DNA of 64,000 bases from Pantoea nemavictus (GTDB taxonomy: Bacteria > Pseudomonadota > Gammaproteobacteria > Enterobacterales > Enterobacteriaceae): contig NZ_JBBGZW010000002.1 in NCBI RefSeq assembly GCF_037479095.1, positions 186,001 to 250,000 on the forward strand, read 5' to 3'. Shown piece by piece: positions 1 through 64,000 of the stretch (positions are counted from its first letter, which is position 1; each line of letters opens with the position of its first letter). The position numbers and the translations under genes are program-made. A model generated the notes under the pieces. That model was not told the DNA's origin. It saw only the letters and a program-made list of their open reading frames with translations, and did not search any database.

Positions 1-386
1 TGCCGCACCGTGCCGACCACGTCATAACCCTGCAGCGCGGCATGCACCAGATGCGGGATCTCCTCCGGCGGGTTTTGCAGATCGGCATCCAGCGTAATGA
101 TCACATCGCCACTGACGTGGCTGAAACCGGCCATAATCGCCGAGTGTTGACCGTAATTACGATTTAGCAACACGCCGACCACGTGGCTGCCGGGCATATC
201 CGCCGCATCGGCGATCATCTCGCCGGAGCGATCGCTGCTGCCGTCATCTACCAGCAAAATTTCATAATCGAGCCCCAATCCCGCGCAGGCCGCGTCGGTG
301 CGACGCAGCAGTTCCGGCAGGCTCTCCTGCTCGTTATAGACTGGGATCACCACGGATACTTTACGAATCGCTTTCTCATCCAGCAT
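1..386 (-). CDS. arnC: ArnC-like undecaprenyl-phosphate Ara4FN transferase, N-terminal part (cut by window start)
   Basis: The first 128 residues are visible and the gene runs off the window. The protein opens with a GT2 fold ([15 protein letters not shown]) followed by the LLVDDGSSD and [12 protein letters not shown] motifs typical of ArnC/DPM-type membrane glycosyltransferases. ArnC moves 4-deoxy-4-formamido-L-arabinose from UDP onto undecaprenyl phosphate for lipid A modification and polymyxin resistance. The ATG lies 1 nt after the arnB stop, so the two genes are translationally coupled and form the usual arnBC order. The C-terminal membrane segments lie outside the window. A different GT2 such as GtrB is possible from sequence alone, but the arnB neighbour makes ArnC the best call. 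Confidence 0.93.
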
Positions 387-387
387 G

Positions 388-1524
388 TCAAACTCCAGCA
401 ATCTGACGTAACGCGTTAACCACGCGAGCGACGTCCTCGTCGCGCATATCAGGGAACAACGGTATTGAGCAGATGCGATCGCTGTTCCATTCGGTATTCG
501 GCAGCGATAGCTGCGGATAGCGCCCGCGGTAATATTTGTGCGTGTGGGCCGCGCGGAAATGCAGCCCGGTGCCGATATCCTGGGCTTTTAATGCTTCCAT
601 CAGCGCATCACGGCTGATGCCGCACTGCGCTTCATCGACGCGAATGATGAACAGGTGCCAGGCGTGCTGATGTGGCCAGCCAGGCTGCGCCAGCGGCATA
701 AATGGCGTATCCGCCAACTCGGAAAGATAGCGCTGTGCGATGGCGGCACGGCGTTGGTTAATAGCGGGCAACTTCTTCAATTGAACCAGCGCAATAGCGG
801 CGCTGATATCCGGCAGGTTGTATTTAAAGCCAGGCATGATCACTTCCGCCTGTGGTTTGCGCCCGTGCGTATGTCGGTCGTAGGCATCCACGCCTAAGCC
901 GTGGAACTTCAGGCTGCGCATCCGATCGGCCAATGCCGCATCATCCGTCACAATTAAGCCACCTTCGGCGCAGGTCATATTTTTAATGGCGTGGAACGAG
1001 AAGATGGCGGTGCCCTGATGACCGACGTGCTGCCCCTGGTAGTAACAACCCGCCGCGTGGGCTGCATCTTCAATGACCGCGATACCGTGCCGCGCGCCAA
1101 TGGCACGAATGGCGTCCATATCGGCCGGCGCACCGGCGTAATGCACCGGAATAATGGCGCGAGTTCGCGGGGTGATGGCCGCTTCGATCTGCTCCGGCGT
1201 TACCATTAAGGTGTCTCGATCGATATCTATCATCACCGGTGTGGCACCCAGCAGCGTGATGATATTGAGCGTGGAGACCCAGGTCAGTGAAGGCGTAATC
1301 ACTTCATCGCCGGGCTGAATGGCCAGCGCCAGCAGCGCAACGTGCATGCCGGCGGTCGCGGAGCTGACGGCAATCGCATGTTGATTGCCGGTCAGCTGGC
1401 AAAAGGCCTGTTCCAGTTCTGCGTTTTTCGGTCCGGTGGTAATCCAACCTGATTCAAATACCGCTTTGACCGCTGCTAACTCTTCTTCGCCAAGGGAAGG
1501 GCGTGAAAAGGGTAAAAAATTCAT
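388..1524 (-). CDS. arnB: UDP-4-amino-4-deoxy-L-arabinose-oxoglutarate aminotransferase ArnB
   Basis: 378 residues, full length for ArnB. This PLP enzyme of the DegT/DnrJ/EryC1 family aminates UDP-4-keto-arabinose to UDP-L-Ara4N in the cytoplasm. The PLP lysine is K181 in the [11 protein letters not shown] motif, and the N-terminal [11 protein letters not shown] and EDAAHAAG motifs fit the family. It is the first gene of the arn operon and is followed 1 nt later by arnC. The start ATG has an AAGG Shine-Dalgarno about 7 nt upstream. A PmrA/BasR-type box lies about 170 bp upstream, between this gene and the divergent small gene, and probably drives polymyxin-responsive expression. Confidence 0.96.
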
Positions 1525-1664
1525 AGCATTACCTTGGATTTAAGTGTTTTTTACGACCATGCAATCCAAAATACGCCGGTAAACTTAACGCAACATTAAA
1601 TGGGTCAGGTGCTCAATGGCCTTTTTCTGACACGTTGAAGGTTGGTAGAGGAAAAGTCGCATTT

Positions 1665-1678
1665 GCTCATTATTGAGC
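1665..1678. repeat. Short inverted repeat in the arnB leader
   Basis: GCTCA-TTAT-TGAGC is a perfect 5-bp inverted repeat next to the PmrA-type box on the arnB side. It may be an operator, a transcript hairpin or chance. No T-tract follows, so it is not called a terminator. Confidence 0.35.
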
Positions 1679-1694
1679 ATGAACCAGCACTGTT

Positions 1695-1727
1695 CTTAAG
1701 GTTATCCTAAGGTTTTAACCCTATACT
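1695..1727. promoter_or_regulatory. Putative PmrA (BasR) box with -10 element, shared divergent region
   Basis: CTTAAG (1695-1700), 5 nt, then CCTAAG (1706-1711) matches the PmrA direct-repeat pattern (YTTAAK-N5-YTTAAK). Because CTTAAG is self-complementary the box can be read on both strands. Ten nt downstream on the plus strand is TATACT (1722-1727), a good -10 for the small gene. On the minus strand the same box lies upstream of arnB, with CAATAAT-like sequence as a candidate -10. Regulation by PmrA is inferred from the motif and the known control of arn operons. Confidence 0.62.
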
Positions 1728-1766
1728 GAGTCAGGTTATGTCTTATAACGACTGGAGGAGATGGCG

Positions 1767-1976
1767 ATGAGTAACGCGACAGACAGACTTTCTCAGGCTG
1801 CACTGCGCCGCCACCATATTGGCGTTAAGACCAAAGGGTTACGTTATCGCGGCGATCTCTATGTGTTTCGCTTTAATGCCGATCACTATGATGTGTTTCT
1901 CAATAACGACCGCATCATGTCGCTTGCCACCAGTAATGTGCAGGAAGCCATTCAGCTGTTTAAACAGCAGTCTTAA
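1767..1976 (+). CDS. Small protein of unknown function, divergent from arnB
   Basis: 69 residues from the ATG at 1767. An ATG at 1761 is in frame, but GGAGG at 1755-1759 sits only 1 nt from it and 7 nt from 1767, so 1767 is the better start. The protein is soluble, basic at the N-terminus (RRHHIGVKTKGLRYRG) and has alternating segments (DLYVFRFNADHYDVFLNNDRIMSL) suggesting a small beta-sheet followed by a helix. I do not recognise the family. It is transcribed away from arnB with TATACT and a PmrA-type box just upstream, so it may belong to the PmrA regulon. No transmembrane segment is visible, unlike the short membrane peptide PmrR. Confidence 0.72.
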   Translation: MSNATDRLSQAALRRHHIGVKTKGLRYRGDLYVFRFNADHYDVFLNNDRIMSLATSNVQEAIQLFKQQS

Positions 1977-2116
1977 AGATTTTGAACGAGCTGATTCTCG
2001 AGCCCGCTCTGCAATTCTGATGTAAGCCGCTGCAACCTCCCTTTTCCTCTCGCACTACTGCTCGCTACGGCGTAACGTCTCGGCACCAATGAGCTGGGTG
2101 GTGCGGAGTAGCGGCA

Positions 2117-2884
2117 ATGGAATGGGAATATGGGTTAATTGGCAGTTTGCTGGGGTTGTCGGTTGGCAGCTTTCTCAATGTGGTGATCTATCGTTTGCCG
2201 CGGCAATTGCTGCAACCGGGCTTAGCGCTCAGTTTGTTCTACCCACCTTCTCATTGTCCAAATTGTGCTACCCCCTTGCGCTGGCGCGACAATATTCCGC
2301 TGCTGAGCTGGCTGCTGCTGTGCGGAAAATGTCGGTATTGCCGTGGCGAAATTAGCGGGCGTTATCCACAGGTCGAGTTGTTAACGGCACTTTTAACGCT
2401 GCTGTTTATCTGGCTTTTACCTTTCACTCTGCACTTGCTGACCGCGTTGCTATTGCTGTGGGCGCTAATAGTCCTCGCCTTGATCGACCTCGAACATTTG
2501 CTGTTGCCCGATGTGATTACGCTGCCTTTACTTTGGGCCGGTCTGCTGTTTAAAACCCTCGGCTGGCTGCCAGGTTCGTTACACGAAGCCGTATTAGGTG
2601 CCATCGCCGGATACGCCGTTTTATGGCTCTTAGCCGCCGTATATCAACAAATTAGAGGCATTGACGCGCTAGGAATGGGTGATGCAAAACTGCTGGCAGC
2701 GATGGGCGCCTGGCTAGGCTGGCCACTTTTACCCTCCGTGCTGTTATTCGCTTCGGCTGGCGCTATTTTATGTGTTTTGATTGCCAGAATGGCCTGGCGG
2801 CGCGAGCTCAATCACGCTATCGCCTTTGGTCCATGGATCGCCTTAGCGGCTATAAGTCACTTTATTCATTCGATTATTTTTTAA
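2117..2884 (+). CDS. Type IV prepilin peptidase / N-methyltransferase (PilD/GspO/HopD type), orphan
   Basis: 255 residues, polytopic. The N-terminal SFLNVVIYRLP motif is followed by a zinc-type CxxC...CxxC cluster (C47, C50, C69, C72) of the methylase domain. The two catalytic aspartates of the A24 peptidase are visible in ALIDLEHLLLPD (D123) and GMGDAKL (D188). At least six hydrophobic segments follow the cysteine region. The family cleaves and N-methylates type IV pilin and type II secretion pseudopilin leaders at the inner membrane. No pilin or secretion gene lies nearby, so it either serves distant loci or is a relic like HopD. The CGGAG at 2104-2108 supports the ATG at 2117. Confidence 0.9.
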   Translation: MEWEYGLIGSLLGLSVGSFLNVVIYRLPRQLLQPGLALSLFYPPSHCPNCATPLRWRDNIPLLSWLLLCGKCRYCRGEISGRYPQVELLTALLTLLFIWLLPFTLHLLTALLLLWALIVLALIDLEHLLLPDVITLPLLWAGLLFKTLGWLPGSLHEAVLGAIAGYAVLWLLAAVYQQIRGIDALGMGDAKLLAAMGAWLGWPLLPSVLLFASAGAILCVLIARMAWRRELNHAIAFGPWIALAAISHFIHSIIF

Positions 2885-2980
2885 CCACCCCATTGGCGGT
2901 GCGAAATTAAGCGGCCAATTTCTGGCCAACGCCCTGATTCATATATGGAAAGAGTAAACAAATCTAAACAAAATTAATCA

Positions 2981-3009
2981 TTGTGATGTAGGTCAAAAGG
3001 CTCTATATT
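2981..3009 (+). promoter_or_regulatory. Sigma-70-type promoter for the dat-ddc operon
   Basis: TTGTGA (2981-2986) and TATATT (3004-3009) are separated by 17 nt, placing transcription start about 75 nt before the dat ATG. The surrounding 2885-3090 stretch is AT-rich. TGTGA inside the -35 resembles one half of a CRP site, but no second half is evident. Confidence 0.6.
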
Positions 3010-3090
3010 GGCCGCGTTTTTTCACAGCTGTTACTTTTTTGTTCAATTAGTCAATTGGCGAGCCATACGAGCCCCGGTTGAAGGAGAGAT

Positions 3091-4476
3091 ATGATGACGG
3101 ATAAAGTCCGTATTGATAGTTTTGGTGCCAATGCATTCAACGGAAACAACGACGCATTCTTAGCCCGTCAGGCTGAGTTTGAATCTAACGTTAGGAGTTA
3201 CCCGCGCAAATTGCCTTTAGCGATCGCTAAAGCCCATGGCGTGTGGATCACAGATGTTGAGAATAAACAATATCTTGACTGTCTGGCTGGCGCAGGGACG
3301 CTGGCACTGGGTCATAACCATCCTGATGTTCTTCAGAGCATACAAAATGTCATTACCAGCGGCTTGCCGTTACATACTCTTGATCTGACTACGCCTCTTA
3401 AAGATCAGTTCTCTGAATCTCTGCTCTCGCTGCTGCCTGGCCAGGGTAAGGATTATTGCCTGCAGTTCACCGGTCCTTCCGGTGCCGATGCCGTTGAAGC
3501 CGCGCTGAAACTGGCGAAGAAAGCCACCGGCCGTAGCGGTGTGATCAGCTTCTCTGGCGGCTACCACGGTATGACGCACGGCGCGCTGTCCGTCACCGGT
3601 AACCTGGCGCCTAAAGAGGCGGTTGATGGCATGATGCCAGAAGTCCAGTTCATGCCTTACCCGCACCAGTATCGCTGCCCGCTCGGCATCGGTGGTGAAG
3701 CCGGCGTTAAAGCGCTGACTTACTACTTCGATAACCTGATCAACGACGTGGAAAGCGGCGTGCGCAAGCCTGCGGCAGTTATCCTTGAAGCCGTTCAGGG
3801 CGAAGGCGGCGTGAACCCAGCGCCAGCTGAGTGGCTGCAACGTATCCGTAAAGTGACTCAGGAACACGGCATTCTGCTGATTCTTGACGAAATTCAGGCT
3901 GGCTTTGCCCGTACCGGTAAATTCTTCGCCTTCGAACACGCGGGTATCGAACCAGACATCATTGTGATGTCTAAAGCGGTCGGCGGCGGTCTGCCACTGG
4001 CGGTGCTGGGCATCAAAAAGCAGTTCGACGTTTGGTCTCCAGGTCACCACACCGGCACCTTCCGTGGTAACCAGCTGGCGATGGCCACCGGCCTGACCAC
4101 GCTGAAAATCCTGAAAGAGCAGGATATCGCGGGCAAAGTTGCGGCGCAGGGCGAATGGCTGAAAGCGCAGTTGACCGCTATGCAGAAGCGCTTCCCGGTG
4201 ATTGGTCACGTTCGCGGTCTCGGCATGATGATCGGTATTGAGATCGTTAAACCGAACGAAGCGGCAGACCACATGGGCAGCTTCCCGGCAGACGGCGAAC
4301 TCTCTGCGCTGCTGCAGAAGAAGTGCTTCGAAGCAGGTCTGATTCTGGAGCGCGGTGGCCGTCATGGCGCAGTGTTGCGTCTGCTGCCTTCACTGCTGAT
4401 CACCAACGATGAGCTGGCGATTTTCCTGGATAAATTTGAGCAGGCGCTGATTGGCGCTGGCGTCAAACCTGTTTGA
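3091..4476 (+). CDS. dat: Diaminobutyrate-2-oxoglutarate aminotransferase
   Basis: 461 residues, the usual Dat length. This class III PLP aminotransferase makes L-2,4-diaminobutyrate from aspartate semialdehyde using glutamate as amino donor. [21 protein letters not shown], the [12 protein letters not shown] motif and the PLP lysine K295 in [11 protein letters not shown] are all present. The start is ATGATG with AAGGAG at 3081-3086, and either ATG is possible. It lies 12 nt before ddc, forming the classic dat-ddc pair that leads to 1,3-diaminopropane. Similarity to ectoine EctB is expected, but the long N-terminal region and the decarboxylase partner favour Dat. Confidence 0.95.
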
Positions 4477-4488
4477 TTGGAAGAGTAA

Positions 4489-5955
4489 ATGTCTGAAGTA
4501 AACCCGATTCTGGCCGCCTCTGCATCGAGCATTGAGGCTTACCAGCAGGCGATTGCCCAAAGCAGCGCCGCGGTTGTGCAGTGGCTGCAACAGCCTGAGA
4601 TGTATCAAGGCAAAACGGTTGCCGAACTGCGCGAGCGTATCACGCTCGACTTCAATCCAAACGGCCTGGGTAACCAGGCCGCGATTGAACGCGCGATTGA
4701 ATATTTCCTGAAAGATAGCCTTTCAGTGCATCACCCACAGTGTGTGGCGCACCTGCACTGCCCTAGCCTGGTGGTAAGCCAGGCGGCTGAAGTGCTGATT
4801 AACGCCACCAATCAGAGTATGGATTCGTGGGATCAGAGCCCTTCTGCCACCATCATAGAGATCAAACTGATCGAGTGGTTGCGTGCACAGGTTGGTTATC
4901 CGGCTGGCGATGCGGGTGTCTTCACCAGCGGCGGCACACAGAGCAATCTGATGGGCCTGATGCTGGCGCGTGATGCGTTCTATCAGCGTCAGGGGCACTC
5001 GGTGCAACAGCACGGCATTACTGGCGATCTGCGTAAGATCAAAGTGCTGTGCTCGGAAAATGCGCACTTCTCCGTACAGAAGAACATGGCATTGCTCGGC
5101 CACGGCTATCAGTCTGTGGTGCAGGTGAAGTCCGATCAGTTTGCCCGTATGGATGTGTTAGACCTGAAAGCTAAACTGGCTCAGGCCGACGCTAACGGCG
5201 AACAGATCCTGGCTATCGTCGCAACCGCCGGTACCACCGATGCAGGTGCTATCGATCCGCTGCGTGAAATTGCCGGTATCGCTGCTGAACACAATATCTG
5301 GGTACACGTTGATGCAGCCTGGGGCGGCGCACTGCTGCTGTCCGAGAAGTATCGTGACTATCTTGACGGCCTGGAACTGGTGGATTCTGTCACGCTGGAC
5401 TTCCACAAACAGTATTTCCAGACCATCAGCTGCGGTGCCTTCCTGTTGAAAGATGAGCGTCACTACGAGCTGATGCGCTATCAAGCGGCTTACCTGAACT
5501 CTGAGTTTGACGAAGAGGCTGGCGTACCGAATCTGGTATCCAAATCACTGCAGACCACGCGTCGTTTCGATGCGCTGAAACTGTGGATGGGCCTGGAAGC
5601 GCTGGGTCAGAAACAGTATGCCGCGATCATTGATCACGGTGTTACCCTGGCACAGGAAGTGGCGAAGTTTGTCACCTCTGAACCGCGTCTGGAGCTGGTG
5701 ATGCAGCCACAGTTGGCTAGCGTACTGTTCCGCTACCGTCCTGAGCAACTGACTGATACCGCGCAGATTGCGCTGTTCAACCAGCGCATCGGCGATGCGC
5801 TACTGGATTCAGGCCGTGCCAACGTCGGCGTGACCGAGAACCAGGGCGTAACTTGCCTGAAGTTGACGTTGCTGAATCCAACCGTGACGCTCGAGGATGT
5901 TAAAGTCCTGCTGGCGCTGGTTGAAAAAACGGCAAATCAGCTGCTGAACGCGTAA
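4489..5955 (+). CDS. ddc: L-2,4-diaminobutyrate decarboxylase
   Basis: 488 residues, group II PLP decarboxylase. It decarboxylates L-2,4-diaminobutyrate to 1,3-diaminopropane, completing the route begun by Dat. Motifs include SWDQSPSATIIE, GVFTSGGTQSNLMGL, the HVDAAWGGA aspartate segment and the Schiff-base lysine K307 in LDFHKQYF. The HKQ form is typical of diaminobutyrate decarboxylases rather than glutamate decarboxylases. A GGAAGAG ribosome site precedes the ATG 12 nt after the dat stop. The gene ends in tandem TAA stops followed by a strong terminator. 1,3-Diaminopropane feeds norspermidine-type polyamines or siderophore parts in other bacteria, but neither is encoded here. Confidence 0.95.
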   Translation: MSEVNPILAASASSIEAYQQAIAQSSAAVVQWLQQPEMYQGKTVAELRERITLDFNPNGLGNQAAIERAIEYFLKDSLSVHHPQCVAHLHCPSLVVSQAAEVLINATNQSMDSWDQSPSATIIEIKLIEWLRAQVGYPAGDAGVFTSGGTQSNLMGLMLARDAFYQRQGHSVQQHGITGDLRKIKVLCSENAHFSVQKNMALLGHGYQSVVQVKSDQFARMDVLDLKAKLAQADANGEQILAIVATAGTTDAGAIDPLREIAGIAAEHNIWVHVDAAWGGALLLSEKYRDYLDGLELVDSVTLDFHKQYFQTISCGAFLLKDERHYELMRYQAAYLNSEFDEEAGVPNLVSKSLQTTRRFDALKLWMGLEALGQKQYAAIIDHGVTLAQEVAKFVTSEPRLELVMQPQLASVLFRYRPEQLTDTAQIALFNQRIGDALLDSGRANVGVTENQGVTCLKLTLLNPTVTLEDVKVLLALVEKTANQLLNA

Positions 5956-5972
5956 TAACCTGTGATGCGAAA

Positions 5973-6006
5973 AGCCGATAACTGGCAACGGTTATCGGCT
6001 TTTTTA
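5973..6006 (+). terminator. Rho-independent terminator of dat-ddc
   Basis: AGCCGATAAC (5973-5982) pairs perfectly with GTTATCGGCT (5991-6000) around an 8-nt loop, followed by a T-tract (6000-6006) and preceded by an A run. It lies 18 nt after the ddc stop and may also end the converging LysR transcript. Confidence 0.92.
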
Positions 6007-6046
6007 TTGGCCTTTAGCCGTGGTCGTCGCGGCTATTGTTTGCTGA

Positions 6047-6964
6047 TTAATCTACAGACGTCTGAGCATTAAGCTCGCGCACATAATCAAGAAATGCTTG
6101 CAGCGGCGCGGGGATTAGGCGACGCCCGTTGTAGTAGAGCCATAAGCCGGAAAAGCTTTGCCACCATTGCGGCAAAATCGGCTGCAGGCTGCCATCGTTG
6201 AGCGCCGGTTTGATCCAATCTTCAAACAGATACACTACGCCGCAACCGGCAATCGCCGCTTCCACCGTCAAATCCATTGCTGCGCCAATGCTACAAATGA
6301 GCGGCCCCTGCGGCTGCAGGCGGACGGTTTCCTCGCCGTAGGTAAATTCCCACTCGGCCACCACGCCCGTCGCATAGCGCCCGTACAAACAGCGATGCTG
6401 CATCAGTTCGCGCGGATGCTGCGGCGTACCAAACTGCGCCAGATAGCCGGGCGATGCCGCCGCGGCGAAACGCTGGGTGCGAGGTCCAATCGGCAGCGCC
6501 ACCATATCCTGCTCCAGATGATCGTCGTAACGAATCCCTGCATCGCAGCTCTCGCGGAACACATCCTGCACGTTACTTTCTGCTACCACTTCCAGCTGGA
6601 TATCCGGATAGCGCTGCAGAAAGCCCGGCACAATCGCCGGTAACACGATGCGTGCCGCGCTCACCGGTACGTTCAGACGTAAAGTGCCGCCCGGCGTATC
6701 GCGGAAATTATTTAGCGCATCCAGTGCGGCATCCTCTTCATTCATTGCGGGCAGTAAGCGCGACATCAGCGCCCTGCCGGCTTCGGTTAACGCTACCGTT
6801 CGCGTGGTGCGATTGAACAACCGTACGCCGAGCTGCTCTTCAGCGCGCCGTACCGCATCACTCAAGCGCGACGGGTTACTGCCGGTCATCCGTGCCGCTT
6901 CACGAAATCCACCTGCTTTTGCTACTGCTACGACTGCGTGAAGCAGTGCGATATCCAGCGCCAT
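6047..6964 (-). CDS. LysR-family transcriptional regulator (next to PdxI-like reductase)
   Basis: 305 residues. An N-terminal winged helix-turn-helix (about residues 8-65, AVVAVAKAGGFREAARMTG and the RRAEEQLGVRLFNRTTRTVALTEAG wing) is followed by a periplasmic-binding-like effector domain from about residue 90. It is divergent from the aldo/keto reductase gene with only 97 bp between them, so it most likely controls that gene and itself. The CrgA/DhcR-like subgroup is suggested by the YGRYATGVVAEWEF region. The ligand is unknown. Confidence 0.9.
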   Translation of the reverse strand: MALDIALLHAVVAVAKAGGFREAARMTGSNPSRLSDAVRRAEEQLGVRLFNRTTRTVALTEAGRALMSRLLPAMNEEDAALDALNNFRDTPGGTLRLNVPVSAARIVLPAIVPGFLQRYPDIQLEVVAESNVQDVFRESCDAGIRYDDHLEQDMVALPIGPRTQRFAAAASPGYLAQFGTPQHPRELMQHRCLYGRYATGVVAEWEFTYGEETVRLQPQGPLICSIGAAMDLTVEAAIAGCGVVYLFEDWIKPALNDGSLQPILPQWWQSFSGLWLYYNGRRLIPAPLQAFLDYVRELNAQTSVD

Positions 6965-7061
6965 TGTCCGTCACTCCGTACACTGTGTCCCGATTTGCAC
7001 GGATAGTTGCACAGCGACAGGGCGATTACAATCTCTCTACACACTGACCAAGGAGCTTTCC

Positions 7062-7925
7062 ATGTCTCATCCCGCAATGACTTATACACTTGGCGATCGC
7101 CAGGTTGCACGACTCGGTTACGGTGCCATGCAGTTGGCTGGCCCCGGCGTATTTGGTCCGCCGAAAGATGAAGCACGCGCTTTACAGGTGCTGCGCGATG
7201 CTATCGCCGCTGGCGTCAATCACATCGACACCAGTGACTTTTATGGCCCGCACATAACCAATCAGCTGATTAAAAAAGCGTTGCACCCTTACGCTGACGA
7301 TCTGGTGATCGTCACCAAAGTGGGCGCGCGTCGCGATGATAAAGGCGGCTGGCTGCCGGCATTTACGCCGGAAGCGCTGACGCAGGCGGTGGAAGATAAC
7401 CTGCGTAATCTCGGACTTGAGGTAATGGACGTGGTGAATCTGCGTTCGATGCTGGACGTGTATGGACCAAAAGAAGGTTCGCTGGAGCCGCAGGTTGAGG
7501 CAATGATCAAGCTGAAAGAGCGCGGTTTGATTCGTCATATCGGGCTCAGCAACGTTACCGCCAAACAAGTAGCCGATGCCCAGGCGATGACGCCGATTGC
7601 CTGCGTGCAGAACCTCTACAATCTGGCCAATCGCCAGGATGAAGCGCTAATCGATCAGCTGGCAGCACAAGGAATTGCTTACGTGCCGTTCTTCCCGCTG
7701 GGCGGTTTTTCACCGCTGCAGTCGGATCGGCTAACCGAAGTGGCGAACGAGTTGAACGTTACGCCGTTACAAGTCGCGCTGGCGTGGCTGCTGCAACGTT
7801 CACCGAACATTCTGCTGATTCCCGGCACCTCATCGCCAGAGCATTTGAAGCAGAATCTAGCGAGTCGTGAAGTGACGCTGTCTCAAGAAGTGGTTGAGCG
7901 TTTGGACAGCATCGGAAAGGCATAA
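7062..7925 (+). CDS. pdxI: Aldo/keto reductase, PdxI (YdbC)-like pyridoxal reductase
   Basis: 287 residues, colinear with E. coli PdxI/YdbC (RLGYGAMQLAGPGVFGPP, HIDTSDFYGPH, FFPLGGFSPLQ, LLQRSPNILLIPGTSS). PdxI reduces pyridoxal to pyridoxine with NADPH. The AKR tetrad is seen as D in DTSD, Y in FYGPH and K in VIVTKVG. The usual histidine strand reads VVNLRSM, as in the E. coli protein, so the histidine is replaced family-wide. AAGGAG lies 7 nt before the ATG. The divergent LysR gene is the likely regulator. The name rests on remembered similarity, and the substrate is inferred. Confidence 0.85.
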   Translation: MSHPAMTYTLGDRQVARLGYGAMQLAGPGVFGPPKDEARALQVLRDAIAAGVNHIDTSDFYGPHITNQLIKKALHPYADDLVIVTKVGARRDDKGGWLPAFTPEALTQAVEDNLRNLGLEVMDVVNLRSMLDVYGPKEGSLEPQVEAMIKLKERGLIRHIGLSNVTAKQVADAQAMTPIACVQNLYNLANRQDEALIDQLAAQGIAYVPFFPLGGFSPLQSDRLTEVANELNVTPLQVALAWLLQRSPNILLIPGTSSPEHLKQNLASREVTLSQEVVERLDSIGKA

Positions 7926-7935
7926 AGCACCTATC

Positions 7936-8013
7936 GTAGCGGCGCAATTTATTGCGCGATTTCTGGATGAGCAACGTGCCGCCATTAAAACGCGCGATAA
8001 ATCGCGCCGCTAC
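7936..8013. repeat. Pair of inverted short palindromic repeats (BIME-like, GTAGCGGCGC family)
   Basis: One unit (7936-7957) reads GTAGCGGCGCAATTTATTGC plus GC and the second (7992-8013) is the inverse orientation ending CGCCGCTAC. The pair is convergent and fills the gap between the PdxI-like and MocR genes, where it can fold into a long hairpin and may insulate the convergent transcripts. The same unit occurs at several other intergenic sites in this window. Confidence 0.88.
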
Positions 8014-8028
8014 AGTGTGTGTCATCGT

Positions 8029-9513
8029 CTAAACGATTCCTGCGTCTACCAGACAACCTTTAAGCACACCAAATGCATCCTGGCACTGCCGTTCGTCGAC
8101 ACAGGCAAATCCCAGCAGCAAGCCGCGCCGGTCCTGCGGATGCATATAGTATTGCGACAGCGGACGCACCTTTACGCCACGCCGCAGCGCCAGCGCGGCC
8201 ACCGCCACATCGTCGCAACCCGCCGGTAAATTCATCACCAGATGCAAACCCGCTTCATGATTCACCAGCGGTAAAAACGCCGCACCGAGATAGCGTTCAA
8301 TCAGGCCGATCATAAATCGTCGGCGCTGGCTGTAGAGCTTACGCATGCGGCGGATGTGCGCCACGTAATGCCCTTTCTGGATGAACTCGGCCAACGCACG
8401 CTGCACCAACAGATGACCGCCGCGATAGAGTTCCGCTGCCGCCACGCGCAGCGGTTGTGCCAGCGCTTTCGGTACCACCAGATAACCTAATCGCAGTGCC
8501 GGATAGAGCGTTTTGCTGAAGGTGCCCATGTAAATCACCGGTGCATCCGGTTCAAACCCTTGCAGTGATGGGAACGGCTGGCCGGAGAAACGAAACTCAC
8601 TGTCGTAATCATCTTCAACCAGCCAGCTTTTGTGTTTGCGCGCCAAATCCAGCAGCTGCTTACGGCGCTCAAGGCTAAGATGCACGCCAAGCGGATATTG
8701 ATGTGACGGTGTAACGAAAATCATCTTGGGTGCCCGACTGCGCGAGGGTAATTCCGGGATCAAGCCCTGCTCATCTACTGAAATGGCATTAATTTTCAGT
8801 CCATTAATGCGCAGCAAATTTCGCGTTCCCCAATAGCCGGGCTCCTCAATCCACACCTGATCGCCGGGATCGCATAGTACGCGCGACACGAGATCCACGG
8901 CCTGATGAATACCTTCAGTAATGATGATTTGATCGGCATCGGCACGCACCGAACGCGCCACGCTAAGGTACTCCGCCAATGCCTGGCGTAAATGCGGACA
9001 GCCGCCGTTGCTGCTGTAGATCAGCCGCTCAATATCCGGTTCACGGTTCAGGCGCGCCTGAATTTGGCTGAAAAGTTTATGCGGAAACTGCGTGACATCG
9101 GGCGCACCCGGAACGAATGCTCCCCACTGATACGGCGACGCATTGGCATGGCCGAGCAAAGAGGCACCGCGTTTAGAAATTGCCGCCGGTTTGTTGGTTA
9201 ATGGCGCCATGGCCGCGTCATTGCGCGGCGTGTTCAGCGAGCCTTCCGGCAGGTTTTCTGCAATCCAGGTGCCGCTGCCGGTGCGCGCCGTGACGTAGCC
9301 CTGCGCCATCAAATTCTCATACACGTTCAACACGGTGTTGCGTGACACCGACAGTTCACGCGCTAAATCGCGGGTGGCAGGTAATCGCGTGGCGCGCGGA
9401 AATATCCCTTCAGCGATAGCGATTTGCATGCAAGCTAGCAAACGCTGCTGCAACGTCCCTTCCGGCATAAACTGCATGCGCTCTAATACATGATCGGCGT
9501 ACAAACTTCGCAA
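8029..9513 (-). CDS. MocR-family regulator (GntR winged helix fused to aminotransferase fold)
   Basis: 494 residues. Residues about 15-85 form a GntR winged helix (TRLPATRDLARELSVSRNTVLNVYENL, then the GYVTARTGSGTWIA wing). Residues about 125-490 form a fold type I aminotransferase domain (IIITEGIHQAVDL, EEPGYWG, VEDDYDSEF, and the PLP lysine in GTFSKTLYPALRLGYLV). Such GabR/PdxR-type proteins sense PLP or PLP-amine adducts. It is divergent from the gabT-like gene over 109 bp, so it is most likely a GabR-like regulator of the GABA aminotransferase and permease genes. A PdxR-like role is also possible given the PdxI-like gene on its other side. Confidence 0.92.
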   Translation of the reverse strand: MRSLYADHVLERMQFMPEGTLQQRLLACMQIAIAEGIFPRATRLPATRDLARELSVSRNTVLNVYENLMAQGYVTARTGSGTWIAENLPEGSLNTPRNDAAMAPLTNKPAAISKRGASLLGHANASPYQWGAFVPGAPDVTQFPHKLFSQIQARLNREPDIERLIYSSNGGCPHLRQALAEYLSVARSVRADADQIIITEGIHQAVDLVSRVLCDPGDQVWIEEPGYWGTRNLLRINGLKINAISVDEQGLIPELPSRSRAPKMIFVTPSHQYPLGVHLSLERRKQLLDLARKHKSWLVEDDYDSEFRFSGQPFPSLQGFEPDAPVIYMGTFSKTLYPALRLGYLVVPKALAQPLRVAAAELYRGGHLLVQRALAEFIQKGHYVAHIRRMRKLYSQRRRFMIGLIERYLGAAFLPLVNHEAGLHLVMNLPAGCDDVAVAALALRRGVKVRPLSQYYMHPQDRRGLLLGFACVDERQCQDAFGVLKGCLVDAGIV

Positions 9514-9622
9514 TTGGCTCCCCTCTTTTCTCTAAAAGTGGCTCTGGCATCATAACGCAGCCCGGGCATAAATAAGCGTGTTTGTCGTGATTTGTAAAGA
9601 CGCGTATCGCTAAGGAAAGGTT

Positions 9623-10885
9623 ATGGAAGGTAAAAACAGCCAGTTGCAACAACGCAAAGATGACGCCCTGCCACGCGGCACCGGTAATCTTTGTCAGTGG
9701 TATGTAGAACACGCCGAAAACGCGACGCTGCGCGACGGTGAAGGCAATAGCTGGATCGATTTCGCCGGCGGCATTGCGGTGCTGAATACCGGTCACCGCC
9801 ATCCACGCATCGTGCAGGCGATTGCCGAACAGTTAGAGAAATTTACCCATACGGCGTTCCAGGTCACGCCGTATGAGAGCTATGTGGCGCTGGCCGAACG
9901 CCTTAACCGCGTGGTGCCCATTGCGGGGAAAGCCAAAACCGCCTTCTTCTCCACCGGCGCCGAAGCGGTCGAAAATGCGGTGAAAGTGGCGCGTGCAGCC
10001 ACGCGTCGCCACGGCATCATCACTTTCGGTAATTCATTCCACGGGCGCACTTTTATGACCATGGCGATGACCGGCAAAGTGGCACCTTACAAACGCGATT
10101 TTGGCCCGATGCCTGCTTCGGTATGGCACGCACGCTATCCCAACAGCGTCACCGGCATCAGCGTGGAGGATGCGCTGACCAGCCTGCAGGATATCTTCAC
10201 TCAGGACATCGCACCGCAGGATGTTGCCGCCATCGTGCTCGAGCCGATTCAGGGTGAAGGCGGATTCCACGTCGCCCCGCCTGAGTTCTTCAACCACCTG
10301 CGCACATTGGCCGATGAACACGGCATTCTGCTGATTGCCGATGAAGTGCAATCCGGATTTGCCCGCACCGGTAAGCTGTTCGCCATGGAACACTATGCGG
10401 TGAAAGCGGATCTGATCACGATGGCGAAAAGTCTCGCGGGCGGGATGCCGCTCTCAGCGGTAAGCGGTCGCGCCGAGATTATGGATGCGCCGGGTCCCGG
10501 TGGTCTCGGCGGCACCTACGCCGGCAACCCGCTAGCCATTGCCTCAGCGCACGCGGTGCTCGACGTGATTGCCGATGAGAAGCTGTGTGAGCGTTCTCAA
10601 CAACTCGGCGCACAGCTGACTGATTTCCTGCACGGCATACGTAGCCAGTGCGCGGCGATCACCGATATTCGTGGTCTTGGCTCGATGATTGCGGTGGAGT
10701 TCGCCTCAGCGCAAACCGCACAGACTATTCAGCAACAGGCGATGGCGCAGGGGCTGCTGCTGCTGACCTGCGGCCCGCAGGGCAATGTCATCCGCTTCCT
10801 CTATCCGCTCACCATCCCTGATGCGCAATTCAGCCAGGCGCTGGAGATTCTCGGCAGCGTGCTGAGTCAGCATTTCGATTCTTAG
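9623..10885 (+). CDS. gabT: 4-aminobutyrate aminotransferase (GabT/PuuE-like)
   Basis: 420 residues, class III aminotransferase of GABA-transaminase size. Motifs are FAGGIAVLNTGHRHP, FFSTGAEAVENAVKVAR, LEPIQGEGGF, IADEVQSGFARTGKLFA and the PLP lysine K269 in ITMAKSLAGGMPLSAV, all as in GabT/PuuE. It converts GABA and 2-oxoglutarate to succinate semialdehyde and glutamate. The start has AAGGAAAGG upstream. The divergent MocR gene and the downstream GabP-like permease support a GABA role. No gabD lies beside it, so succinate semialdehyde oxidation must be encoded elsewhere. Confidence 0.9.
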   Translation: MEGKNSQLQQRKDDALPRGTGNLCQWYVEHAENATLRDGEGNSWIDFAGGIAVLNTGHRHPRIVQAIAEQLEKFTHTAFQVTPYESYVALAERLNRVVPIAGKAKTAFFSTGAEAVENAVKVARAATRRHGIITFGNSFHGRTFMTMAMTGKVAPYKRDFGPMPASVWHARYPNSVTGISVEDALTSLQDIFTQDIAPQDVAAIVLEPIQGEGGFHVAPPEFFNHLRTLADEHGILLIADEVQSGFARTGKLFAMEHYAVKADLITMAKSLAGGMPLSAVSGRAEIMDAPGPGGLGGTYAGNPLAIASAHAVLDVIADEKLCERSQQLGAQLTDFLHGIRSQCAAITDIRGLGSMIAVEFASAQTAQTIQQQAMAQGLLLLTCGPQGNVIRFLYPLTIPDAQFSQALEILGSVLSQHFDS

Positions 10886-10904
10886 GCTTTTGCCACTCTT
10901 CCCG

Positions 10905-10919
10905 GCCCGCGCTGCGGGC
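10905..10919 (+). repeat. GC-rich hairpin between gabT and gabP
   Basis: GCCCGC-GCT-GCGGGC forms a 6-bp stem 20 nt after the gabT stop. It lacks a T-run, so it may modulate read-through into gabP rather than terminate. Confidence 0.4.
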
Positions 10920-10987
10920 TGGGCTTCTCACCTGTTGTAACCTGGTGGCGACTGCTGCTGCCTGAGAGACGCTTTGGAGAAATATTG

Positions 10988-12382
10988 ATGAGTTCAAAGA
11001 ATGCCGATGTTTTGGCGCAAGGCCTGAAGCCACGCCACGTGCGGATGTTATCGATTGGTGGCGTTATCGGCGCCGGACTGTTTGTCGGTTCGGGTCATGC
11101 CATCGCTGAGGCCGGTCCCGCCGTGCTGCTGGCCTACCTTGCCGCCGGTGCGCTGGTCGTGCTGATTATGCGTATGCTGGCGGAGATGGCGGTAGCCTCA
11201 CCGGATTCCGGCTCCTTCTCCACTTACGCCGACAAATCGCTGGGGCGTTGGGCCGGTTTTACCATCGGCTGGCTCTACTGGTGGTTTTGGGTGCTGGTAA
11301 TTCCGCTGGAGGCCAACGCGGCAGGCACCATTCTGCATTCGTGGTTTCCACAGGTTGCGGTATGGGAATACACGCTGGCGATCACCACGTTTCTCACCAT
11401 CAGCAACCTGTTCAGCGTCAAAAATTATGGCGAGTTCGAGTTTTGGTTTGCCCTGCTGAAAGTCGTGGCGATTGTCGCTTTCCTCTGCGCGGGAAGCCTG
11501 GCGGTATTCGGTTTAATGCCCGGCAGCAGCACGCAAGGCATTTCGCATCTGTATGATACGCATGGCTTTATGCCAAACGGCATCAGCGCGGTATTGGCGG
11601 CAATTCTCACCACGATGTTCTCGTTTATGGGCACGGAGATCGTCACCATTGCCGCAGCGGAATCGCGCGAGCCGAAGAAGCAGATTACTCAGGCAACCAA
11701 CTCGGTGATCTGGCGTATTGCGCTGTTCTATTTGCTGTCGATTTTCATTGTGGTAGCGCTGGTGCCGTGGAACACGCCATCACTGATGAAAGCCGGTTCT
11801 TACCAGACGGCGATGCAAATGATGAACGTGCCTTACGCCAAACAGATCGTTGATGTGGTGGTGTTGATTGCGGTGTGTAGCTGTCTCAATTCGGCGCTGT
11901 ATACCGCGTCGCGCATGATCTACTCGCTGTCACGCCGTCAGGATGCACCCGCCATGGCGTCACGTACCACGCGCAGCGGCACGCCGTGGGTGGCGGTGCT
12001 GCTTTCCACGGCAGCGGCCTTCCTTGCGGTGATCGCTAACTATCTGGCGCCCAGTGCGGTGTTTGAATTCCTGCTGGCCAGTTCCGGTGCCATCGCTTTG
12101 CTGGTGTATCTGGTGATCGCCGCCTCGCATCTGGTGCTGCGCAAAAAGCGCGAAGCGCGCGGCGAAATGCTCAGCTATCGCATGTGGTTGTTCCCTGGCC
12201 TGACGTGGGCGACGATGGTATTCATCGTCGGCGTGTTGATTGCCATGCTGTTTAATCAGCAACATCGACCAGAGATTATTGCTACCGGCCTGCTCACGCT
12301 GGCGGTGGTGGCCGCCAGTCGCATCGTGCAGCGCAAACGCGTAGCGCGTAAAAGTGAGGAGATGGTGGCGTTGCGCTCATAA
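10988..12382 (+). CDS. gabP: GABA permease-like amino acid transporter (APC family)
   Basis: 464 residues with about 12 hydrophobic segments, matching GabP length. The N-terminal LKPRHVRMLSIGGVIGAGLFVGSGHAIAEAGPAVLLAYL is the signature of the AAT/GABA permease branch, and the consensus FMGTEIVTIAAAES follows near residue 215. The ATG at 10988 is preferred over the in-frame TTG at 10985, with TTGGAGA 9 nt upstream. It lies 102 bp after gabT in the same direction and probably imports GABA across the inner membrane for GabT. Related carriers for proline or other amino acids cannot be excluded. Confidence 0.88.
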   Translation: MSSKNADVLAQGLKPRHVRMLSIGGVIGAGLFVGSGHAIAEAGPAVLLAYLAAGALVVLIMRMLAEMAVASPDSGSFSTYADKSLGRWAGFTIGWLYWWFWVLVIPLEANAAGTILHSWFPQVAVWEYTLAITTFLTISNLFSVKNYGEFEFWFALLKVVAIVAFLCAGSLAVFGLMPGSSTQGISHLYDTHGFMPNGISAVLAAILTTMFSFMGTEIVTIAAAESREPKKQITQATNSVIWRIALFYLLSIFIVVALVPWNTPSLMKAGSYQTAMQMMNVPYAKQIVDVVVLIAVCSCLNSALYTASRMIYSLSRRQDAPAMASRTTRSGTPWVAVLLSTAAAFLAVIANYLAPSAVFEFLLASSGAIALLVYLVIAASHLVLRKKREARGEMLSYRMWLFPGLTWATMVFIVGVLIAMLFNQQHRPEIIATGLLTLAVVAASRIVQRKRVARKSEEMVALRS

Positions 12383-12414
12383 GCGCTGAATTCCGGGCAA
12401 GGATGCCGTGGAAC

Positions 12415-12741
12415 TTAATCGTACTGCACGTCGATACTGATCGACTCTTCCAGCACATTAAGGTTAATGGCGCATTTTCGCCACACCGGCAAGCCGTTGG
12501 TCATGTTGTTATCAATGAAGTACTGCTGAAAGTCTTTCAGCGCTAACGAAAGATCGCCAATCGCCCGCGCATCCGGTTCAAACCAATCCGGCTCACCGTT
12601 TTCATCGATGTAATCGAATTGAAATTGCCCGCCATCATCGTCCGCAAACAGTTCGGCCTGGACGATCAATTCCCGCGCACCTTGTGGGCCACAGCTAAAG
12701 ATGATCTGGCCGATACGGCGATAAAGGTCTTCGTATTGCAT
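12415..12741 (-). CDS. DUF600 / YezG-like immunity-family protein, solitary
   Basis: 108 residues, acidic. The pattern MQYEDLYRRIGQIIFSCGPQGARELIVQAELF, the FDYIDENGEPDWFEP region and the FQQYFIDNNMTNGLPVWRKC segment fit the DUF600 (YezG) family. Members neutralise polymorphic nuclease toxins such as YeeF in Bacillus. No toxin gene lies beside it, so it may be an orphan immunity gene guarding against kin, or a domesticated protein. It stands alone between gabP and digH on the opposite strand, with a repeat pair upstream. The family call is by eye and moderately sure. Confidence 0.65.
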   Translation of the reverse strand: MQYEDLYRRIGQIIFSCGPQGARELIVQAELFADDDGGQFQFDYIDENGEPDWFEPDARAIGDLSLALKDFQQYFIDNNMTNGLPVWRKCAINLNVLEESISIDVQYD

Positions 12742-12772
12742 AGGTCTTGAGTTCCTCGAATTAATTAGCTGC

Positions 12773-12830
12773 GCGCAATAAATTGCGCCGCTACAACGTC
12801 ATTGCACCTATCTGTAGCGGCGCGATTCAT
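12773..12830. repeat. Divergently arranged pair of short palindromic repeats (GTAGCGGCGC family)
   Basis: The first unit (12773-12794) reads GCGCAATAAATTGCGCCGCT plus AC. The second (12814-12830) starts GTAGCGGCGCGATTCATCG and is degenerate at its end. The units are oriented outward, unlike the convergent pair at 7936-8013. They lie upstream of the DUF600 gene. Confidence 0.8.
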
Positions 12831-12926
12831 CGGCAATGTATTACATCGCATTGATGAGGTGCGATTATATTGACTTTAGTTCGCATGATAAGAGAATGAG
12901 GCTCTTCGAACAGAAAGTTGCAAGAA

Positions 12927-14279
12927 ATGGAGTTTATCATAGCCTGTTCACATCGTTTTCCCTGGGTTAACACCAACAAAAAATCCGCTGCGTTGCTGGC
13001 TATTGCTGTCGCCCTCTCTCTCGCCAGCTGCTCCTCGCCGCCGCCGAAATCGCTGGTAACGCCTTTACCAACGGTCAACAAGCCGCCGATGCCCACTAAA
13101 CCCACGTTAAGCAAAGAACCGGTGCGTGGCGTGTGGCTGACCACGGTTTCGCGCCTCGACTGGCCACCGATTAATTCAGTCAATGCCAGCCCGGCCAGTC
13201 GTATCCATCAGCAGCAACAAGCGTTGACAGACAAGCTGGATAAACTGAAAAGCCTCGGCATCAATACCGTGTTTTTTCAGGTCAAACCGGACGGCACCGC
13301 GCTGTGGCGTTCAAGCATTTTGCCGTGGTCCGATATGCTGACTGGCAAAATCGGTGCAGATCCCGGCTACGATCCGCTGAAATTTATGCTCGATGAGGCG
13401 CACCAACGCGGTATGAAGGTGCACGCGTGGTTTAATCCCTATCGCGTCTCTACCAATGTCAAATCCTCCACCATGAATGCGCTGAACAATACGTTAGCGC
13501 TGCAGCCGGCTAGCGTGTATGTGCTGCATCGCGACTGGATCCGCACCGCCAGCGACCGCTTCGTACTCGATCCAGGCATTCCTGCGGCGCGTGACTGGAT
13601 CACCAGCATCGTCGCAGAAGTGGTGTCGCATTACCCCATTGATGGCGTGCAGTTCGATGACTATTTCTATACCGAAACGCCCGGTTCGATGCTCAACGAC
13701 AGCGCCACTTTCCGCCAATATGGTCAGGGCTTTGCCTCTAAGGCTGACTGGCGGCGCAACAATACCTTGTTATTGATTGAGCAGGTTTCACGCACCATTA
13801 AGCAGCTCAATCCAAACGTTGAATTTGGCGTCAGCCCAGCAGGCGTTTGGCGCAATCTTTCCCATGATGCGGCGGGCTCCGACACGCGCGGTGCGGCCGC
13901 TTACGACGAAGCCTATGCCGATACGCGCCGCTGGGTGCTAATGGGGTTACTCGATTACATCGCGCCGCAGCTTTACTGGCCGTTCGCGCGCCAGGCAGCA
14001 CGTTACGACGTCCTGGCCAATTGGTGGGCCGAGGTGGTGAAGCCGACGCACACGCGCCTGTATATTGGCGTCGCGCTGTATAAAATCGGCGAAGCCTCGA
14101 AAAGCGAACCCGACTGGACGGTCAACGGCGGCGTGCCGGAGTTGAAAAAACAGCTCGATCTCAACGAATCGCTGCCGCAAATTAACGGCACCATTTTGTT
14201 CCGCGAAAATTACCTCAATCAGCCGCAAACCCAGGAGGCGGTGAATTATCTGAGAAGTCGCTGGGGCCGGTCGCCATAG
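12927..14279 (+). CDS. digH: DigH-like divisome-associated glycosyl hydrolase lipoprotein
   Basis: 450 residues from the ATG at 12927; a TTG at 12918 is in frame but less likely. It is colinear with E. coli DigH/YddW: RGVWLTTVSRLDWPP, NTVFFQVKPDGTALW, HAWFNPYRV, GVQFDDYFY and GVSPAGVWRN are all present. A hydrophobic segment ends in the lipobox LASC, so it should be an outer-membrane lipoprotein. The GHL10 domain cleaves denuded peptidoglycan glycan strands. It is a single gene with a large hairpin downstream. Confidence 0.92.
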   Translation: MEFIIACSHRFPWVNTNKKSAALLAIAVALSLASCSSPPPKSLVTPLPTVNKPPMPTKPTLSKEPVRGVWLTTVSRLDWPPINSVNASPASRIHQQQQALTDKLDKLKSLGINTVFFQVKPDGTALWRSSILPWSDMLTGKIGADPGYDPLKFMLDEAHQRGMKVHAWFNPYRVSTNVKSSTMNALNNTLALQPASVYVLHRDWIRTASDRFVLDPGIPAARDWITSIVAEVVSHYPIDGVQFDDYFYTETPGSMLNDSATFRQYGQGFASKADWRRNNTLLLIEQVSRTIKQLNPNVEFGVSPAGVWRNLSHDAAGSDTRGAAAYDEAYADTRRWVLMGLLDYIAPQLYWPFARQAARYDVLANWWAEVVKPTHTRLYIGVALYKIGEASKSEPDWTVNGGVPELKKQLDLNESLPQINGTILFRENYLNQPQTQEAVNYLRSRWGRSP

Positions 14280-14320
14280 ATGGCATAATAACGATTGGTT
14301 AAGCACCGTATCAAATCACC

Positions 14321-14378
14321 GCACCCATTGTAGCGGCGCGATTTATCGCGCAATAAATTGCGCCGCTACAATGGGTGC
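14321..14378. repeat. Near-perfect 58-nt hairpin built from two GTAGCGGCGC repeats
   Basis: GCACCCATTGTAGCGGCGC (14321-14339) pairs with its exact complement at 14360-14378. After one mismatch, ATTTAT pairs with ATAAAT around a 6-nt loop. The symmetry extends 9 nt beyond the normal repeat ends. It lies between the convergent digH and LysR genes and may act as a bidirectional transcription barrier. Confidence 0.85.
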
Positions 14379-14445
14379 TCTCGGTAATGAGGTTTTTCAT
14401 GTCTTAACTGACAACCATTACGCCATAAACCGCGCAATATGCTTG

Positions 14446-15366
14446 TTAAGCCAGCAACTCCTCACTCTGCATCAAGGCAAAAAACGACTCCAGTTCACGC
14501 AGCATCATGGAGGCGGCAATGGACAGCTGGCGCTGCGGCGCGACGCACAGCGATAAGGTAAAGGGTTTCAGCACGGTGTCGATCAGCGGGATAAACTTCA
14601 GTTCACCGCGCCGATATTCATCGACGATATCCAGCCAGCACATCAGGCTGATGCCCACGTCATCCCGCACCAGCGAACGCAGCATGTGAATGTTATTGGT
14701 GCGCGCTACTTCATTAATCTTAATCCCCGAACTGTTTACCAACGCGTCCAGCGGATCGGCCAGCATCAGTGGCGCCGCCGGTACGATAAACGGCCAGGAT
14801 TCACAGTGGCTAAAGCGAATTGATTCCAGATTAGCCAGCGGATGTTGGCTACTTACTACAATCCCCAGACGTAAATCAGCAAACGACTTCACCAGCAGCT
14901 CGCGCGAGCTTTGCGGATTGAGCATGATGCCGAAATCCGCATCCCCCGCCGTCAGCGCGTTGGCAATATGAATGTTGCTCATGGTGGTCAACGTGAACGA
15001 GATGCCCGGATAGTCGGCGCGAATGCGCTGCAAAATCGCGGAGAAGAAGCCGCGATTAATGGCATCGATGGTGGCGATATGCACATGACCGTGGCGCAAC
15101 CCGCGCAGATCGTCCAGTTGTGTACAGACGCGGCCAAAGTCACGCTGCCAGTTTTTTGCTGCATTCAGCAGGATCTCACCGGCGGCGGTCATACGTAATC
15201 CTGATGGATGGCGCTCAAACAGCGGCATATCCAGCTGCTCCTCCACCCGCAATATCTGTCGATCGATTGACGATGCCGAGACGTGCAGCACCTCAGAAGC
15301 CTTGCGCAGTGAACCCTGGCGGGCCACCTCAGTGAAATAAAGCAGAAATCGGGAGAAGGCGAACAT
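14446..15366 (-). CDS. LysR-family regulator of the adjacent catabolic cluster
   Basis: 306 residues. The winged helix (about residues 5-62: YFTEVARQGSLRKASEVLHVSASSIDRQILRVEEQLDMPLFERHPSGLRMTAAG, read in shorter motifs) is followed by a substrate-binding-like domain. It is divergent from the reductase gene at 15513 with a 146-bp gap holding a T-N11-A element, so it most likely controls the cluster extending to the porin at 24.4 kb. The effector is unknown, probably the substrate or an intermediate. Confidence 0.88.
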   Translation of the reverse strand: MFAFSRFLLYFTEVARQGSLRKASEVLHVSASSIDRQILRVEEQLDMPLFERHPSGLRMTAAGEILLNAAKNWQRDFGRVCTQLDDLRGLRHGHVHIATIDAINRGFFSAILQRIRADYPGISFTLTTMSNIHIANALTAGDADFGIMLNPQSSRELLVKSFADLRLGIVVSSQHPLANLESIRFSHCESWPFIVPAAPLMLADPLDALVNSSGIKINEVARTNNIHMLRSLVRDDVGISLMCWLDIVDEYRRGELKFIPLIDTVLKPFTLSLCVAPQRQLSIAASMMLRELESFFALMQSEELLA

Positions 15367-15465
15367 AAGGGGTGCTCTCTTTTTTGCAACGCATCATGCG
15401 AATTAAACAGATGGACGCTTACACATGGGCAAAATAATAATCGTCGCCATGATAAAAACAAGGGT

Positions 15466-15479
15466 TTGCGTAGCTGCAA
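15466..15479. promoter_or_regulatory. Candidate LysR-type operator (TTGC-N6-GCAA)
   Basis: TTGCGTAGCTGCAA is a dyad with the T-N11-A spacing typical of LTTR sites, located between the divergent LysR and reductase genes. A second dyad, CGCATCATGCG, lies nearer the LysR start. Assignment is by pattern only. Confidence 0.4.
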
Positions 15480-15512
15480 CGCTGGTGACATCCCTGTTCA
15501 GGCAGACAGATT

Positions 15513-16463
15513 ATGAAATCGACCAACTTCCCTGTCACCGTCATCGCAAAGCAGGTCAACGGTGCAGGCAATGTGTTATTCACGCTGGCGAGTGACAACG
15601 CCCAGCCGCTGCCGGCCTTCACGCCCGGTGCGCATATCGATGTAGTGATTCCCGACTGCGGTACGCGCCAGTACTCACTCTGTGCAGCGGCGGCAACGGC
15701 CGATCGTTACGAAATTTGCGTGCGTCTTGATGATAACTCCAGCGGCGGCTCGCGCTGGCTGCACCAGCAAGTCGACTGCGGCGCTAGCTTACAGATCTCC
15801 GCACCTCGCAACCATTTTCCCCTGCCACACGCGCCGCGCACGCTGCTGTTTGCTGCGGGTATCGGATTAACCCCGCTGCTGGTGATGGCCGAAGCGCTGG
15901 CGGCGCGTCAGGCGGATTTCACGTTGCATCTTTATCTCAAACGCGCCGATGAATTGGCATTTAGCGAACGCCTCAACCAGCTTGGCGCACAGCTGGTAGT
16001 CCACTACAGCAGCGAAGGTGACAGCCTGCGCCAGCACATCCCGGACGATCTCAAGCAGCCGCACAACAGCGTACTGGTCGCCTGCGGCCCGGCCGGTTTT
16101 ATGGACGCGTTGCAGCAGCGGGCGTTGCAGCAAGGCTGGAAGGCCGATCAATTGCACAGCGAACGCTTCAAACCCACAGCGGCAGTGACGGCTGGCGGCG
16201 CGTTTGCCGTGGAAATCGCCTCTTCCGGCGTACGCTATGCCGTCGGCGCAGAACAAACTATCGCGGAAGTGCTTGAGGAGGCGGGCATTGAAATCGAACT
16301 TTCCTGCGAACAGGGCATGTGCGGCGCCTGTATTACCGGCGTATTAGCCGGCGAGCCGGATCACCGCGATGACGTGCTGAGCCAGCAAGAGCGCGCGGCC
16401 AATAATTGCATCGTGCTGTGCTGTTCACGCGCACGATCCCCACTGCTGGTGCTGGATCTATGA
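15513..16463 (+). CDS. Rieske-oxygenase-type reductase (PDR/VanB family, FMN + NAD + 2Fe-2S)
   Basis: 316 residues. Domains in order are a flavin barrel (RQYSLC at about residue 52), an NAD-binding lobe (LFAAGIGLTPLLVMAE and VACGPAGFMDAL) and a C-terminal plant-type ferredoxin with CEQGMCGAC and a distal cysteine in NNCIVLC. Such proteins pass electrons from NADH to a Rieske oxygenase alpha subunit, for example vanillate O-demethylase. No oxygenase subunit is encoded in the window, so the partner is elsewhere or this reductase serves another acceptor. The stop overlaps the next start (ATGA). It is the first gene of the LysR-controlled cluster. Confidence 0.88.
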   Translation: MKSTNFPVTVIAKQVNGAGNVLFTLASDNAQPLPAFTPGAHIDVVIPDCGTRQYSLCAAAATADRYEICVRLDDNSSGGSRWLHQQVDCGASLQISAPRNHFPLPHAPRTLLFAAGIGLTPLLVMAEALAARQADFTLHLYLKRADELAFSERLNQLGAQLVVHYSSEGDSLRQHIPDDLKQPHNSVLVACGPAGFMDALQQRALQQGWKADQLHSERFKPTAAVTAGGAFAVEIASSGVRYAVGAEQTIAEVLEEAGIEIELSCEQGMCGACITGVLAGEPDHRDDVLSQQERAANNCIVLCCSRARSPLLVLDL

Positions 16464-17662
16464 ACCGTTATCCGGGAGCGACCGGGGCGCGTTTACCCCG
16501 CTGGCTGCTGCCAGAAAACTGGCCGCTGACGAACCAGCAACCGCAGCTGGCCACCTTACATTTCCACGCGGCGGGTCTGCAGTTCGAACCTGCCAGCCAT
16601 CAGCCACATCCAGAATATCTGCCGCTCAACGGCGCGCTAGTGCTGCCGGCCTTTATCGAGCCGCATGCGCATCTGGATAAAACTTTCACAATTCAGCGCA
16701 GTCCAGCGCAACAGCCCGGCTTGCTGGCGGCGATTGCAGCGATGCATCAGGACCGTGTGCACTGGAACGTCGAAGATTTGCAGCAGCGCGCCACGCAGGC
16801 GCTGCACTGGGCGGTGGAAGCCGGTGTTGGTTTGCTGCGCACGCACATTGACTGGTTCTCGGTTGATGCACCATTAGCGTGGCAAGTGATTGGCGATCTG
16901 CACCATCCGCTGTGCAATCTCGAACGCGTGGCGCTGGCGCCCCTCACCTTCTTCGCCGATGCCAGCGATGCACAGCATATTGCCGCGCAGGTGGCGACCA
17001 GCGGTCCGGGCGCGCTGTTGGGCGGTTTTATTCACAGCAGCAACTGGGATGCGCAGGCGTTTCAGCATCTGCTGGACGCCGCCGAGCTGTGGCAGCTGGA
17101 TGTCGATCTGCATATTGATGAAGAACTTAACCCGCAAGCGCAAGGATTACGCTGGCTGGCGCACTATTTGCAGCAGCATCCCTTTAGCGGGCAGATCACC
17201 TGTAGCCACAGCTGTGCGTTATCGCAGCAGGAGGATGCGGAGCAGATTCTCGATGTGCTCGCTCAACATAAGGTCACGTTGATTGCGCTGCCGCTCACCA
17301 ATCTGCTGTTACAGGATGCGGTGCCGGATCGCACGCCGCGTCAGCGCGGGTTAACGCTGGTAAAAGAGGCGCAGGCGCGCGGCATGCCGCTGCTGCTCGG
17401 CGCCGACAACGTGCAGGACGCGTTTTGCCCGTTCGGCAGCTATGACCCGCTTGATACATTGTTTAGCGGTTTGCTCAGTCTGCAACTCGACGCGGCGTTT
17501 GATCAGGCCTCGTCGCTGATCTGCCAACGCAGCGCGCTGCAGGCCAACGATTTAGTGATATTTCCTGATGCCGAGGTGGCGAGCTGGCCGTTACGTCTAC
17601 GCCAGCGCTATCGGCTAAAAAACGGTGTGCGTTATGGAGAAACAACAGATGGCGCTTGGTGA
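16460..17662 (+). CDS. CodA-like metal-dependent amidohydrolase / deaminase
   Basis: 400 residues from the ATG overlapping the upstream stop. The cytosine-deaminase-type metal residues are all visible: H69 and H71 in EPHAHLDK, H218 and E221 in HIDE, H250 in CSHSC, and D316 in LLGADNV. The fold is therefore an active-looking CodA/AtzF-branch amidohydrolase acting on a ring amidine or amide. The first strand region (SLNG-type GALVLPAFIEPHAHLD) is complete. In this operon it probably opens or deaminates a nitrogen heterocycle. Whether cytosine, isocytosine or something else is the substrate cannot be told from sequence. Confidence 0.85.
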   Translation: MNRYPGATGARLPRWLLPENWPLTNQQPQLATLHFHAAGLQFEPASHQPHPEYLPLNGALVLPAFIEPHAHLDKTFTIQRSPAQQPGLLAAIAAMHQDRVHWNVEDLQQRATQALHWAVEAGVGLLRTHIDWFSVDAPLAWQVIGDLHHPLCNLERVALAPLTFFADASDAQHIAAQVATSGPGALLGGFIHSSNWDAQAFQHLLDAAELWQLDVDLHIDEELNPQAQGLRWLAHYLQQHPFSGQITCSHSCALSQQEDAEQILDVLAQHKVTLIALPLTNLLLQDAVPDRTPRQRGLTLVKEAQARGMPLLLGADNVQDAFCPFGSYDPLDTLFSGLLSLQLDAAFDQASSLICQRSALQANDLVIFPDAEVASWPLRLRQRYRLKNGVRYGETTDGAW

Positions 17663-18104
17663 AGGAGCGGGAAAACCGCTGGCGAAATATGCTGCGTGGC
17701 GACGCGCGGGCGACTTCATTTTCCTCTCCGGCATTATCCCGGTGAATCCGCAAACTGCCACCATCGTGCGCGGTTACGACGACATTCCTGAAGCGGCGCA
17801 GCGGCTGCTGGGTCGCAGCGGTGAGTTCTCCACCGATATCAAAGAGGGGCCGATTCTGGCGCAAAGCTGGTACGTGCTGGAGAGCATTCGCGCCACCATC
17901 GAAAGCGCGGGCGGCCAGATGAGCGATGTCTTCAAGCTGGTGCAGTATTTCCGCAATCTCGACCATTTCCCCCACTACAGCCGGGTGCGTAAGCAGTTTT
18001 TCCCTGATGCACCGCCGGTTTCTACCGTGGTGCAGGTGAGTGAAATGCTGCCGAGCCCGGACGTACTGATTGAAGTTGAAGCCACGGCGTGGTTGCCGCA
18101 ATAA
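17649..18104 (+). CDS. RidA/YjgF-like protein lacking the RidA arginine
   Basis: 151 residues from the ATG at 17649, chosen because GGAG at 17636-17639 sits 9 nt upstream; an ATG at 17634 is also in frame. The Rid fold is clear (FIFLSGIIPVNP, ESIRATIESAGGQMSDVFKLVQYFRNL, PDVLIEVEATAWLP). The imine-deaminating arginine, normally in PARS, is replaced by serine in PPVSTVVQV, so it is unlikely to be a canonical 2-aminoacrylate deaminase. Such divergent Rid proteins often accompany heterocycle or amine degradation enzymes. It overlaps the amidohydrolase by 14 nt and precedes the creatininase-like gene by 14 nt. Confidence 0.85.
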   Translation: MALGEGAGKPLAKYAAWRRAGDFIFLSGIIPVNPQTATIVRGYDDIPEAAQRLLGRSGEFSTDIKEGPILAQSWYVLESIRATIESAGGQMSDVFKLVQYFRNLDHFPHYSRVRKQFFPDAPPVSTVVQVSEMLPSPDVLIEVEATAWLPQ

Positions 18105-18118
18105 CACGAGGAATTGAA

Positions 18119-18997
18119 ATGTTGCATGGTTATATTCCGGCAAACCGCTTTTTGCCGTATCTGAGCTGGACCGATATCGCCACGCTGGACGATAAAGCCA
18201 ACACCGTTATCGTGTTGCCAACCGGCGCGATTGAGCAGCATGGCCCGCACCTGCCGTGCGCGGTGGATAGCGTGATCTCCTCGGGCGTGGTCGGTCATGC
18301 GCTGGCGCGTTTACCGGCGGCGATCCCGGCTTACGCCATCCCGCCCATCACCTATGGCAAATCAGATGAACATCTGCATTTTCCCGGCACGCTGACGCTG
18401 ACCGGCGAAACCCTGCTGCACACCATTCTGGAGATTGGCGAATCACTCTATCGCGCCGGTTTCCGCAAATTCCTGATGGTTAACGGCCACGGCGGTCAAC
18501 CGCAGCCGTTGCAGATGGCGGCGCGCGAGCTGCGTCTGCGCCACGGCGACATGATCATCATCATGCAAGACACCTTCAAAGTCCCGAACTGCGCCGAGCG
18601 TTTTATGGATGACAAAGAGCGGCAAATGGCGATGCACGCCGGTCACGCCGAAACCGCGCTGATGCTGGCGCTGGCGCCCGACACCGTGCAAATGGACAAA
18701 GCGGTGGCTAACTATCCGCCGGCATTCCCCTGCCCAACGCTCTCAACCAACAAACCGATGGCAGCGTGGGCTTCTTACGACTTCGGTCCCAGCGGCGTGA
18801 TTGGCGATCCGTTGCCCTCCACGCCTGAGCAAGGCGCGGCGATCCTCGACTCGCTGGCGCAAAGCTGGGCGCAGGTGATTACCGAAGTGCATCAAATGAC
18901 GTGGGTGACACGCGCCGAACCGGCGTGGGGCACCGGCCAGTGGCAAGGCAAAGTATTAGACCACAACGACGCAGCCGCCTTTTTACAACCGCGCTAG
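18119..18997 (+). CDS. Creatininase-family amidohydrolase
   Basis: 292 residues from the ATG at 18119, with CGAGGA at 18107-18112. The family metal motifs are present: the GAIEQHGPHLP glutamate and histidine, the following AVDS aspartate, NGHGGQPQP, and HAGHAETALM. Members hydrolyse cyclic amides (creatinine) or formamide-type bonds (ArfB, MftE). With the CodA-like protein, the RidA-like protein and the importer, it suggests sequential opening of an N-containing ring. Creatinine itself is one candidate, but no creatinase or sarcosine oxidase is in the cluster. Confidence 0.88.
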   Translation: MLHGYIPANRFLPYLSWTDIATLDDKANTVIVLPTGAIEQHGPHLPCAVDSVISSGVVGHALARLPAAIPAYAIPPITYGKSDEHLHFPGTLTLTGETLLHTILEIGESLYRAGFRKFLMVNGHGGQPQPLQMAARELRLRHGDMIIIMQDTFKVPNCAERFMDDKERQMAMHAGHAETALMLALAPDTVQMDKAVANYPPAFPCPTLSTNKPMAAWASYDFGPSGVIGDPLPSTPEQGAAILDSLAQSWAQVITEVHQMTWVTRAEPAWGTGQWQGKVLDHNDAAAFLQPR

Positions 18998-19006
18998 GGA
19001 ATATTG

Positions 19007-19978
19007 ATGAAAAAAACATTAAGCATTGCTGCCGCACTTGCGCTGGCCCTGTCGGCCCCGAGCATGGCGGCTGAGAAATTCACCTTTATGACCAACTGGT
19101 ATGCGCAGGCCGAGCACGGCGGCTTCTACCAGGCGCAGGCACAGAATCTGTATCGTGATGCTGGTCTCGACGTCACCATTAAAATGGGGGGGCCGCAGGT
19201 GCATACCATGCAGCTGATGGCCGCGGGCCAGGCGGATTGCATCATCAGCGATAACATGCAGGCGCTGGAGATCTGGCAGCAAGGCGTGGAAGCGATGCCG
19301 GTGGCGACCACCTTCCAGCACTCGGCCATTGCGTTTCTCACCCATCCGGACGTGAAGAGTCAGGCCGATCTGCAGGGCAAAACCTTCCTGCTGGCCGCCG
19401 AAGCCTACACCTCCTATTGGCCGTGGGCGCAGAGTGCATTGGACCTGAAAAATGCCCGCGTGCGCCCTTATACCTTCAGCATTCAGCCGTTCCTCGCCGA
19501 TAAAACTCTGGTGCAGCAAGGCTATATCACCTCCGAACCGTTTGCGGTGCAGAAGGCCAATGCGCAGGCTAATGTTTATCCGATCAGCGATTGGGGTTAT
19601 CCACCGTACGGCAACAGCATCGTGTGCATGAAATCGACGATTGAGAAACGTCCCGCCGCAGTTGCGGCGTTTGTGAAGGCCTCGATGCAGGGCTGGAAGA
19701 ATTACCTGCAGGATCCCAGCGCCGGTAACGTGCTGATCAAGAAAGAGAACCCACAAATGAGCGATGAACAGATCGCTTTCGGCATCGCTCAGATGAAGAA
19801 ATATCAGATGCTGACCGGCGGCGATGCGCAAACCGGCGGTATCGGCATCATGACTGAAGCGCGTCTCAAGCAAACCTGGCAACTGCTGGTCGATACCAAG
19901 CTGATCGATCCGGCCAAAGTACCGTTTGATGGCAGCTACACGCTTAAATTCATTCAAGACGTCAAGGTTCTGCCATGA
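19007..19978 (+). CDS. ABC transporter periplasmic binding protein (NMT1/THI5-like, ThiY-type)
   Basis: 323 residues from the ATG at 19007; the in-frame TTG at 19004 is rejected because TAGGGA at 18996-19001 is better spaced to the ATG. A Sec signal (KKTLSIAAALALALSAPSMA) is followed by the NMT1 pattern NWYAQAEHGGFYQAQAQNLYRDAGLDV and TSEPFAVQ. Related proteins bind formylaminopyrimidine, hydroxymethylpyrimidine, riboflavin or aromatic sulfonates. It overlaps the ATPase gene by ATGA. A pyrimidine-like or other ring ligand is inferred from family and neighbours. Confidence 0.9.
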   Translation: MKKTLSIAAALALALSAPSMAAEKFTFMTNWYAQAEHGGFYQAQAQNLYRDAGLDVTIKMGGPQVHTMQLMAAGQADCIISDNMQALEIWQQGVEAMPVATTFQHSAIAFLTHPDVKSQADLQGKTFLLAAEAYTSYWPWAQSALDLKNARVRPYTFSIQPFLADKTLVQQGYITSEPFAVQKANAQANVYPISDWGYPPYGNSIVCMKSTIEKRPAAVAAFVKASMQGWKNYLQDPSAGNVLIKKENPQMSDEQIAFGIAQMKKYQMLTGGDAQTGGIGIMTEARLKQTWQLLVDTKLIDPAKVPFDGSYTLKFIQDVKVLP

Positions 19979-20808
19979 ATACCGCCAGCCATCTGACGCT
20001 GCTGAATCACGATGCGCAAGCGGTGCCGCGTTCTGCGGCGCCGCCGGCGATTGAGGTGCTGTCAGCAGAAAAAATCTATCCCAACGGCACGCGCGCGCTG
20101 CTGCCGGTCGATCTCACCATTCGTCAGGGCGAATTTGTCTCGCTGCTCGGTCCCTCCGGCTGCGGCAAAAGTACCTTGCTGAAAATGATCGCCGGGCTGA
20201 TTGAGCCGACCGATGGCAAATTGCTGCTGTTTCGTCGCGATCGCCGTGAAAATCAGCGCGATCTGCCGCTATCGTTCGTGTTTCAGGAAGCTACGCTAAT
20301 GCCGTGGAGCAACGTGCATAAAAACGTGCGTCTGCCACTCGATTTAGCCGGTGTACCGCGTGCCGAAGCCGATACGCGCGTGCGTGAGATCCTTGAGCTG
20401 GTTGGTCTCGGCCAGTTTGGTCACGTGCTGCCGCGCGAGCTCTCCGGCGGCATGCAGATGCGCGTATCGATTGCGCGCGGCCTGGTGACGCGTCCCAAAG
20501 TGCTGTTGATGGACGAACCGTTCGGTGCGCTGGATGAGATTACGCGCAACAAGCTGGATAGCGATCTGCTCGATGTATGGCAGGAGCAAAAGCTGACCGT
20601 GGTGTTCGTCACCCATTCGATTCAGGAAGCGGTGTTTCTCTCGCAGCGAGTGATCATGATGGCGGCGCGGCCGGGACGCGTGGTGGATGACATCCGCATT
20701 GAAAGTAGTGTGCCGCGTGATGATGAATTCCGCGTCAGCCAGCACTTCACCCAATATGCTCAACAGCTGCAGCGCGGCCTGTTGGCAGCGAGCAAGGAGA
20801 GTCAATGA
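19975..20808 (+). CDS. ABC transporter ATPase (SsuB/TauB/ThiZ-type)
   Basis: 277 residues. Walker A GPSGCGKST (about residue 60), the Q-loop FVFQEATLMPW, the signature LSGGMQMRVSIARGL and Walker B VLLMDEPFGALDE are intact, as is the H-loop VFVTHSIQEAVFL. It powers the importer formed with the neighbouring binding protein and permease. It overlaps both partners by ATGA, so all three are made together. An N-terminal extension of about 30 residues precedes the ABC domain. Confidence 0.93.
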   Translation: MNTASHLTLLNHDAQAVPRSAAPPAIEVLSAEKIYPNGTRALLPVDLTIRQGEFVSLLGPSGCGKSTLLKMIAGLIEPTDGKLLLFRRDRRENQRDLPLSFVFQEATLMPWSNVHKNVRLPLDLAGVPRAEADTRVREILELVGLGQFGHVLPRELSGGMQMRVSIARGLVTRPKVLLMDEPFGALDEITRNKLDSDLLDVWQEQKLTVVFVTHSIQEAVFLSQRVIMMAARPGRVVDDIRIESSVPRDDEFRVSQHFTQYAQQLQRGLLAASKESQ

Positions 20809-21605
20809 TGAAACCGCTAGCGGCACATCGCCAATTTCAGCAGTGGCTATTTCCGGCTATCGTCGCCATCGCCATGCTGCTGCTGTGGCAGTTTCTGGTC
20901 ACCACCTTCAAGGTGCCAACGTTCCTGGTCCCTTCACCGCTGGTGGTAGCGCAAAGCCTGGTGCAAAACTTCCCGACGCTGTTTATGTCGCTGCTTTACA
21001 CCCTGAAAATCACCGTCATCTCGTTTGTGCTGGCGATTATTATCGGCTCAATTGTGGCGTTTCTGCTGGTGCAAAATCGCTTTATCGAGACCGCGCTGTT
21101 CCCCTATATCGTGTTTTTGCAGGTAACGCCGATCGTCGCCATTGCCCCGCTGATCATCATTTGGGTGAAAGACACTACGCTGTCGCTGGTAGTATGCGCC
21201 ACGCTGATGGCGGTGTTTCCAATAATTTCCAATACCACGCAAGGTCTGCGTAGCGTGTCGCCAGGTTTGCTGAGCTATTTCCGCCTCAATCACGCCTCGC
21301 GGCTGCAGATTCTGCTGCGCCTGCGCATTCCTTCCGCGCTGCCCTACTTCTTCGGCGCGCTGCGGATCTCCAGCGGCTTGTCGCTGATTGGCGCGGTGGT
21401 AGCGGAGTTTGTTGCCGGCACCGGCGGCACCGATACCGGGCTGGCGTACCAGATTTTGCAGGCCGGTTATCAGCTCAATATCCCGCTGATGTTTGCCGCG
21501 CTGCTGCTGATTTCGCTGGCTGGCTTCCTGCTGTTCGCACTGATGTCGTGGCTGACGCGCCGCGTGCTGGCGGCATGGCATGAGAGTGAGCTAAGTCCCA
21601 GCTAA
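20805..21605 (+). CDS. ABC transporter permease (SsuC/ThiX-type)
   Basis: 266 residues with six hydrophobic segments of a BPD_transp_1 permease. The cytoplasmic EAA-like loop is visible as HASRLQILLRLRIPSALPYFFGALRISSG. The gene starts ATGATG, overlapping the ATPase stop. It completes a three-gene importer for a small, probably nitrogen-containing ring compound. A repeat pair separates it from the oxidase gene. Confidence 0.92.
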   Translation: MMKPLAAHRQFQQWLFPAIVAIAMLLLWQFLVTTFKVPTFLVPSPLVVAQSLVQNFPTLFMSLLYTLKITVISFVLAIIIGSIVAFLLVQNRFIETALFPYIVFLQVTPIVAIAPLIIIWVKDTTLSLVVCATLMAVFPIISNTTQGLRSVSPGLLSYFRLNHASRLQILLRLRIPSALPYFFGALRISSGLSLIGAVVAEFVAGTGGTDTGLAYQILQAGYQLNIPLMFAALLLISLAGFLLFALMSWLTRRVLAAWHESELSPS

Positions 21606-21619
21606 TGGTCGCACCCAAC

Positions 21620-21689
21620 GTAGCGGCGCAATTTATTGCGCATTGCTGGCACGGTGAGTGTGAAACAGCGCGATAAATCGCGCCGCTAC
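21620..21689. repeat. Convergent pair of GTAGCGGCGC palindromic repeats
   Basis: Units at 21620-21641 and 21668-21689 are inverted with respect to each other, as at 7936-8013. They interrupt the otherwise co-directional cluster between permease and oxidase genes and may stabilise or attenuate the mRNA. Confidence 0.88.
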
Positions 21690-21746
21690 GAACATGTGCA
21701 TGCATCAGGTGCGGCGCGAGAACCTAATAAACAATAGGAATAAAAC

Positions 21747-23135
21747 ATGTCTGATTCCGATCGCCAGTCTGCACTGGCGGCGCTGGTCGCGGCGTTGCCT
21801 GAACTCGACTGGATCAAAGAAGCGCCGAAGGTTAAACGTCTGTCGCGTGATTTCCACTGGTTCAGTCCGGTGCTGAAACCGCAGCTGGAAGAGAAGTTTG
21901 CAGAACTGGCGGTGCGACCGCGTGATGAACAGGAGCTCACACAAATCGTCGCGGCCTGCGCCAAACAGCGCGTGCCGCTGAACCTGCGCGGCGGCGGTAC
22001 CGGCAACTATGGTCAGCTGATTCCGCTGAACGGCGGATTGATGGTCGATATGACGCGGCTCAACGCCGTTACCGCCGTCGGTCACGGCACGGTGCGCGCG
22101 CAGGCGGGCATTCGCCTTGGCGAGTTGGAAGCGCATACGCGTCCGCTCGGCTGGGAACTGCGCTGCATGCCCTCCACCTGGAAACTGGCGACGCTCGGCG
22201 GCTTATTTGGTGGTGGATTTGGCGGTGTTGGATCGATCAACTACGGTCCGCTGGCCGCGCCGGGTAACGTGTTGTCGGTGCGGCTGATGACCATGGAAGA
22301 GACGCCGCGCATTATTACCCTACAAGCGCCGGACGCATTGCTGCTGCATCATGCGTATGGCAGCAACGGCATCGTGCTGGAGATTGAATTGGCGCTGGCG
22401 CCACGTCATGACTGGATCGAGCGTCTCGACCTCTTCGCTGACTTCCCGGCAGCGATGGCCTTCGCCGATGCGTTAGCACGCTCGCCCGGCATGGTAAAAC
22501 GCCAGATTGCCGTATTCGCTGCGCCGGTTCTTGATTACTTCACCGATCTGGCCGCTGCTGATGTGGCGGGCAAGCACGGCGTGATTGCAGTGGTCGGCAG
22601 CGAAAGCGATGGGTTGCTAGCTGCGCTGGTAGCCCAACACGCTGGCCGCAATGCCCTCCATTTCGCTGAGGGGGAAAACAGCGGCCATTCGCTGATCGAA
22701 TGTTGCTGGAACCACACCACGCTCCAGGCGCTAAAAATTGATAAAACGCTAACTTACCTGCAAACCGCCTATACGGCGGAGAACTATCAGCAGCAAGCCG
22801 TAGCGCTGGAAGCGCAACTCTCCGATGAAGTGATGTCGCATATTGAATTCCTGCGCGACATGAACGGCAGTATCACCTGCAGCGGTTTGCCGCTGGTGCG
22901 CTACAGCGACGAAGATCGTCTTAACGCCATCATGGATATTTACCGCGCTAACGGCGTGAAAATAAATAATCCGCACGTGATTCATATTGAAGATGGCAAG
23001 CAAGGCATGGTGCGCGCCGATGTGGTGGCGATGAAACGCGCCTGCGACCCGCATAATTTATTAAATCCCGGCAAATTACGCGGCTGGGAAGTGCGTGACA
23101 CGTTACCGGATGTGCCTATTCCGGGCGTGAATTGA
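21747..23135 (+). CDS. FAD-linked oxidase/dehydrogenase (GlcD/FAD_binding_4 family)
   Basis: 462 residues. The PCMH-type FAD domain shows NLRGGGTGNYGQLIPLNGGLMVDMTRL and a following GTVRAQAGIRLGELE; the C-terminal lobe ends with the family motif ACDPHNLLNPGKL. Such enzymes oxidise 2-hydroxy acids or alcohols and donate electrons to quinones or cytochromes. TAGGAA lies 6 nt before the ATG. It belongs to the same direction and probable regulon as the upstream importer and hydrolases and may oxidise a ring-opened hydroxy acid. Substrate is not assigned. Confidence 0.85.
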   Translation: MSDSDRQSALAALVAALPELDWIKEAPKVKRLSRDFHWFSPVLKPQLEEKFAELAVRPRDEQELTQIVAACAKQRVPLNLRGGGTGNYGQLIPLNGGLMVDMTRLNAVTAVGHGTVRAQAGIRLGELEAHTRPLGWELRCMPSTWKLATLGGLFGGGFGGVGSINYGPLAAPGNVLSVRLMTMEETPRIITLQAPDALLLHHAYGSNGIVLEIELALAPRHDWIERLDLFADFPAAMAFADALARSPGMVKRQIAVFAAPVLDYFTDLAAADVAGKHGVIAVVGSESDGLLAALVAQHAGRNALHFAEGENSGHSLIECCWNHTTLQALKIDKTLTYLQTAYTAENYQQQAVALEAQLSDEVMSHIEFLRDMNGSITCSGLPLVRYSDEDRLNAIMDIYRANGVKINNPHVIHIEDGKQGMVRADVVAMKRACDPHNLLNPGKLRGWEVRDTLPDVPIPGVN

Positions 23136-23163
23136 TCATTTTATTTTAATTAGGGATGTGCAA

Positions 23164-24435
23164 ATGAAAACACTTAAATGTGTCGGATTGGCTGCGCTGT
23201 TTTTCCCTCTGGCTCCGGCGGCATTCGCCGCCACGCAGAGCAATATCAGCGATTGTCAGTACGATGCCAGCGGGGTAAATAGCTTTAGCGATATATTTAC
23301 CTGCGGCACGGTGAGCGGCAGTTTACGCACGCTTTATTACTCCACGCATAATGCGTATTTCGCCAAAGGGTTCAATCAGGATACCGCCAGCTATGGCGGC
23401 AGCCTGAAATATGAAACGGCGCCGGTCTATGGTTTTCGTGCGGGTGTCAGCGCGATATTCCTGCGCGGCATCGATCATCCCGATGAAGCACATACTATTA
23501 GTGATATTGGTGATAATCAGACCAACGTCGGTGAAGCCTATTTAAGCTGGCAGCAGGATGATTTCCACATCACTGCCGGCGATCAGCGCATCAATATTCC
23601 CTTTGTCGGCGACTACGACTGGCGTATTACGCCAATTCTGTTCCGCGGCGTGGATGCGAATTACGGCGACAGCACCAATTATCTGCATGCCACCAAAGTC
23701 TGGCGTTATAAGCCCTGGGGCGACGATCAGTTCCTCAACACCACCGCCTACACCGATATTGATGAGCGCACTAACGGCATGTGGGCGATTGGCGGCGGGC
23801 GCGGTACGCAGTGGGATGATAAAAAGCTCGCGGGTCAGTTGTGGTACGAAGAGTACGCCGACTATTCACGCCTGGTGTACGGTGAGAGCCATCTGCAGTG
23901 GCAACAAACGCTATTCCAGCCGGACGTAGGCTTGCAATTTATGCGCGGCACCAGCGACGGCAAAGCGTTAGCAGGTGAAGTGAACAGCACCTCTTACGGT
24001 GCACAGCTGGCGCTAAGCTTTACCCCAGCGCTGAGCTGGAAGCTGGGTTATAACCACATCGCCGCCAGTGCCAATAGCTGGGGCAACGGTTCGCTGGTCG
24101 TGCCGTATGCGCATAACACGTCATCCGGCCCCTATTTCGCCCAGCCGTTCTTTACCAGCACCCAGGATTTAGGTAGCGGCAATGCTTATTCCACCAATCT
24201 GAATTACGTGCTGAATGAAAATCTTTCACTGGGTACGCAATATTCATTTATGGATCTTAAACCTTCAGCCGCTTCGGACAGTATTAATCAATCTGAATAT
24301 CTGGTCTATTTCACCTGGGCCTTCAGCGGCGTGCTAAAAGGATTGAGTGTGACTGATTTCGCCGGGGTGCAAACGTCACCGCTGTACGATAGTCACTTCT
24401 GGCAAAACCGTTTAAGTTTGCAATACGATTTTTAA
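23164..24435 (+). CDS. OprD-family outer membrane porin
   Basis: 423 residues from the ATG at 23164; the GTG at 23158 is in frame. A signal peptide (CVGLAALFFPLAPAAFAA) is followed by a beta-strand-rich protein ending in LSLQYDF, the terminal phenylalanine of outer membrane barrels. GSLRTLYYSTHNAYF and the FRAGVSAIFLRG strand fit the OprD/OprB-like substrate-specific porins. It lies 28 nt after the oxidase gene and probably admits the cluster's substrate through the outer membrane. Confidence 0.85.
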   Translation: MKTLKCVGLAALFFPLAPAAFAATQSNISDCQYDASGVNSFSDIFTCGTVSGSLRTLYYSTHNAYFAKGFNQDTASYGGSLKYETAPVYGFRAGVSAIFLRGIDHPDEAHTISDIGDNQTNVGEAYLSWQQDDFHITAGDQRINIPFVGDYDWRITPILFRGVDANYGDSTNYLHATKVWRYKPWGDDQFLNTTAYTDIDERTNGMWAIGGGRGTQWDDKKLAGQLWYEEYADYSRLVYGESHLQWQQTLFQPDVGLQFMRGTSDGKALAGEVNSTSYGAQLALSFTPALSWKLGYNHIAASANSWGNGSLVVPYAHNTSSGPYFAQPFFTSTQDLGSGNAYSTNLNYVLNENLSLGTQYSFMDLKPSAASDSINQSEYLVYFTWAFSGVLKGLSVTDFAGVQTSPLYDSHFWQNRLSLQYDF

Positions 24436-24445
24436 CGTAATATCC

Positions 24446-24475
24446 GCCAGCAACCTCCTGTTGCTGGCTATTTTC
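24446..24475 (+). terminator. Rho-independent terminator after the porin gene
   Basis: GCCAGCAAC (24446-24454) pairs with GTTGCTGGC (24460-24468) around a 5-nt loop, followed by TATTTT. It ends the catabolic cluster and lies 2 nt from the stop of the opposing tailspike-like gene. Confidence 0.88.
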
Positions 24476-24476
24476 A

Positions 24477-26330
24477 TTAATAGGGATCGGTGGCGCTCAT
24501 TAATTCAATACTGCGTTCCACCCCGTTCACCCGCACCTTAAGAAAACGTCGGGTACGCCAGCTGCCATCGGGATTTTGCACCGATTTTTCAAATGTCGGG
24601 CCATGCAGCAGCAGCTCTTTATTATTGTTGTAACCAAAGCCGACATCTTTATTGCCAATCCAGTGCTGCTCAAACGCCACGACTTTCGCCGCATCGAGCG
24701 TTCTACTCTCTTCGGCGCTGCAGGCGGTAAAACTTTTACGGAAAATAAAGCATAAACCGGCCTGATAACGATCTTTGCCATTGGTCTCTACCAGTGCAAT
24801 CGAGAAACCGGTATAGGCGGCGATTTTGACGTAGAGTTTGGTGCGCGCGCCCTGGCCGGAAATATGCACCTTCACCACCGGGCTGGAGCCTTCGCTGTGC
24901 CAGCTACCAATCGAATCGGCATTGTCACGCGCCTGCAAATAGATATTGGCGGCGCCTTCTGGCGTGCGATTGCTGAAGTCGACCTGGGTTTCACTTTGCG
25001 AAAGATATTGCGCGGTGCCGACAATGCGCACATGTATTTGCGTGGACGACCCTGAAAAGTTGAATTCACCGACGTAAAACCACTGGTCAGCGTCTTTACG
25101 GTTATCCATATGATGCTGCGAAGTGATGACATCGTAATTAAGCGAGCCCTGAATAATCGCGCCCCAATCAGAGATCTCCATCACGCCACGATCGCCTTCC
25201 GCCAGCAGAGCCCAGGGCTCAATGCCATCGGTGCTGTAATCAAAACCGGCGCTCTGATTGTGAATGCTCTTTTGAATAATGGTGGCGCGACAGTAGCCGA
25301 GTTTGAGCGGATTAGCGGTCGACTCAATCGCTAAACCTTCAATCACCCACTGACCGTTCGTTAGGTCACCGGCAAATTCGGAATGCTCAATCCAGCCATT
25401 GCGGATAAAGGATTGGGTACAACGCGGCAGATCCAACACCGGTTTCAGGGTGCCGCCTTGCAGGTTGAAATTTGATAGCTCAATCGCCGTAGAGTGATCC
25501 CACGCCCCCTGAGCCTGATCGGACCAGCGCGCATAGACGATGCTGTCCTGGCAGCCGCGCGCATAAAACTGGTCGATTTTACAATCCAGCGTATCGATCA
25601 AATCGAGTGCGCGCCCGCCCAAATAACGGAACTCCATGCTGCTGACGCGCAGGAACTGGCCACCGGTGATGGTGTTAGCAAAGAAGCCCACTTTGTTAAA
25701 CGCTGTGCCGCCATCCTCACCACTATTGGAACTCATCCCTTTGACGACAAAACCGGAAACTTCGGCGTAACGCGCCTTTACTTTGAAGAAATGCAGGCCG
25801 CGCGGTTTGGTTTCCCAGTTAAACACCAGCGTGGTAGTCGGAAAATAGCCGAAATTAACCGATGCGCCGGTGACTTTAAAACGGTTGATTTCAGTGGCCG
25901 AGATATCAAACGTCGACATGCTAAACACGCCTGCGGTAAAGCGAATTCCAGCCGAAGGCAATACGCGCTGTGACCAGGCAAACATGCGCTTCACCGCCTC
26001 TACACAGTCAGTTTTACCATCGGCGACCGCGCCAAAATCAACCACCGTTACTGCGTTGTAATCGAACAGCACACGCTTCCAGCGCTTTCTTCCAGCGGTA
26101 ACAAAGTTCAGTCCGCCATCATCTACGGTTGTGGTATCGGAAGCATCGTAGATAAATACACCACCGCCCATTTTAGTGCCTTGTGTATATTCCAGTACCG
26201 AAGCAACTTCACCTGCGGTTGACGGCTCCGTCGCACGTAGTTGTGCGATATCACGTAACTGAATCACAGATGCCGCTGCCGCAACGGCATTTTGCGGCGT
26301 GATATTGGTATTGCCGGACGAATTCGTCAT
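24477..26330 (-). CDS. Phage tailspike-like beta-helix protein (pectate-lyase-3 fold), orphan
   Basis: 617 residues without a signal peptide. The N-terminal part (LRDIAQLRATEPSTAGEVASVLEYTQG, then GGGVFIYDASDTTTVDDGG and VVDFGAVADGKTDC) matches the entry segment of phage tailspike or depolymerase proteins with a pectate-lyase-3 beta-helix. The middle is helix-repeat-like (VSGFVVKGMSSNSG, FIRNGWIEHSEF), and the C-terminal part is jelly-roll-like. No phage structural or capsule genes are adjacent. It could be a domesticated depolymerase or an exopolysaccharide-processing enzyme. AAGGGGT precedes the ATG. The fold is fairly sure, the role is not. Confidence 0.7.
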   Translation of the reverse strand: MTNSSGNTNITPQNAVAAAASVIQLRDIAQLRATEPSTAGEVASVLEYTQGTKMGGGVFIYDASDTTTVDDGGLNFVTAGRKRWKRVLFDYNAVTVVDFGAVADGKTDCVEAVKRMFAWSQRVLPSAGIRFTAGVFSMSTFDISATEINRFKVTGASVNFGYFPTTTLVFNWETKPRGLHFFKVKARYAEVSGFVVKGMSSNSGEDGGTAFNKVGFFANTITGGQFLRVSSMEFRYLGGRALDLIDTLDCKIDQFYARGCQDSIVYARWSDQAQGAWDHSTAIELSNFNLQGGTLKPVLDLPRCTQSFIRNGWIEHSEFAGDLTNGQWVIEGLAIESTANPLKLGYCRATIIQKSIHNQSAGFDYSTDGIEPWALLAEGDRGVMEISDWGAIIQGSLNYDVITSQHHMDNRKDADQWFYVGEFNFSGSSTQIHVRIVGTAQYLSQSETQVDFSNRTPEGAANIYLQARDNADSIGSWHSEGSSPVVKVHISGQGARTKLYVKIAAYTGFSIALVETNGKDRYQAGLCFIFRKSFTACSAEESRTLDAAKVVAFEQHWIGNKDVGFGYNNNKELLLHGPTFEKSVQNPDGSWRTRRFLKVRVNGVERSIELMSATDPY

Positions 26331-26390
26331 GGTGTACCCCTTAACCGTTAAGAGAAAGTAACTGCCCCCTGCAGTATAAGTAACTGAAAA

Positions 26391-26606
26391 TTAATATGTT
26401 GCTGAGTACCAATCTAAACAACGGCATTTACAACCCGCCTGGCGTTCTGCTTTAGACAACGCCATGAATTGTGATAGAAAGCGCAGCGACAAAATGATGA
26501 TTAACAGAATTTTCGCAGGCAGGTTGTGGCTTTGATTGGCGCGGATAAGCCGTAAACACCGGGTAATACCCGTGATTTCCTCAGCGGAGAATTGATTTAT
26601 TTTCAT
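26391..26606 (-). CDS. Possible small protein of unknown function
   Basis: 71 residues from the ATG at 26606. It begins KINQFSAEEITGITRCLRL, continues with one hydrophobic stretch (AKILLIIILSLRFLSQFMAL) and ends with three cysteines in 26 residues. No convincing ribosome site is seen and the family is not recognised. It may be a single-pass membrane protein or a non-coding frame in the gap between two minus-strand genes. Confidence 0.35.
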   Translation of the reverse strand: MKINQFSAEEITGITRCLRLIRANQSHNLPAKILLIIILSLRFLSQFMALSKAERQAGCKCRCLDWYSATY

Positions 26607-26616
26607 CAACAGTGAA

Positions 26617-26645
26617 GCGGCCAGTAACTATAAGTTACTGGCCGC
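26617..26645. terminator. Hairpin downstream of the GDSL autotransporter gene
   Basis: GCGGCCAGTAACT pairs perfectly over 13 bp with AGTTACTGGCCGC around a 3-nt loop, 6 nt after the autotransporter stop on the minus strand. No T-run follows, so it may be an mRNA 3-prime stabiliser or an imperfect terminator. Confidence 0.55.
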
Positions 26646-26650
26646 GCGGT

Positions 26651-28636
26651 TCAGAACGTGGCGTTCAGGCCGACATTCCAGCTGACCTGATGGTAATCAC
26701 TGTTACCGCCGACGGTTGAAACGGCGGCAAACGCATTCACCGTTTGCCCGAGCGGCACGTTGGCGCCAAGCGACATGTCCAGCCAGTTTTTGTCGCCGGC
26801 TTCAATGCTGCGCTCAAAAGAAGTACGCGTTGATTTCAGCCCAGCCCGCACCGTGGCATCGGTATCGCCAAACTGGTGATTGTAACTGACCTGCGCCCAC
26901 GGATTGACCAGCCACTGTTTGCTATCAATGCGCCAGCCAACCGAGCCAATCTGCGAATGGGTGGTTTGATCGCCATAGCGCATCGCGGTGCTGCTATTGC
27001 TGTTTTCGCTATAGCCGCCAACGCGGCCGTAATCCAGGGCGTAACCGGCCATGGGTCCGGTACTCAGATGCTCGCCCAGCGGCAGCGCCCAGCCGGTTTG
27101 TACCCGCATCCCGAGCAATTTTCCGCTGCTGCTGCCCTGCTCAGTGCGCTGCGCCGGGCCGATGTGAATGTCACGTTCGATGCTGTCAAAATCGAGATCG
27201 GCATAGTGCAGATCGGCATTGATCCAGCCCTGATCGAACAGCGTCAGCTGGCTGTAGAGCGCCACCAGATTGCCGCGCAGCTTGTAATCATAGTTGGAGG
27301 AGGGTTGCTGACGCTGGTTGCTGTTGGAGAACAGCACGCCGGTTTGCCAGTTATCGGTGAGCTGATAGCCGATACCGAGCGTGATGTTGGCGGTGTTAGC
27401 ATCACCGTTATTCCAGCTTTCACCGCGATAATCGACATGCTGCCCGGCATAACCGCCAAACACGCTGAACTGACCGGCACTAGACGGCTGTTGACGCTGC
27501 TGCTGCAGATGTCCGTCCAGCGTGTTTTGCATATCGCGCGCCATCATCAGCGGTGACTGCGATAGCGCCGCCACCTGCGCGGGCGCATCAAGAATCGACT
27601 GAATGTAATCGGCGATCATCGCATGGACTGCCGGACTGGGATGTAGGTGATCGGCAAACAGATAATCCTGCGCGCGGGTAAAACCGGGTGTGCCAGAAGT
27701 GCATTCCGCCGCCGACGTTCCCACCGGGCAAGCCATGCCGATGGTGTTAGTCAAACCATATTGCGTGGGGCTGGCGATCACTTCATTAAACAAACCGGCG
27801 ATATCAACGCGCACGATGTTGCCGCGCAGCGCCGCCAATCCCGCTTCTTGTTGTTGGTTGTAGCCATCAGACAGTGCGGTAACCTGCTCGGTGAGCGCTT
27901 GCCATGCGGCATACAGCTGCTGTGCGAGTGCATCGCGCACCAGTGGGATTGACGAAATCTGCCCCGCCGCCTGGTCAAAAGCCTGCTGCACCGCCTGCTG
28001 GCGCGCGGCGGCATCGGGCGTTGCTGCACTATCCAGCGACTGAAATGCCGCCACCAGCGCCGGTGTGGCAGCCGAACCCAGCACGCTTAAAACCGCTTCC
28101 ACCATATAGGGCGTCGAACCCAGCTGCGGGACGTTCGGCACAATCACCGCGCCGGCACCGGCATCTAACAGGGTTTTGACCTGGGCCACTGCGGCCGTGG
28201 CGCTGGTGCTGATGGTTTCACGCGCGGTCAGCGGATTGGTGACGGCAGCGGCGATGTCGTTGGCACCGACCCAATGGATGTAGAGCCCGTTGCTGTCAGC
28301 GCGACCGCCGGTGGATTGCAGATAGCTCGCCAGCTGATCCTGCGTATTCAGGTTGGGATCAATTTCTGGCACCGCCACCCCGCCACCCTGCGCATAGTTG
28401 CTGCCGCCGCGCGACGAGGCTTGCAGATTTTGTCCGAGATGCGCCGCAAGAATTTCGTCATACAGCGGATGTTGCGCACCATCGAACGTGAAGCGACCCA
28501 CGTTGCCGCCATCACTTAGGCTATCGCCAAACACCGTCAGGTTATCCCACGCCAGCACGGAAACTGGCGCCAGCAAGGCGCTGAGCGTGGCGAGCGCAAC
28601 AGCAGAAAGTGCAGATTTAGGGTTTTTCATCATCAA
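26651..28636 (-). CDS. GDSL autotransporter esterase (EstA/ApeE-like)
   Basis: 661 residues. A signal peptide (about residues 1-29, ending SVLAW) precedes the GDSL passenger: catalytic serine in VFGDSLSDGGN, block III in WVGANDIAA, and the aspartate-histidine pair in FADHLHPSPAVHAM. From about residue 390 an autotransporter beta-barrel follows, ending in SWNVGLNATF with a terminal phenylalanine. Such esterases stay anchored in the outer membrane with the lipase domain outside. It starts ATGATGATG-like (MMMKN); the exact methionine is uncertain. Single gene with a hairpin downstream. Confidence 0.92.
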   Translation of the reverse strand: MMMKNPKSALSAVALATLSALLAPVSVLAWDNLTVFGDSLSDGGNVGRFTFDGAQHPLYDEILAAHLGQNLQASSRGGSNYAQGGGVAVPEIDPNLNTQDQLASYLQSTGGRADSNGLYIHWVGANDIAAAVTNPLTARETISTSATAAVAQVKTLLDAGAGAVIVPNVPQLGSTPYMVEAVLSVLGSAATPALVAAFQSLDSAATPDAAARQQAVQQAFDQAAGQISSIPLVRDALAQQLYAAWQALTEQVTALSDGYNQQQEAGLAALRGNIVRVDIAGLFNEVIASPTQYGLTNTIGMACPVGTSAAECTSGTPGFTRAQDYLFADHLHPSPAVHAMIADYIQSILDAPAQVAALSQSPLMMARDMQNTLDGHLQQQRQQPSSAGQFSVFGGYAGQHVDYRGESWNNGDANTANITLGIGYQLTDNWQTGVLFSNSNQRQQPSSNYDYKLRGNLVALYSQLTLFDQGWINADLHYADLDFDSIERDIHIGPAQRTEQGSSSGKLLGMRVQTGWALPLGEHLSTGPMAGYALDYGRVGGYSENSNSSTAMRYGDQTTHSQIGSVGWRIDSKQWLVNPWAQVSYNHQFGDTDATVRAGLKSTRTSFERSIEAGDKNWLDMSLGANVPLGQTVNAFAAVSTVGGNSDYHQVSWNVGLNATF

Positions 28637-29039
28637 CTCCGAAAAGGGTAAACCGCGCGCGGGCAGTCACAGCAGCGCAGGCCAGCAAAGGCGCATCAGG
28701 GATGCGCAAAGTGGTAACAAGGACGTTAAACATCTAGTCATGAAGCGGAGGTATTACCAGTTTGCTGCTGCAAAATTGCGGGCGCGGTGATGACATGCAT
28801 TTTAATTAAACCTTTAGATCATCCCGCCGATAACCAAAGATGAACCGCTAAACGGTTCGTTTAAAACATCAGGTCGGTTACTTAATAACCCCATGCGGCG
28901 CTGAAGCGCAGAGAGACACATACAGAAGTGTCCGGCGAAGGGGAATCTTGCGAAGCAGCTGAGGTTGCGCATTGCGGCGCGATCGCCATTACGCTGCGCG
29001 CCTTATGTTCAACAGCATAATCATCGCCTGAGGCTGCCC
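28637..29039. other. 403-bp intergenic region between divergent esterase and chemoreceptor genes
   Basis: This region must hold the promoters of the GDSL autotransporter (minus) and the PAS chemoreceptor (plus). It is AT-richer around 28795-28870. I see no convincing promoter pair, repeat of the common family, RNA gene or other coding frame in it. Confidence 0.5.
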
Positions 29040-30326
29040 ATGTTTGGTGTGAAAAAGTCGAGTCTTTCATTGCCGTTTTATAAAAGTGGCGATGTGGTTA
29101 AAGATATCAATGCGATCAAACAGCATGTTGCATGGATTGAGTTTTCGCCCCACGGCGAAATCATCACTGCTAATCCCCTATTCCTTGCTACCACCGGCTA
29201 TCAGCTGAATGAGATTCAGGGCAAGCATCACCGCATCTTCTGCAGCCCGCAGTACAGCCAATCCTCCAGCTACCTCACCTTTTGGCAAACTCTGGCGGCT
29301 GGCGAATCGGTTACCGGCATTTTTGAGCGCTTCAATAAGCAACATCAGCGCTTCTATCTTAGTGCCACTTATTTCCCGGTAAGCGATGAGAAAGGGCATG
29401 TTTATAAGGTGATTAAAGTCGCTTCCGACATCACCGAACGTCATCAGGAGCTGGAGCATAAAGAGGCGGTGATTACCGCGCTCGACCTCTCCATGGCGGT
29501 GATTGAATTCACGCCGGATGGCCAGATCCTCAGCGCTAATAATAACTTCCTGACTCACATGGGCTATGAGCTGGCTGCAATTGTTGGGCAGCACCATCGT
29601 CTGTTCTGCTTCGATAACTTCTATCGCGAGAATCCCGACTTCTGGCGCAAGATTGCCAAAGGACAACATTTCGTTGGCCGCTTCGAGCGCAAAACCGCCA
29701 GCGGCGAACGTATCTGGCTGGAAGCCAGCTACAACCCGGTGTTTGACGCGGATGGCAAAGTCTACAAGGTGATTAAGATTGCGTCGGACATCACCGCGCG
29801 CGTAGAAGCCGCCAAGCGGGTGGCCGATATTGCGCTCACCACCTCGGAAGAGACCTCGCAAATCACCGATAACGCCAACGAAGTGCTGGATGAAACCATC
29901 CGTAACTCGGGCCTTGTCGCAGTACAGGTGAATGCGGCGACCGCCATCGGTGCCGAGCTCAACGCCTCGGCGAAAAGCATCAGCGAGGTGGTCGAGACCA
30001 TCAACCTGATCGCCTCACAAACCAATATTCTGGCACTCAATGCAGCGATTGAATCCGCGCGCGCCGGTGAAGCCGGTCGCGGCTTTAGCGTGGTGGCGGG
30101 CGAAGTGCGGCGCCTGGCGGCATCAACCTCCAGCGCCACCAGGCAGATCACTCAGGTGGTCGAACACAACGCCAGCCTGATTGCGCAAATGGAGCAGCAG
30201 CTGAATGAGGTGAAGCAGTTTGTGGTGACCGAGCAGGATAAAATCAGCGTGCTGTCACGCAGCCTGCGCGAGATTAACAGCGGCGTACATGAGTTTGTGA
30301 ATGTGATACATCGGTTGGATGTTTGA
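29040..30326 (+). CDS. Soluble PAS-PAS chemoreceptor (BdlA-like)
   Basis: 428 residues from the ATG at 29040 (CTGAGG 6 nt upstream). Two PAS domains (about residues 25-130 and 145-255) each carry the GYQ/GYE...QHHR/KHHRIFC pattern and a VYKVIK(V/I)ASDIT PAC end. They are followed by a compact MCP signalling domain with the conserved tip [36 protein letters not shown], here quoted in two parts: [19 protein letters not shown] and [14 protein letters not shown]. No transmembrane segment is present. Architecture and length match Pseudomonas BdlA, which links redox or nutrient cues to biofilm dispersal. No methylation enzyme or che gene is adjacent. Confidence 0.9.
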
Positions 30327-30356
30327 GACGAAGAGGCTTCATACCGCACATTTTCG

Positions 30357-30384
30357 GTAGCGGCGCGATTTATCGCGCCGCTAC
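30357..30384. repeat. Perfect 28-nt palindromic repeat (fused GTAGCGGCGC units)
   Basis: GTAGCGGCGCGAT and its inverse ATCGCGCCGCTAC are separated by only 2 nt, giving a compact hairpin between the convergent chemoreceptor and oxidase genes. It probably acts as a bidirectional 3-prime structure. Confidence 0.88.
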
Positions 30385-30399
30385 GGTATCTGCGGAAAA

Positions 30400-31728
30400 T
30401 TACATCATTTGCGGTTCACGGATTGCCTGACCTTTGGCAAAGCGCGCCAAACTGTACGGCGTCATATCGGTGAACAGCGGTTTATTATTCACCCGCTGCG
30501 CGCACAGCAAGCCCGCGCCGGGGCCGATACCAAAACCGTGCCCGCTGAAACCCGAGGCGATAAACAAACCTGGCAGGTTATTCATCTCATCAATCACCGG
30601 CACCAGATCCGGCGTGGTATCTATCCAGCCGCCCCATGCGTGATCGACTTTAATGCCGTTCAGCTGAGGATAAAGCTGCACCAGCGCCTGCATCGCTTCC
30701 TGCACGATGCCGTTATCCGCTGCCGGATCGAGGGTGCGGATCTTCTCGAATGGCGACACACCTTGGTTTGACCACGATCCCGCCGCTTCCGGACCGTTAA
30801 AGAAAGAGCCGTTAATCCGCACCTTGAGCTTCTTGGCGATTTTGCTGCGATACATCGGGTAGAACTTGGTGGCATAGCGGATATTTTGCGGCGCGAGGTC
30901 AATCTGCCCGCGCCCGGAAAGCGCCACGGTGTAGCTGCCATCCTGGCGACGGCGAATGCACAAGCCACCGGTGCTCAGACAACCTTTGATCACTTCCGGC
31001 GCGGCGGTGGTTTTGAACGCGGTGCCGAGAATATTGGCGCTCGGCAATTCAATGCCGTATTGCTTTAGGAAGCGCGAACTCCACGCGCCGCCGCAGCAAA
31101 TTACGCGGTTCGCTTTTACCAGGCCGCGCTCGGTCCAGACGCCCGTCACGCGTCCGCCGGAGACATCCAGGCCGCGCACCGCACAGCGTTGATGCACAAA
31201 AGCACCCAGATTTTTCGCGCCGGTGGCAATGGCCGGTGCGGCAAGTGACGGCTCAGCGCGGCCATCGCTCGGCGACCACACGCCGCCGACCCAAGGCGAA
31301 CTGTTGCCGATGCGATCGCGCGCTTCTTTCGCTGACAGCAAATGGCTAACAAAGCCGATTTGCTGCGCCTGTTTTCCCCACGCTTCCCAGCGCGCCAGAT
31401 CGCTTTCGCTCTGCGTACCGTAAGTGATGCCCTGACGTGAGAAGCCCAGATCGAGGCCGATTTCGCGGCTTAACTCATCCCAGCGCTGTAAACTGCGGAT
31501 CGCCATCGGCAACTCGTACAGGTCGCGGTTCTGCTGACGAACCCAGCCCCAGTTGCGCCCGGACTGCTCACCGCCAATCACCCCTTTTTCAAACAGCGCC
31601 ACTGAAACGCCCTGTTTGGCCAGCTCATAGCTCACCGAGGTGCCAATAATGCCGCCGCCAATCACAATCACATCAACGGATTCGGGAAAGCGTTCACTGT
31701 CTGCAACTGCATTAACTTTTATGCGCAT
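30400..31728 (-). CDS. FAD-dependent amine/amino-acid oxidoreductase (DAO family)
   Basis: 442 residues. The Rossmann FAD motif VIVIGGGIIGTSVSYELAKQG starts near residue 19, followed by GVIGGEQSGRNWGWVRQQ, which resembles the flavin-attachment region of sarcosine/glutamylputrescine-oxidase-like proteins. The C-terminal GWIDTTPDLVPVIDE and GFSGHGFGIGPGAG complete the DAO fold. It lies 35 nt downstream of an XRE-cupin regulator gene on the same strand. With the nearby amino-acid importer it probably oxidises an imported amine or D-amino acid. Substrate unknown. Confidence 0.88.
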   Translation of the reverse strand: MRIKVNAVADSERFPESVDVIVIGGGIIGTSVSYELAKQGVSVALFEKGVIGGEQSGRNWGWVRQQNRDLYELPMAIRSLQRWDELSREIGLDLGFSRQGITYGTQSESDLARWEAWGKQAQQIGFVSHLLSAKEARDRIGNSSPWVGGVWSPSDGRAEPSLAAPAIATGAKNLGAFVHQRCAVRGLDVSGGRVTGVWTERGLVKANRVICCGGAWSSRFLKQYGIELPSANILGTAFKTTAAPEVIKGCLSTGGLCIRRRQDGSYTVALSGRGQIDLAPQNIRYATKFYPMYRSKIAKKLKVRINGSFFNGPEAAGSWSNQGVSPFEKIRTLDPAADNGIVQEAMQALVQLYPQLNGIKVDHAWGGWIDTTPDLVPVIDEMNNLPGLFIASGFSGHGFGIGPGAGLLCAQRVNNKPLFTDMTPYSLARFAKGQAIREPQMM

Positions 31729-31763
31729 CGTCTTAAGTCCTGCACGCCACTAGGGTGACGAAT

Positions 31764-32369
31764 TCACAAATGATGTTCAGAGGGGATGTGCATGATCCAC
31801 AACACTCTGGCTTCACTCGCGCTATGGTTGAAAATGTTATGCGGTAAATGGCTCTGAAACTGAAAGCTATCGCCAGCGCGTAATCGGGCGCTGTCGCCAT
31901 CAATCTCCAGCGTCAACTCACCCTCCATCACTAAACCCGCCTTCTCGCCCTTGCCCATCAACATTTCGTCGGAACGCACGCCCGGTGGAATATTGATAAA
32001 CATAAACTGCAAATCGTGTTCGCCCGCCGCTGACAGCATCTCCTTTGAGATGCCCCGTTTCCCGACGTTGAAATGCGGTCGCTCAACGGCGCGCCGCACA
32101 TAATGCTCCGCGCCGCGCAGCGTCGATGCGTGCTCTTCGAGAAAGGCTGAGAGCGGCACCTTCAGCACCAGCCGCAGCTGCTCCAGCACGCGCACGGTGG
32201 GATTGGTCAGGTTGCGCTCTATTTGGCTAATGGCGCCAGCGGATACATTCGCCAGCTGCGCCAAATCAGTGATGGTCATATTGCGCGCCTTGCGAATCCG
32301 TTTCAGGCGCGATCCAATATCCGCTTCCTGCGCGCCCGTCGTTTCGTCACTGATATTCACTTTTTTCAT
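31764..32369 (-). CDS. XRE-cupin transcriptional regulator (PuuR-like)
   Basis: 201 residues. An HTH_3 domain (about residues 20-75: RLKRIRKARNMTITDLAQLANVSAGAISQIERN, conserved in short motifs) is joined to a C-terminal cupin_2 domain (FQFQSHLPHNIFNHS). This layout is found in PuuR and other repressors of amine catabolism. It sits between the oxidase gene and the importer genes, and matching palindromes precede both transporter transcripts, making it the likely repressor that reads them. Confidence 0.9.
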   Translation of the reverse strand: MKKVNISDETTGAQEADIGSRLKRIRKARNMTITDLAQLANVSAGAISQIERNLTNPTVRVLEQLRLVLKVPLSAFLEEHASTLRGAEHYVRRAVERPHFNVGKRGISKEMLSAAGEHDLQFMFINIPPGVRSDEMLMGKGEKAGLVMEGELTLEIDGDSARLRAGDSFQFQSHLPHNIFNHSASEARVLWIMHIPSEHHL

Positions 32370-32497
32370 CGGCTTTAACCCTTCCAGCGGATAACTTTAT
32401 CGAATTTCGCACAGCGCAGTCGCCGCGTTTATTTCCCTGATACTGTGTTTTTCGCTGAAATTAAGGGTGCGAGACAGCAATATATGCCGCAGCAATG

Positions 32498-33247
32498 TTA
32501 AGGCATGCCCCATTTGGTTTTAATGGTCTGCAAGGTGCCGTCATCTTTCATCGCGGTTAAGGCGCTATTAATTTCGGCCATTAATTTATCGTTGCCTTTT
32601 TTCACGCCAAACGCCATCGGCGAAACATGTTCGGGCTTATAACCGTCAATCACATGCATGCCTTTTAACCCACCGGCTTTTTCCTGCGCTTTAAGAATCG
32701 GATAATCATTCATCCCCGCCGCGATGCGTCCCAGCGATAAATCACGCGTCATATCAGCCGGGCTGTCATAAACCTTCACCTCTTTGGCGATGCCGCTGGC
32801 CATCAGGCTTTGGGTATAATCGGTGCCTGCCATGGTGCCGACGATGTCACCCTTCACATCCTGCCACGAGTTATAGGTCTTCTTGTTGTCATCGCGCACC
32901 ACTAAACCGGCACCAAATGCGGTCACGGGCTGCGAGAAAGTAATACGTTTGGCGCGCTCTTCCGTGGGCGTCATACCCGCCACAATCATGTCGATTTTGC
33001 CGGCAATCACCGACTGAATCAGGGTGGAAAAAGGAATCGCCGTGTAATTAATTTCAAGGTGCTGGCGCTTAGCCACTTCTGCCGCTACGTCGGGCATGAA
33101 GCCTTCAATTTTACCGCTTTTAGTATCAAGGAAAGTGGTCGGCGCGCTGGACGGCGGCGAGCCCGCGGTGAGCGCCGCGGCCTGGGCATTGAGGCTAAAT
33201 GCAGCCGCCAGACAGGCGAATAATAACCGGGAACGATTAGCAGACAT
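32498..33247 (-). CDS. Polar amino-acid-type ABC transporter binding protein
   Basis: 249 residues with a Sec signal ending AQA near residue 24. The SBP_bac_3 fold is evident from IEGFMPDVAAEVAKR, GKIDMIVAGMTPTEERAKRITFSQP and AFGVKKGNDKLMAEINSAL. Residues AGMTPTEERA and the TD in MAGTDYTQS bind ligand carboxylate and amine in family members. It is divergent from the permease-ATPase pair with 265 bp between. The binding protein and membrane parts are thus transcribed apart but share the same operator palindrome. Confidence 0.9.
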   Translation of the reverse strand: MSANRSRLLFACLAAAFSLNAQAAALTAGSPPSSAPTTFLDTKSGKIEGFMPDVAAEVAKRQHLEINYTAIPFSTLIQSVIAGKIDMIVAGMTPTEERAKRITFSQPVTAFGAGLVVRDDNKKTYNSWQDVKGDIVGTMAGTDYTQSLMASGIAKEVKVYDSPADMTRDLSLGRIAAGMNDYPILKAQEKAGGLKGMHVIDGYKPEHVSPMAFGVKKGNDKLMAEINSALTAMKDDGTLQTIKTKWGMP

Positions 33248-33286
33248 AACTCACTCCTGAATCAAATGAAAAGGGCGAACGTCATT

Positions 33287-33320
33287 TTCACTATAATGAA
33301 ATTAGTCAGGTGGGTGTCAA
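33287..33320 (-). promoter_or_regulatory. Promoter and operator of the amino-acid binding-protein gene
   Basis: On the minus strand TTGACA (33320-33315) is followed after 17 nt by ATTATA, overlapping the dyad TTCACTATAATGAA (33287-33300). The dyad differs by one base from the perfect palindrome upstream of the divergent permease gene. Repressor binding here would cover the -10. Confidence 0.65.
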
Positions 33321-33451
33321 TGTTTTATTTAAGCAAAATGCGTGAATTCACAATTCACAGATAAACCCTTTTGATTACATGCATTATTACACCTATAGCT
33401 TGTTCATATGGCGATAATAAGTAAAAGCTATCTCTCCCCGGCGGGTATTGA

Positions 33452-33495
33452 TTGACAGTGATTTGCTATCGGGGATATTCATTATAATGAAATTA
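33452..33495 (+). promoter_or_regulatory. Promoter and operator of the permease-ATPase pair
   Basis: TTGACA (33452-33457) and GATATT (33474-33479) are 16 nt apart. Immediately downstream lies the perfect palindrome TTCATTATAATGAA (33478-33491), continued by ATTA exactly as in the copy at 33287-33304. The duplication strongly suggests a shared repressor, most simply the XRE-cupin protein. Confidence 0.66.
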
Positions 33496-33512
33496 ACCTG
33501 CAGGGGATTATC

Positions 33513-34163
33513 ATGGATTGGAGTAGTATTCACGTTTATCTGCCCTTCCTGTTGCAAGGGGCAGAAATGACGATTTACATCACCCTTTTGTCTCTGATAA
33601 TCAGTACACCGCTGGGACTGATTTTCGCCGCAGCGAAGATGTGTCCGTGGAAAATAGTCTCCTGGCCCATCGCGACCGTCATTAATATTACGCGCGGCCT
33701 GCCTATGATCGTGGTGCTGTTTTATATCTATTTTGTCTTTCCGGATATCGGCATCACGCTGTCGTCATTCCAGGCCAGCGTAATTGGCATTGCCTTCTGC
33801 TTTTCAACCTACATCGCGGAGATTTTCCGGGCCGGTATTGAGTCGGTCGATCGCGGCCAGCTGGAAGCCGCACGATCCATGGGCATGAGTTTTCCGAAAG
33901 CGATGTACCGCGTGGTGTTGCCGCAGGCATTTCATGTCGCGCTGCCGCCTTACAGCAATACGCTGGTGATGATGCTGAAAGATTCTGCGCTGGCATCCAC
34001 CATCGCCGTCACCGAAATGACGCGTCAGGGCCAGCTGATTGCCGCCTCCACGTTCGATAACACCACGGTGTACACGCTGGTGGCGCTGCTCTATCTGGTG
34101 CTGTGCCTGCCGCTGCTGGCACTGACTAAGCAGCTAGAAAAACGTCAGATTAAAGGAGCCTGA
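33513..34163 (+). CDS. Amino-acid ABC transporter permease (HisM/GlnP family)
   Basis: 216 residues with about five hydrophobic segments. The N-terminal LPFLLQGAEMTIYITLLSLIIS start and the EAA loop ESVDRGQLEAARSMGMSFPKAMYRVVLPQA are typical of HisMQ permeases. Only one permease is present, so it likely forms a homodimer with the ATPase that begins 1 nt after its stop region. CAGGGG upstream serves as ribosome site. Confidence 0.93.
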   Translation: MDWSSIHVYLPFLLQGAEMTIYITLLSLIISTPLGLIFAAAKMCPWKIVSWPIATVINITRGLPMIVVLFYIYFVFPDIGITLSSFQASVIGIAFCFSTYIAEIFRAGIESVDRGQLEAARSMGMSFPKAMYRVVLPQAFHVALPPYSNTLVMMLKDSALASTIAVTEMTRQGQLIAASTFDNTTVYTLVALLYLVLCLPLLALTKQLEKRQIKGA

Positions 34164-34164
34164 G

Positions 34165-34932
34165 ATGATTGAAATTCGTGATGTGCACAAAAGATTCGGT
34201 CATGTCGAGGTGCTGAAAGGCGTGAGTTTTAGCGTCAGCGAGGGCGAAGTGGTGTGTTTGATCGGCCCTTCCGGCTCAGGAAAATCGACCATTTTGCGCT
34301 GCATTAACGGCCTCGAAACTTATGAAGGCGGCGACATCGACGTGCTGGGTCAGCGCGTCAACAACAAACATAAAAGCATCAATGATCTACGTCGCCAGAT
34401 TGGCATGGTGTTCCAACGTTTCAACCTGTTCCCCCATCGCAGCGTGTTAGAAAACGTGATGGAAGGCCCGATTCACGTCAACGGCGAACCGCGGCAGGTC
34501 GCGGAAAAAAGGGCTAAAGATTTGCTGGCGATGGTTGGGCTTGGCGAGAAGATTAACGCATGGCCGACCCAGCTTTCGGGCGGCCAGCAGCAGCGCGTGG
34601 CGATTGCGCGCACTCTGGCGCTGCAGCCCAAAGCCATTCTGTTTGATGAACCGACCTCGGCGCTCGATCCAGAACTGGTGGGTGAAGTGCTGCAGGTTAT
34701 GCGCAACCTGGCGCGTGAAGGCATGACAATGATTGTGGTAACACATGAGATGCAATTCGCGCGCGAAGTCGCCGATCGCGTCTGCTTCCTGCACAGCGGG
34801 CAGATTGTCGAGCAAGGTCCCGCCGATCAGATTTTGCTCAAACCTCAAGAGCCACGCACGCAAGATTTCCTGCGCCGCGTGCTGGGCAACGTGGTGTCGA
34901 CGACCTGCGCCTGCTGCCAGCAGGCGGTTTAA
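34165..34932 (+). CDS. Amino-acid ABC transporter ATPase (GlnQ/HisP family)
   Basis: 255 residues. Walker A GPSGSGKST, Q-loop MVFQRFNLFPH, signature LSGGQQQRVAIARTLAL and Walker B AILFDEPTSALDPE are intact. It starts right after the permease stop with AAGGAG upstream. The extreme C-terminus (VVSTTCACCQQAV) carries an unusual cysteine trio not found in typical GlnQ proteins. It energises import of the substrate probably used by the DAO-type oxidase. Confidence 0.94.
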   Translation: MIEIRDVHKRFGHVEVLKGVSFSVSEGEVVCLIGPSGSGKSTILRCINGLETYEGGDIDVLGQRVNNKHKSINDLRRQIGMVFQRFNLFPHRSVLENVMEGPIHVNGEPRQVAEKRAKDLLAMVGLGEKINAWPTQLSGGQQQRVAIARTLALQPKAILFDEPTSALDPELVGEVLQVMRNLAREGMTMIVVTHEMQFAREVADRVCFLHSGQIVEQGPADQILLKPQEPRTQDFLRRVLGNVVSTTCACCQQAV

Positions 34933-35063
34933 TCCGCCGCGAAAGTTTCTGCCAAAGCCGTGCTGATAAGCGCATGAATCGGTTATTTGCGCGGCAATTC
35001 ATTACATCCTGTATTTCGCGAACGCTTTAATCTTGAACTCATTAATTATTGCTCGCACAAATT

Positions 35064-35141
35064 GTAGCGGCGCGATTTATCGCGCGCATTAATGACGGCT
35101 CTATGCCCATCGAGGCATTGCGCAATAAATTGCGCCGCTAC
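35064..35141. repeat. Convergent pair of GTAGCGGCGC palindromic repeats
   Basis: Units at 35064-35085 and 35120-35141 are inverted and separated by 34 nt. They lie in the 250-bp gap between the ATPase and cupin genes. Nothing else is recognisable in this gap. Confidence 0.88.
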
Positions 35142-35183
35142 GAAATGTGCGGTTGGTATAGTTCTTAATTAGCAAGGGAAAAC

Positions 35184-35540
35184 ATGAAAGTACAAAAAAT
35201 CACCCAGCCGGCAGCCATTGAAGTTATGGAGCCGTGGGGCAGCGTGGCAGGTTTGCCGGGTAGCGGCAGCATTGCATTATCAGGCATACAAAAAGTGATT
35301 CCCGGAAAAGAAGATATCGACACCGGCATCTTCGAATGCGGCGTAGGTTCCTATCGTCGCGCGGTAAAACAGGCTGAAATCATGCACTTTCTTAATGGCA
35401 ACGGCTCATTTACGCCGGATGGCGAAGAGACGCTCTATTTCCAGCCCGGCGATTCGTTGTTCTTTGAAGCCAATACCGAAGGCACCTGGATAATTGAAAA
35501 CACCATGCGCAAACTGTATGTGATTTTCGACGCCAGCTAA
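35184..35540 (+). CDS. Small cupin protein (DUF861/cupin_3 type)
   Basis: 118 residues, one cupin domain. The YRRAVKQAEIMHFLNGNGSFTPDGEE strand pattern and FQPGDSLFFEANTEGTW are typical of cupin_3 proteins, related to EutQ and ureidoglycine aminohydrolase halves. One histidine (H67-region MHFL) and several acidic residues could bind a metal, but the classic double-histidine motif is not evident. AAGGG lies upstream of the ATG. It follows the amine-uptake genes in the same direction and may act on the same substrate or sense it. Confidence 0.78.
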   Translation: MKVQKITQPAAIEVMEPWGSVAGLPGSGSIALSGIQKVIPGKEDIDTGIFECGVGSYRRAVKQAEIMHFLNGNGSFTPDGEETLYFQPGDSLFFEANTEGTWIIENTMRKLYVIFDAS

Positions 35541-35575
35541 TTGGTGCGCTGCTTTTTAAATATCTAATGTTGCCT

Positions 35576-35599
35576 GGTGCGCATCAATGCGCACCCTAC
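35576..35599. repeat. Palindromic repeat, GGTGCGCAT variant
   Basis: GGTGCGCAT-CA-ATGCGCACC followed by CTAC. It shares the terminal CTAC/GTAG and palindromic layout with the GTAGCGGCGC family but has a different core. Confidence 0.8.
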
Positions 35600-35681
35600 A
35601 GAATCCCGCCTTACTTTGACCCGCCTGTTTCGTAAATTTTTGTCTTCACACTGGCATTTTGCACAAAAATGACTCATATAA

Positions 35682-35714
35682 ATAGCATCAGCTATCTTTT
35701 ATAGCATTGGCTAT
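35682..35714 (+). promoter_or_regulatory. Tandem MntR-type boxes upstream of sitA
   Basis: ATAGCATCAGCTAT (35682-35695) and ATAGCATTGGCTAT (35701-35714) are two ATAGC-N4-GCTAT dyads 19 bp apart. They match the core of the enterobacterial MntR site (ATAGC...GCTAT). Position just before the ribosome site suits repression of the Mn importer when manganese is plentiful. Regulator identity is inferred from motif and target. Confidence 0.72.
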
Positions 35715-35732
35715 ATTCCTCTGGAGATGATC

Positions 35733-36644
35733 ATGTTTGCTCAACGCCTTGTGCCTGCCGTCGTCATGCTGCTGTCACTTAGCTCGCTGTTGCCCTTTGC
35801 GGCATCAGCGGCAGAAAAACTCAAAGTGGTGACCACTTTTACGGTGATTGCGGATATGGCGAAAAACGTGGCGGGTGATGCCGCCGAGGTGACCTCAATT
35901 ACTAAAACCGGCGCCGAAATCCATGAATATCAACCCACGCCGGGTGATATTCGTCGCGCGCAGGGCGCTAATCTGATTCTGGTGAACGGCTTTAATCTTG
36001 AGCTGTGGTTTAGCCGCTTTTACCAGCGTCTGAACGATGTGCCGCAGGTTACCGTGACGCAAGGCATTGAACCGATGGGCATTTCCGAAGGACCGTATAA
36101 CGGCAAGCCTAATCCGCACGCATGGATGTCGCCAGATAACGCACTGATTTATGTCGATAACATTCGCAAAGCGCTGCAGCAATATGATCCTGACAATGCC
36201 GCGATTTATCAGGCCAACGCCGACCGCTATAAAGCGCAGATCCAGCAAACCATTGCCCCGATGCGCGAAGCTATCGATAAACTTCCAGCAGATAAACGCT
36301 GGCTGGTCACTAGCGAAGGCGCTTTCTCGTATCTGGCGCGTGATTTCGGTTTAAAAGAGCTTTATCTATGGCCGATCAACGCCGATCAGCAAGGTACGCC
36401 GCAGCAGGTGCGTAAAGTGATCGATGCGGTGCGCACCCATCAAATTCCGGTGATTTTCAGTGAAAGCACTATTTCGGCTAAACCGGCGCAGCAGGTGGCG
36501 CGCGAAGCCGGTATTCATTACGGCGGCGTGTTGTATGTGGATTCGCTGAGCAATAGCGATGGCCCGGTACCGACCTATCTTGATCTGCTGCGCGTCACCA
36601 CCGCAACCGTGGTGCAAGGCATTACCGAAGGAAGCCAGAAATGA
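35733..36644 (+). CDS. sitA: Manganese/iron ABC transporter binding protein SitA
   Basis: 303 residues from the ATG at 35733; the upstream in-frame ATG at 35727 directly abuts the CTGGAG ribosome site and is unlikely. A Sec signal (ends FAASAAEK) is followed by the metal-site residues of cluster A-I proteins: histidine in [13 protein letters not shown], histidine in [10 protein letters not shown], glutamate in FSESTISAK and aspartate in LYVDSLS. It binds Mn(II) or Fe(II) in the periplasm. It leads the sitABCD operon, with ATGA overlap to sitB. Confidence 0.95.
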
Positions 36645-37462
36645 GCAGAATCGAAGTCAATGCCGCCGCAGGATTGAGCGTGGAAAACGTCGGCGTCACC
36701 TACCGCAACGGCCACACCGCGTTACGTAAAGCCTCATTTAGCGTGCCCGCCGGCAGCATCACCGCGCTGATTGGCGTCAACGGTTCCGGAAAATCTACGC
36801 TGTTCAAGGCGATCATGGGATTTGTCCCGCTCTCTTCCGGGGCGGTGACGCTGGCCGGAATGCCGGCCAATAAGGCGTTGAAACACAATATCGTTTCCTA
36901 TGTGCCGCAATCTGAGGAAGTCGACTGGAGCTTTCCGGTGCTGGTGGAAGATGTGGTGATGATGGGGCGCTACGGCTATATGGGCATCCTGCGCATTCCG
37001 CGTGCGGCCGATAAACAGAGCGTTGATCAGGCGCTGGAACGTGTCGGGATGAGCGCTTATCGCCATCGACAGATTGGCGAGTTGTCCGGCGGGCAGAAAA
37101 AGCGCGTTTTCCTGGCGCGCGCGCTGGCGCAAAGTGGCCAGATTATCCTGCTGGATGAGCCCTTTACCGGCGTGGATGTCAAAACCGAAGCCGCGATCAT
37201 CGCCCTGCTGAAAGAGCTGCGTGACGAAGGCCGCACCATGCTGGTCTCAACGCACGATCTCAACGCCATTCCGGATTTCTGCGACCGCTGCGTGCTGGTG
37301 AAAAATACCGTGCTGGCGAGTGGCTTGCTGCATGAGACGTTCACCGCAGATAACCTGGCGCAAACCTTTGATGGCGCGCTGCTCGAGCGTAACGCGGTAT
37401 TAATGCAGCTGATGAAAGACAAAAATCCGCAGCGGGGGGCTAACCATGTCGTGGATTATTGA
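36641..37462 (+). CDS. sitB: Manganese/iron ABC transporter ATPase SitB
   Basis: 273 residues. Walker [18 protein letters not shown]-loop [13 protein letters not shown] (the EEVDW form is typical of Mn/Zn importers), signature [15 protein letters not shown] and Walker [17 protein letters not shown] are present. It starts inside the sitA stop and overlaps sitC by 17 nt, indicating tight coupling. It hydrolyses ATP to drive metal import through SitC/SitD. Confidence 0.95.
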
Positions 37463-38309
37463 GCCGTTCGGTTATCAATACATGCTGAATGCGATGTGGA
37501 TCGCCGCGCTGGTCGGGGCGATTTGCGCTTTCCTCTCCTGTTTCCTGATGCTAAAAGGCTGGTCATTGATTGGCGATGCGCTGTCACACTCGATTGTGCC
37601 CGGCGTAGCAGGCGCCTATATGCTTGGACTGCCCTTTGCCCTTGGCGCATTCCTCTCCGGCGGCCTGGCGGCGGGCAGCATGCTTTTTCTTAATCAGCGC
37701 ACGCGCTTAAAAGAAGATGCGATTATTGGCCTGATCTTCTCGTCATTTTTCGGCATCGGGCTATTTATGGTGTCGCTCAATCCCACCTCAGTGAATATTC
37801 AAACCATCGTGCTGGGCAATATTTTATCGGTCGCGCCTGCCGATATCTGGCAGCTCGGCGCCATTGGTTTTATCACCCTCGCCATTCTGCTGCTGAAGTG
37901 GAAAGACCTGATGGTGACGTTCTTCGACGAAAGTCACGCGCGCTCGCTAGGTTTAAATACGCTGCGGCTAAAAATCCTGTTCTTTACCCTGCTGTCCGCT
38001 TCCACCGTTGCTGCGCTGCAAACGGTTGGCGCCTTTATGGTGATTTGTTTGGTGGTGACACCGGGCGCTACCGCCTATTTGCTGACGGACCGTTTTCCGC
38101 GCCTGTTGCTGATTGCCGTCACCATCGGCAGCGTCACCAGTTTTCTCGGCGCCTGGAGCAGCTACTTTCTTGACGGTGCCACCGGCGGCGTGATTGTGGT
38201 GGCGCAGACGCTGGTGTTTTTAGTGGCGTTTGTGTTTGCCCCGAAACATGGCGTGCTGGCTGCGCGTCGTCGCGCACGTCTAACCATGGAGGATGGCGTC
38301 AATGAGTGA
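37446..38309 (+). CDS. sitC: Manganese/iron ABC transporter permease SitC
   Basis: 287 residues, ABC-3 family with about eight hydrophobic segments. Family motifs are [26 protein letters not shown], quoted here as two adjoining parts, and [21 protein letters not shown]. It forms the membrane channel with the paralogous SitD. Overlaps both neighbours. Confidence 0.94.
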
Positions 38310-39138
38310 ATTATTGCTGAGCCCCTTCCAGTTCGAATTTATGAACATGGCGCTGATCACCACGTTGGTGCTGTCGCTGCCGTGCGCGATGCTGTCGGCC
38401 TTTCTGGTGCTTAAAGGCTGGTCGTTGCTGGGTGATGCGATGAGCCACGCGGTGTTTCCCGGCGTAGTGATCGCCTGGCTGATTGGTTTGCCCTACGCTA
38501 TCGGCGCCTTTATCGCCGGAATGGTGTGCGCCGTCGCCACCGGCTATATCAGCGAAAATAGCCGCATCAAACCCGATACGGTAATGGGAATTGTCTTCTC
38601 GGGCATGTTTGGCGCAGGTTTGGTGCTGTACCTGAAGCTGCAACCTGAAGTGCATCTCGACCACATTTTGTTCGGCGATATGTTGGGCATTAGCCTGGCG
38701 GATATCATTCAGACCGTGGTGATCGCTGTGATTGTCAGCGTGCTGATTGGCATGAAATGGCGAGATTTACTGCTGCATGCGTTCGATCCCAATCAGGCGC
38801 GCGCCTGCGGCATCAACGGCAAACTGATGCATTACGGCTTGCTGTGTCTGATTTCATTAACCATCGTCGCCGCGTTGAAATCGGTAGGGGTGATTTTGTC
38901 GATTTCCATGCTGATTGCGCCAGGCGCCATTGCCTTGCTGTTGGCGCGCCGTTTTCTGCATGTGATGCTGCTGGCGATGGGCATTGCCATGGTGACGGGT
39001 TTCAGCGGCGTCTATGCGTCGTTCTTCCTCGATAGCGCACCGGGTCCAACCATCGTGGTGATTTATGCCGCGCTGTTTGTGTTGGCGTTTATGTTTGTAA
39101 CGGTGAGAGATCGCCGCACGCAGCAGGTGCAAAGCTGA
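38302..39138 (+). CDS. sitD: Manganese/iron ABC transporter permease SitD
   Basis: 278 residues from the ATG at 38302. The in-frame ATG at 38293 touches GGAGG (38288-38292), while 38302 has a 9-nt spacing, so it is preferred. It is a paralogue of SitC (LKGWSLLGDAMSHAVFPGVV, SVGVILSISMLIAPGAIALLL) and overlaps its stop by 8 nt. Together they form the heterodimeric permease. Last gene of the operon; a repeat follows. Confidence 0.94.
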   Translation: MSELLLSPFQFEFMNMALITTLVLSLPCAMLSAFLVLKGWSLLGDAMSHAVFPGVVIAWLIGLPYAIGAFIAGMVCAVATGYISENSRIKPDTVMGIVFSGMFGAGLVLYLKLQPEVHLDHILFGDMLGISLADIIQTVVIAVIVSVLIGMKWRDLLLHAFDPNQARACGINGKLMHYGLLCLISLTIVAALKSVGVILSISMLIAPGAIALLLARRFLHVMLLAMGIAMVTGFSGVYASFFLDSAPGPTIVVIYAALFVLAFMFVTVRDRRTQQVQS

Positions 39139-39144
39139 TTGGGC

Positions 39145-39190
39145 AGGTGCGCACCTGATGCGCACCTGATCGCCATAAATGGCGTCGCTA
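39145..39190. repeat. Two adjacent palindromic repeats (GGTGCGCA and GATCGCCATAAATGGC variants)
   Basis: AGGTGCGCA pairs with TGCGCACCT (39145-39167) and then GCGACGCCATTTATGGCGATC reads on the minus strand (about 39168-39188). They lie between the convergent sitD and RraA-like genes. Confidence 0.7.
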
Positions 39191-39862
39191 AGCAGGAAAA
39201 ATGCAGCCCAACTCGCGCAATTTTTTCTCGACCCAATCGCGTTTATTGCGCCCTTCCGCAATAGCCTGCAGTTTGGCGATTTCGCCACTGCGGCGCTCGC
39301 TGGCAAGCGCATGTATCTCATCGATTTGTTGATACGGCACACAGAGCACGCCGTCGTCGTCGCCCACAATTAAATCGCCCGCCTCAATCACCATACCGTT
39401 GAGTGAAATGGGCACATTCACTTCACCAGGACCGTCTTTATAAGGTCCGCGATGAGTAACGCCCGCCGCATACACCGGCAAGGCATTTTTTCGAATACTT
39501 TGGCTGTCACGCACCGCGCCGTTAATCACCACGCCTGCAATGCGTTTTTTCGCCGCATACGTCAGCATGAGTTCGCCGACAATGGCGTTGGTCACCTCGC
39601 CGCCAGCATCCACCACAATCACATCGCCCGGCTCTGCAATATTCAATGCATAGTGCACCAGCAAATTATCACCTGGCCGACACTTCACCGTGAGCGCAGC
39701 ACCCGCCATATATCCACCGGCGTGATAAGGACGCAGATTGGCACCGCCTGCCGTCAGGCGGTGCATGGCATCGCTAATATTTGCCACCGGTAAATCCTGG
39801 TAGGCCGCTATTTGCTGCGCACTGGCTTTTCGCGTTCTGGTTATTATGCGGAAACCGCTCAT
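39188..39862 (-). CDS. RraA/HMG-CHA aldolase family protein
   Basis: 224 residues. The fold is recognised from VANISDAMHRLTAGG, VVDAGGEVTNAIVGELM and the metal/carboxylate motif VINGAVRDSQSIRK, with R and D as in class II 4-hydroxy-4-methyl-2-oxoglutarate / 4-carboxy-4-hydroxy-2-oxoadipate aldolases. VGDDDGVLCVP closes the domain. Such enzymes also decarboxylate oxaloacetate. The binding-protein gene lies 8 nt upstream on the same strand. An aldol cleavage of a ring-derived keto acid in the second catabolic region is plausible; RNase E inhibition is not expected because the true RraA is shorter. Confidence 0.82.
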   Translation of the reverse strand: MSGFRIITRTRKASAQQIAAYQDLPVANISDAMHRLTAGGANLRPYHAGGYMAGAALTVKCRPGDNLLVHYALNIAEPGDVIVVDAGGEVTNAIVGELMLTYAAKKRIAGVVINGAVRDSQSIRKNALPVYAAGVTHRGPYKDGPGEVNVPISLNGMVIEAGDLIVGDDDGVLCVPYQQIDEIHALASERRSGEIAKLQAIAEGRNKRDWVEKKLRELGCIFPA

Positions 39863-39870
39863 CGCTTTTC

Positions 39871-40788
39871 CTATGATTGTGAGGCGAAGATATCTTGATT
39901 CAGTTTGGCTTCTTTCACTGCGCCGTAGCCGATGAACCAGCTATCGAGGATCTTTTGGTAGGTGCCATCCTGGATTAAGGAGTTCAGTGCCGCCTGAACA
40001 GCCAGCTCAATGGGTGAACCTTTGGGTAAACCGATCGACATCGGCGGTTCCTGCACGCTTATTTCACCGGTTATCGCCAGATTCTTCAGCTGCGCAGCTT
40101 GATACGCTAAACCTTCCCACGGGCCGTAATAGAACGAGATTCTGCCGCTTAATACCGCGACCACACCATCAGGACGGCTGGGGAATACCGCCACGTTGAT
40201 CGCCGGTTTATTTTCGCTCAGGCAGGTTTTACTCGCCTCATTGAGAAATTCAATCTGCGCGGTGCCCACTCCCGCCCCGACGGTTTCACCGCATAGCGCG
40301 GTTAAGGCTTTGAACGGTGCCACATTACGATCTTTCCGTGAAATCACCGCCTGGCGCGAGCTATCGAAATAGCTAATGAAGTCGATTTGCGCAAAGCGTT
40401 TTTGACTTGGCCTGATATTAGAAAGCACCGCATCAAAACGACCGGTTTTTAAGCCGGGAATAATATTGTCGAAGCCACCGGTCTCTTTCCAGATGACTTT
40501 CAAACCCAGACGCTGACCAATCGCATTCATGATATCAACGTCGCGTCCGGATAGGGTTTTATTATCTTCAAGGAAAAAGGTGGTGGGAGGTGTATTTGGA
40601 TTAGTGCCGGCAATGACATAACCTTTTTTAATTATCTCTTTGGGTAATAAAGCCTGCAGTTTTTTATCCGATGCGACCTGAAAATTAATTTTGGCTGCCA
40701 CACCGCTCTCCTCCTGAGCGTGCGCAGAACTTGCTAATAAGGCAGACGTTAATAACGATCCCATTAACAGAGATTTTATGTTTAGCAT
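39871..40788 (-). CDS. Orphan amino-acid-type ABC binding protein
   Basis: 305 residues from the ATG at 40788, which gives a clean Sec signal (LNIKSLLMGSLLTSALLASSAHA). SBP_bac_3 motifs are KKGYVIAGTNPNTPPTTFFLEDNKTLSGRDVDIMNAIGQRLG and LKTGRFDAVLSNIRPSQKRFAQIDFI, seen in short blocks. No permease or ATPase lies next to it, so it must use a distant transporter or the single-permease system at 33.5 kb. The coupling with the RraA-like gene suggests that the imported ligand feeds that enzyme. Confidence 0.85.
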   Translation of the reverse strand: MLNIKSLLMGSLLTSALLASSAHAQEESGVAAKINFQVASDKKLQALLPKEIIKKGYVIAGTNPNTPPTTFFLEDNKTLSGRDVDIMNAIGQRLGLKVIWKETGGFDNIIPGLKTGRFDAVLSNIRPSQKRFAQIDFISYFDSSRQAVISRKDRNVAPFKALTALCGETVGAGVGTAQIEFLNEASKTCLSENKPAINVAVFPSRPDGVVAVLSGRISFYYGPWEGLAYQAAQLKNLAITGEISVQEPPMSIGLPKGSPIELAVQAALNSLIQDGTYQKILDSWFIGYGAVKEAKLNQDIFASQS

Positions 40789-41075
40789 GGTTAAACCCCA
40801 GGTGATGAATGCGAAAAGCAATAATTAATTGTTATAATGCAAAGAGTTAATATTCTTTCACGAACCATACTAGATCCATCACTCGGGACGAAATTCATTA
40901 TCTGCATAAGGTTAGCGATAAATAGTGGTGAAACACTAAAGTAATCCACTTGCCAATCTTATGGTGTTGCTTAAAGGGCAGCGCCACGTTGCCGAAATAC
41001 GATTACGCACTCCTTTACGCAAATGGTAGCCTTAATGTTTTGTTGGCCAGATATCACCTACGATTAAGGAACATG

Positions 41076-41462
41076 ATGAGCATCGTCAATCCCGCTGGGC
41101 TCAAGGCACGCAGCTATTACAATCACGTAAAAATCCGACCGGGCACGCCGGTCTTTCCCACGGGCCAGGTGGCGTGGGATGAAAACGGTGACGTGGTTGG
41201 CATTGGTGATATGAAAAAACAGGTCGAGCAGGTTTATGCCAACATCGATCGATTACTGGAAGGATTGGGCGCACAGCGCGACTGGATTGTGCGCACGACC
41301 ACCTATGTGACCGACCTTGCACTCGTCCCGAAAATTCATCCGATACGCCAGCAATTTTTCACCGGACTGGAATTGCCCGCCAGTACGCTATTCCAGATTG
41401 CCGCGCTGGCAGAACCCGAGCTCATGCTGGAAATTGATGTGGTTATTATGCTGCCGCTGTGA
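41076..41462 (+). CDS. RidA/YjgF-like protein lacking the RidA arginine
   Basis: 128 residues from the ATG at 41076; ATG 41073 is also possible, with AAGGA at 41066-41070. The Rid fold is clear (PVFPTGQVAWDENGDVVGIG, VEQVYANIDRLLEGLGAQ, PELMLEIDVVIML). In the active-site strand PASTLFQIA a serine replaces the arginine of PARS, so canonical imine deamination is unlikely. It is divergent from the orphan binding-protein gene across 287 bp and ends convergent with the flavin reductase gene. It likely belongs to the Rut-like region. Confidence 0.85.
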   Translation: MSIVNPAGLKARSYYNHVKIRPGTPVFPTGQVAWDENGDVVGIGDMKKQVEQVYANIDRLLEGLGAQRDWIVRTTTYVTDLALVPKIHPIRQQFFTGLELPASTLFQIAALAEPELMLEIDVVIMLPL

Positions 41463-41486
41463 ATACAGGTTGCTGATTAATTTAGC

Positions 41487-41511
41487 GGGTCGCCACGTAT
41501 AGCGACCCTAC
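41487..41511. repeat. Palindromic repeat, GGGTCGCC variant
   Basis: GGGTCGCC-ACGTATA-GCGACCC followed by TAC, imperfect in the middle. It lies between convergent RidA-like and flavin reductase genes. Confidence 0.7.
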
Positions 41512-41585
41512 AAGCGTTGCAGCGTTGATGAGATGATAAAATACGACCGATTGAACAGTGGGCGCGGCCTGGCGCCCTCTTCTTA

Positions 41586-42092
41586 CTACCGCACGATATC
41601 CACCAGCTGATGAAATTCCCGATCGTAATAGACTAACGGCGCGACATTACTACGCGGATGCCGTACTTCGGTTACTTCACCCAGGAAAATCGCGTGCGTC
41701 TGCCAGTCAACGGTTTGCGCCAACCGACACTCAAATGTCACCAGTGAATCCGCGCACAAGGGCGCACCATTCGCGCCAGTGTGCCATTGGCCGCTGTTAA
41801 AGCGCTCATGTCGGCGGGCAGAGCTACTGAACATCTCCACCAGCGCTAGCGCATCCGCAGCTAATACGTTGACACTAAACTGCCCGCTCTCAATGAGCAT
41901 CGCAAACATCGATGCGTTGCGATTAATGCATACCAGCAAAGTCGGCGGTTCCGCACTTAAGGAGGTGACCGCCGTGGCGATCATGCCGCCGGGCTGCCCC
42001 TGATGATTTACGGTAATTAAACATACGCCTGCCGCCAGTTGGCGCATACCACCGCGATAAGCATCGGCAAGGGGAATGGCATGCTCTGTCAT
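41586..42092 (-). CDS. Flavin reductase (RutF/HpaC-like)
   Basis: 168 residues. The flavin reductase-like fold shows MRQLAAGVCLITVNHQGQPGGMIATAVTSLSAEPPTLLVCINRNAS and FSVNVLAAD, with VYYDREFHQL at the end, closely paralleling E. coli RutF. It supplies reduced FMN with NAD(P)H to a flavin monooxygenase, here presumably the RutA-like protein 6 kb upstream in the same transcription direction. The ATGA overlap with the aldo/keto reductase gene places it at the end of the operon. Confidence 0.88.
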   Translation of the reverse strand: MTEHAIPLADAYRGGMRQLAAGVCLITVNHQGQPGGMIATAVTSLSAEPPTLLVCINRNASMFAMLIESGQFSVNVLAADALALVEMFSSSARRHERFNSGQWHTGANGAPLCADSLVTFECRLAQTVDWQTHAIFLGEVTEVRHPRSNVAPLVYYDREFHQLVDIVR

Positions 42093-43105
42093 GATTGGCT
42101 CTCGCGCATGATACGGCCCTCAATGGGATGATGCGGATCGCCCGGGCCGAGGCTGGAACCTTTACCCGGCGATACCAGCCGATCGCAGAAGCGTTCATCC
42201 TCCACCGTCCACGGACAATCCAGCGCGGCAATCCCCTCACGCCACTGTTCAAAGGTACGCGGTCCGATCAATGTGCTGGTGACCAGCTTATTACGCATCA
42301 CCCACATCTGCGCCACGTGCGCCGGTTGGCGTCCGCTGCTCTCGGCATAGGCCGCCAGCTCACTCGCTACTTTGAGTGATTCCGGACGCCATTCTGCTTC
42401 CATCATGCGCGGATCGGCTCGTCCAGCGCGACTGTCACTCTCAGGAGCCGCATCCACGCGATACTTCCCGGTCAGGATACCGCGCGCCAACGGGCTGTAG
42501 CACACGGCTCCTGCGCCGAAGTAAGCCGCTGACGGTAAAATTTCCACCTCGGCTTCGCGGTTAGCAAGGTTATATAACGGCTGCGTCGCTATTGGCCCGG
42601 CAATGCCAGCCGCGCGCGCCAGGCGCACGGTTTCCGCTAAACGCCAGGCTTTGAAGTTTGAGACGGCAAAATAGCCGATTTTTCCCTCACGAATCAGGTC
42701 GGCGAACGCCAGCACCATCTCCTCCAATGGCGCAGCGAAATCCGCTTTATGCATATACAGCACATCAATGTAATCCGTACCGAGGCGCGTCAGCGATGCG
42801 TGCGTCGCCTCGCGAATCCACTTGCGCGACATGCCCCGCTGATTCGGACCATCGCCCATTGGATTGCCAACCTTGGTGGCCAGTACCCAATTATCGCGAT
42901 CGTCAGCAATCGCGCGACCAACCACCAGCTCGGATTCACCTTTGTTGTACATATCGGCGGTATCGATGAAGTTCACGCCGCTGTCACGGGCGTCGGCGAT
43001 GATGCGCTTTGACGTCATTTCGTCGGTGGCGCCGCCGAACATCATGGTGCCAAGACAAATTTCAGAAACCTTGAGCCCGCTGCGCCCGAGATATCGGTAT
43101 TGCAT
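42089..43105 (-). CDS. Aldo/keto reductase (AKR, YajO/YghZ-like)
   Basis: 338 residues from the ATG at 43105, with GAGAGGA upstream. MQYRYLGRSGLKVSEICLGTMMFG is the usual AKR start; the tetrad is seen in FIDTADMYNKGESE (D, Y), VLATKVGN (K) and YMHKADF (H). It likely reduces an aldehyde released in the pathway, a role filled by RutE or YdfG in the E. coli Rut pathway (malonic semialdehyde reduction). This is inference from position. It overlaps the flavin reductase start. Confidence 0.88.
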   Translation of the reverse strand: MQYRYLGRSGLKVSEICLGTMMFGGATDEMTSKRIIADARDSGVNFIDTADMYNKGESELVVGRAIADDRDNWVLATKVGNPMGDGPNQRGMSRKWIREATHASLTRLGTDYIDVLYMHKADFAAPLEEMVLAFADLIREGKIGYFAVSNFKAWRLAETVRLARAAGIAGPIATQPLYNLANREAEVEILPSAAYFGAGAVCYSPLARGILTGKYRVDAAPESDSRAGRADPRMMEAEWRPESLKVASELAAYAESSGRQPAHVAQMWVMRNKLVTSTLIGPRTFEQWREGIAALDCPWTVEDERFCDRLVSPGKGSSLGPGDPHHPIEGRIMRESQS

Positions 43106-43150
43106 GTACACATCCTCTCTATTTGATCGCGATAAAGGACAACCCAACAA

Positions 43151-43552
43151 CTAGCCGGGAATTACCGCGGTAGTGGCGATCTCAACCAGAAATTCGGGAC
43201 GCACCATTTCAAGTTTCACGCAGAAACGCGCCGGCAGCAGTGCCGGGAAATAGGTCACGTAGATTTCATTGAATTTGTGATAATCGTCGAGATCGCGCAG
43301 GAAGATCTGGTTCATCACCGCATGATCCATGCTGCTGCCCGCCGCTTCCAGTACCACTTTGATGCTGTCGAGCACGCGCCGCGTCTGCACTTCGATATCG
43401 CCGATGCCCACAATGCTGCCATCAACCGGATCGGTGGATAGCATCCCCGCGACGTAGACATGATTACCCGCTTTAACTCCCCAATTAAGGTGATTAAGGC
43501 CGGTGGCCGTTTTTCCGATGATCCAACCTTGTGGATTAATTGCCTGATTCAT
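43151..43552 (-). CDS. RidA/RutC-like deaminase with conserved arginine
   Basis: 133 residues. The Rid fold (HVYVAGMLSTDPVDGSIVGIGD, VLDSIKVVLEAAGSSMDHAV, RPEFLVEIATTAVIP) retains the catalytic arginine in PARFCVKLE and the glutamate in FLVEI, unlike the two other Rid proteins in the window. RutC deaminates the aminoacrylate intermediate of pyrimidine catabolism, so this is the best candidate for the true imine or enamine deaminase here. It lies between the permease and aldo/keto reductase genes of the same transcript. Confidence 0.88.
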   Translation of the reverse strand: MNQAINPQGWIIGKTATGLNHLNWGVKAGNHVYVAGMLSTDPVDGSIVGIGDIEVQTRRVLDSIKVVLEAAGSSMDHAVMNQIFLRDLDDYHKFNEIYVTYFPALLPARFCVKLEMVRPEFLVEIATTAVIPG

Positions 43553-43578
43553 CTACATCTCCCGATAATAGTTAAGGG

Positions 43579-44520
43579 TTAACGTCCTGAATGACGTAAG
43601 AAAGGCCGGCCTAAATCGCCCGGTGCGGCACCAGCTTTGCCCATCATGATCCAGGCAATGAGCGCGACGACAAACGGCATCGCCATCAGTAACGCGGGCG
43701 CAATGTTCACGCCAAGGTATTGGCCCTGAAACTGCAATGCCTCCAGCAATCCGAGTAACGTGGCGACGATCAATACGCGCAACGGCATCCAGCGGGCAAA
43801 GATGGTGATGGCAATTGCCAGATAGCCGCGTCCCGCGGTCATGTTGTCAACGAAGGTGCCGCCTGAGGCGACAATACACAGGTACGCGCCGCCCAACCCC
43901 GCCATCAGGCCGGTGAAAAGCGTAGCGCTGAAACGAATTCGCAGCACGGAATGCCCGGCGGCATCGGCCGCTAATGCATTCTCACCCACCGCACGCAGCA
44001 GTAATCCGGCGCGGGTGAAGCGCAGCACGCCCCACAAAACAATGGCGATCACGACCGCCAGATAAAACACTGGGCTTTGGGAAAACAACGCGCGTCCCAC
44101 TACCGGCAAATCCGCCAGGATTGGCAACTTAAGTATCGAAACCGAACGCATCGATCCGGCTGCAGGCGCACCACTCAGCCATAGCTGCCGAATCAGCGAG
44201 GTCGCGCCAATGGCGAACAGGTTAAAACCGATGCCCATCACGATTTGGTTAGCGCGTGCCAGCACGGTACCTAACGCCAGCAGCAGCGCGGCGAGCAAAC
44301 CACCCAGCATGCCCGCGCCAAGCGCCAGCAGCGGCGAACCGGTTAAAGCCAGCCCTAGCGCTGAGATGGAGGCACCGAAGAGCATTAAGCCTTCCAGCCC
44401 AATGGTGAAAACCCCCGCACGTTCAGAAACGGTTTCTCCTAGCGCCGCCAGCAATACCGGCACGCACAGGCGCAACCCACCCGCAAGAAACAGCGCCAGA
44501 GTTACAGTGTTGAATTCCAT
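43579..44520 (-). CDS. Nucleoside/nucleobase-type ABC permease 2 (YufQ/NupC-like, BPD_transp_2)
   Basis: 313 residues with about eight hydrophobic segments. GETVSERAGVFTIGLEGLMLFGA is the hallmark of BMP-associated permeases, and RAVGENALAADAAGHSV is the coupling loop. It overlaps the stop of permease 1 by 19 nt. Forms a heterodimeric channel with it. Confidence 0.92.
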   Translation of the reverse strand: MEFNTVTLALFLAGGLRLCVPVLLAALGETVSERAGVFTIGLEGLMLFGASISALGLALTGSPLLALGAGMLGGLLAALLLALGTVLARANQIVMGIGFNLFAIGATSLIRQLWLSGAPAAGSMRSVSILKLPILADLPVVGRALFSQSPVFYLAVVIAIVLWGVLRFTRAGLLLRAVGENALAADAAGHSVLRIRFSATLFTGLMAGLGGAYLCIVASGGTFVDNMTAGRGYLAIAITIFARWMPLRVLIVATLLGLLEALQFQGQYLGVNIAPALLMAMPFVVALIAWIMMGKAGAAPGDLGRPFLRHSGR

Positions 44521-45599
44521 ACCGGCCTCCCTTTCACCAGCATTACGCCGCTTAAAACCGCCAGAATCAGAATCGGCATACCGCCCAGAACATCGGCTAT
44601 TGCCGCAGGAATCGAAAAGGTAGTTTGTAGTGCCAGCGCAGCACTGTTAACCGCACCAAAGTAGAGTGAGACGATTACCGCCCCAAACGGTTGCAGTCCG
44701 GCGAGAAATGACACCGCCAGTCCTTCAAAACCTAATCCCGATGAGAAGCCGTCGATCAGGCGATAATGCACGCCGAGCACTTCAAAGGTGCCCGCCAGGC
44801 CGCTGATGGCACCAGAAATTGCCATGCTGGAGAGCACGGTTTTAGCGGCAGATTGTCCCTGTAAGCGCACAAAGCGTGGACTTTGCCCACTGGCGCGCAG
44901 TTTTAAACCGAAGGCGCTATGGTTGAGCATCACCCACACTGCCACGGCGATCAGCAGCGCCAGAAACACGCCCGCATGCAGTCGCGTGCCCTCAATCACC
45001 TGCTGAAATACGCCATCGGCCGGAAGCTGCGCTGACATATTGAAATTTGAGTTCACCGGGCGCATCGGTCCCTGCACCAGATACTTCAGCAAATAGATGG
45101 CGATAAAATTCATCATCAACGTAACGATGATTTCATCGATGCCACGCCACACTTTCAGCAGTGCCGGGATCGCGCCCCAGATAGCACCACACAAAGCACC
45201 GCTGATAATTGCCAGTGGCAGCAGCGCCGCCCCCACATCACCGAAGGCGAGAAACGGCAACATCGCGCCAATCGCTCCCATCTGCAGCTGCCCTTCGCCG
45301 CCGAGATTAAACATGCCGCCACGAATGGCGATCAGTGCGCCGAGCGCCACCAGCAGGCGTGGCGTCATAAACACCAGCGTGTCCGAAAATGCACGGATAT
45401 TACCGAATGCGCCGTCAATGGCGGTGGACAGCGCCGCATGCGTCGGCACGCCCATGCCAGCGATGAGGGCTAAGCCCACCCCTAACGAGCCGACAAAGGC
45501 ACTGAGTGTGATCCACAACGATCGTGACGCGCTGAGCTGTGCCAGCACGCGGCGCAAGGAAGCGCTGGTTTGTGCCAGCGTGGTGACGGAATCAGACAT
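44502..45599 (-). CDS. Nucleoside/nucleobase-type ABC permease 1 (YufP-like)
   Basis: 365 residues from the ATG at 45599, which follows GGAGG; the in-frame GTG at 45605 is less likely. It has a longer N-terminal region than permease 2, an IAIRGGMFNLGGEGQLQMGAIGA motif, and the coupling loop LRASGQSPRFVRLQGQSAAK. It overlaps the ATPase by 8 nt. Partner of permease 2. Confidence 0.92.
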   Translation of the reverse strand: MSDSVTTLAQTSASLRRVLAQLSASRSLWITLSAFVGSLGVGLALIAGMGVPTHAALSTAIDGAFGNIRAFSDTLVFMTPRLLVALGALIAIRGGMFNLGGEGQLQMGAIGAMLPFLAFGDVGAALLPLAIISGALCGAIWGAIPALLKVWRGIDEIIVTLMMNFIAIYLLKYLVQGPMRPVNSNFNMSAQLPADGVFQQVIEGTRLHAGVFLALLIAVAVWVMLNHSAFGLKLRASGQSPRFVRLQGQSAAKTVLSSMAISGAISGLAGTFEVLGVHYRLIDGFSSGLGFEGLAVSFLAGLQPFGAVIVSLYFGAVNSAALALQTTFSIPAAIADVLGGMPILILAVLSGVMLVKGRPVWNSTL

Positions 45600-47094
45600 G
45601 CACACCTCCAGTCATCTGCGCACTGTGACCCGATGTCATCAAGGTGCCAATTCGTTCCATATTCATCTCATCACCCACTACAGTGCCGGTAATACGTCCA
45701 CCGTTCATCACGACGATGCGGTCCGATACGCGAATTAATTCTTCAATGTTTGAGGAGATAATCATGACCGCGGTGCCCGCATCTGCCGCATCAGCGAGGC
45801 GCGTGAGCACCGCTTCCGCTGCCGCCATATCAAGACCGCGCGTCGGTTGATACACCACGATAATTGACACCGCCTGCGCCAGTGCGCGCGCCACCACGAT
45901 CTTTTGCTGATTGCCACCCGACAGCGAGCGCGCCGGGCTGGCATGGGAATGAGTGCGAATATCGGCGTGTTCGATCATCTCGATGGCGCGCCGGGCAATC
46001 GCCGGATGATCAAGTAAACCCAGGCGGCGATAGGCGCCACGCATAATGTCGGGATAGAGCAAGTTGTGAGAGACTGGCAAATCGAGCGACAACCCTTCGT
46101 GATGACGATCCTGCGGCACCAGCGCCAGGGTGACGTTGTCACTTAAGCGCGCGACGTCACCGCTGTCCGGCTGCAGTTCACCCGCCAATAAGGCAAACAG
46201 CTCGCTCTGCCCGTTACCCTCTACGCCCGCGACACCAATCACCTCGCGCGATGCCAGCGTTAAGTTGATGTCATGCAAACCTGGAGAGCCGCTGCCAGGA
46301 CGCACCTGAATGTTGTTCAGACGCAACTGCTCGGCTCCGCTACTGCGCTGTAAACCCAGTCGCGTGCCGCTGCTGACCGCGCGCCCAACGATTTTCTCCA
46401 CCAGTTCGTCCGGCGAACAGCCAGCGGTTACTCCGCTGCCGTTGGTTTTACCGCGACGCAAAATGGTGTAGCGATCGGTATTTGCCAGCACTTCATCGAC
46501 GTTATGCGTGACCACCGCCACCGCCGTGCCGCTGGCACAGATGCGGCGCAGTGTTGCGTACAATGCAGCGATCTCTGTGGGGGTGAGAATGGTGGAAGGC
46601 TCATCCAGCAGCAGCACGCGCGTGTCATTGACCAGCGCTTTGAGAATCTCAACCCGCTGCTGCAACGCCAGCGGCAAGTGAGCGACCCGCGCTGCCGGAT
46701 CGAGATCAACGCCGTAGTGCTGCATAAAGGCACGGATGTCAGCATGACGGCGAAACGCTTTGCGCCGATCGCCACGTGCCACCAGCGCGAGGTTCTCTGC
46801 GACGCTGAAGGGTGCCACCAGTTTGAAATGCTGATGCACCATGCCAATGCCATTGGCGATGGCATTGGCTGGTCGTCGGTGAATCACCTGACGTCCGCCC
46901 ATCAGCACTCCGCCTTCCGTTGGCTCATGCACGCCATACAGAATGTTCATCAATGTCGATTTGCCCGCGCCGTTTTCACCCAGCAGCGCGTGTATCTCGC
47001 CGGGAAAGAGCGACAACGAAACCTTGTCCAGCGCGACAAAGCCGTTGGCATAGCGCTTTGAGACGTGATCGAGTTCGATAAGCGGGCTCGACAT
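45592..47094 (-). CDS. Nucleoside/nucleobase-type ABC importer ATPase with two ABC domains
   Basis: 500 residues from the ATG at 47094, with GAGGAT upstream. The first ABC domain has a full Walker A (LLGENGAGKSTLMNIL) and an aberrant signature region. The second has a degenerate Walker A (GVEGNGQSELFAL) but a clear LSGGNQQKIVVARAL signature and IVVYQPTRGLDM. This asymmetry is typical of Rbs/BMP-type fused ATPases. It serves the BMP importer, with SBP upstream and permeases downstream on one transcript. Confidence 0.93.
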   Translation of the reverse strand: MSSPLIELDHVSKRYANGFVALDKVSLSLFPGEIHALLGENGAGKSTLMNILYGVHEPTEGGVLMGGRQVIHRRPANAIANGIGMVHQHFKLVAPFSVAENLALVARGDRRKAFRRHADIRAFMQHYGVDLDPAARVAHLPLALQQRVEILKALVNDTRVLLLDEPSTILTPTEIAALYATLRRICASGTAVAVVTHNVDEVLANTDRYTILRRGKTNGSGVTAGCSPDELVEKIVGRAVSSGTRLGLQRSSGAEQLRLNNIQVRPGSGSPGLHDINLTLASREVIGVAGVEGNGQSELFALLAGELQPDSGDVARLSDNVTLALVPQDRHHEGLSLDLPVSHNLLYPDIMRGAYRRLGLLDHPAIARRAIEMIEHADIRTHSHASPARSLSGGNQQKIVVARALAQAVSIIVVYQPTRGLDMAAAEAVLTRLADAADAGTAVMIISSNIEELIRVSDRIVVMNGGRITGTVVGDEMNMERIGTLMTSGHSAQMTGGVHV

Positions 47095-47098
47095 GATA

Positions 47099-48064
47099 TC
47101 AATCCTCAACCTTGACCTTGCCGGATTTGATGTCGTCCATCACCTTAAACACCTTGTCCTGCACCGCTTTATCCACGTGGGCAAAGGGTTTCGACAGGGT
47201 CCAGCCGTTGGTTTTCAGGTTTTCGGTAATGATGCGATTGCCTAACTGATGATCGGCATAATGCTTGCCGATATCGGCGTAGGATTTATCAAAGTTCATC
47301 ACCGTTGAGGTCATAATCGAATTAGGAAACGATTTGGCTTGATCGGTATAAGAACCAATGGTCAGCACGCCCTCTTCATCCGCCGCTTGTTGAATCCCGG
47401 CATCGGCGGTATCAGCAGAAGGAATAACGAAATCGGCACCGCGCGCGATGGCGCCTGTCGCAATCTCTTTGGCGCGCGCCACGTCAGTAAAGGAGCCAAC
47501 GTAGGCGGAATCGACCACGACCCTGGGATTAACATAGGCGGCACCTTTCTTGATGAACTGCACGGTGCGTTCTGCCGACGGAATCGGTTCACCGCTGATG
47601 ACCGCAATATGCCCGCTTTTACTGGCGGAAGCCGCCAGAGCACCGAGCACAAAACCGTATTCATCCCAATCCACTGACCATGCCGAGTAGTTAGGTAGAT
47701 TATTGGTCGAACCCTCATAGGAATAGAGGACAAACTGGGTGTTCGGGAATGCCCGTGCTACCTCTTTGATCGCCGCGGAATAGCCGGATGAGTGCGCAAT
47801 GATTAGCTTCACGCCGTCAGAGGCGAGCTGGCGTAACACCGATGGCGCTGCTTCGTAAGTGGTATGTTCAAGATAGCTCGGCGCGAAACCCTGTTGCGTG
47901 GCCATCGATTTGAATGCGGCATAACCCGCCATATCCCATGAACCTTGGGTGACGGTCTGCGTGAACAGTGCCGCCACGCGTGGTTTGCTCTCATCGGCTT
48001 GCACCATGGCGCTGCTGCCCATCGCCGCCGCTACCGCAACAGCCAACATCATTTTCATTTTCAT
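47099..48064 (-). CDS. BMP-family ABC binding protein (nucleoside/nucleobase type)
   Basis: 321 residues from the ATG at 48064, giving a Sec signal (KMMLAVAVAAAMGSSAMVQA); AGGAG lies 9 nt upstream. The PF02608 pattern is seen in VAALFTQTVTQGSWDMAGYAAFK, IIAHSSGYSAAIKEVARAFPNTQFVLYS, and the closing SGKVKVED. Family members (PnrA, NupN, YufN) bind purine or pyrimidine nucleosides, and some bind other ring compounds. It is first of the importer genes and lies 79 bp after the RutA-like gene, so import and ring cleavage are probably one operon. Confidence 0.9.
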   Translation of the reverse strand: MKMKMMLAVAVAAAMGSSAMVQADESKPRVAALFTQTVTQGSWDMAGYAAFKSMATQQGFAPSYLEHTTYEAAPSVLRQLASDGVKLIIAHSSGYSAAIKEVARAFPNTQFVLYSYEGSTNNLPNYSAWSVDWDEYGFVLGALAASASKSGHIAVISGEPIPSAERTVQFIKKGAAYVNPRVVVDSAYVGSFTDVARAKEIATGAIARGADFVIPSADTADAGIQQAADEEGVLTIGSYTDQAKSFPNSIMTSTVMNFDKSYADIGKHYADHQLGNRIITENLKTNGWTLSKPFAHVDKAVQDKVFKVMDDIKSGKVKVED

Positions 48065-48143
48065 CGCTCGACTCCTGGCAATCCGCATCGCGGAAAAAAG
48101 GTGGGTGACTATGTGTTGTTCCCAATCGCCATCAATGACGACA

Positions 48144-49259
48144 CTACACTGCATTCGCGCGTTGGTATTCGCGTGCGTGGGTGTTGACGCCATGCTGCTC
48201 CAGCACTTCCAGCACCTCAGTGCCAACCGTGCGCAAATCGTCAATAAAGTCCGGTACTATCACCGTCACACCATCAAGTTGTGCGCCTTTAATAATCGCT
48301 GCCAATTTCCTGCCGATGGTTTCAGGCGACCCGACCAACGCGGCGCGTGTCATCGAGTTGCGCTGCTCGCCCTGCGACACAAAACGCTGCGCCATGGTGT
48401 TCTGCTTGAAGCTCTTATCGCCGGAGTATTCGCGCGTCTGATTATCCAGCGCGATGGTGTCGACGCCCGCGTCATACAGCGCCACCCGCTCATGTGCTTC
48501 AGCATCCGTTGCGCCTGGCACGATGGTGAAAAGCCCGTAGGTTTTGAAGTCCGGTTTGCCCTGCTGCATAGCGAGTTCTTTGGCACGCAGCCCGGTTTTG
48601 ATGAAGTCGTCATGATCCGAACCAAGCATAAAGCTGCCGGTACAGTGCTCCATGGTGAACAGAAAACCGCGGTCTGAGGCACCGGCACAGATAATCGGCG
48701 GTGGCGATGCCGGTTTTGGGTTCGACATGCAATCGGTCAGCTGGTAATGCTTGCCGTTATGATTGACGCGATCTTCCGTCCATAACCGCTTCAGCACCGT
48801 CAGCCACTCCGCCGCCAGTTCGTAGCGCTCGGCATGATCGAGATCTATCCACAAGCCCATTTGCCCCTGATCGGTAGGATTTGAACCGGAGACGATATTC
48901 AGACCAAAACGTCCCTGCGAGATTTGATCCAGCACCGCGCTCATTTTCGCTACCACCGCCGGATGAAACACCATGGTGTGTACCGTGCCCCACACGCCAA
49001 TACGGCTGGTGGCTTCGGCAATCCCCGCCATGGTTGTCAGGCTTTCCAGCGTCACGTCCCAATGCTGTGAGGGCCCACCGTAGCCGCGCCATTTCGCCAT
49101 CGACAGCGCAAAATCAAATCCCAGCTGTTCCGCCAGCATCGCCACCTGCTTGTTGTAATCGTATGTGGCTGGTAGCTGCGGGCTGGTGGTAGAGGTAATC
49201 CAGCCGCCGTTGCCAACCGGCAGAAAGACGCCGAACTCAACATTTTTCGCGCTAGTCAT
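48144..49259 (-). CDS. RutA-like flavin-dependent (LLM) monooxygenase
   Basis: 371 residues, luciferase-like TIM barrel. Alignment by eye with E. coli RutA is good at the N-terminus (GVFLPVGNGGWI, DFALSMAKWRGYGG, WDVTLESLTTMAG, GRFGLNIVSGSN, ICAGASDRGFLF). RutA cleaves the uracil ring between N3 and C4 via a flavin peroxide. Here the region RutA uses for pyrimidine binding differs in places (HTMVFHPAV versus ATLTLPPAI), so the substrate may be another cyclic amide. GAGGAG precedes the ATG. It follows the RutD-like gene by 14 nt. Confidence 0.88.
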   Translation of the reverse strand: MTSAKNVEFGVFLPVGNGGWITSTTSPQLPATYDYNKQVAMLAEQLGFDFALSMAKWRGYGGPSQHWDVTLESLTTMAGIAEATSRIGVWGTVHTMVFHPAVVAKMSAVLDQISQGRFGLNIVSGSNPTDQGQMGLWIDLDHAERYELAAEWLTVLKRLWTEDRVNHNGKHYQLTDCMSNPKPASPPPIICAGASDRGFLFTMEHCTGSFMLGSDHDDFIKTGLRAKELAMQQGKPDFKTYGLFTIVPGATDAEAHERVALYDAGVDTIALDNQTREYSGDKSFKQNTMAQRFVSQGEQRNSMTRAALVGSPETIGRKLAAIIKGAQLDGVTVIVPDFIDDLRTVGTEVLEVLEQHGVNTHAREYQRANAV

Positions 49260-49273
49260 TTCAACTCCTCAGT

Positions 49274-50080
49274 TCAATGCACAGGCGAGTGAAGGCTCGC
49301 CATAAAGTCGCGGGTAATTTGGTTAAACAGCGGGGTTTCAGTCTCGGAAAAACTGTGGCCACCCTGCGGCACAATTTTCAGCTGCGCGCCGGGGATGTTC
49401 TCGGCCAGCAGGCGTGATTGGTAGGGCGGCGTCAGAATGTCGTCCTGCGCACACATCACCAGCGTTGGCGTTTGGATCTGTGGCAGCGCGGCGCTGGCAT
49501 CGTGCGCCATAATCGCGTCAATACGGCTCAGCACCACGTCGCGCGCCGGAAAGCGTGTTGCCGAAGCCAGCAGCGCGGGCGATAAGGTGTCGGCGTTGGC
49601 CTTGATATGTTCTGGCGGATAGAGAAAAAGCGCGCTGCCATGCACATACTCTTCCAGTGAGCTACCTAGCAGCAGCGCACGGCGCATACGGAAGCACCAG
49701 TTGAAATGCATATCTGACTTGGCCCAGCTGGCGTACTGCACCATGCCCGCCAGCAGCTGCGGTTGACGTGCCGCCAGAATCTGGCCAATCGCGCCGCCGG
49801 TAGAGTGCCCGACTAAAATCGGACGATGCAGCTGCAGCGCGGCAATCAACGCCTGCAAATCGTCCACCAGCGTATCGATGCTGTAAGGTCCGGTAGGATG
49901 ATCGGACTGGCCTGCACCACGTTGATCGTAAGTCACCACGGTAAAGTCATCCGCGAAAGCACTGACCTGTGGTTGCCAGTAAGCGGCGGTTCCGCCGAGT
50001 CCGGAGACAAAAATGATCGTCGGTCCCTGTCCCGCAATTTCATAATGGGTGCGAATTCCGTTAGTCATGATGCTCGGCAT
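49274..50080 (-). CDS. RutD-like alpha/beta hydrolase
   Basis: 268 residues. The oxyanion region FVSGLGGTAAYWQPQ and YDQRGAGQSDHP resemble RutD closely. The nucleophile elbow GHSTGGAIG has a serine where E. coli RutD has GHALGA, so this enzyme keeps a complete serine-type triad (S in GHSTG, D in CAQDDILTP, H in GGHSF). It probably hydrolyses an acyl or carbamoyl product of the RutA-like step. First gene of the long minus-strand operon, 179 bp after the LysR gene. Confidence 0.88.
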   Translation of the reverse strand: MPSIMTNGIRTHYEIAGQGPTIIFVSGLGGTAAYWQPQVSAFADDFTVVTYDQRGAGQSDHPTGPYSIDTLVDDLQALIAALQLHRPILVGHSTGGAIGQILAARQPQLLAGMVQYASWAKSDMHFNWCFRMRRALLLGSSLEEYVHGSALFLYPPEHIKANADTLSPALLASATRFPARDVVLSRIDAIMAHDASAALPQIQTPTLVMCAQDDILTPPYQSRLLAENIPGAQLKIVPQGGHSFSETETPLFNQITRDFMASLHSPVH

Positions 50081-50219
50081 CGATTTCCCCCTAGTGGATT
50101 TTTGCCTGTCTGCAGCGATGACTAATAAGTACCATGCACTTTCCTGCCAGCTGTAATATCGAATGCAGCACGCGGCGTTGCCGCTTTTAGAACGCGCGGG
50201 ACGTGCAGCACATCGATCC

Positions 50220-50242
50220 GGTCGCCAAAAATCGCGACGCTA
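50220..50242. repeat. Degenerate palindromic repeat (GGTCGCC...GCGACGCTAC)
   Basis: GGTCGC and GCGAC flank a short A-rich centre, with the family CTAC end. It lies between the LysR stop and the RutD-like start. Confidence 0.6.
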
Positions 50243-50259
50243 CCAACCGGGTCGATCAC

Positions 50260-51147
50260 TCAATCAAATTCCCGGCACACATGCTTAAGAAATTGATGGG
50301 CGGCAAAGGAGAGCGTGCGGTCGCGATGCACACAGATCTCGATGTTGGCCGATTCCATGGCTTCGTTATCAATCGGTATGGCAATCAACCTGTTCTGTTC
50401 TATTTCACGTGCGGCTATTTGTTTCGGACCAATGGTTAACGTGCGCCCGGCAATGGCCATCGCTTTGGTCAGTTCGAGATTGTTGGTGTTCACTATCGAA
50501 CGCGGGTTGAGATGCAGGCTGCGCGTGACTTTGTCGAAAGTTTGCCGCATGCCAAAACTGGACACCGGCAGCGCCACCGGATAAAAACAGATGTCTTCAA
50601 GGGAAAGGGATTGGTGCTGGGCAAGCGGATGCTGCGGGGAAACCAGGCACTGAATTGGTGCAGGACAGCGTTTAATCACTTCTATTCCAGGGCGATCGCC
50701 CATGTTGAAGACGATGCCAATATCGATCTCATCACGAATGATGGCCTCAATGGTCCGATCGGAAGATTCGCTGTTAATGGAGAACTGAATCGCGGGGTAG
50801 TTTTCATTAAAGTCAGTCATGATGCGCGGCAAAATAGCCTGCACCACCGCTTCAATCACCCAAATTTTCACTTCGCCTTCGCGCAACCCTTTTAAGTTTT
50901 TGATCGACTCGTGAATGCGGTCGAGGTCGCGACACATCTTGCGCGTAAAGCGCTCGAGCATCATGCCTGCCGGGGTCAGGCGAATGCCGGTATTACTACG
51001 TTCAAGCAGCATCACGCCAAGCGTATGTTCGAGTAAGGCGATTTGCCGACTAATGGCCGAGGGCGCGACGTGCAGACGATCCGCTGCGCGCCTGATCGAT
51101 CCGGTGGCAGCGACTTCGTTGAAGTATTTATAGGTGTTGAGGTTCAC
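50260..51147 (-). CDS. LysR-family regulator upstream of the Rut-like operon
   Basis: 295 residues. The winged helix (YFNEVAATGSIRRAADRLHVAPSAISRQIALLEHTLGVMLLERSNTGIRLTPAG, in family motifs, residues about 8-62) leads an effector domain. It is transcribed in the same direction as the Rut-like genes rather than divergently, which is unusual for a LysR regulator and its target. The 179-bp gap contains a repeat, so it may have its own promoter. Control of the operon is inferred. Confidence 0.87.
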   Translation of the reverse strand: MNLNTYKYFNEVAATGSIRRAADRLHVAPSAISRQIALLEHTLGVMLLERSNTGIRLTPAGMMLERFTRKMCRDLDRIHESIKNLKGLREGEVKIWVIEAVVQAILPRIMTDFNENYPAIQFSINSESSDRTIEAIIRDEIDIGIVFNMGDRPGIEVIKRCPAPIQCLVSPQHPLAQHQSLSLEDICFYPVALPVSSFGMRQTFDKVTRSLHLNPRSIVNTNNLELTKAMAIAGRTLTIGPKQIAAREIEQNRLIAIPIDNEAMESANIEICVHRDRTLSFAAHQFLKHVCREFD

Positions 51148-51214
51148 TTACATCGCCCTGTGTAAAGGATTTATCGCACAAGGTGATGCAAGAGTTATTC
51201 CATATCTCGAAACA

Positions 51215-52822
51215 TTACTTACTGGGATTAATTATACTCACGGTGTCTGACTCAATACCCTGTTGCCTAAGCATGTAACCTAAATCATCCACTAAATCAG
51301 TAATGATATAAATGCGACTTCCAGGATAATGTATTTGTTGGCTGATTATGTGCTGGCACAACCTTTCCATTCCTCTAACCTCATTATTTACCCCGTCAGT
51401 TTCACCCGACATATCGATTAACCCGGGATAGCTCTCCCCTTCATAACTCATAACCTCATGGGCAAAGGTCCAAATTTTAACCTGCCCGCCTTCAGCGGAT
51501 AAATCCGCCTTCTCGGTAACAAAATCCTGGAATTCCCCATTAAAATAATGGCGCATGCTATGTGATATATCGATATACCATACTTCATTGAGATGGCGTT
51601 TAAAGAGGTGTGTTTGTTGTAAAAAATCTTCAAACGCCTGAGTTTCTGTCGTATCTGGTGAGACTTGGGTGAAAAGCATTTGGCGACTGTTATTCACATG
51701 ACGGTGATTATCGATGCCATCATAATTAACTACCACCACCTGTCCATGTTGCGGACAAACACCGGCAGAATATTTATTGAACACGATATCAATATGCGCA
51801 TCGGTCAATTCGATACGTTGTTTACATTCGATAATTAACGTTGAGTTTTGAGCAGTAACATTTTCATCAGTGGTAAGCACTAAGTCGGGATGAATCGCAT
51901 CATTATCTTGGTTCACATAGCGGGGTTGATAAATCAACTTGTAATCAGAATGCGGATGCGTCGCAAGCGTTGCTGTTTTTCCTAACGCCAGTGGCGAGCG
52001 GCCATCTTGCGCGGCTTTGAGCTGGAATCCGCAGCGGGATAATTGCTGACAGCTAATAGCAATTATCCAGATTTCATACACTTGCCATCTGAATTTCCAA
52101 AAGGGCAATTCAACAAATCCACTGGCAATTTGTAAGATATTTTCATGGCCGAAATGGGTTTGGACTTCAGTTAATAACTCAGCATAACCAGGATGATTTT
52201 TGACAACCTCTTCAATATGGCCATTTTTTTCATGATATCTATCGCCAATGTAACAATTATTCAACCCCTTAAAGATAGTATAATGTTCATCGCCGTAGAT
52301 TTTGTTTGCGCGTTTAAGAATTGAAAAAAGCTCTAATGCACTCCAGTCAATGTTATTATCGCTAATATCAATGGAAAGTTTATTAATAACTTCATGCCCC
52401 ATCCAATCCATCACATCATTCTTGACGCGCCGCATCTGCTCGTAATCTCCGGGCATCAAGGTTTTGAGTTGTTCAAAATGACGAAATGCTTCCATGGTAA
52501 AATCCACGTTACCACTGTCTGTTTCAACTTGCCATTGAATTAAACCTTCGCCGCTTGCTGTAAGGAAGTTAGAACGTTCACAATAATTAATAATATCGGT
52601 ATACATTTTAGATAACGGTTCTGCTACAGCAATCAAGGCGCGCAAATATGCTTCGGCAGAAACATGACGCGACTCCAATGCTGAAATGAACTCACCTTCG
52701 GGTAAATCCAACCGCTGTTTCATTTTTCGATACAGATCAAGATCGCGAGAATGTTCAGGATGGAAATCAAAATTTTGGTTTTTTAGCAAAAAGCGATGTA
52801 GCTCAGCAGCCGAAGTGATCAT
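51215..52822 (-). CDS. Unknown protein with PD-(D/E)XK-like and vWA-like motifs
   Basis: 535 residues, visibly AT-richer than its neighbours. I do not recognise a named family. Residues about 1-280 are mostly helical. A PD-(D/E)XK-type nuclease core is suggested by HPDLVL (D313) followed by STLIIECKQ (E332, K334). After it comes a von Willebrand A-like motif DISHS (D418, S420, S422), with IWTF and a later IITDL (D509) placed like MIDAS-fold strands. No signal or membrane segment is seen. A nuclease plus vWA combination is reminiscent of stand-alone defence or DNA-handling proteins, but function is unknown. Flanked by a LysR gene and an autotransporter. Confidence 0.8.
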   Translation of the reverse strand: MITSAAELHRFLLKNQNFDFHPEHSRDLDLYRKMKQRLDLPEGEFISALESRHVSAEAYLRALIAVAEPLSKMYTDIINYCERSNFLTASGEGLIQWQVETDSGNVDFTMEAFRHFEQLKTLMPGDYEQMRRVKNDVMDWMGHEVINKLSIDISDNNIDWSALELFSILKRANKIYGDEHYTIFKGLNNCYIGDRYHEKNGHIEEVVKNHPGYAELLTEVQTHFGHENILQIASGFVELPFWKFRWQVYEIWIIAISCQQLSRCGFQLKAAQDGRSPLALGKTATLATHPHSDYKLIYQPRYVNQDNDAIHPDLVLTTDENVTAQNSTLIIECKQRIELTDAHIDIVFNKYSAGVCPQHGQVVVVNYDGIDNHRHVNNSRQMLFTQVSPDTTETQAFEDFLQQTHLFKRHLNEVWYIDISHSMRHYFNGEFQDFVTEKADLSAEGGQVKIWTFAHEVMSYEGESYPGLIDMSGETDGVNNEVRGMERLCQHIISQQIHYPGSRIYIITDLVDDLGYMLRQQGIESDTVSIINPSK

Positions 52823-53029
52823 CGAATGAAGTTCCTTATCATATTAAGTCAAATAATGGGTTGACTATGTGCGAGATTGATTGGCAATAGGCGCGTTAAT
52901 TCAAGTAATATTCGAATGTAGCGAAAGCGTATATTAAATCCAAGCAGAATTTATTTTACCGACGAAGCTTGAAAGGGATTCGAACGGTTGCCATCCATAG
53001 CGTGTTGAACGTCAGTTAAGCGTTTTTTC

Positions 53030-53090
53030 GGTCACATAAATGGCGCCCCTACGAAGCGTGAAATTTGTAGGGGCGCCATTCATGGCGACC
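53030..53090. repeat. Pair of palindromic repeats, GTAGGGGCGCC variant
   Basis: One unit (53030-53052) ends GGCGCCCCTAC and the other (53067-53090) begins GTAGGGGCGCC and ends ATGGCGACC. The two are inverted around a 14-nt centre, 9 nt after the autotransporter stop, and may terminate or protect its mRNA. Confidence 0.82.
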
Positions 53091-53098
53091 TGGATCAA

Positions 53099-56000
53099 TC
53101 AAAATGACCACCTAACGCCCGCGTTATAGCGCCAGCCTTTGGCGCCGTTGCCGTCGATCTCTTTGCGGTAGTCCGCTTCGGCATACAACGATACATCCTT
53201 GTTTAGCGTTGCGCTGCCGCCCAGGCCGACATCCCACATCTGGCCGAATTTACCGCTGTCAAACGTTTGACTGCCTTCTGCATCCGCCGCACCAATTTTG
53301 GTTTTCGCAGTGCCGCCCCAGCCTTTGTAGTAATTGGCGCGAACATACGGTGTGTAGGCGTTCTGGCTGCCGTCTTGCCAGGTGCGATCGAGGCGCGCGC
53401 CGAGGCGGCCAATGGTTTGATCGTAATCGTTATACGACACGCGGGTGTTATCACGATCGGTGAAGCTATCCATCTTCATCTGCAGCCAGGTAATTTGCGC
53501 CTGCGGTTCGAGGCGCACGCCGTTGGCGAAGGTGAACGGATAGCCCGACTCCACCGAGGCGGTCCAGCCGTTGCCTTTCGGTGATGCCACCTCTTTCTGC
53601 CGCGCAATATCCGTCTCGCCGCGATACCAGCCCCAACTTAGCGAGCCATCGAGGTAGAACCCGCTGTCGCGCAGCCAGGTGCCGTAGAGCGAAATGGTGT
53701 CGCTATCGAAACTGGTGGAGCTGTAACCGTCCGCCGCCTGTGGACGAATGCGCGTATTACCCCGCGTATATGCCACCCCACCGCGCAGGCTTTCTTCAGC
53801 ACCATCAACCTGCAGCAGGTTGCCGCCCAGTTGTACCGCGCTGTAATCCAGGTCGAAGTCGTAACCGTAATCGGCTAAACCGCGATTACTTTGGTACTTC
53901 AGATTAGAGCCGAGATAACGAATAAACATCTCGCCGCCCACGCCTTCAGGCTCGCCTTGCTGCTGACGCAGTTCACCGAGGCGCTTATGCAAGTCGTCAG
54001 TCACCGCCAGCGAGTAGTAAGCCAGACCAACCGGCGCCGAGATATACGATGGCACCTGCGGTGTAACGGCCAGGCGCGCCGCACGCTGGCCGCTGCCCGC
54101 TTGCGGCTGGCACAGCGAGCCATCTTCACAGACGAAGGTATTGGCGAGACGATAATCCCACGCCCCCGCAGCCGAACTGCCCGGCGCGAAGCTGGCTAAG
54201 CCGTATTGCCACGGCCCGGATGCGACATAGCCATTCTTCAGCACAAAGCTCGTGGCGCTGGCGTTACCGGTTACCTGCGCCAGCGAGACGCCTTCGTTGG
54301 CAGCAATCACGCCATCGCGGTTGCTATCCAGCAGCGGGCCGCCAGCCAGTTTATCCTCAATCAAAGTGGTGCCCGTGGCGTTGCCGTTGACGCGTAACAA
54401 ATCACTTTGCGTTGCCGTCGAATTGAGTTTCAGGTTGCCGCCGGTTGATGCCAAATCGCCATCAATGGTTAAAGTATTCGCCGCTGCGTTGCCGCCGTTG
54501 GTGAGATCCAGCGTACCGGCGTTGTTTACCACCAGCGAATCGCCGGTTGCGCCCTGCAGCAGCGGATTAACATTATCACCGGCGTACAACGTACTGCCGG
54601 CATCGATATTGATGGTGCTATGCGCCAGTTTGATGTTGTCGGTCAGCGTCCATTGGGTATCGAAGAAGTTGAGCGTGCTCCAGCCCGCGCCGAGGTTGGT
54701 GCCTTTGCTGGCATCATCGCTGGCAAAGGAACCGCCGCGCGCCGACAGCTTGCTGAGGTTAAGCGTGCTGCCCGCCCCGTTTTCCGTGGTGATGTGGCGC
54801 GTATCCGCCAGGCTGACTTTTTGCACCGTCGCCTGATTCGCCGCACCGCTGCCCATCGTCAGGCTGCCGTTCAGCGTGCCGCCGGTAACGATCAGCTCAT
54901 CGCTGCCGCTGCCGGTATTCACGTCGCCGATTACCGAACCATCAAGGAGCGCGATCACATCATTGCCTGCGCCACCGGCCACCACGACCTGATCCGGGAA
55001 CGGTGCGTTGATGGTGCCTTCATTGACAAATACCGTGTTTCCGCCGCGCAAATCGATCAGCGGAGAGACGCGGCTGAGTGAGCTAATCGATCCCTGATTG
55101 ATCACCTGGCTGGCGGTGCTGGTCTTAATCGCCGAGCCGCCGTTAGCATCGCGAATGCTAATCGACCCCTGCGAAATGACTCTGCCGCTGGTATTGGCGC
55201 GAACGCCGGTGCCCTGCGTGGAAACCAGAATCGAATAGTCCTTGCCGATCACCAGATCGTTACTGGTGGTCGAGCCATCTTCATTTTCGAAGCGATAGCC
55301 GGTGCCGGTACCGCTGACGTTAATCAGCACGCGACCATTAGGATCAAATGAGGTGGCCGAACGCACGCCGTTGCCGCCTGATACCTCAAGCATCACGTTT
55401 TCCAGCGAGATGTTGGCGGTTTCAGCGCGGTTATTGAGGGCACTTCCGCTGCCTAAAGCGCCGATAATGATGTCGTTGGCTTCAACGCCCTGCGCACCGC
55501 TATCGAGCAGCAAACCGTCGGCTTTGCGCATCGCTTGTATCGTGCTCGCGCCCTGCCCGTCACCATAGATTTTTAGCCAGCCACCGTCGCCAACACGCAA
55601 CGCGGCGATGCCGTCGTCAACGCGCAGGGAGCTATCCATTGGCACGTATTGCCCGTAGCCGCTGCTGACGTCTACGCCCGTGCCCGAAGCAATATGGATG
55701 CTGCCACGGTTAATGAAATTACCGCCGTCATGCACGCGCGCGCCGGTGCTGTTGGGGCCGCGCAGATCGACTGCGCCCTGATACTGGTTGAAAATGCGCG
55801 CGCCGTCGCTGACATCAAAAGCGGTGGCATGGCGGCCATTGCCGTTGATTAAACCGGCGGCGTAGATCTCCGTTTCATTGGTACTCGCCTGTGCCGCGGT
55901 ATTGTTGCGTCCGTTAAGCGTGATGGTGTTGGTTAATACGCCGGAAGCGTTATAGGTTGCGCGCATCACCGTGGCATTCTTGCCGGTAACAAGATAATTA

Positions 56001-59000
56001 TCGGTCCCAGACACGTAGGATCCTGACTCTGACACCACAATACCGGTGGTGTTTTTGCCGCTGAGCGTAACGGTGCCGGCGGCCTGCGGGTAGAGCCACC
56101 CCTCAGTGGCGACTTCATACAGCGTCGAACCTTCAGTACTGACGTTAACGTTGCCACCATTGCTGATCAGCCGCGAACCGTGATCCTGAATCTGATAGCC
56201 CACCTGCTGTGGATGATGAAACACCACGCTACTCTGCGGGCCAAGGTTTACCTGTCCCCCCGCGCTCACCAGTCCACCGACCGTGTAATCGCCATACAGA
56301 TTCATGGTGCTGTTTTGATTGATGCGGGATAGCCGGTCATAGGCAATAAAGCCGTAGGCACCCGAGTAAATATTCAGCGTACCGGTATTGTTGATGTCAG
56401 TGGTTGTCACCTTGTCGCCGACAAACTCATAACCATCGGCATACAGCGCCACACCATTATTGGCGACGCTAATTACGCCGCTATTGGTCACCTTGCCACC
56501 GTTGGTCGCATAGATTGCCTGCGGTGCCAACCCCATTAAGCTGATATTGGCGGTATTGATCACCTGCGCATGATTACGCGCAATCAAACCACGCTGAAAT
56601 TTATCATTACCGCTTAGCGCTGCATGGTTGGTTAACAAGGTATTTTCATTAAACTGCGTATCGGGATTAACCACAGAGCCCTGCAACAAATAGCGATTAC
56701 CGTCCACTTGAGCCCAGCGGGCATCTTGACCGATAAGGTTGACCTTGGTTGCCGCATCAACGGTGGCACGTGCACCGTCGGTAATCCACAGCCCGGAAGC
56801 GTAATCACTGTTCAGATTGAAGGTCGCCCCGTGAGTGGCGATCTCGCTGCCGTCGCCAGCGGCAAATACGCCAAGGGCAAAGGGCGCATTCATGGAGAGC
56901 GTCATGCCGCGGCCATCAAAATCCGCGCCCTGCTCAAGGCGAAAAAGCGTGCCGCCGTTACTAGATGTGGCGTAGTGCCCGTTAGCCGGCAAGTTGATTT
57001 TGGCGTTGGGCCCGATGGTGTAAAAACTGATTTGTCGCTGAGCGAGAAAGTCTCCATTGCCTACGGATGAGGGCACGGCGCTGGGAGTGACGTTGACTGT
57101 GGCATTGCCTTCAGCGCGGATGCCGATGCCTGCCGTGCCGCGCAAATTAATTTTCCCGCTGACATTAGCCGTAGCGCTGCTGCCCGGCTCACCTATCACC
57201 CAAACAGCGGTATTGTTGGTGCCGCTAAAACGATCGGCATCACCACGCACGTTAATGGTGCCGCTGGAGTAAGCGCTAGCGCTGTCACCATCACGCGCGA
57301 TGACTTTGAGGCCGGTGCCGTTATCGCCATTAAGATTGATGGTGCCAGCATTGCCCACCTTACCGCCGCTGCCGGCATTAATCGCCAACATGCCAACGTT
57401 TTCCAGGGGCTGATATTGCGCTTTGCCGTTTACATCGATCACACCGTTGTTGCGGGTAACGGCGTTCGGCGCAAGTTCTACCCGCATTCCCACCGCATTT
57501 TGTACTTTGGAACCAATCACGATGCGGCCATCGTTAATCACTTTTGAATCCAGCAGCTGATAAATGCCGCTGACACCGCCACTCAAATTAACGGCGACCT
57601 CTTCGCTGCGATCATTTTTACGATTCTGCGGTGCACGGCCGATATAGATGGTGCCGTCTTTGGCATTCACGAAACTACCGTTTCCATCGCTGCTCGGCAG
57701 CACGCCCGCCGCGCCGCCAGCGCCGGAAATGTCGCTGACGCCGACATTGATATTGCCGTGGTTCACCACCCTGCTGTTGTAGGAACTGATGCCGGTACTG
57801 AAGCCCGGGCCGGGTTGCAGATTGATGACGCCTCGATTGATAAAGTGGCTACTGTAATTGGCGGTCACCGCGCTACCGGCCGCACCAACCGTGCTGCTAT
57901 CGACGCCTTTACCGTTGGCGTTATTAAGAAAACCGGTATTAATCACGCCATTGTTTATTCCGCGCGCGCCGTTGAGCAACTCCAGGCCAGAACCGGTGCT
58001 GGAGAGCTTGCCATTGATAATCGCTTTCGCGCCATTTATGGCGCGCATCACCACGCTATTACTGTTCACCACCTCCAGCGTTTTGCCGCGATTGATTTTG
58101 ACCGTCGCCTTAGGACCATCGGCGCTGAGCACCACCTGATCGAAAATCGGTAGCGCCACCTCATCGTCGAAGTTGTTGCCGCTCATGCGATAGACCACGC
58201 GTCCGTCCCGCAGCGCGTAGGCTTTGTTAAATTCTGCGTTGTAGCTGTCGGTGCTGAGATTGGCGTTGGACAGTTGATCGATCAGCCAATCGTTGTAATT
58301 GCGAAGTTCATTGAGATTGGTGACGTTGAAGGTGCTGGTGCCGCCGTCCAGCGTGTTGACGGTGAAGACGCCCGCATATTGCACCACGTTGCCCACATCA
58401 TAAGCCAGGCGATCGCCGCCGTATGGCGTGGTGCCTGCGGTGAAGGTGATGCGATTATTGGAATTCCAGTTGAGGTTGCCTTTATTGCTGGCGGTAAATA
58501 ACTGGCTTTGCTTCGCCGCCATCGACCAGCTATTCGTTGAGGAATTGGCCGCTGCGTTATGCTCGCCAATATCGATATTAAGCGTGCCATTGCTAACGGC
58601 AGCGACGCGTGCATTAATATATTGTTTGTCGTTTACATCAAAATAATCTGGCACTACGGTATCCAGACCTACTGCGGGAAGATCGACAATTTCAGACGTT
58701 TTAAACACGGAATATGTGGTGTAAGTATTTTCCTCATAATTAGGAATACCAATTAAATAGCTCTGCTGACCGATTTGCAGTCGCGCTTCGCCAATGACAT
58801 TGTCATTGATAATTCGACCAATAGTGCGCAACTCACCAATCGTCACGCTGCCCGTGCCATTCTCACCGGGCGTAAACTGCGGCAATCCACTGAGCGTTTG
58901 TGTGCTGCCATTACATAAACAGTATGCACCCACCTTATTGTCATTAATTTCAGGCGTATAGGGCTTTAATATCGCAGCCGTTGTCGGCAGCACAGGGAAC

Positions 59001-59053
59001 ATCATGCCTTGCGCAGCCACAAGGCTTAGTAACACCGGATTTAATTTAAACAC
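53099..59053 (-). CDS. Giant type V autotransporter (AidA/pertactin-like beta-helix passenger)
   Basis: 1984 residues starting at GTG (59053-59051) with GAGGA 7 nt upstream. A signal peptide (LSLVAAQGMMFPVLPTTAA) is followed by a very long passenger of repeated beta-helix turns rich in N, G, S and T (NNGTINLNGDNGTGLKV-like units), and by a C-terminal autotransporter barrel of about 280 residues ending in RYNAGVRWSF. Two cysteine pairs stand out: CLCNG near residue 45, and CEDGSLC just before the barrel region. Passenger domains of this kind mediate adhesion, autoaggregation or biofilm formation. The gene is alone, with no activating protease or partner nearby. Confidence 0.92.
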   Translation of the reverse strand: MFKLNPVLLSLVAAQGMMFPVLPTTAAILKPYTPEINDNKVGAYCLCNGSTQTLSGLPQFTPGENGTGSVTIGELRTIGRIINDNVIGEARLQIGQQSYLIGIPNYEENTYTTYSVFKTSEIVDLPAVGLDTVVPDYFDVNDKQYINARVAAVSNGTLNIDIGEHNAAANSSTNSWSMAAKQSQLFTASNKGNLNWNSNNRITFTAGTTPYGGDRLAYDVGNVVQYAGVFTVNTLDGGTSTFNVTNLNELRNYNDWLIDQLSNANLSTDSYNAEFNKAYALRDGRVVYRMSGNNFDDEVALPIFDQVVLSADGPKATVKINRGKTLEVVNSNSVVMRAINGAKAIINGKLSSTGSGLELLNGARGINNGVINTGFLNNANGKGVDSSTVGAAGSAVTANYSSHFINRGVINLQPGPGFSTGISSYNSRVVNHGNINVGVSDISGAGGAAGVLPSSDGNGSFVNAKDGTIYIGRAPQNRKNDRSEEVAVNLSGGVSGIYQLLDSKVINDGRIVIGSKVQNAVGMRVELAPNAVTRNNGVIDVNGKAQYQPLENVGMLAINAGSGGKVGNAGTINLNGDNGTGLKVIARDGDSASAYSSGTINVRGDADRFSGTNNTAVWVIGEPGSSATANVSGKINLRGTAGIGIRAEGNATVNVTPSAVPSSVGNGDFLAQRQISFYTIGPNAKINLPANGHYATSSNGGTLFRLEQGADFDGRGMTLSMNAPFALGVFAAGDGSEIATHGATFNLNSDYASGLWITDGARATVDAATKVNLIGQDARWAQVDGNRYLLQGSVVNPDTQFNENTLLTNHAALSGNDKFQRGLIARNHAQVINTANISLMGLAPQAIYATNGGKVTNSGVISVANNGVALYADGYEFVGDKVTTTDINNTGTLNIYSGAYGFIAYDRLSRINQNSTMNLYGDYTVGGLVSAGGQVNLGPQSSVVFHHPQQVGYQIQDHGSRLISNGGNVNVSTEGSTLYEVATEGWLYPQAAGTVTLSGKNTTGIVVSESGSYVSGTDNYLVTGKNATVMRATYNASGVLTNTITLNGRNNTAAQASTNETEIYAAGLINGNGRHATAFDVSDGARIFNQYQGAVDLRGPNSTGARVHDGGNFINRGSIHIASGTGVDVSSGYGQYVPMDSSLRVDDGIAALRVGDGGWLKIYGDGQGASTIQAMRKADGLLLDSGAQGVEANDIIIGALGSGSALNNRAETANISLENVMLEVSGGNGVRSATSFDPNGRVLINVSGTGTGYRFENEDGSTTSNDLVIGKDYSILVSTQGTGVRANTSGRVISQGSISIRDANGGSAIKTSTASQVINQGSISSLSRVSPLIDLRGGNTVFVNEGTINAPFPDQVVVAGGAGNDVIALLDGSVIGDVNTGSGSDELIVTGGTLNGSLTMGSGAANQATVQKVSLADTRHITTENGAGSTLNLSKLSARGGSFASDDASKGTNLGAGWSTLNFFDTQWTLTDNIKLAHSTINIDAGSTLYAGDNVNPLLQGATGDSLVVNNAGTLDLTNGGNAAANTLTIDGDLASTGGNLKLNSTATQSDLLRVNGNATGTTLIEDKLAGGPLLDSNRDGVIAANEGVSLAQVTGNASATSFVLKNGYVASGPWQYGLASFAPGSSAAGAWDYRLANTFVCEDGSLCQPQAGSGQRAARLAVTPQVPSYISAPVGLAYYSLAVTDDLHKRLGELRQQQGEPEGVGGEMFIRYLGSNLKYQSNRGLADYGYDFDLDYSAVQLGGNLLQVDGAEESLRGGVAYTRGNTRIRPQAADGYSSTSFDSDTISLYGTWLRDSGFYLDGSLSWGWYRGETDIARQKEVASPKGNGWTASVESGYPFTFANGVRLEPQAQITWLQMKMDSFTDRDNTRVSYNDYDQTIGRLGARLDRTWQDGSQNAYTPYVRANYYKGWGGTAKTKIGAADAEGSQTFDSGKFGQMWDVGLGGSATLNKDVSLYAEADYRKEIDGNGAKGWRYNAGVRWSF

Positions 59054-59353
59054 AATGTTTTCCTCAACAGAGAAAAGACAAATTGCGTACGGATGTACGC
59101 TTCAGGTTTGTTTAACTGACTGAATTATTTTGTTTCAGGTTTTTAATGTTTGAAATTGGGTGAAATGAGTATCAACGCTAGGTAGGGTTAGCGTCTAGTT
59201 TGAGTTAAGGATTTGTGAGATGGGAGAGAGGATTTAGGAATTTGGCTAACATTAGCCTAATATATATTGGACCTACAAAACTTGATTTGAAATTTCACCA
59301 TTCAAAAATCAAGTCAATCATTAGATTGTCAAAAACTAATGTTAGAACATATT
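59054..59353. other. AT-rich region upstream of the autotransporter gene
   Basis: About 300 bp of AT-rich DNA with no coding frame, RNA gene or repeat of the common family. It must contain the autotransporter promoter and marks the edge of the AT-rich block that continues to 61.3 kb. Base composition changes sharply here compared with the autotransporter gene. Confidence 0.5.
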
Positions 59354-59397
59354 AAAAAAGAAAAAACCCTCAGCCATTTAATTAATGCCTGAGGGTT
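59354..59397 (-). terminator. Rho-independent terminator of the ParA/cyclase-like unit
   Basis: On the minus strand AACCCTCAG and CTGAGGGTT form a 9-bp stem around a 15-nt AT-rich loop, followed by a T-tract (the A run at 59355-59366 on the plus strand). It starts 6 nt after the cyclase-like stop. Confidence 0.9.
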
Positions 59398-59402
59398 AAG
59401 AA

Positions 59403-60050
59403 TCAACTAAACCTTTCAGGACTGAGGGAGGTTCCAATTGCTCGGTCACAATAGTTTGCAAGCCAAATGCCCTTTTGGATAATGGATGTAGACTTACTTG
59501 CGATGCAACTTTTCACAATGCCAGAAATTTTATTAACAAACAAATCATCATGCTCCCCCTGCAAATAATTGACAAAATGCAAACCATCATATTCTTTAAC
59601 TAAAAGATCTGGAACTTGTCCATTTGGAAACAATAAATCAACCACGTCTGATGAGACCACGACACGAGGATAAATCGCCTTTTCACTCTCAACAAAATAT
59701 GCATCGATCAAAGCCGGACTGAAAATGAAGCTGTTTGAGCTATAATGTTTATTGATAACAACACCACCTCTGCAAAGAAAGCCATTTTTAATCAAATGTT
59801 TTTGATACAATGACACCGCACTCACAAAGTCGTCAAACCCTTCTTTATGGTATAATTTAGATATCACTATCGAGTCTGAAAATTGAGTGAGCTCTATCTG
59901 TTTCTTGCCAAATATCCTTTGACATTCCACATGACAATCAAAAAGTGAATCCAGCAGCTCTCCTTTATATCCACTTTCTTTTTCTTTTTCAACAATACCT
60001 TTGAAACCAAGAATATCTATGAAGGCAACGAATGAAGTAGTAATTTCCAT
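59403..60050 (-). CDS. Class III nucleotide-cyclase-like protein of unknown function
   Basis: 215 residues, AT-rich gene. The first strand FVAFIDILGFKG carries an aspartate (D12) in the position of metal site 1 of class III adenylate/guanylate cyclases (F-x-D-x-x-GF), and QFSDSIVIS supplies a second aspartate (D59) on the following hairpin. CRGGVVINK, FIFSPALIDAYFVES and AIYPRVVVS continue the cyclase-like pattern of known uncharacterised relatives. Purine-specifying and transition-state residues cannot be placed with confidence, so activity is open. Its ATG directly abuts the ParA-like stop, so the two are a unit. Confidence 0.72.
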   Translation of the reverse strand: MEITTSFVAFIDILGFKGIVEKEKESGYKGELLDSLFDCHVECQRIFGKKQIELTQFSDSIVISKLYHKEGFDDFVSAVSLYQKHLIKNGFLCRGGVVINKHYSSNSFIFSPALIDAYFVESEKAIYPRVVVSSDVVDLLFPNGQVPDLLVKEYDGLHFVNYLQGEHDDLFVNKISGIVKSCIASKSTSIIQKGIWLANYCDRAIGTSLSPERFS

Positions 60051-61121
60051 TTACTTAATTCTCTTTTCATATTCAAAAATAGTAGTGCATGCCTTTGCAA
60101 ATAACTTGCGGTAGCTTTCAATCCTTTCCGCAGCGCCAGTCCAGTTATTACCTCTCCACGGATCTCCACTTTTTGTTATTAAAGCCGTATCAGATTGATT
60201 TATATTGAAAACTGCTTTACCCACTTCTTGCATCAATGGGGCCAATTGATTGAAATCAGGGATTTCAATAACAATAGCGCTACCTTTAGAATCCCCTGCA
60301 AATTCCGGAAGATACTTATCATCACCCATTAAAGGTTTAATCTTATTGTCAATCTCTGCAGGTATTCTATCCATCCACATTTGATAACCTGGCTTTGCTA
60401 CTCCAGAATATTTTTTAAATGCTTGAACAATACAGCCTAAAAATGCAGGGCTACCATGTCTAATTGGCAATCCCATTTCATTATATGTTTTAATTGCTTG
60501 CTGGTGTTCGTTTATCCATCGACTGATAATATGACTTAATGTAGATATAGCTTGTACGTTAAAGCGATCAGGTGCAACTGGAATAAAGAAAGCATCACAT
60601 GATAAGAAAAATGATCTCGTTAGTGCTCCAGAACTAGGCCCCACATCTATAAACACATAATCATACTTTTCTTTTTCAGCTATTCTTACAAGAAAATCAC
60701 CAATTGATATGTAGGTCCTCATTAAATTAGTTCGTTGACTTAATCGTTGGACGTGAGCTTCTGCTAAATCATCCTCAATAGAAGATAGGTCTACAGAGCC
60801 TCTGATCAAGTCCAAATTCTCGCTTATCTTAGCTGTAAAAACTTTATCTAAGTCAATGAAGGCTGAATCACCCTTGATCCTCTGATTCAAAACCTCCAAA
60901 ATATCCGTACCTGGTAACTCTGCAATTTTTTTGTTTTTTTCAGACTGTGCATCGAGTTCTTTAATAGTTACCGCCATGGAAATTTCGGTTAAATTACATT
61001 GAGGATCAGCATCAACCATTAAAACCTTTTTACCTATTCCTGCAAGATAGCTGCAGATATTGAAAGTAGTGGTGGTTTTTGAAACGCCACCTTTATGATT
61101 ATACAGTGTGATAATTTTCAT
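60051..61121 (-). CDS. ParA/MinD-type ATPase (AAA_31), chromosomal, without ParB
   Basis: 356 residues from the ATG at 61121, with GAAGGA 7 nt upstream; the longer frame from 61181 lacks a ribosome site. The deviant Walker A YNHKGGVSKTTT (K10, K15), Walker A-prime VDADPQCNL (D37, D39) and Walker B-like VFIDVGPSSGALTRS are complete. The C-terminal third, with FLGCIVQAFKKYSGVAKPGYQMW, is longer than in simple plasmid ParA. No ParB, centromere repeats or replication gene is nearby. It abuts the cyclase-like gene and both are AT-rich, so they were probably acquired together. Confidence 0.88.
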   Translation of the reverse strand: MKIITLYNHKGGVSKTTTTFNICSYLAGIGKKVLMVDADPQCNLTEISMAVTIKELDAQSEKNKKIAELPGTDILEVLNQRIKGDSAFIDLDKVFTAKISENLDLIRGSVDLSSIEDDLAEAHVQRLSQRTNLMRTYISIGDFLVRIAEKEKYDYVFIDVGPSSGALTRSFFLSCDAFFIPVAPDRFNVQAISTLSHIISRWINEHQQAIKTYNEMGLPIRHGSPAFLGCIVQAFKKYSGVAKPGYQMWMDRIPAEIDNKIKPLMGDDKYLPEFAGDSKGSAIVIEIPDFNQLAPLMQEVGKAVFNINQSDTALITKSGDPWRGNNWTGAAERIESYRKLFAKACTTIFEYEKRIK

Positions 61122-61359
61122 AATAAATCCTTCTATTATAATGATTTTTTGACTTACTGGATGTTTAACTACTATTAGCACTTTGGACTATCTTAAAACC
61201 TTTAAGTAAATCCATTGCTAATAATAACTCGCATATAAAAAGTTATGCAACCGCCATGTTTATGAGTAGATTATAAATCTACTTTCAATATATCTAATTT
61301 TAAAAATCACGGTTCACTTTTACCAGATAAATATTTCAAAAACAACAACATCAGTAAAA

Positions 61360-61842
61360 TTAATTTCCTATATTAGATTGCACTTCTAAAGGCCAGGCCG
61401 CCAATCCCTTTATCTCCTTCAGCACAAACATACTCTGCATCTCTTTTATCCCTGGCAGTCTACGAATAACCGACATCGCGAAGTCGGCATACGCATCCAT
61501 ATCTGCCGCCACCACTTGCAATAAGAAATCGGCATCGCCGCCGATGCTGTAGCAGGACACCACATTATCCAGCGACATCACTTCCTGTTCGAATTTACGC
61601 GCTTCGGCTTCACTGTGGCTATCAATAGAGACGCGCACGAACACCATCACATTAAGGCCAATCTTTTTTCGATTAAGTACCGCACGATAACCCTGAATCA
61701 CTTCATCCTCTTCCAGCTTGCGCACTTTGCGCCAGGTGGGGGATGCGGAGAGGCCAATTTCGTCGGCGAGGTGTTGGTTGGTGATGCGCGCGTCCTGCTG
61801 CAACTGCTGAAGAATTTTGATATCTGTCTTGCTTAAGCTCAT
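61360..61842 (-). CDS. Lrp/AsnC-family transcriptional regulator
   Basis: 160 residues. An AsnC-type helix-turn-helix (LSKTDIKILQQLQQDARITNQHLADEIGLSASPTWRKVRKLEEDEVI, in short motifs; residues about 2-50) is followed by a RAM ligand domain (VRVSIDSHSE, CYSIGGDADFLLQVVAADMDAYADF). It is divergent from a DUF2000 gene across 260 bp containing two repeats, and such pairs recur in proteobacteria. It probably senses an amino acid and controls that gene. Confidence 0.92.
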   Translation of the reverse strand: MSLSKTDIKILQQLQQDARITNQHLADEIGLSASPTWRKVRKLEEDEVIQGYRAVLNRKKIGLNVMVFVRVSIDSHSEAEARKFEQEVMSLDNVVSCYSIGGDADFLLQVVAADMDAYADFAMSVIRRLPGIKEMQSMFVLKEIKGLAAWPLEVQSNIGN

Positions 61843-61988
61843 AACGGGATAATCCTTTCCGTAGACTTGCGGTTTAGGGATTTTTTATCCCTAACGCGTC
61901 CTTTTTGCAATGCATTCCGCAAGCACTTTTCTTTCGCCTTGCCGCATACTTTTCACTTGATGATTGCCATCAGAATCATTGCGCGGAA

Positions 61989-62038
61989 GTCGCCATGAAT
62001 GGCGACCCTACGTCGTAGGGTGCGCATTTATGCGCACC
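61989..62038. repeat. Two back-to-back palindromic repeats (GTCGCCAT and GTAGGGTGCGCAT variants)
   Basis: GTCGCCAT-GA-ATGGCGACCCTAC (61989-62011) and GTAGGGTGCGCATTTATGCG plus CACC (62015-62038) meet end to end at their CTAC/GTAG tips. They lie between the divergent Lrp and DUF2000 genes and show that two core variants share one end sequence. Confidence 0.85.
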
Positions 62039-62102
62039 AGGCAGACCAGCATTATTCGCTAAACCGCGCACCTCTAAAACCACTCAAAGTGAAGGCTGTA
62101 TC

Positions 62103-62525
62103 ATGAATTTCGACGCAAACACCCATCGCTGCACCATCGTGATTGATCAGCAACTGCCCGCAGGATTGGCAATGAACGCTTGTAGCGTTATCGGCATTAG
62201 TTTTGGAAAATTGATAGGCAATTTGGTGGGGCCAGACCAGCAGAGCCAGGATGGCGTGAACTATCCTGGCGTTATTTACGCGCCGCTGCCGGTGTTATTG
62301 GCTGATGGCAATTACCTGCGCGAGTTGCAGCAAATAAGCGGCGTCGATAACGAGATCTTTGCGATGCCGTTCAGCGCGCTGGCACAATCCTGCAAAACCT
62401 ACGATGAATATGGCGAACGTATCGCCAACGCGCACAGCGATCATATTGAGTTGGTGGCGTTGGGTTTGATCGGTCACAAGAAAAAAATCACCCGATTAAC
62501 CGGCAATTTGAAGCTTTATCGCTAA
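62103..62525 (+). CDS. DUF2000 family protein
   Basis: 140 residues. The pattern HRCTIVIDQQLPAGLAMNACSVIGISFGKL, then NYPGVIYAPLPVLLADG and the IELVALGLIGHKK end match the DUF2000 family (peptidyl-tRNA-hydrolase-2-like fold), whose function is unknown. Divergent Lrp/AsnC partner suggests an amino-acid-related role. Its stop overlaps that of the AraC gene by 4 nt. Confidence 0.82.
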   Translation: MNFDANTHRCTIVIDQQLPAGLAMNACSVIGISFGKLIGNLVGPDQQSQDGVNYPGVIYAPLPVLLADGNYLRELQQISGVDNEIFAMPFSALAQSCKTYDEYGERIANAHSDHIELVALGLIGHKKKITRLTGNLKLYR

Positions 62526-63430
62526 ACATCCTGTTCTGCCTCGGCCGCAAACCATGCAGGTGGCTGGCCGACGTAGCGGCTGAATGCCACGCTGAACGCG
62601 CTGGCAGAGCGATAACCGACGCGCTCCGCCACTTCGGCTACCGCCATGCTTTTTCCACGCAGAAGATTTTTCGCGAGCGCCATGCGCCACGTCAGCAGAT
62701 AAACCATCGGCGCGACGCCAACTGCGGCCCGAAAACGCACAAAGAAAGCGGAACGCGAAAGTGCAGCGGCTTTAGCCAGTTCTGCCACCGTCCAGCTGTG
62801 CGCGGGATTAGCGTGAATAGCACGGATCGCTGCCGCCAGGCGCTCATCGGCTAATCCGCCCATTACGCCCGGACACGCATTACAGATCGGCATCGATCGC
62901 AGCGCCTCTATTAACAGCAGCTCCAGCAAGCGCTCCAGCACCACATGGCGCGCCGGCCGCTGCGCGCGACATTCGTCCACCACCAATTGCACCAAGGTGG
63001 TCAGGCGAGATTCACCGCGCACCTGAATAAACTGCGGCAGCAGCGAGACGATCAATCCAGCATCGGGCGCGCCGAACTGGCAATAGCCAATTAAGGTTTC
63101 CACGTCGGCTGGCTGCTGTTGATCGCCAATCCAGAACTCGCCGGGTGCGAGCATCTGCGGCACGGTTTCTGGCGCATCGTCGGCAGGTGGTTCAGCGCTG
63201 GTCATGCAAAATTCCCATGCGGCCGGAATCAGTACAAAGTCGCCCTGCTCAAGGGTTATTGGCGCATGCCCTTTCATCTTCAGTTGACTGCGGCCTGCCA
63301 GCACCAGGCAATAGAACGGTTGGCCAGTTTCGCTACGATGTACGCGCCAGCGACCATTAGCTCGCGCACGCTTGGAGAAAGCTGCTTGCGGCTGTAGCAA
63401 CGAAACCATCTCAGCTAAGGGATCGATCAT
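62522..63430 (-). CDS. AraC-family regulator with cupin_6 domain
   Basis: 302 residues from the ATG at 63430 with AGGAG upstream; a longer frame exists but is unsupported. An N-terminal cupin_6 sensor (about residues 1-170, FYCLVLAGRSQLKMKGHAPITLEQGDFVLIPAAW) is followed by two HTH units (WTVAELAKAAALSRSAFFVRF and MAVAEVAERVGYRSASAFSVAFSRYVGQPP). Divergent from the SDR gene across 99 bp, so it probably controls it, as in many cupin_6-AraC/SDR pairs. Confidence 0.92.
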   Translation of the reverse strand: MIDPLAEMVSLLQPQAAFSKRARANGRWRVHRSETGQPFYCLVLAGRSQLKMKGHAPITLEQGDFVLIPAAWEFCMTSAEPPADDAPETVPQMLAPGEFWIGDQQQPADVETLIGYCQFGAPDAGLIVSLLPQFIQVRGESRLTTLVQLVVDECRAQRPARHVVLERLLELLLIEALRSMPICNACPGVMGGLADERLAAAIRAIHANPAHSWTVAELAKAAALSRSAFFVRFRAAVGVAPMVYLLTWRMALAKNLLRGKSMAVAEVAERVGYRSASAFSVAFSRYVGQPPAWFAAEAEQDV

Positions 63431-63529
63431 TTGGACTCCTGCTAATGAAAGTAGGACTCTGCATTGTAGTGAGTCCAGCACATTGACTCTATAGTGATCA
63501 CCTACCCTAAGGCAATGCAGGAGTGAGAG

Positions 63530-64000
63530 ATGAAAACGATTCTAATCACCGGCTGTTCTTCCGGCTTTGGTCACGCCACCGCGCTCTATTTCCTCGAGCG
63601 CGGCTGGAACGTGATCGCCACCATGCGCAATCCGCGTGCCGACCTGTTTCCCGCTGCAGATAATCTGCGTTTGCTGCCGTTGGATGTCAGCGATGCGGCC
63701 AGTATCGAGCAGGCTATCGCCGCAGCGGGCGATATTGATGTGCTGGTGAATAATGCTGGAATTGGCGTGCTGACCTCGCTGGAAGGCACGCCAATGTCGA
63801 CCGTGCGCGACATCTTTGAAACTAACACGCTCGGCACGATTGCACTGACGCAGGCTGTGCTGCCGCAGTTCCGTGCCAGGCAGAGCGGTACCATTATCAA
63901 CGTGACATCGACGGTCACACTGAAATCCTTACCGCTGCTGGCGGTTTACACCGGTAGTAAAGCCGCGGTGAATGCCTTTACCGAATCGCTGGCGCTGGAG
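63530..64000 (+). CDS. Short-chain dehydrogenase/reductase (SDR), N-terminal part (cut by window end)
   Basis: 157 residues are visible. TGCSSGFG is the cofactor-binding glycine motif, NNAGIG the structural motif, and YTGSK the catalytic Y-x-x-x-K, so the classical SDR site is complete. CAGGAG lies 6 nt before the ATG. Divergent from a cupin_6-AraC regulator. Substrate cannot be assigned. Confidence 0.93.
   Translation, partial: MKTILITGCSSGFGHATALYFLERGWNVIATMRNPRADLFPAADNLRLLPLDVSDAASIEQAIAAAGDIDVLVNNAGIGVLTSLEGTPMSTVRDIFETNTLGTIALTQAVLPQFRARQSGTIINVTSTVTLKSLPLLAVYTGSKAAVNAFTESLALE

Follow-up and report, generated by a model that had tools for sequence, protein, structure and literature searches.

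What function is served by a gene for a ParA-type ATPase that runs directly into a gene for a cyclase-like protein? ParA ATPases are known to move DNA and proteins of cell division. The question is raised by a locus of Pantoea nemavictus in the 64,000-nucleotide stretch of DNA analyzed here (the window), which is part of contig C2 of a two-contig genome. An initial annotation proposed that the two genes form an acquired signaling or defense unit. We assign a probability of roughly 0.7 to the explanation that they constitute a mobile antiviral module of the abortive-infection type, in which ParA, as sensor or switch, is combined with a cyclase-fold effector.

Organization of the gene pair

Both genes reside on the reverse strand. 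According to the ORF calls, the gene for a 356-amino-acid ParA/AAA_31 deviant-Walker ATPase with a C-terminal extension (P0002; 60051–61121) has its ATG at 61121 and its stop codon at 60051–60053. The adjoining gene (59403–60050), with its ATG at 60050 and its stop at 59403, encodes a 215-amino-acid protein with a class III nucleotidyl cyclase fold (P0001), which is the proposed effector. The stop codon of one gene and the start codon of the other therefore abut, as the initial annotation had stated. On inspection of the sequence, no good ribosome-binding site is seen ahead of the second ATG, which fits translational coupling of the 215-amino-acid protein to ParA. A promoter scan returned 8 candidates versus 9.4 in shuffled sequences, and thus no excess.

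The two-gene unit is closed by an intrinsic terminator on the same strand (59355–59402; −19.6 kcal/mol, z = −5.25) with a U-rich tail. A simple terminator scan with a loop limit of 8 did not pick up this element, whereas the fold z-score did. The shared terminator proposed earlier is present, but it falls outside the range that had been assigned to the unit (59403–61121). The GC content of the ParA gene is 0.363 and that of the 215-amino-acid gene is 0.364, compared to 0.543 for the whole window, which bears out the claim that both genes are AT-rich.

Insertion site in related genomes

The pair is located between genes for an autotransporter (53099–59053) and an Lrp-type regulator (61360–61842). 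Comparison by blastn with three related genomes (G238, G1111, and G1089) defines an acquired segment at 59250–61383, for which no strand is assigned; homology of the flanks ends at 59242–59249 and restarts at 61383–61386. In G238, a member of the same genus, the site is empty and the ends of flank homology are 136 bp apart. The same site in G1111, which belongs to the same species, holds a 1004-amino-acid UG5-nitrilase reverse transcriptase (1.9e-271) together with Drt1b (1.4e-58), and therefore a DRT system. G1089 carries AriA (9.1e-31) and AriB (1.1e-27) in a PARIS-like arrangement, and G1105 carries the PADLOC candidate PDC-S71 (4.3e-216). In Pantoea sp. SO10, where the two flanking genes are likewise annotated as autotransporter and Lrp-type regulator, the site is occupied by a DUF262 protein. 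DUF262 is linked to restriction.

Six states of the site were seen among the genomes inspected, five of which are cargo, and PADLOC models are matched by all three of the other cargoes scanned (all but DUF262). In genus scans of 30 genomes each, G238, G1111, G1089, and G1105, whose flanks lie close together, were inspected besides the window; G1091 matches on the regulator side only and is not counted, and genomes with flanks far apart or on separate contigs were left out. The site between the autotransporter and the Lrp-type regulator is a defense hotspot. The empty site and the alternative defense cargo in relatives lend further support to the proposal of an acquired defense unit. For the flank on the regulator side, the best plasmid matches are three Pantoea megaplasmids (84–87% identity over 57–97% of the flank).

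Two other features of the surroundings were observed. Past the autotransporter, a 535-amino-acid AT-rich ORF (51215–52822; about 40% GC) possibly also was acquired. At about 61989–62041 is a REP-like element of ∼50 bp, many copies of which occur here and in several other genomes of the genus.

The ParA ATPase

The larger protein has the deviant Walker A motif with its signature lysine and the fold of ParA/AAA_31 ATPases, and its best matches are 3pg5, Soj, McdA, and partition ATPases. The first of these (C. diphtheriae DIP2308) is “uncharacterized” according to its entry. This fold raises the alternative that ParA moves or segregates something, with the partner protein as its cargo or adaptor. 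No ParB gene adjoins ParA as in a ParABS system, since the neighbors are the autotransporter and Lrp-type regulator genes, and in this respect the initial annotation was accurate. Furthermore, the contig carries a different ParA gene (404 amino acids) next to a 323-amino-acid gene read as ParB. Plasmid partition was rejected on these grounds. Given also the patchy distribution and the unrelated partner enzymes described below, a positioning or partition function of any kind is highly improbable.

The initial annotation matched the pair to no system that could be named, and the defense systems listed in PADLOC-DB 2.0.0 (2023) give the same outcome for both proteins. No model in that database matches the 215-amino-acid protein, and the window ParA yields three weak partial matches of at most 20.6 bits. 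For three related ParA proteins, scores are no higher than 35.4 bits and cover the Walker A stretch. Among 5426 E. coli genomes, the only kin at the DNA level is a 145-bp match to ParA in four genomes, and kinship by DNA in that species was therefore rejected.

A ParA/AAA_31 ATPase encoded by a single gene of Gifsy prophages, GiPD474, confers phage resistance (PMC12724215). As characterized in the available part of that report, GiPD474 resembles the window protein in being a mobile ParA-like ATPase of similar length; it resides in prophage immunity regions and restricts several phages (PMC12724215). By its description in the same part of that report (PMC12724215), GiPD474 is a single gene for which no effector partner is mentioned, whereas ParA is coupled to a partner here. 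Its Walker A motif is GGVGKT, versus GGVSKT in the window protein.

The 215-amino-acid protein

The partner protein adopts the fold of a class III nucleotidyl cyclase catalytic domain, with moderate Foldseek TM-scores against cyclases (0.42–0.53 by query length). Residues D12 and D59 align with the two metal-binding aspartates of class III cyclases and are invariant in all 115 aligned sequences, comprising the window protein and 114 of the 141 homologs found. Both the fold and the metal motifs had been anticipated by the initial annotation. Searches of the sequence against PDB chains gave nothing significant, and the top profile match was an adenylate cyclase with an E value of 0.35.

Class III cyclases use an asparagine and an arginine as transition-state, catalytic residues. 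Both are absent from the window protein, which has I115 and F119 at the corresponding positions. Throughout the first 35 alignment rows, residue 115 is isoleucine or valine, and it is asparagine in 17 of 115 sequences overall; arginine is found at position 119 in 4 of these 35 rows and in 10 of 115 overall. Likewise, the residues by which class III enzymes select purines are not conserved in the alignment of the cyclase-like family, as judged against a reference profile built from those 11 of 20 fetched loci that passed a motif filter. An ordinary adenylyl or guanylyl cyclase was rejected because neither the substrate-selecting nor the transition-state residues are kept. A cyclase fold that lacks the usual Asn/Arg pair raises the question of which reaction it performs.

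These features bear on the comparison with Pycsar that was made earlier. Pycsar systems, in which a class III-like cyclase is combined with an effector, share with this pair the defense setting and the cyclase fold, and the comparison fits in the fold alone. However, the Pycsar partner is a cNMP-binding effector, whereas here it is a ParA ATPase and the canonical Asn/Arg pair is not conserved. No gene for a cyclic-nucleotide-sensing effector adjoins the cyclase-like gene, which is coupled to ParA only. The class III fold and the two metal aspartates could still permit Pycsar- or CBASS-like signaling, wherein the protein makes a nucleotide messenger for a receptor encoded elsewhere. The replacement of the Asn/Arg pair, the lack of a coupled receptor gene in the window pair, and the occurrence of effector-family enzymes in the same slot of other clades make this scenario improbable.

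The cyclase-like gene has no match among 50,697 phage records. In plasmids, 33 records carry genes that are 25–35% identical, and one of these loci was checked for ParA. At two further loci (L019 and L039), two genes of the cyclase-like family are found near each other on the same strand, without ParA.

Conservation and distribution of the pair

The adjacent ParA and cyclase-like genes are conserved in Gammaproteobacteria, Betaproteobacteria, Alphaproteobacteria, Desulfobotulus, and Bacillota. ParA is directly upstream in 12 of the 13 best cyclase-like relatives (E value of 1e-35 or better), consistent with the pairing predicted by the initial annotation, and the locus of the remaining one (L012) opens inside an incomplete ParA gene where the contig ends. 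A wider set of 102 cyclase-like loci was assembled from the best 80 of 192 confirmed relatives plus 22 loci, drawn from public genomes and viral contigs. In this set, 15 loci are linked to ParA, 85 are not, and 2 are at an edge. The hypothesis that the entire cyclase-like family has one constant partner was rejected, since ParA does not adjoin 85 of the 102 loci. Linkage is nonetheless clustered on a quick LG+G4 tree of 99 different cyclase-like proteins, which likewise gave long-branch warnings, requiring 3 changes versus 13.3 when shuffled. Among the neighbors of 87 cyclase-like loci without a strong ParA match, the largest cluster comprises four proteins.

The pair is rare and patchy. At an E value of 1e-40, the window's own genome is the only one of 394 in the order to contain this ParA, as do 3 of 398 genomes in the phylum, this one included. 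Such patchiness also argues against a partition function. Within the class, a profile of the cyclase-like protein matches 11 of 369 genomes and a broader ParA profile matches 20 of 369, the window's own genome included in both counts, and several ParA genes of the latter group precede unrelated genes.

No defense enrichment was shown around other pairs of the cyclase type, based on 32 flanking proteins that were hand-chosen from 87 complete ORFs, with at most two per family in the 25 families displayed of 112. The families with up to two of these proteins are type I specificity subunits and mad5. At one locus (L011:205-753), an ORF that reads as HEPN-like is upstream of the ParA and cyclase-like genes.

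ParA ATPases with alternative partners

To define the partners of this ParA family, 163 unique full-length proteins were collected, and 158 remained after exclusion of 5 located at the ends of contigs. Of these 158, 84 (the window protein included) have a gene for one of four partner types immediately downstream. The partners are 24 SIR2, 23 HEPN, 19 RelA/SpoT, and 18 cyclase-like proteins, while 19 ParA genes precede unrelated ORFs and 55 have none; these shares are not natural frequencies, because the loci were retrieved by queries for ParA, for the cyclase-like protein, and for partner-linked ParA, with over-sampling of the cyclase type. “None” denotes that no same-strand ORF of at least 100 amino acids starts within −110 to +150 bp of ParA. 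In 72 of the 84 pairs, the partner gene starts within −8 to +16 bp of the end of ParA. The existence of ParA proteins with no partner or with an unrelated ORF suggests that ParA can also serve independent roles.

Partner groups are BLAST components at 1e-4, and four pairs (L113, L254, L270, and L401) are counted among the 84 and lie outside the Pfam, motif, and distance analyses. Among the 63 noncyclase partners scanned, Pfam matches are to SIR2_2 (24), HEPN_RiboL-PSP (21), and RelA_SpoT (17), for groups of 24, 22, and 17 members. The R-x4-H motif of HEPN RNases is present in 22 of 22 HEPN partners and G[AS]G[AVI]S in 22 of 24 SIR2 partners, whereas only 10 of 17 RelA/SpoT partners carry the motif pattern searched. 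Three SIR2 partners tested have ThsA of Thoeris as their best PADLOC model and also match Dsr1/2 and LmuA. However, the SIR2 partners are only 282–312 amino acids long and coupled to ParA, whereas ThsA and DSR proteins are larger.

Distinct partners are carried by distinct ParA clades. In quick LG+G4 trees that gave long-branch warnings, the SIR2 type and the cyclase-like type are each separated from the rest by a single branch (support 100), and the HEPN and RelA/SpoT types require 2 and 3 changes, respectively, when compared with all other rows. With the four partner types alone, 3 changes suffice, which is the minimum possible. Distances among ParA proteins correlate with those among partners (SIR2, 0.94; HEPN, 0.88; cyclase-like, 0.93; RelA/SpoT, 0.87; 80 pairs), and in none of 2000 Mantel permutations for each type was the observed value reached. 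These correlations indicate a shared history of ParA and partner.

Many members of the family are mobile. SIR2-partnered ParA genes are found on plasmids of Salmonella and Vibrio ponticus, and HEPN-partnered genes on a Burkholderia glumae plasmid and in phage Pf1. A scan of viral contigs gave 51 loci by alignment to ParA of the window type; downstream of ParA are 4 cyclase-like, 4 HEPN, 6 RelA/SpoT, and 14 SIR2 genes, as judged by eye and with near-copies included. In Pf1 (AY324828.1, L173:4019-4546), a HEPN-group gene that is unannotated in the record overlaps a ParA-like ORF, and the start of its product is the same as that of the HEPN partner at locus L142. Relatives that lack such a partner occur on a Vibrio campbellii plasmid, beside type I restriction genes, and on Pantoea plasmids, in one case close to an Abi gene. 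Another, in E. coli M10 (L005:6012-7037), adjoins an integrase at tRNA-Sec in a satellite-like element that has satellite-type genes (polarity suppression and ogr/Delta-like).

Some of these settings could reflect control of lysogeny or superinfection by prophages, with any defensive effect being incidental. A stand-alone relative is one gene from the c2 repressor in the P22-like phage ST160, ORFs that read as repressor-like precede ParA at two loci (L130 and L133), and the Pf1 copy is located near att. Because other copies are on plasmids or, as in the window, have no adjoining phage genes, this explanation appears quite unlikely.

A different concern is that the pair might be a toxin–antitoxin-like addiction module, with ParA as neutralizer and the enzyme as toxin, that stabilizes a mobile element rather than fighting phage. 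Tight coupling, codivergence of ParA and partner, and the presence of many members on plasmids and in viral contigs would all be expected, and the three partner families named by Pfam include known toxins. In contrast, a 356-amino-acid ATPase is an unusual antitoxin, partnerless ParA members exist, and the window pair sits singly where relatives have defense systems. We therefore consider an addiction module to be rather unlikely.

Proposed function

The module is real, conserved, and mobile, and it is very probably defensive. In the antiviral mechanism that we favor, the conserved component is the ParA-like ATPase, acting as sensor or switch. It would bind ATP, probably dimerize and/or assemble on DNA, and either keep its partner inactive or activate it upon phage detection. 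The SIR2, HEPN, and RelA/SpoT families include cell-stopping effectors of phage defense or toxin systems. Because the cyclase-fold protein is encoded at the position of these enzymes, we infer that it is an effector and that ParA is an ATP-dependent sensor or switch. Once activated, the protein may act on nucleotides through its two-metal site and stop the cell; candidate reactions are noncanonical cyclization, nucleotidyl transfer, and NTP consumption. In other family members, a SIR2-type NADase, a HEPN RNase, or a RelA/SpoT-type synthetase would fill the effector slot. We know of no phage experiment on any paired ParA member.

The pair looks like one subtype of a seemingly unrecognized family in which ParA is combined with interchangeable effectors. 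No description of the pairing was recognized in the literature searched, which lay outside most subscription papers and bioRxiv, and neither ParA nor cyclase occurs as a word in the main text of PMC9122126 or PMC9519451. Avs and PARIS likewise combine an NTP-switched sensor with several kinds of toxic effector. Their switch is a STAND or ABC protein, whereas here it is a ParA/MinD-type ATPase and the effector is encoded by a separate gene. Modular NTPase-plus-effector defense by Avs also is discussed in the available part of PMC12724215.

We would give even odds to a broader proposal: that this is a new modular class of immunity, present even in Pf1, with a ParA/MinD-type switch and at least four interchangeable effector classes, among them a cyclase-superfamily enzyme that is a direct toxic effector rather than a second-messenger maker. 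If true, ParA ATPases also have an immune switching role, and readouts provided by the partner genes (NAD loss, RNA cleavage, and alarmone or tRNA modification) could be used to trace the ParA trigger. The same scheme would provide a label for the unannotated Pf1 gene and, if GiPD474 is related, a framework for this stand-alone resistance gene.

Two variant arrangements were observed. At four loci (L201–L203 and L179), a DNA-methyltransferase gene directly upstream of ParA and SIR2 creates a three-gene variant; the methyltransferase is annotated in L179 and assigned by reading in L201–L203. At L207:4478, a ParA relative is followed at −4 bp by a 771-amino-acid ORF of another kind, a singleton that possibly represents a further partner type.
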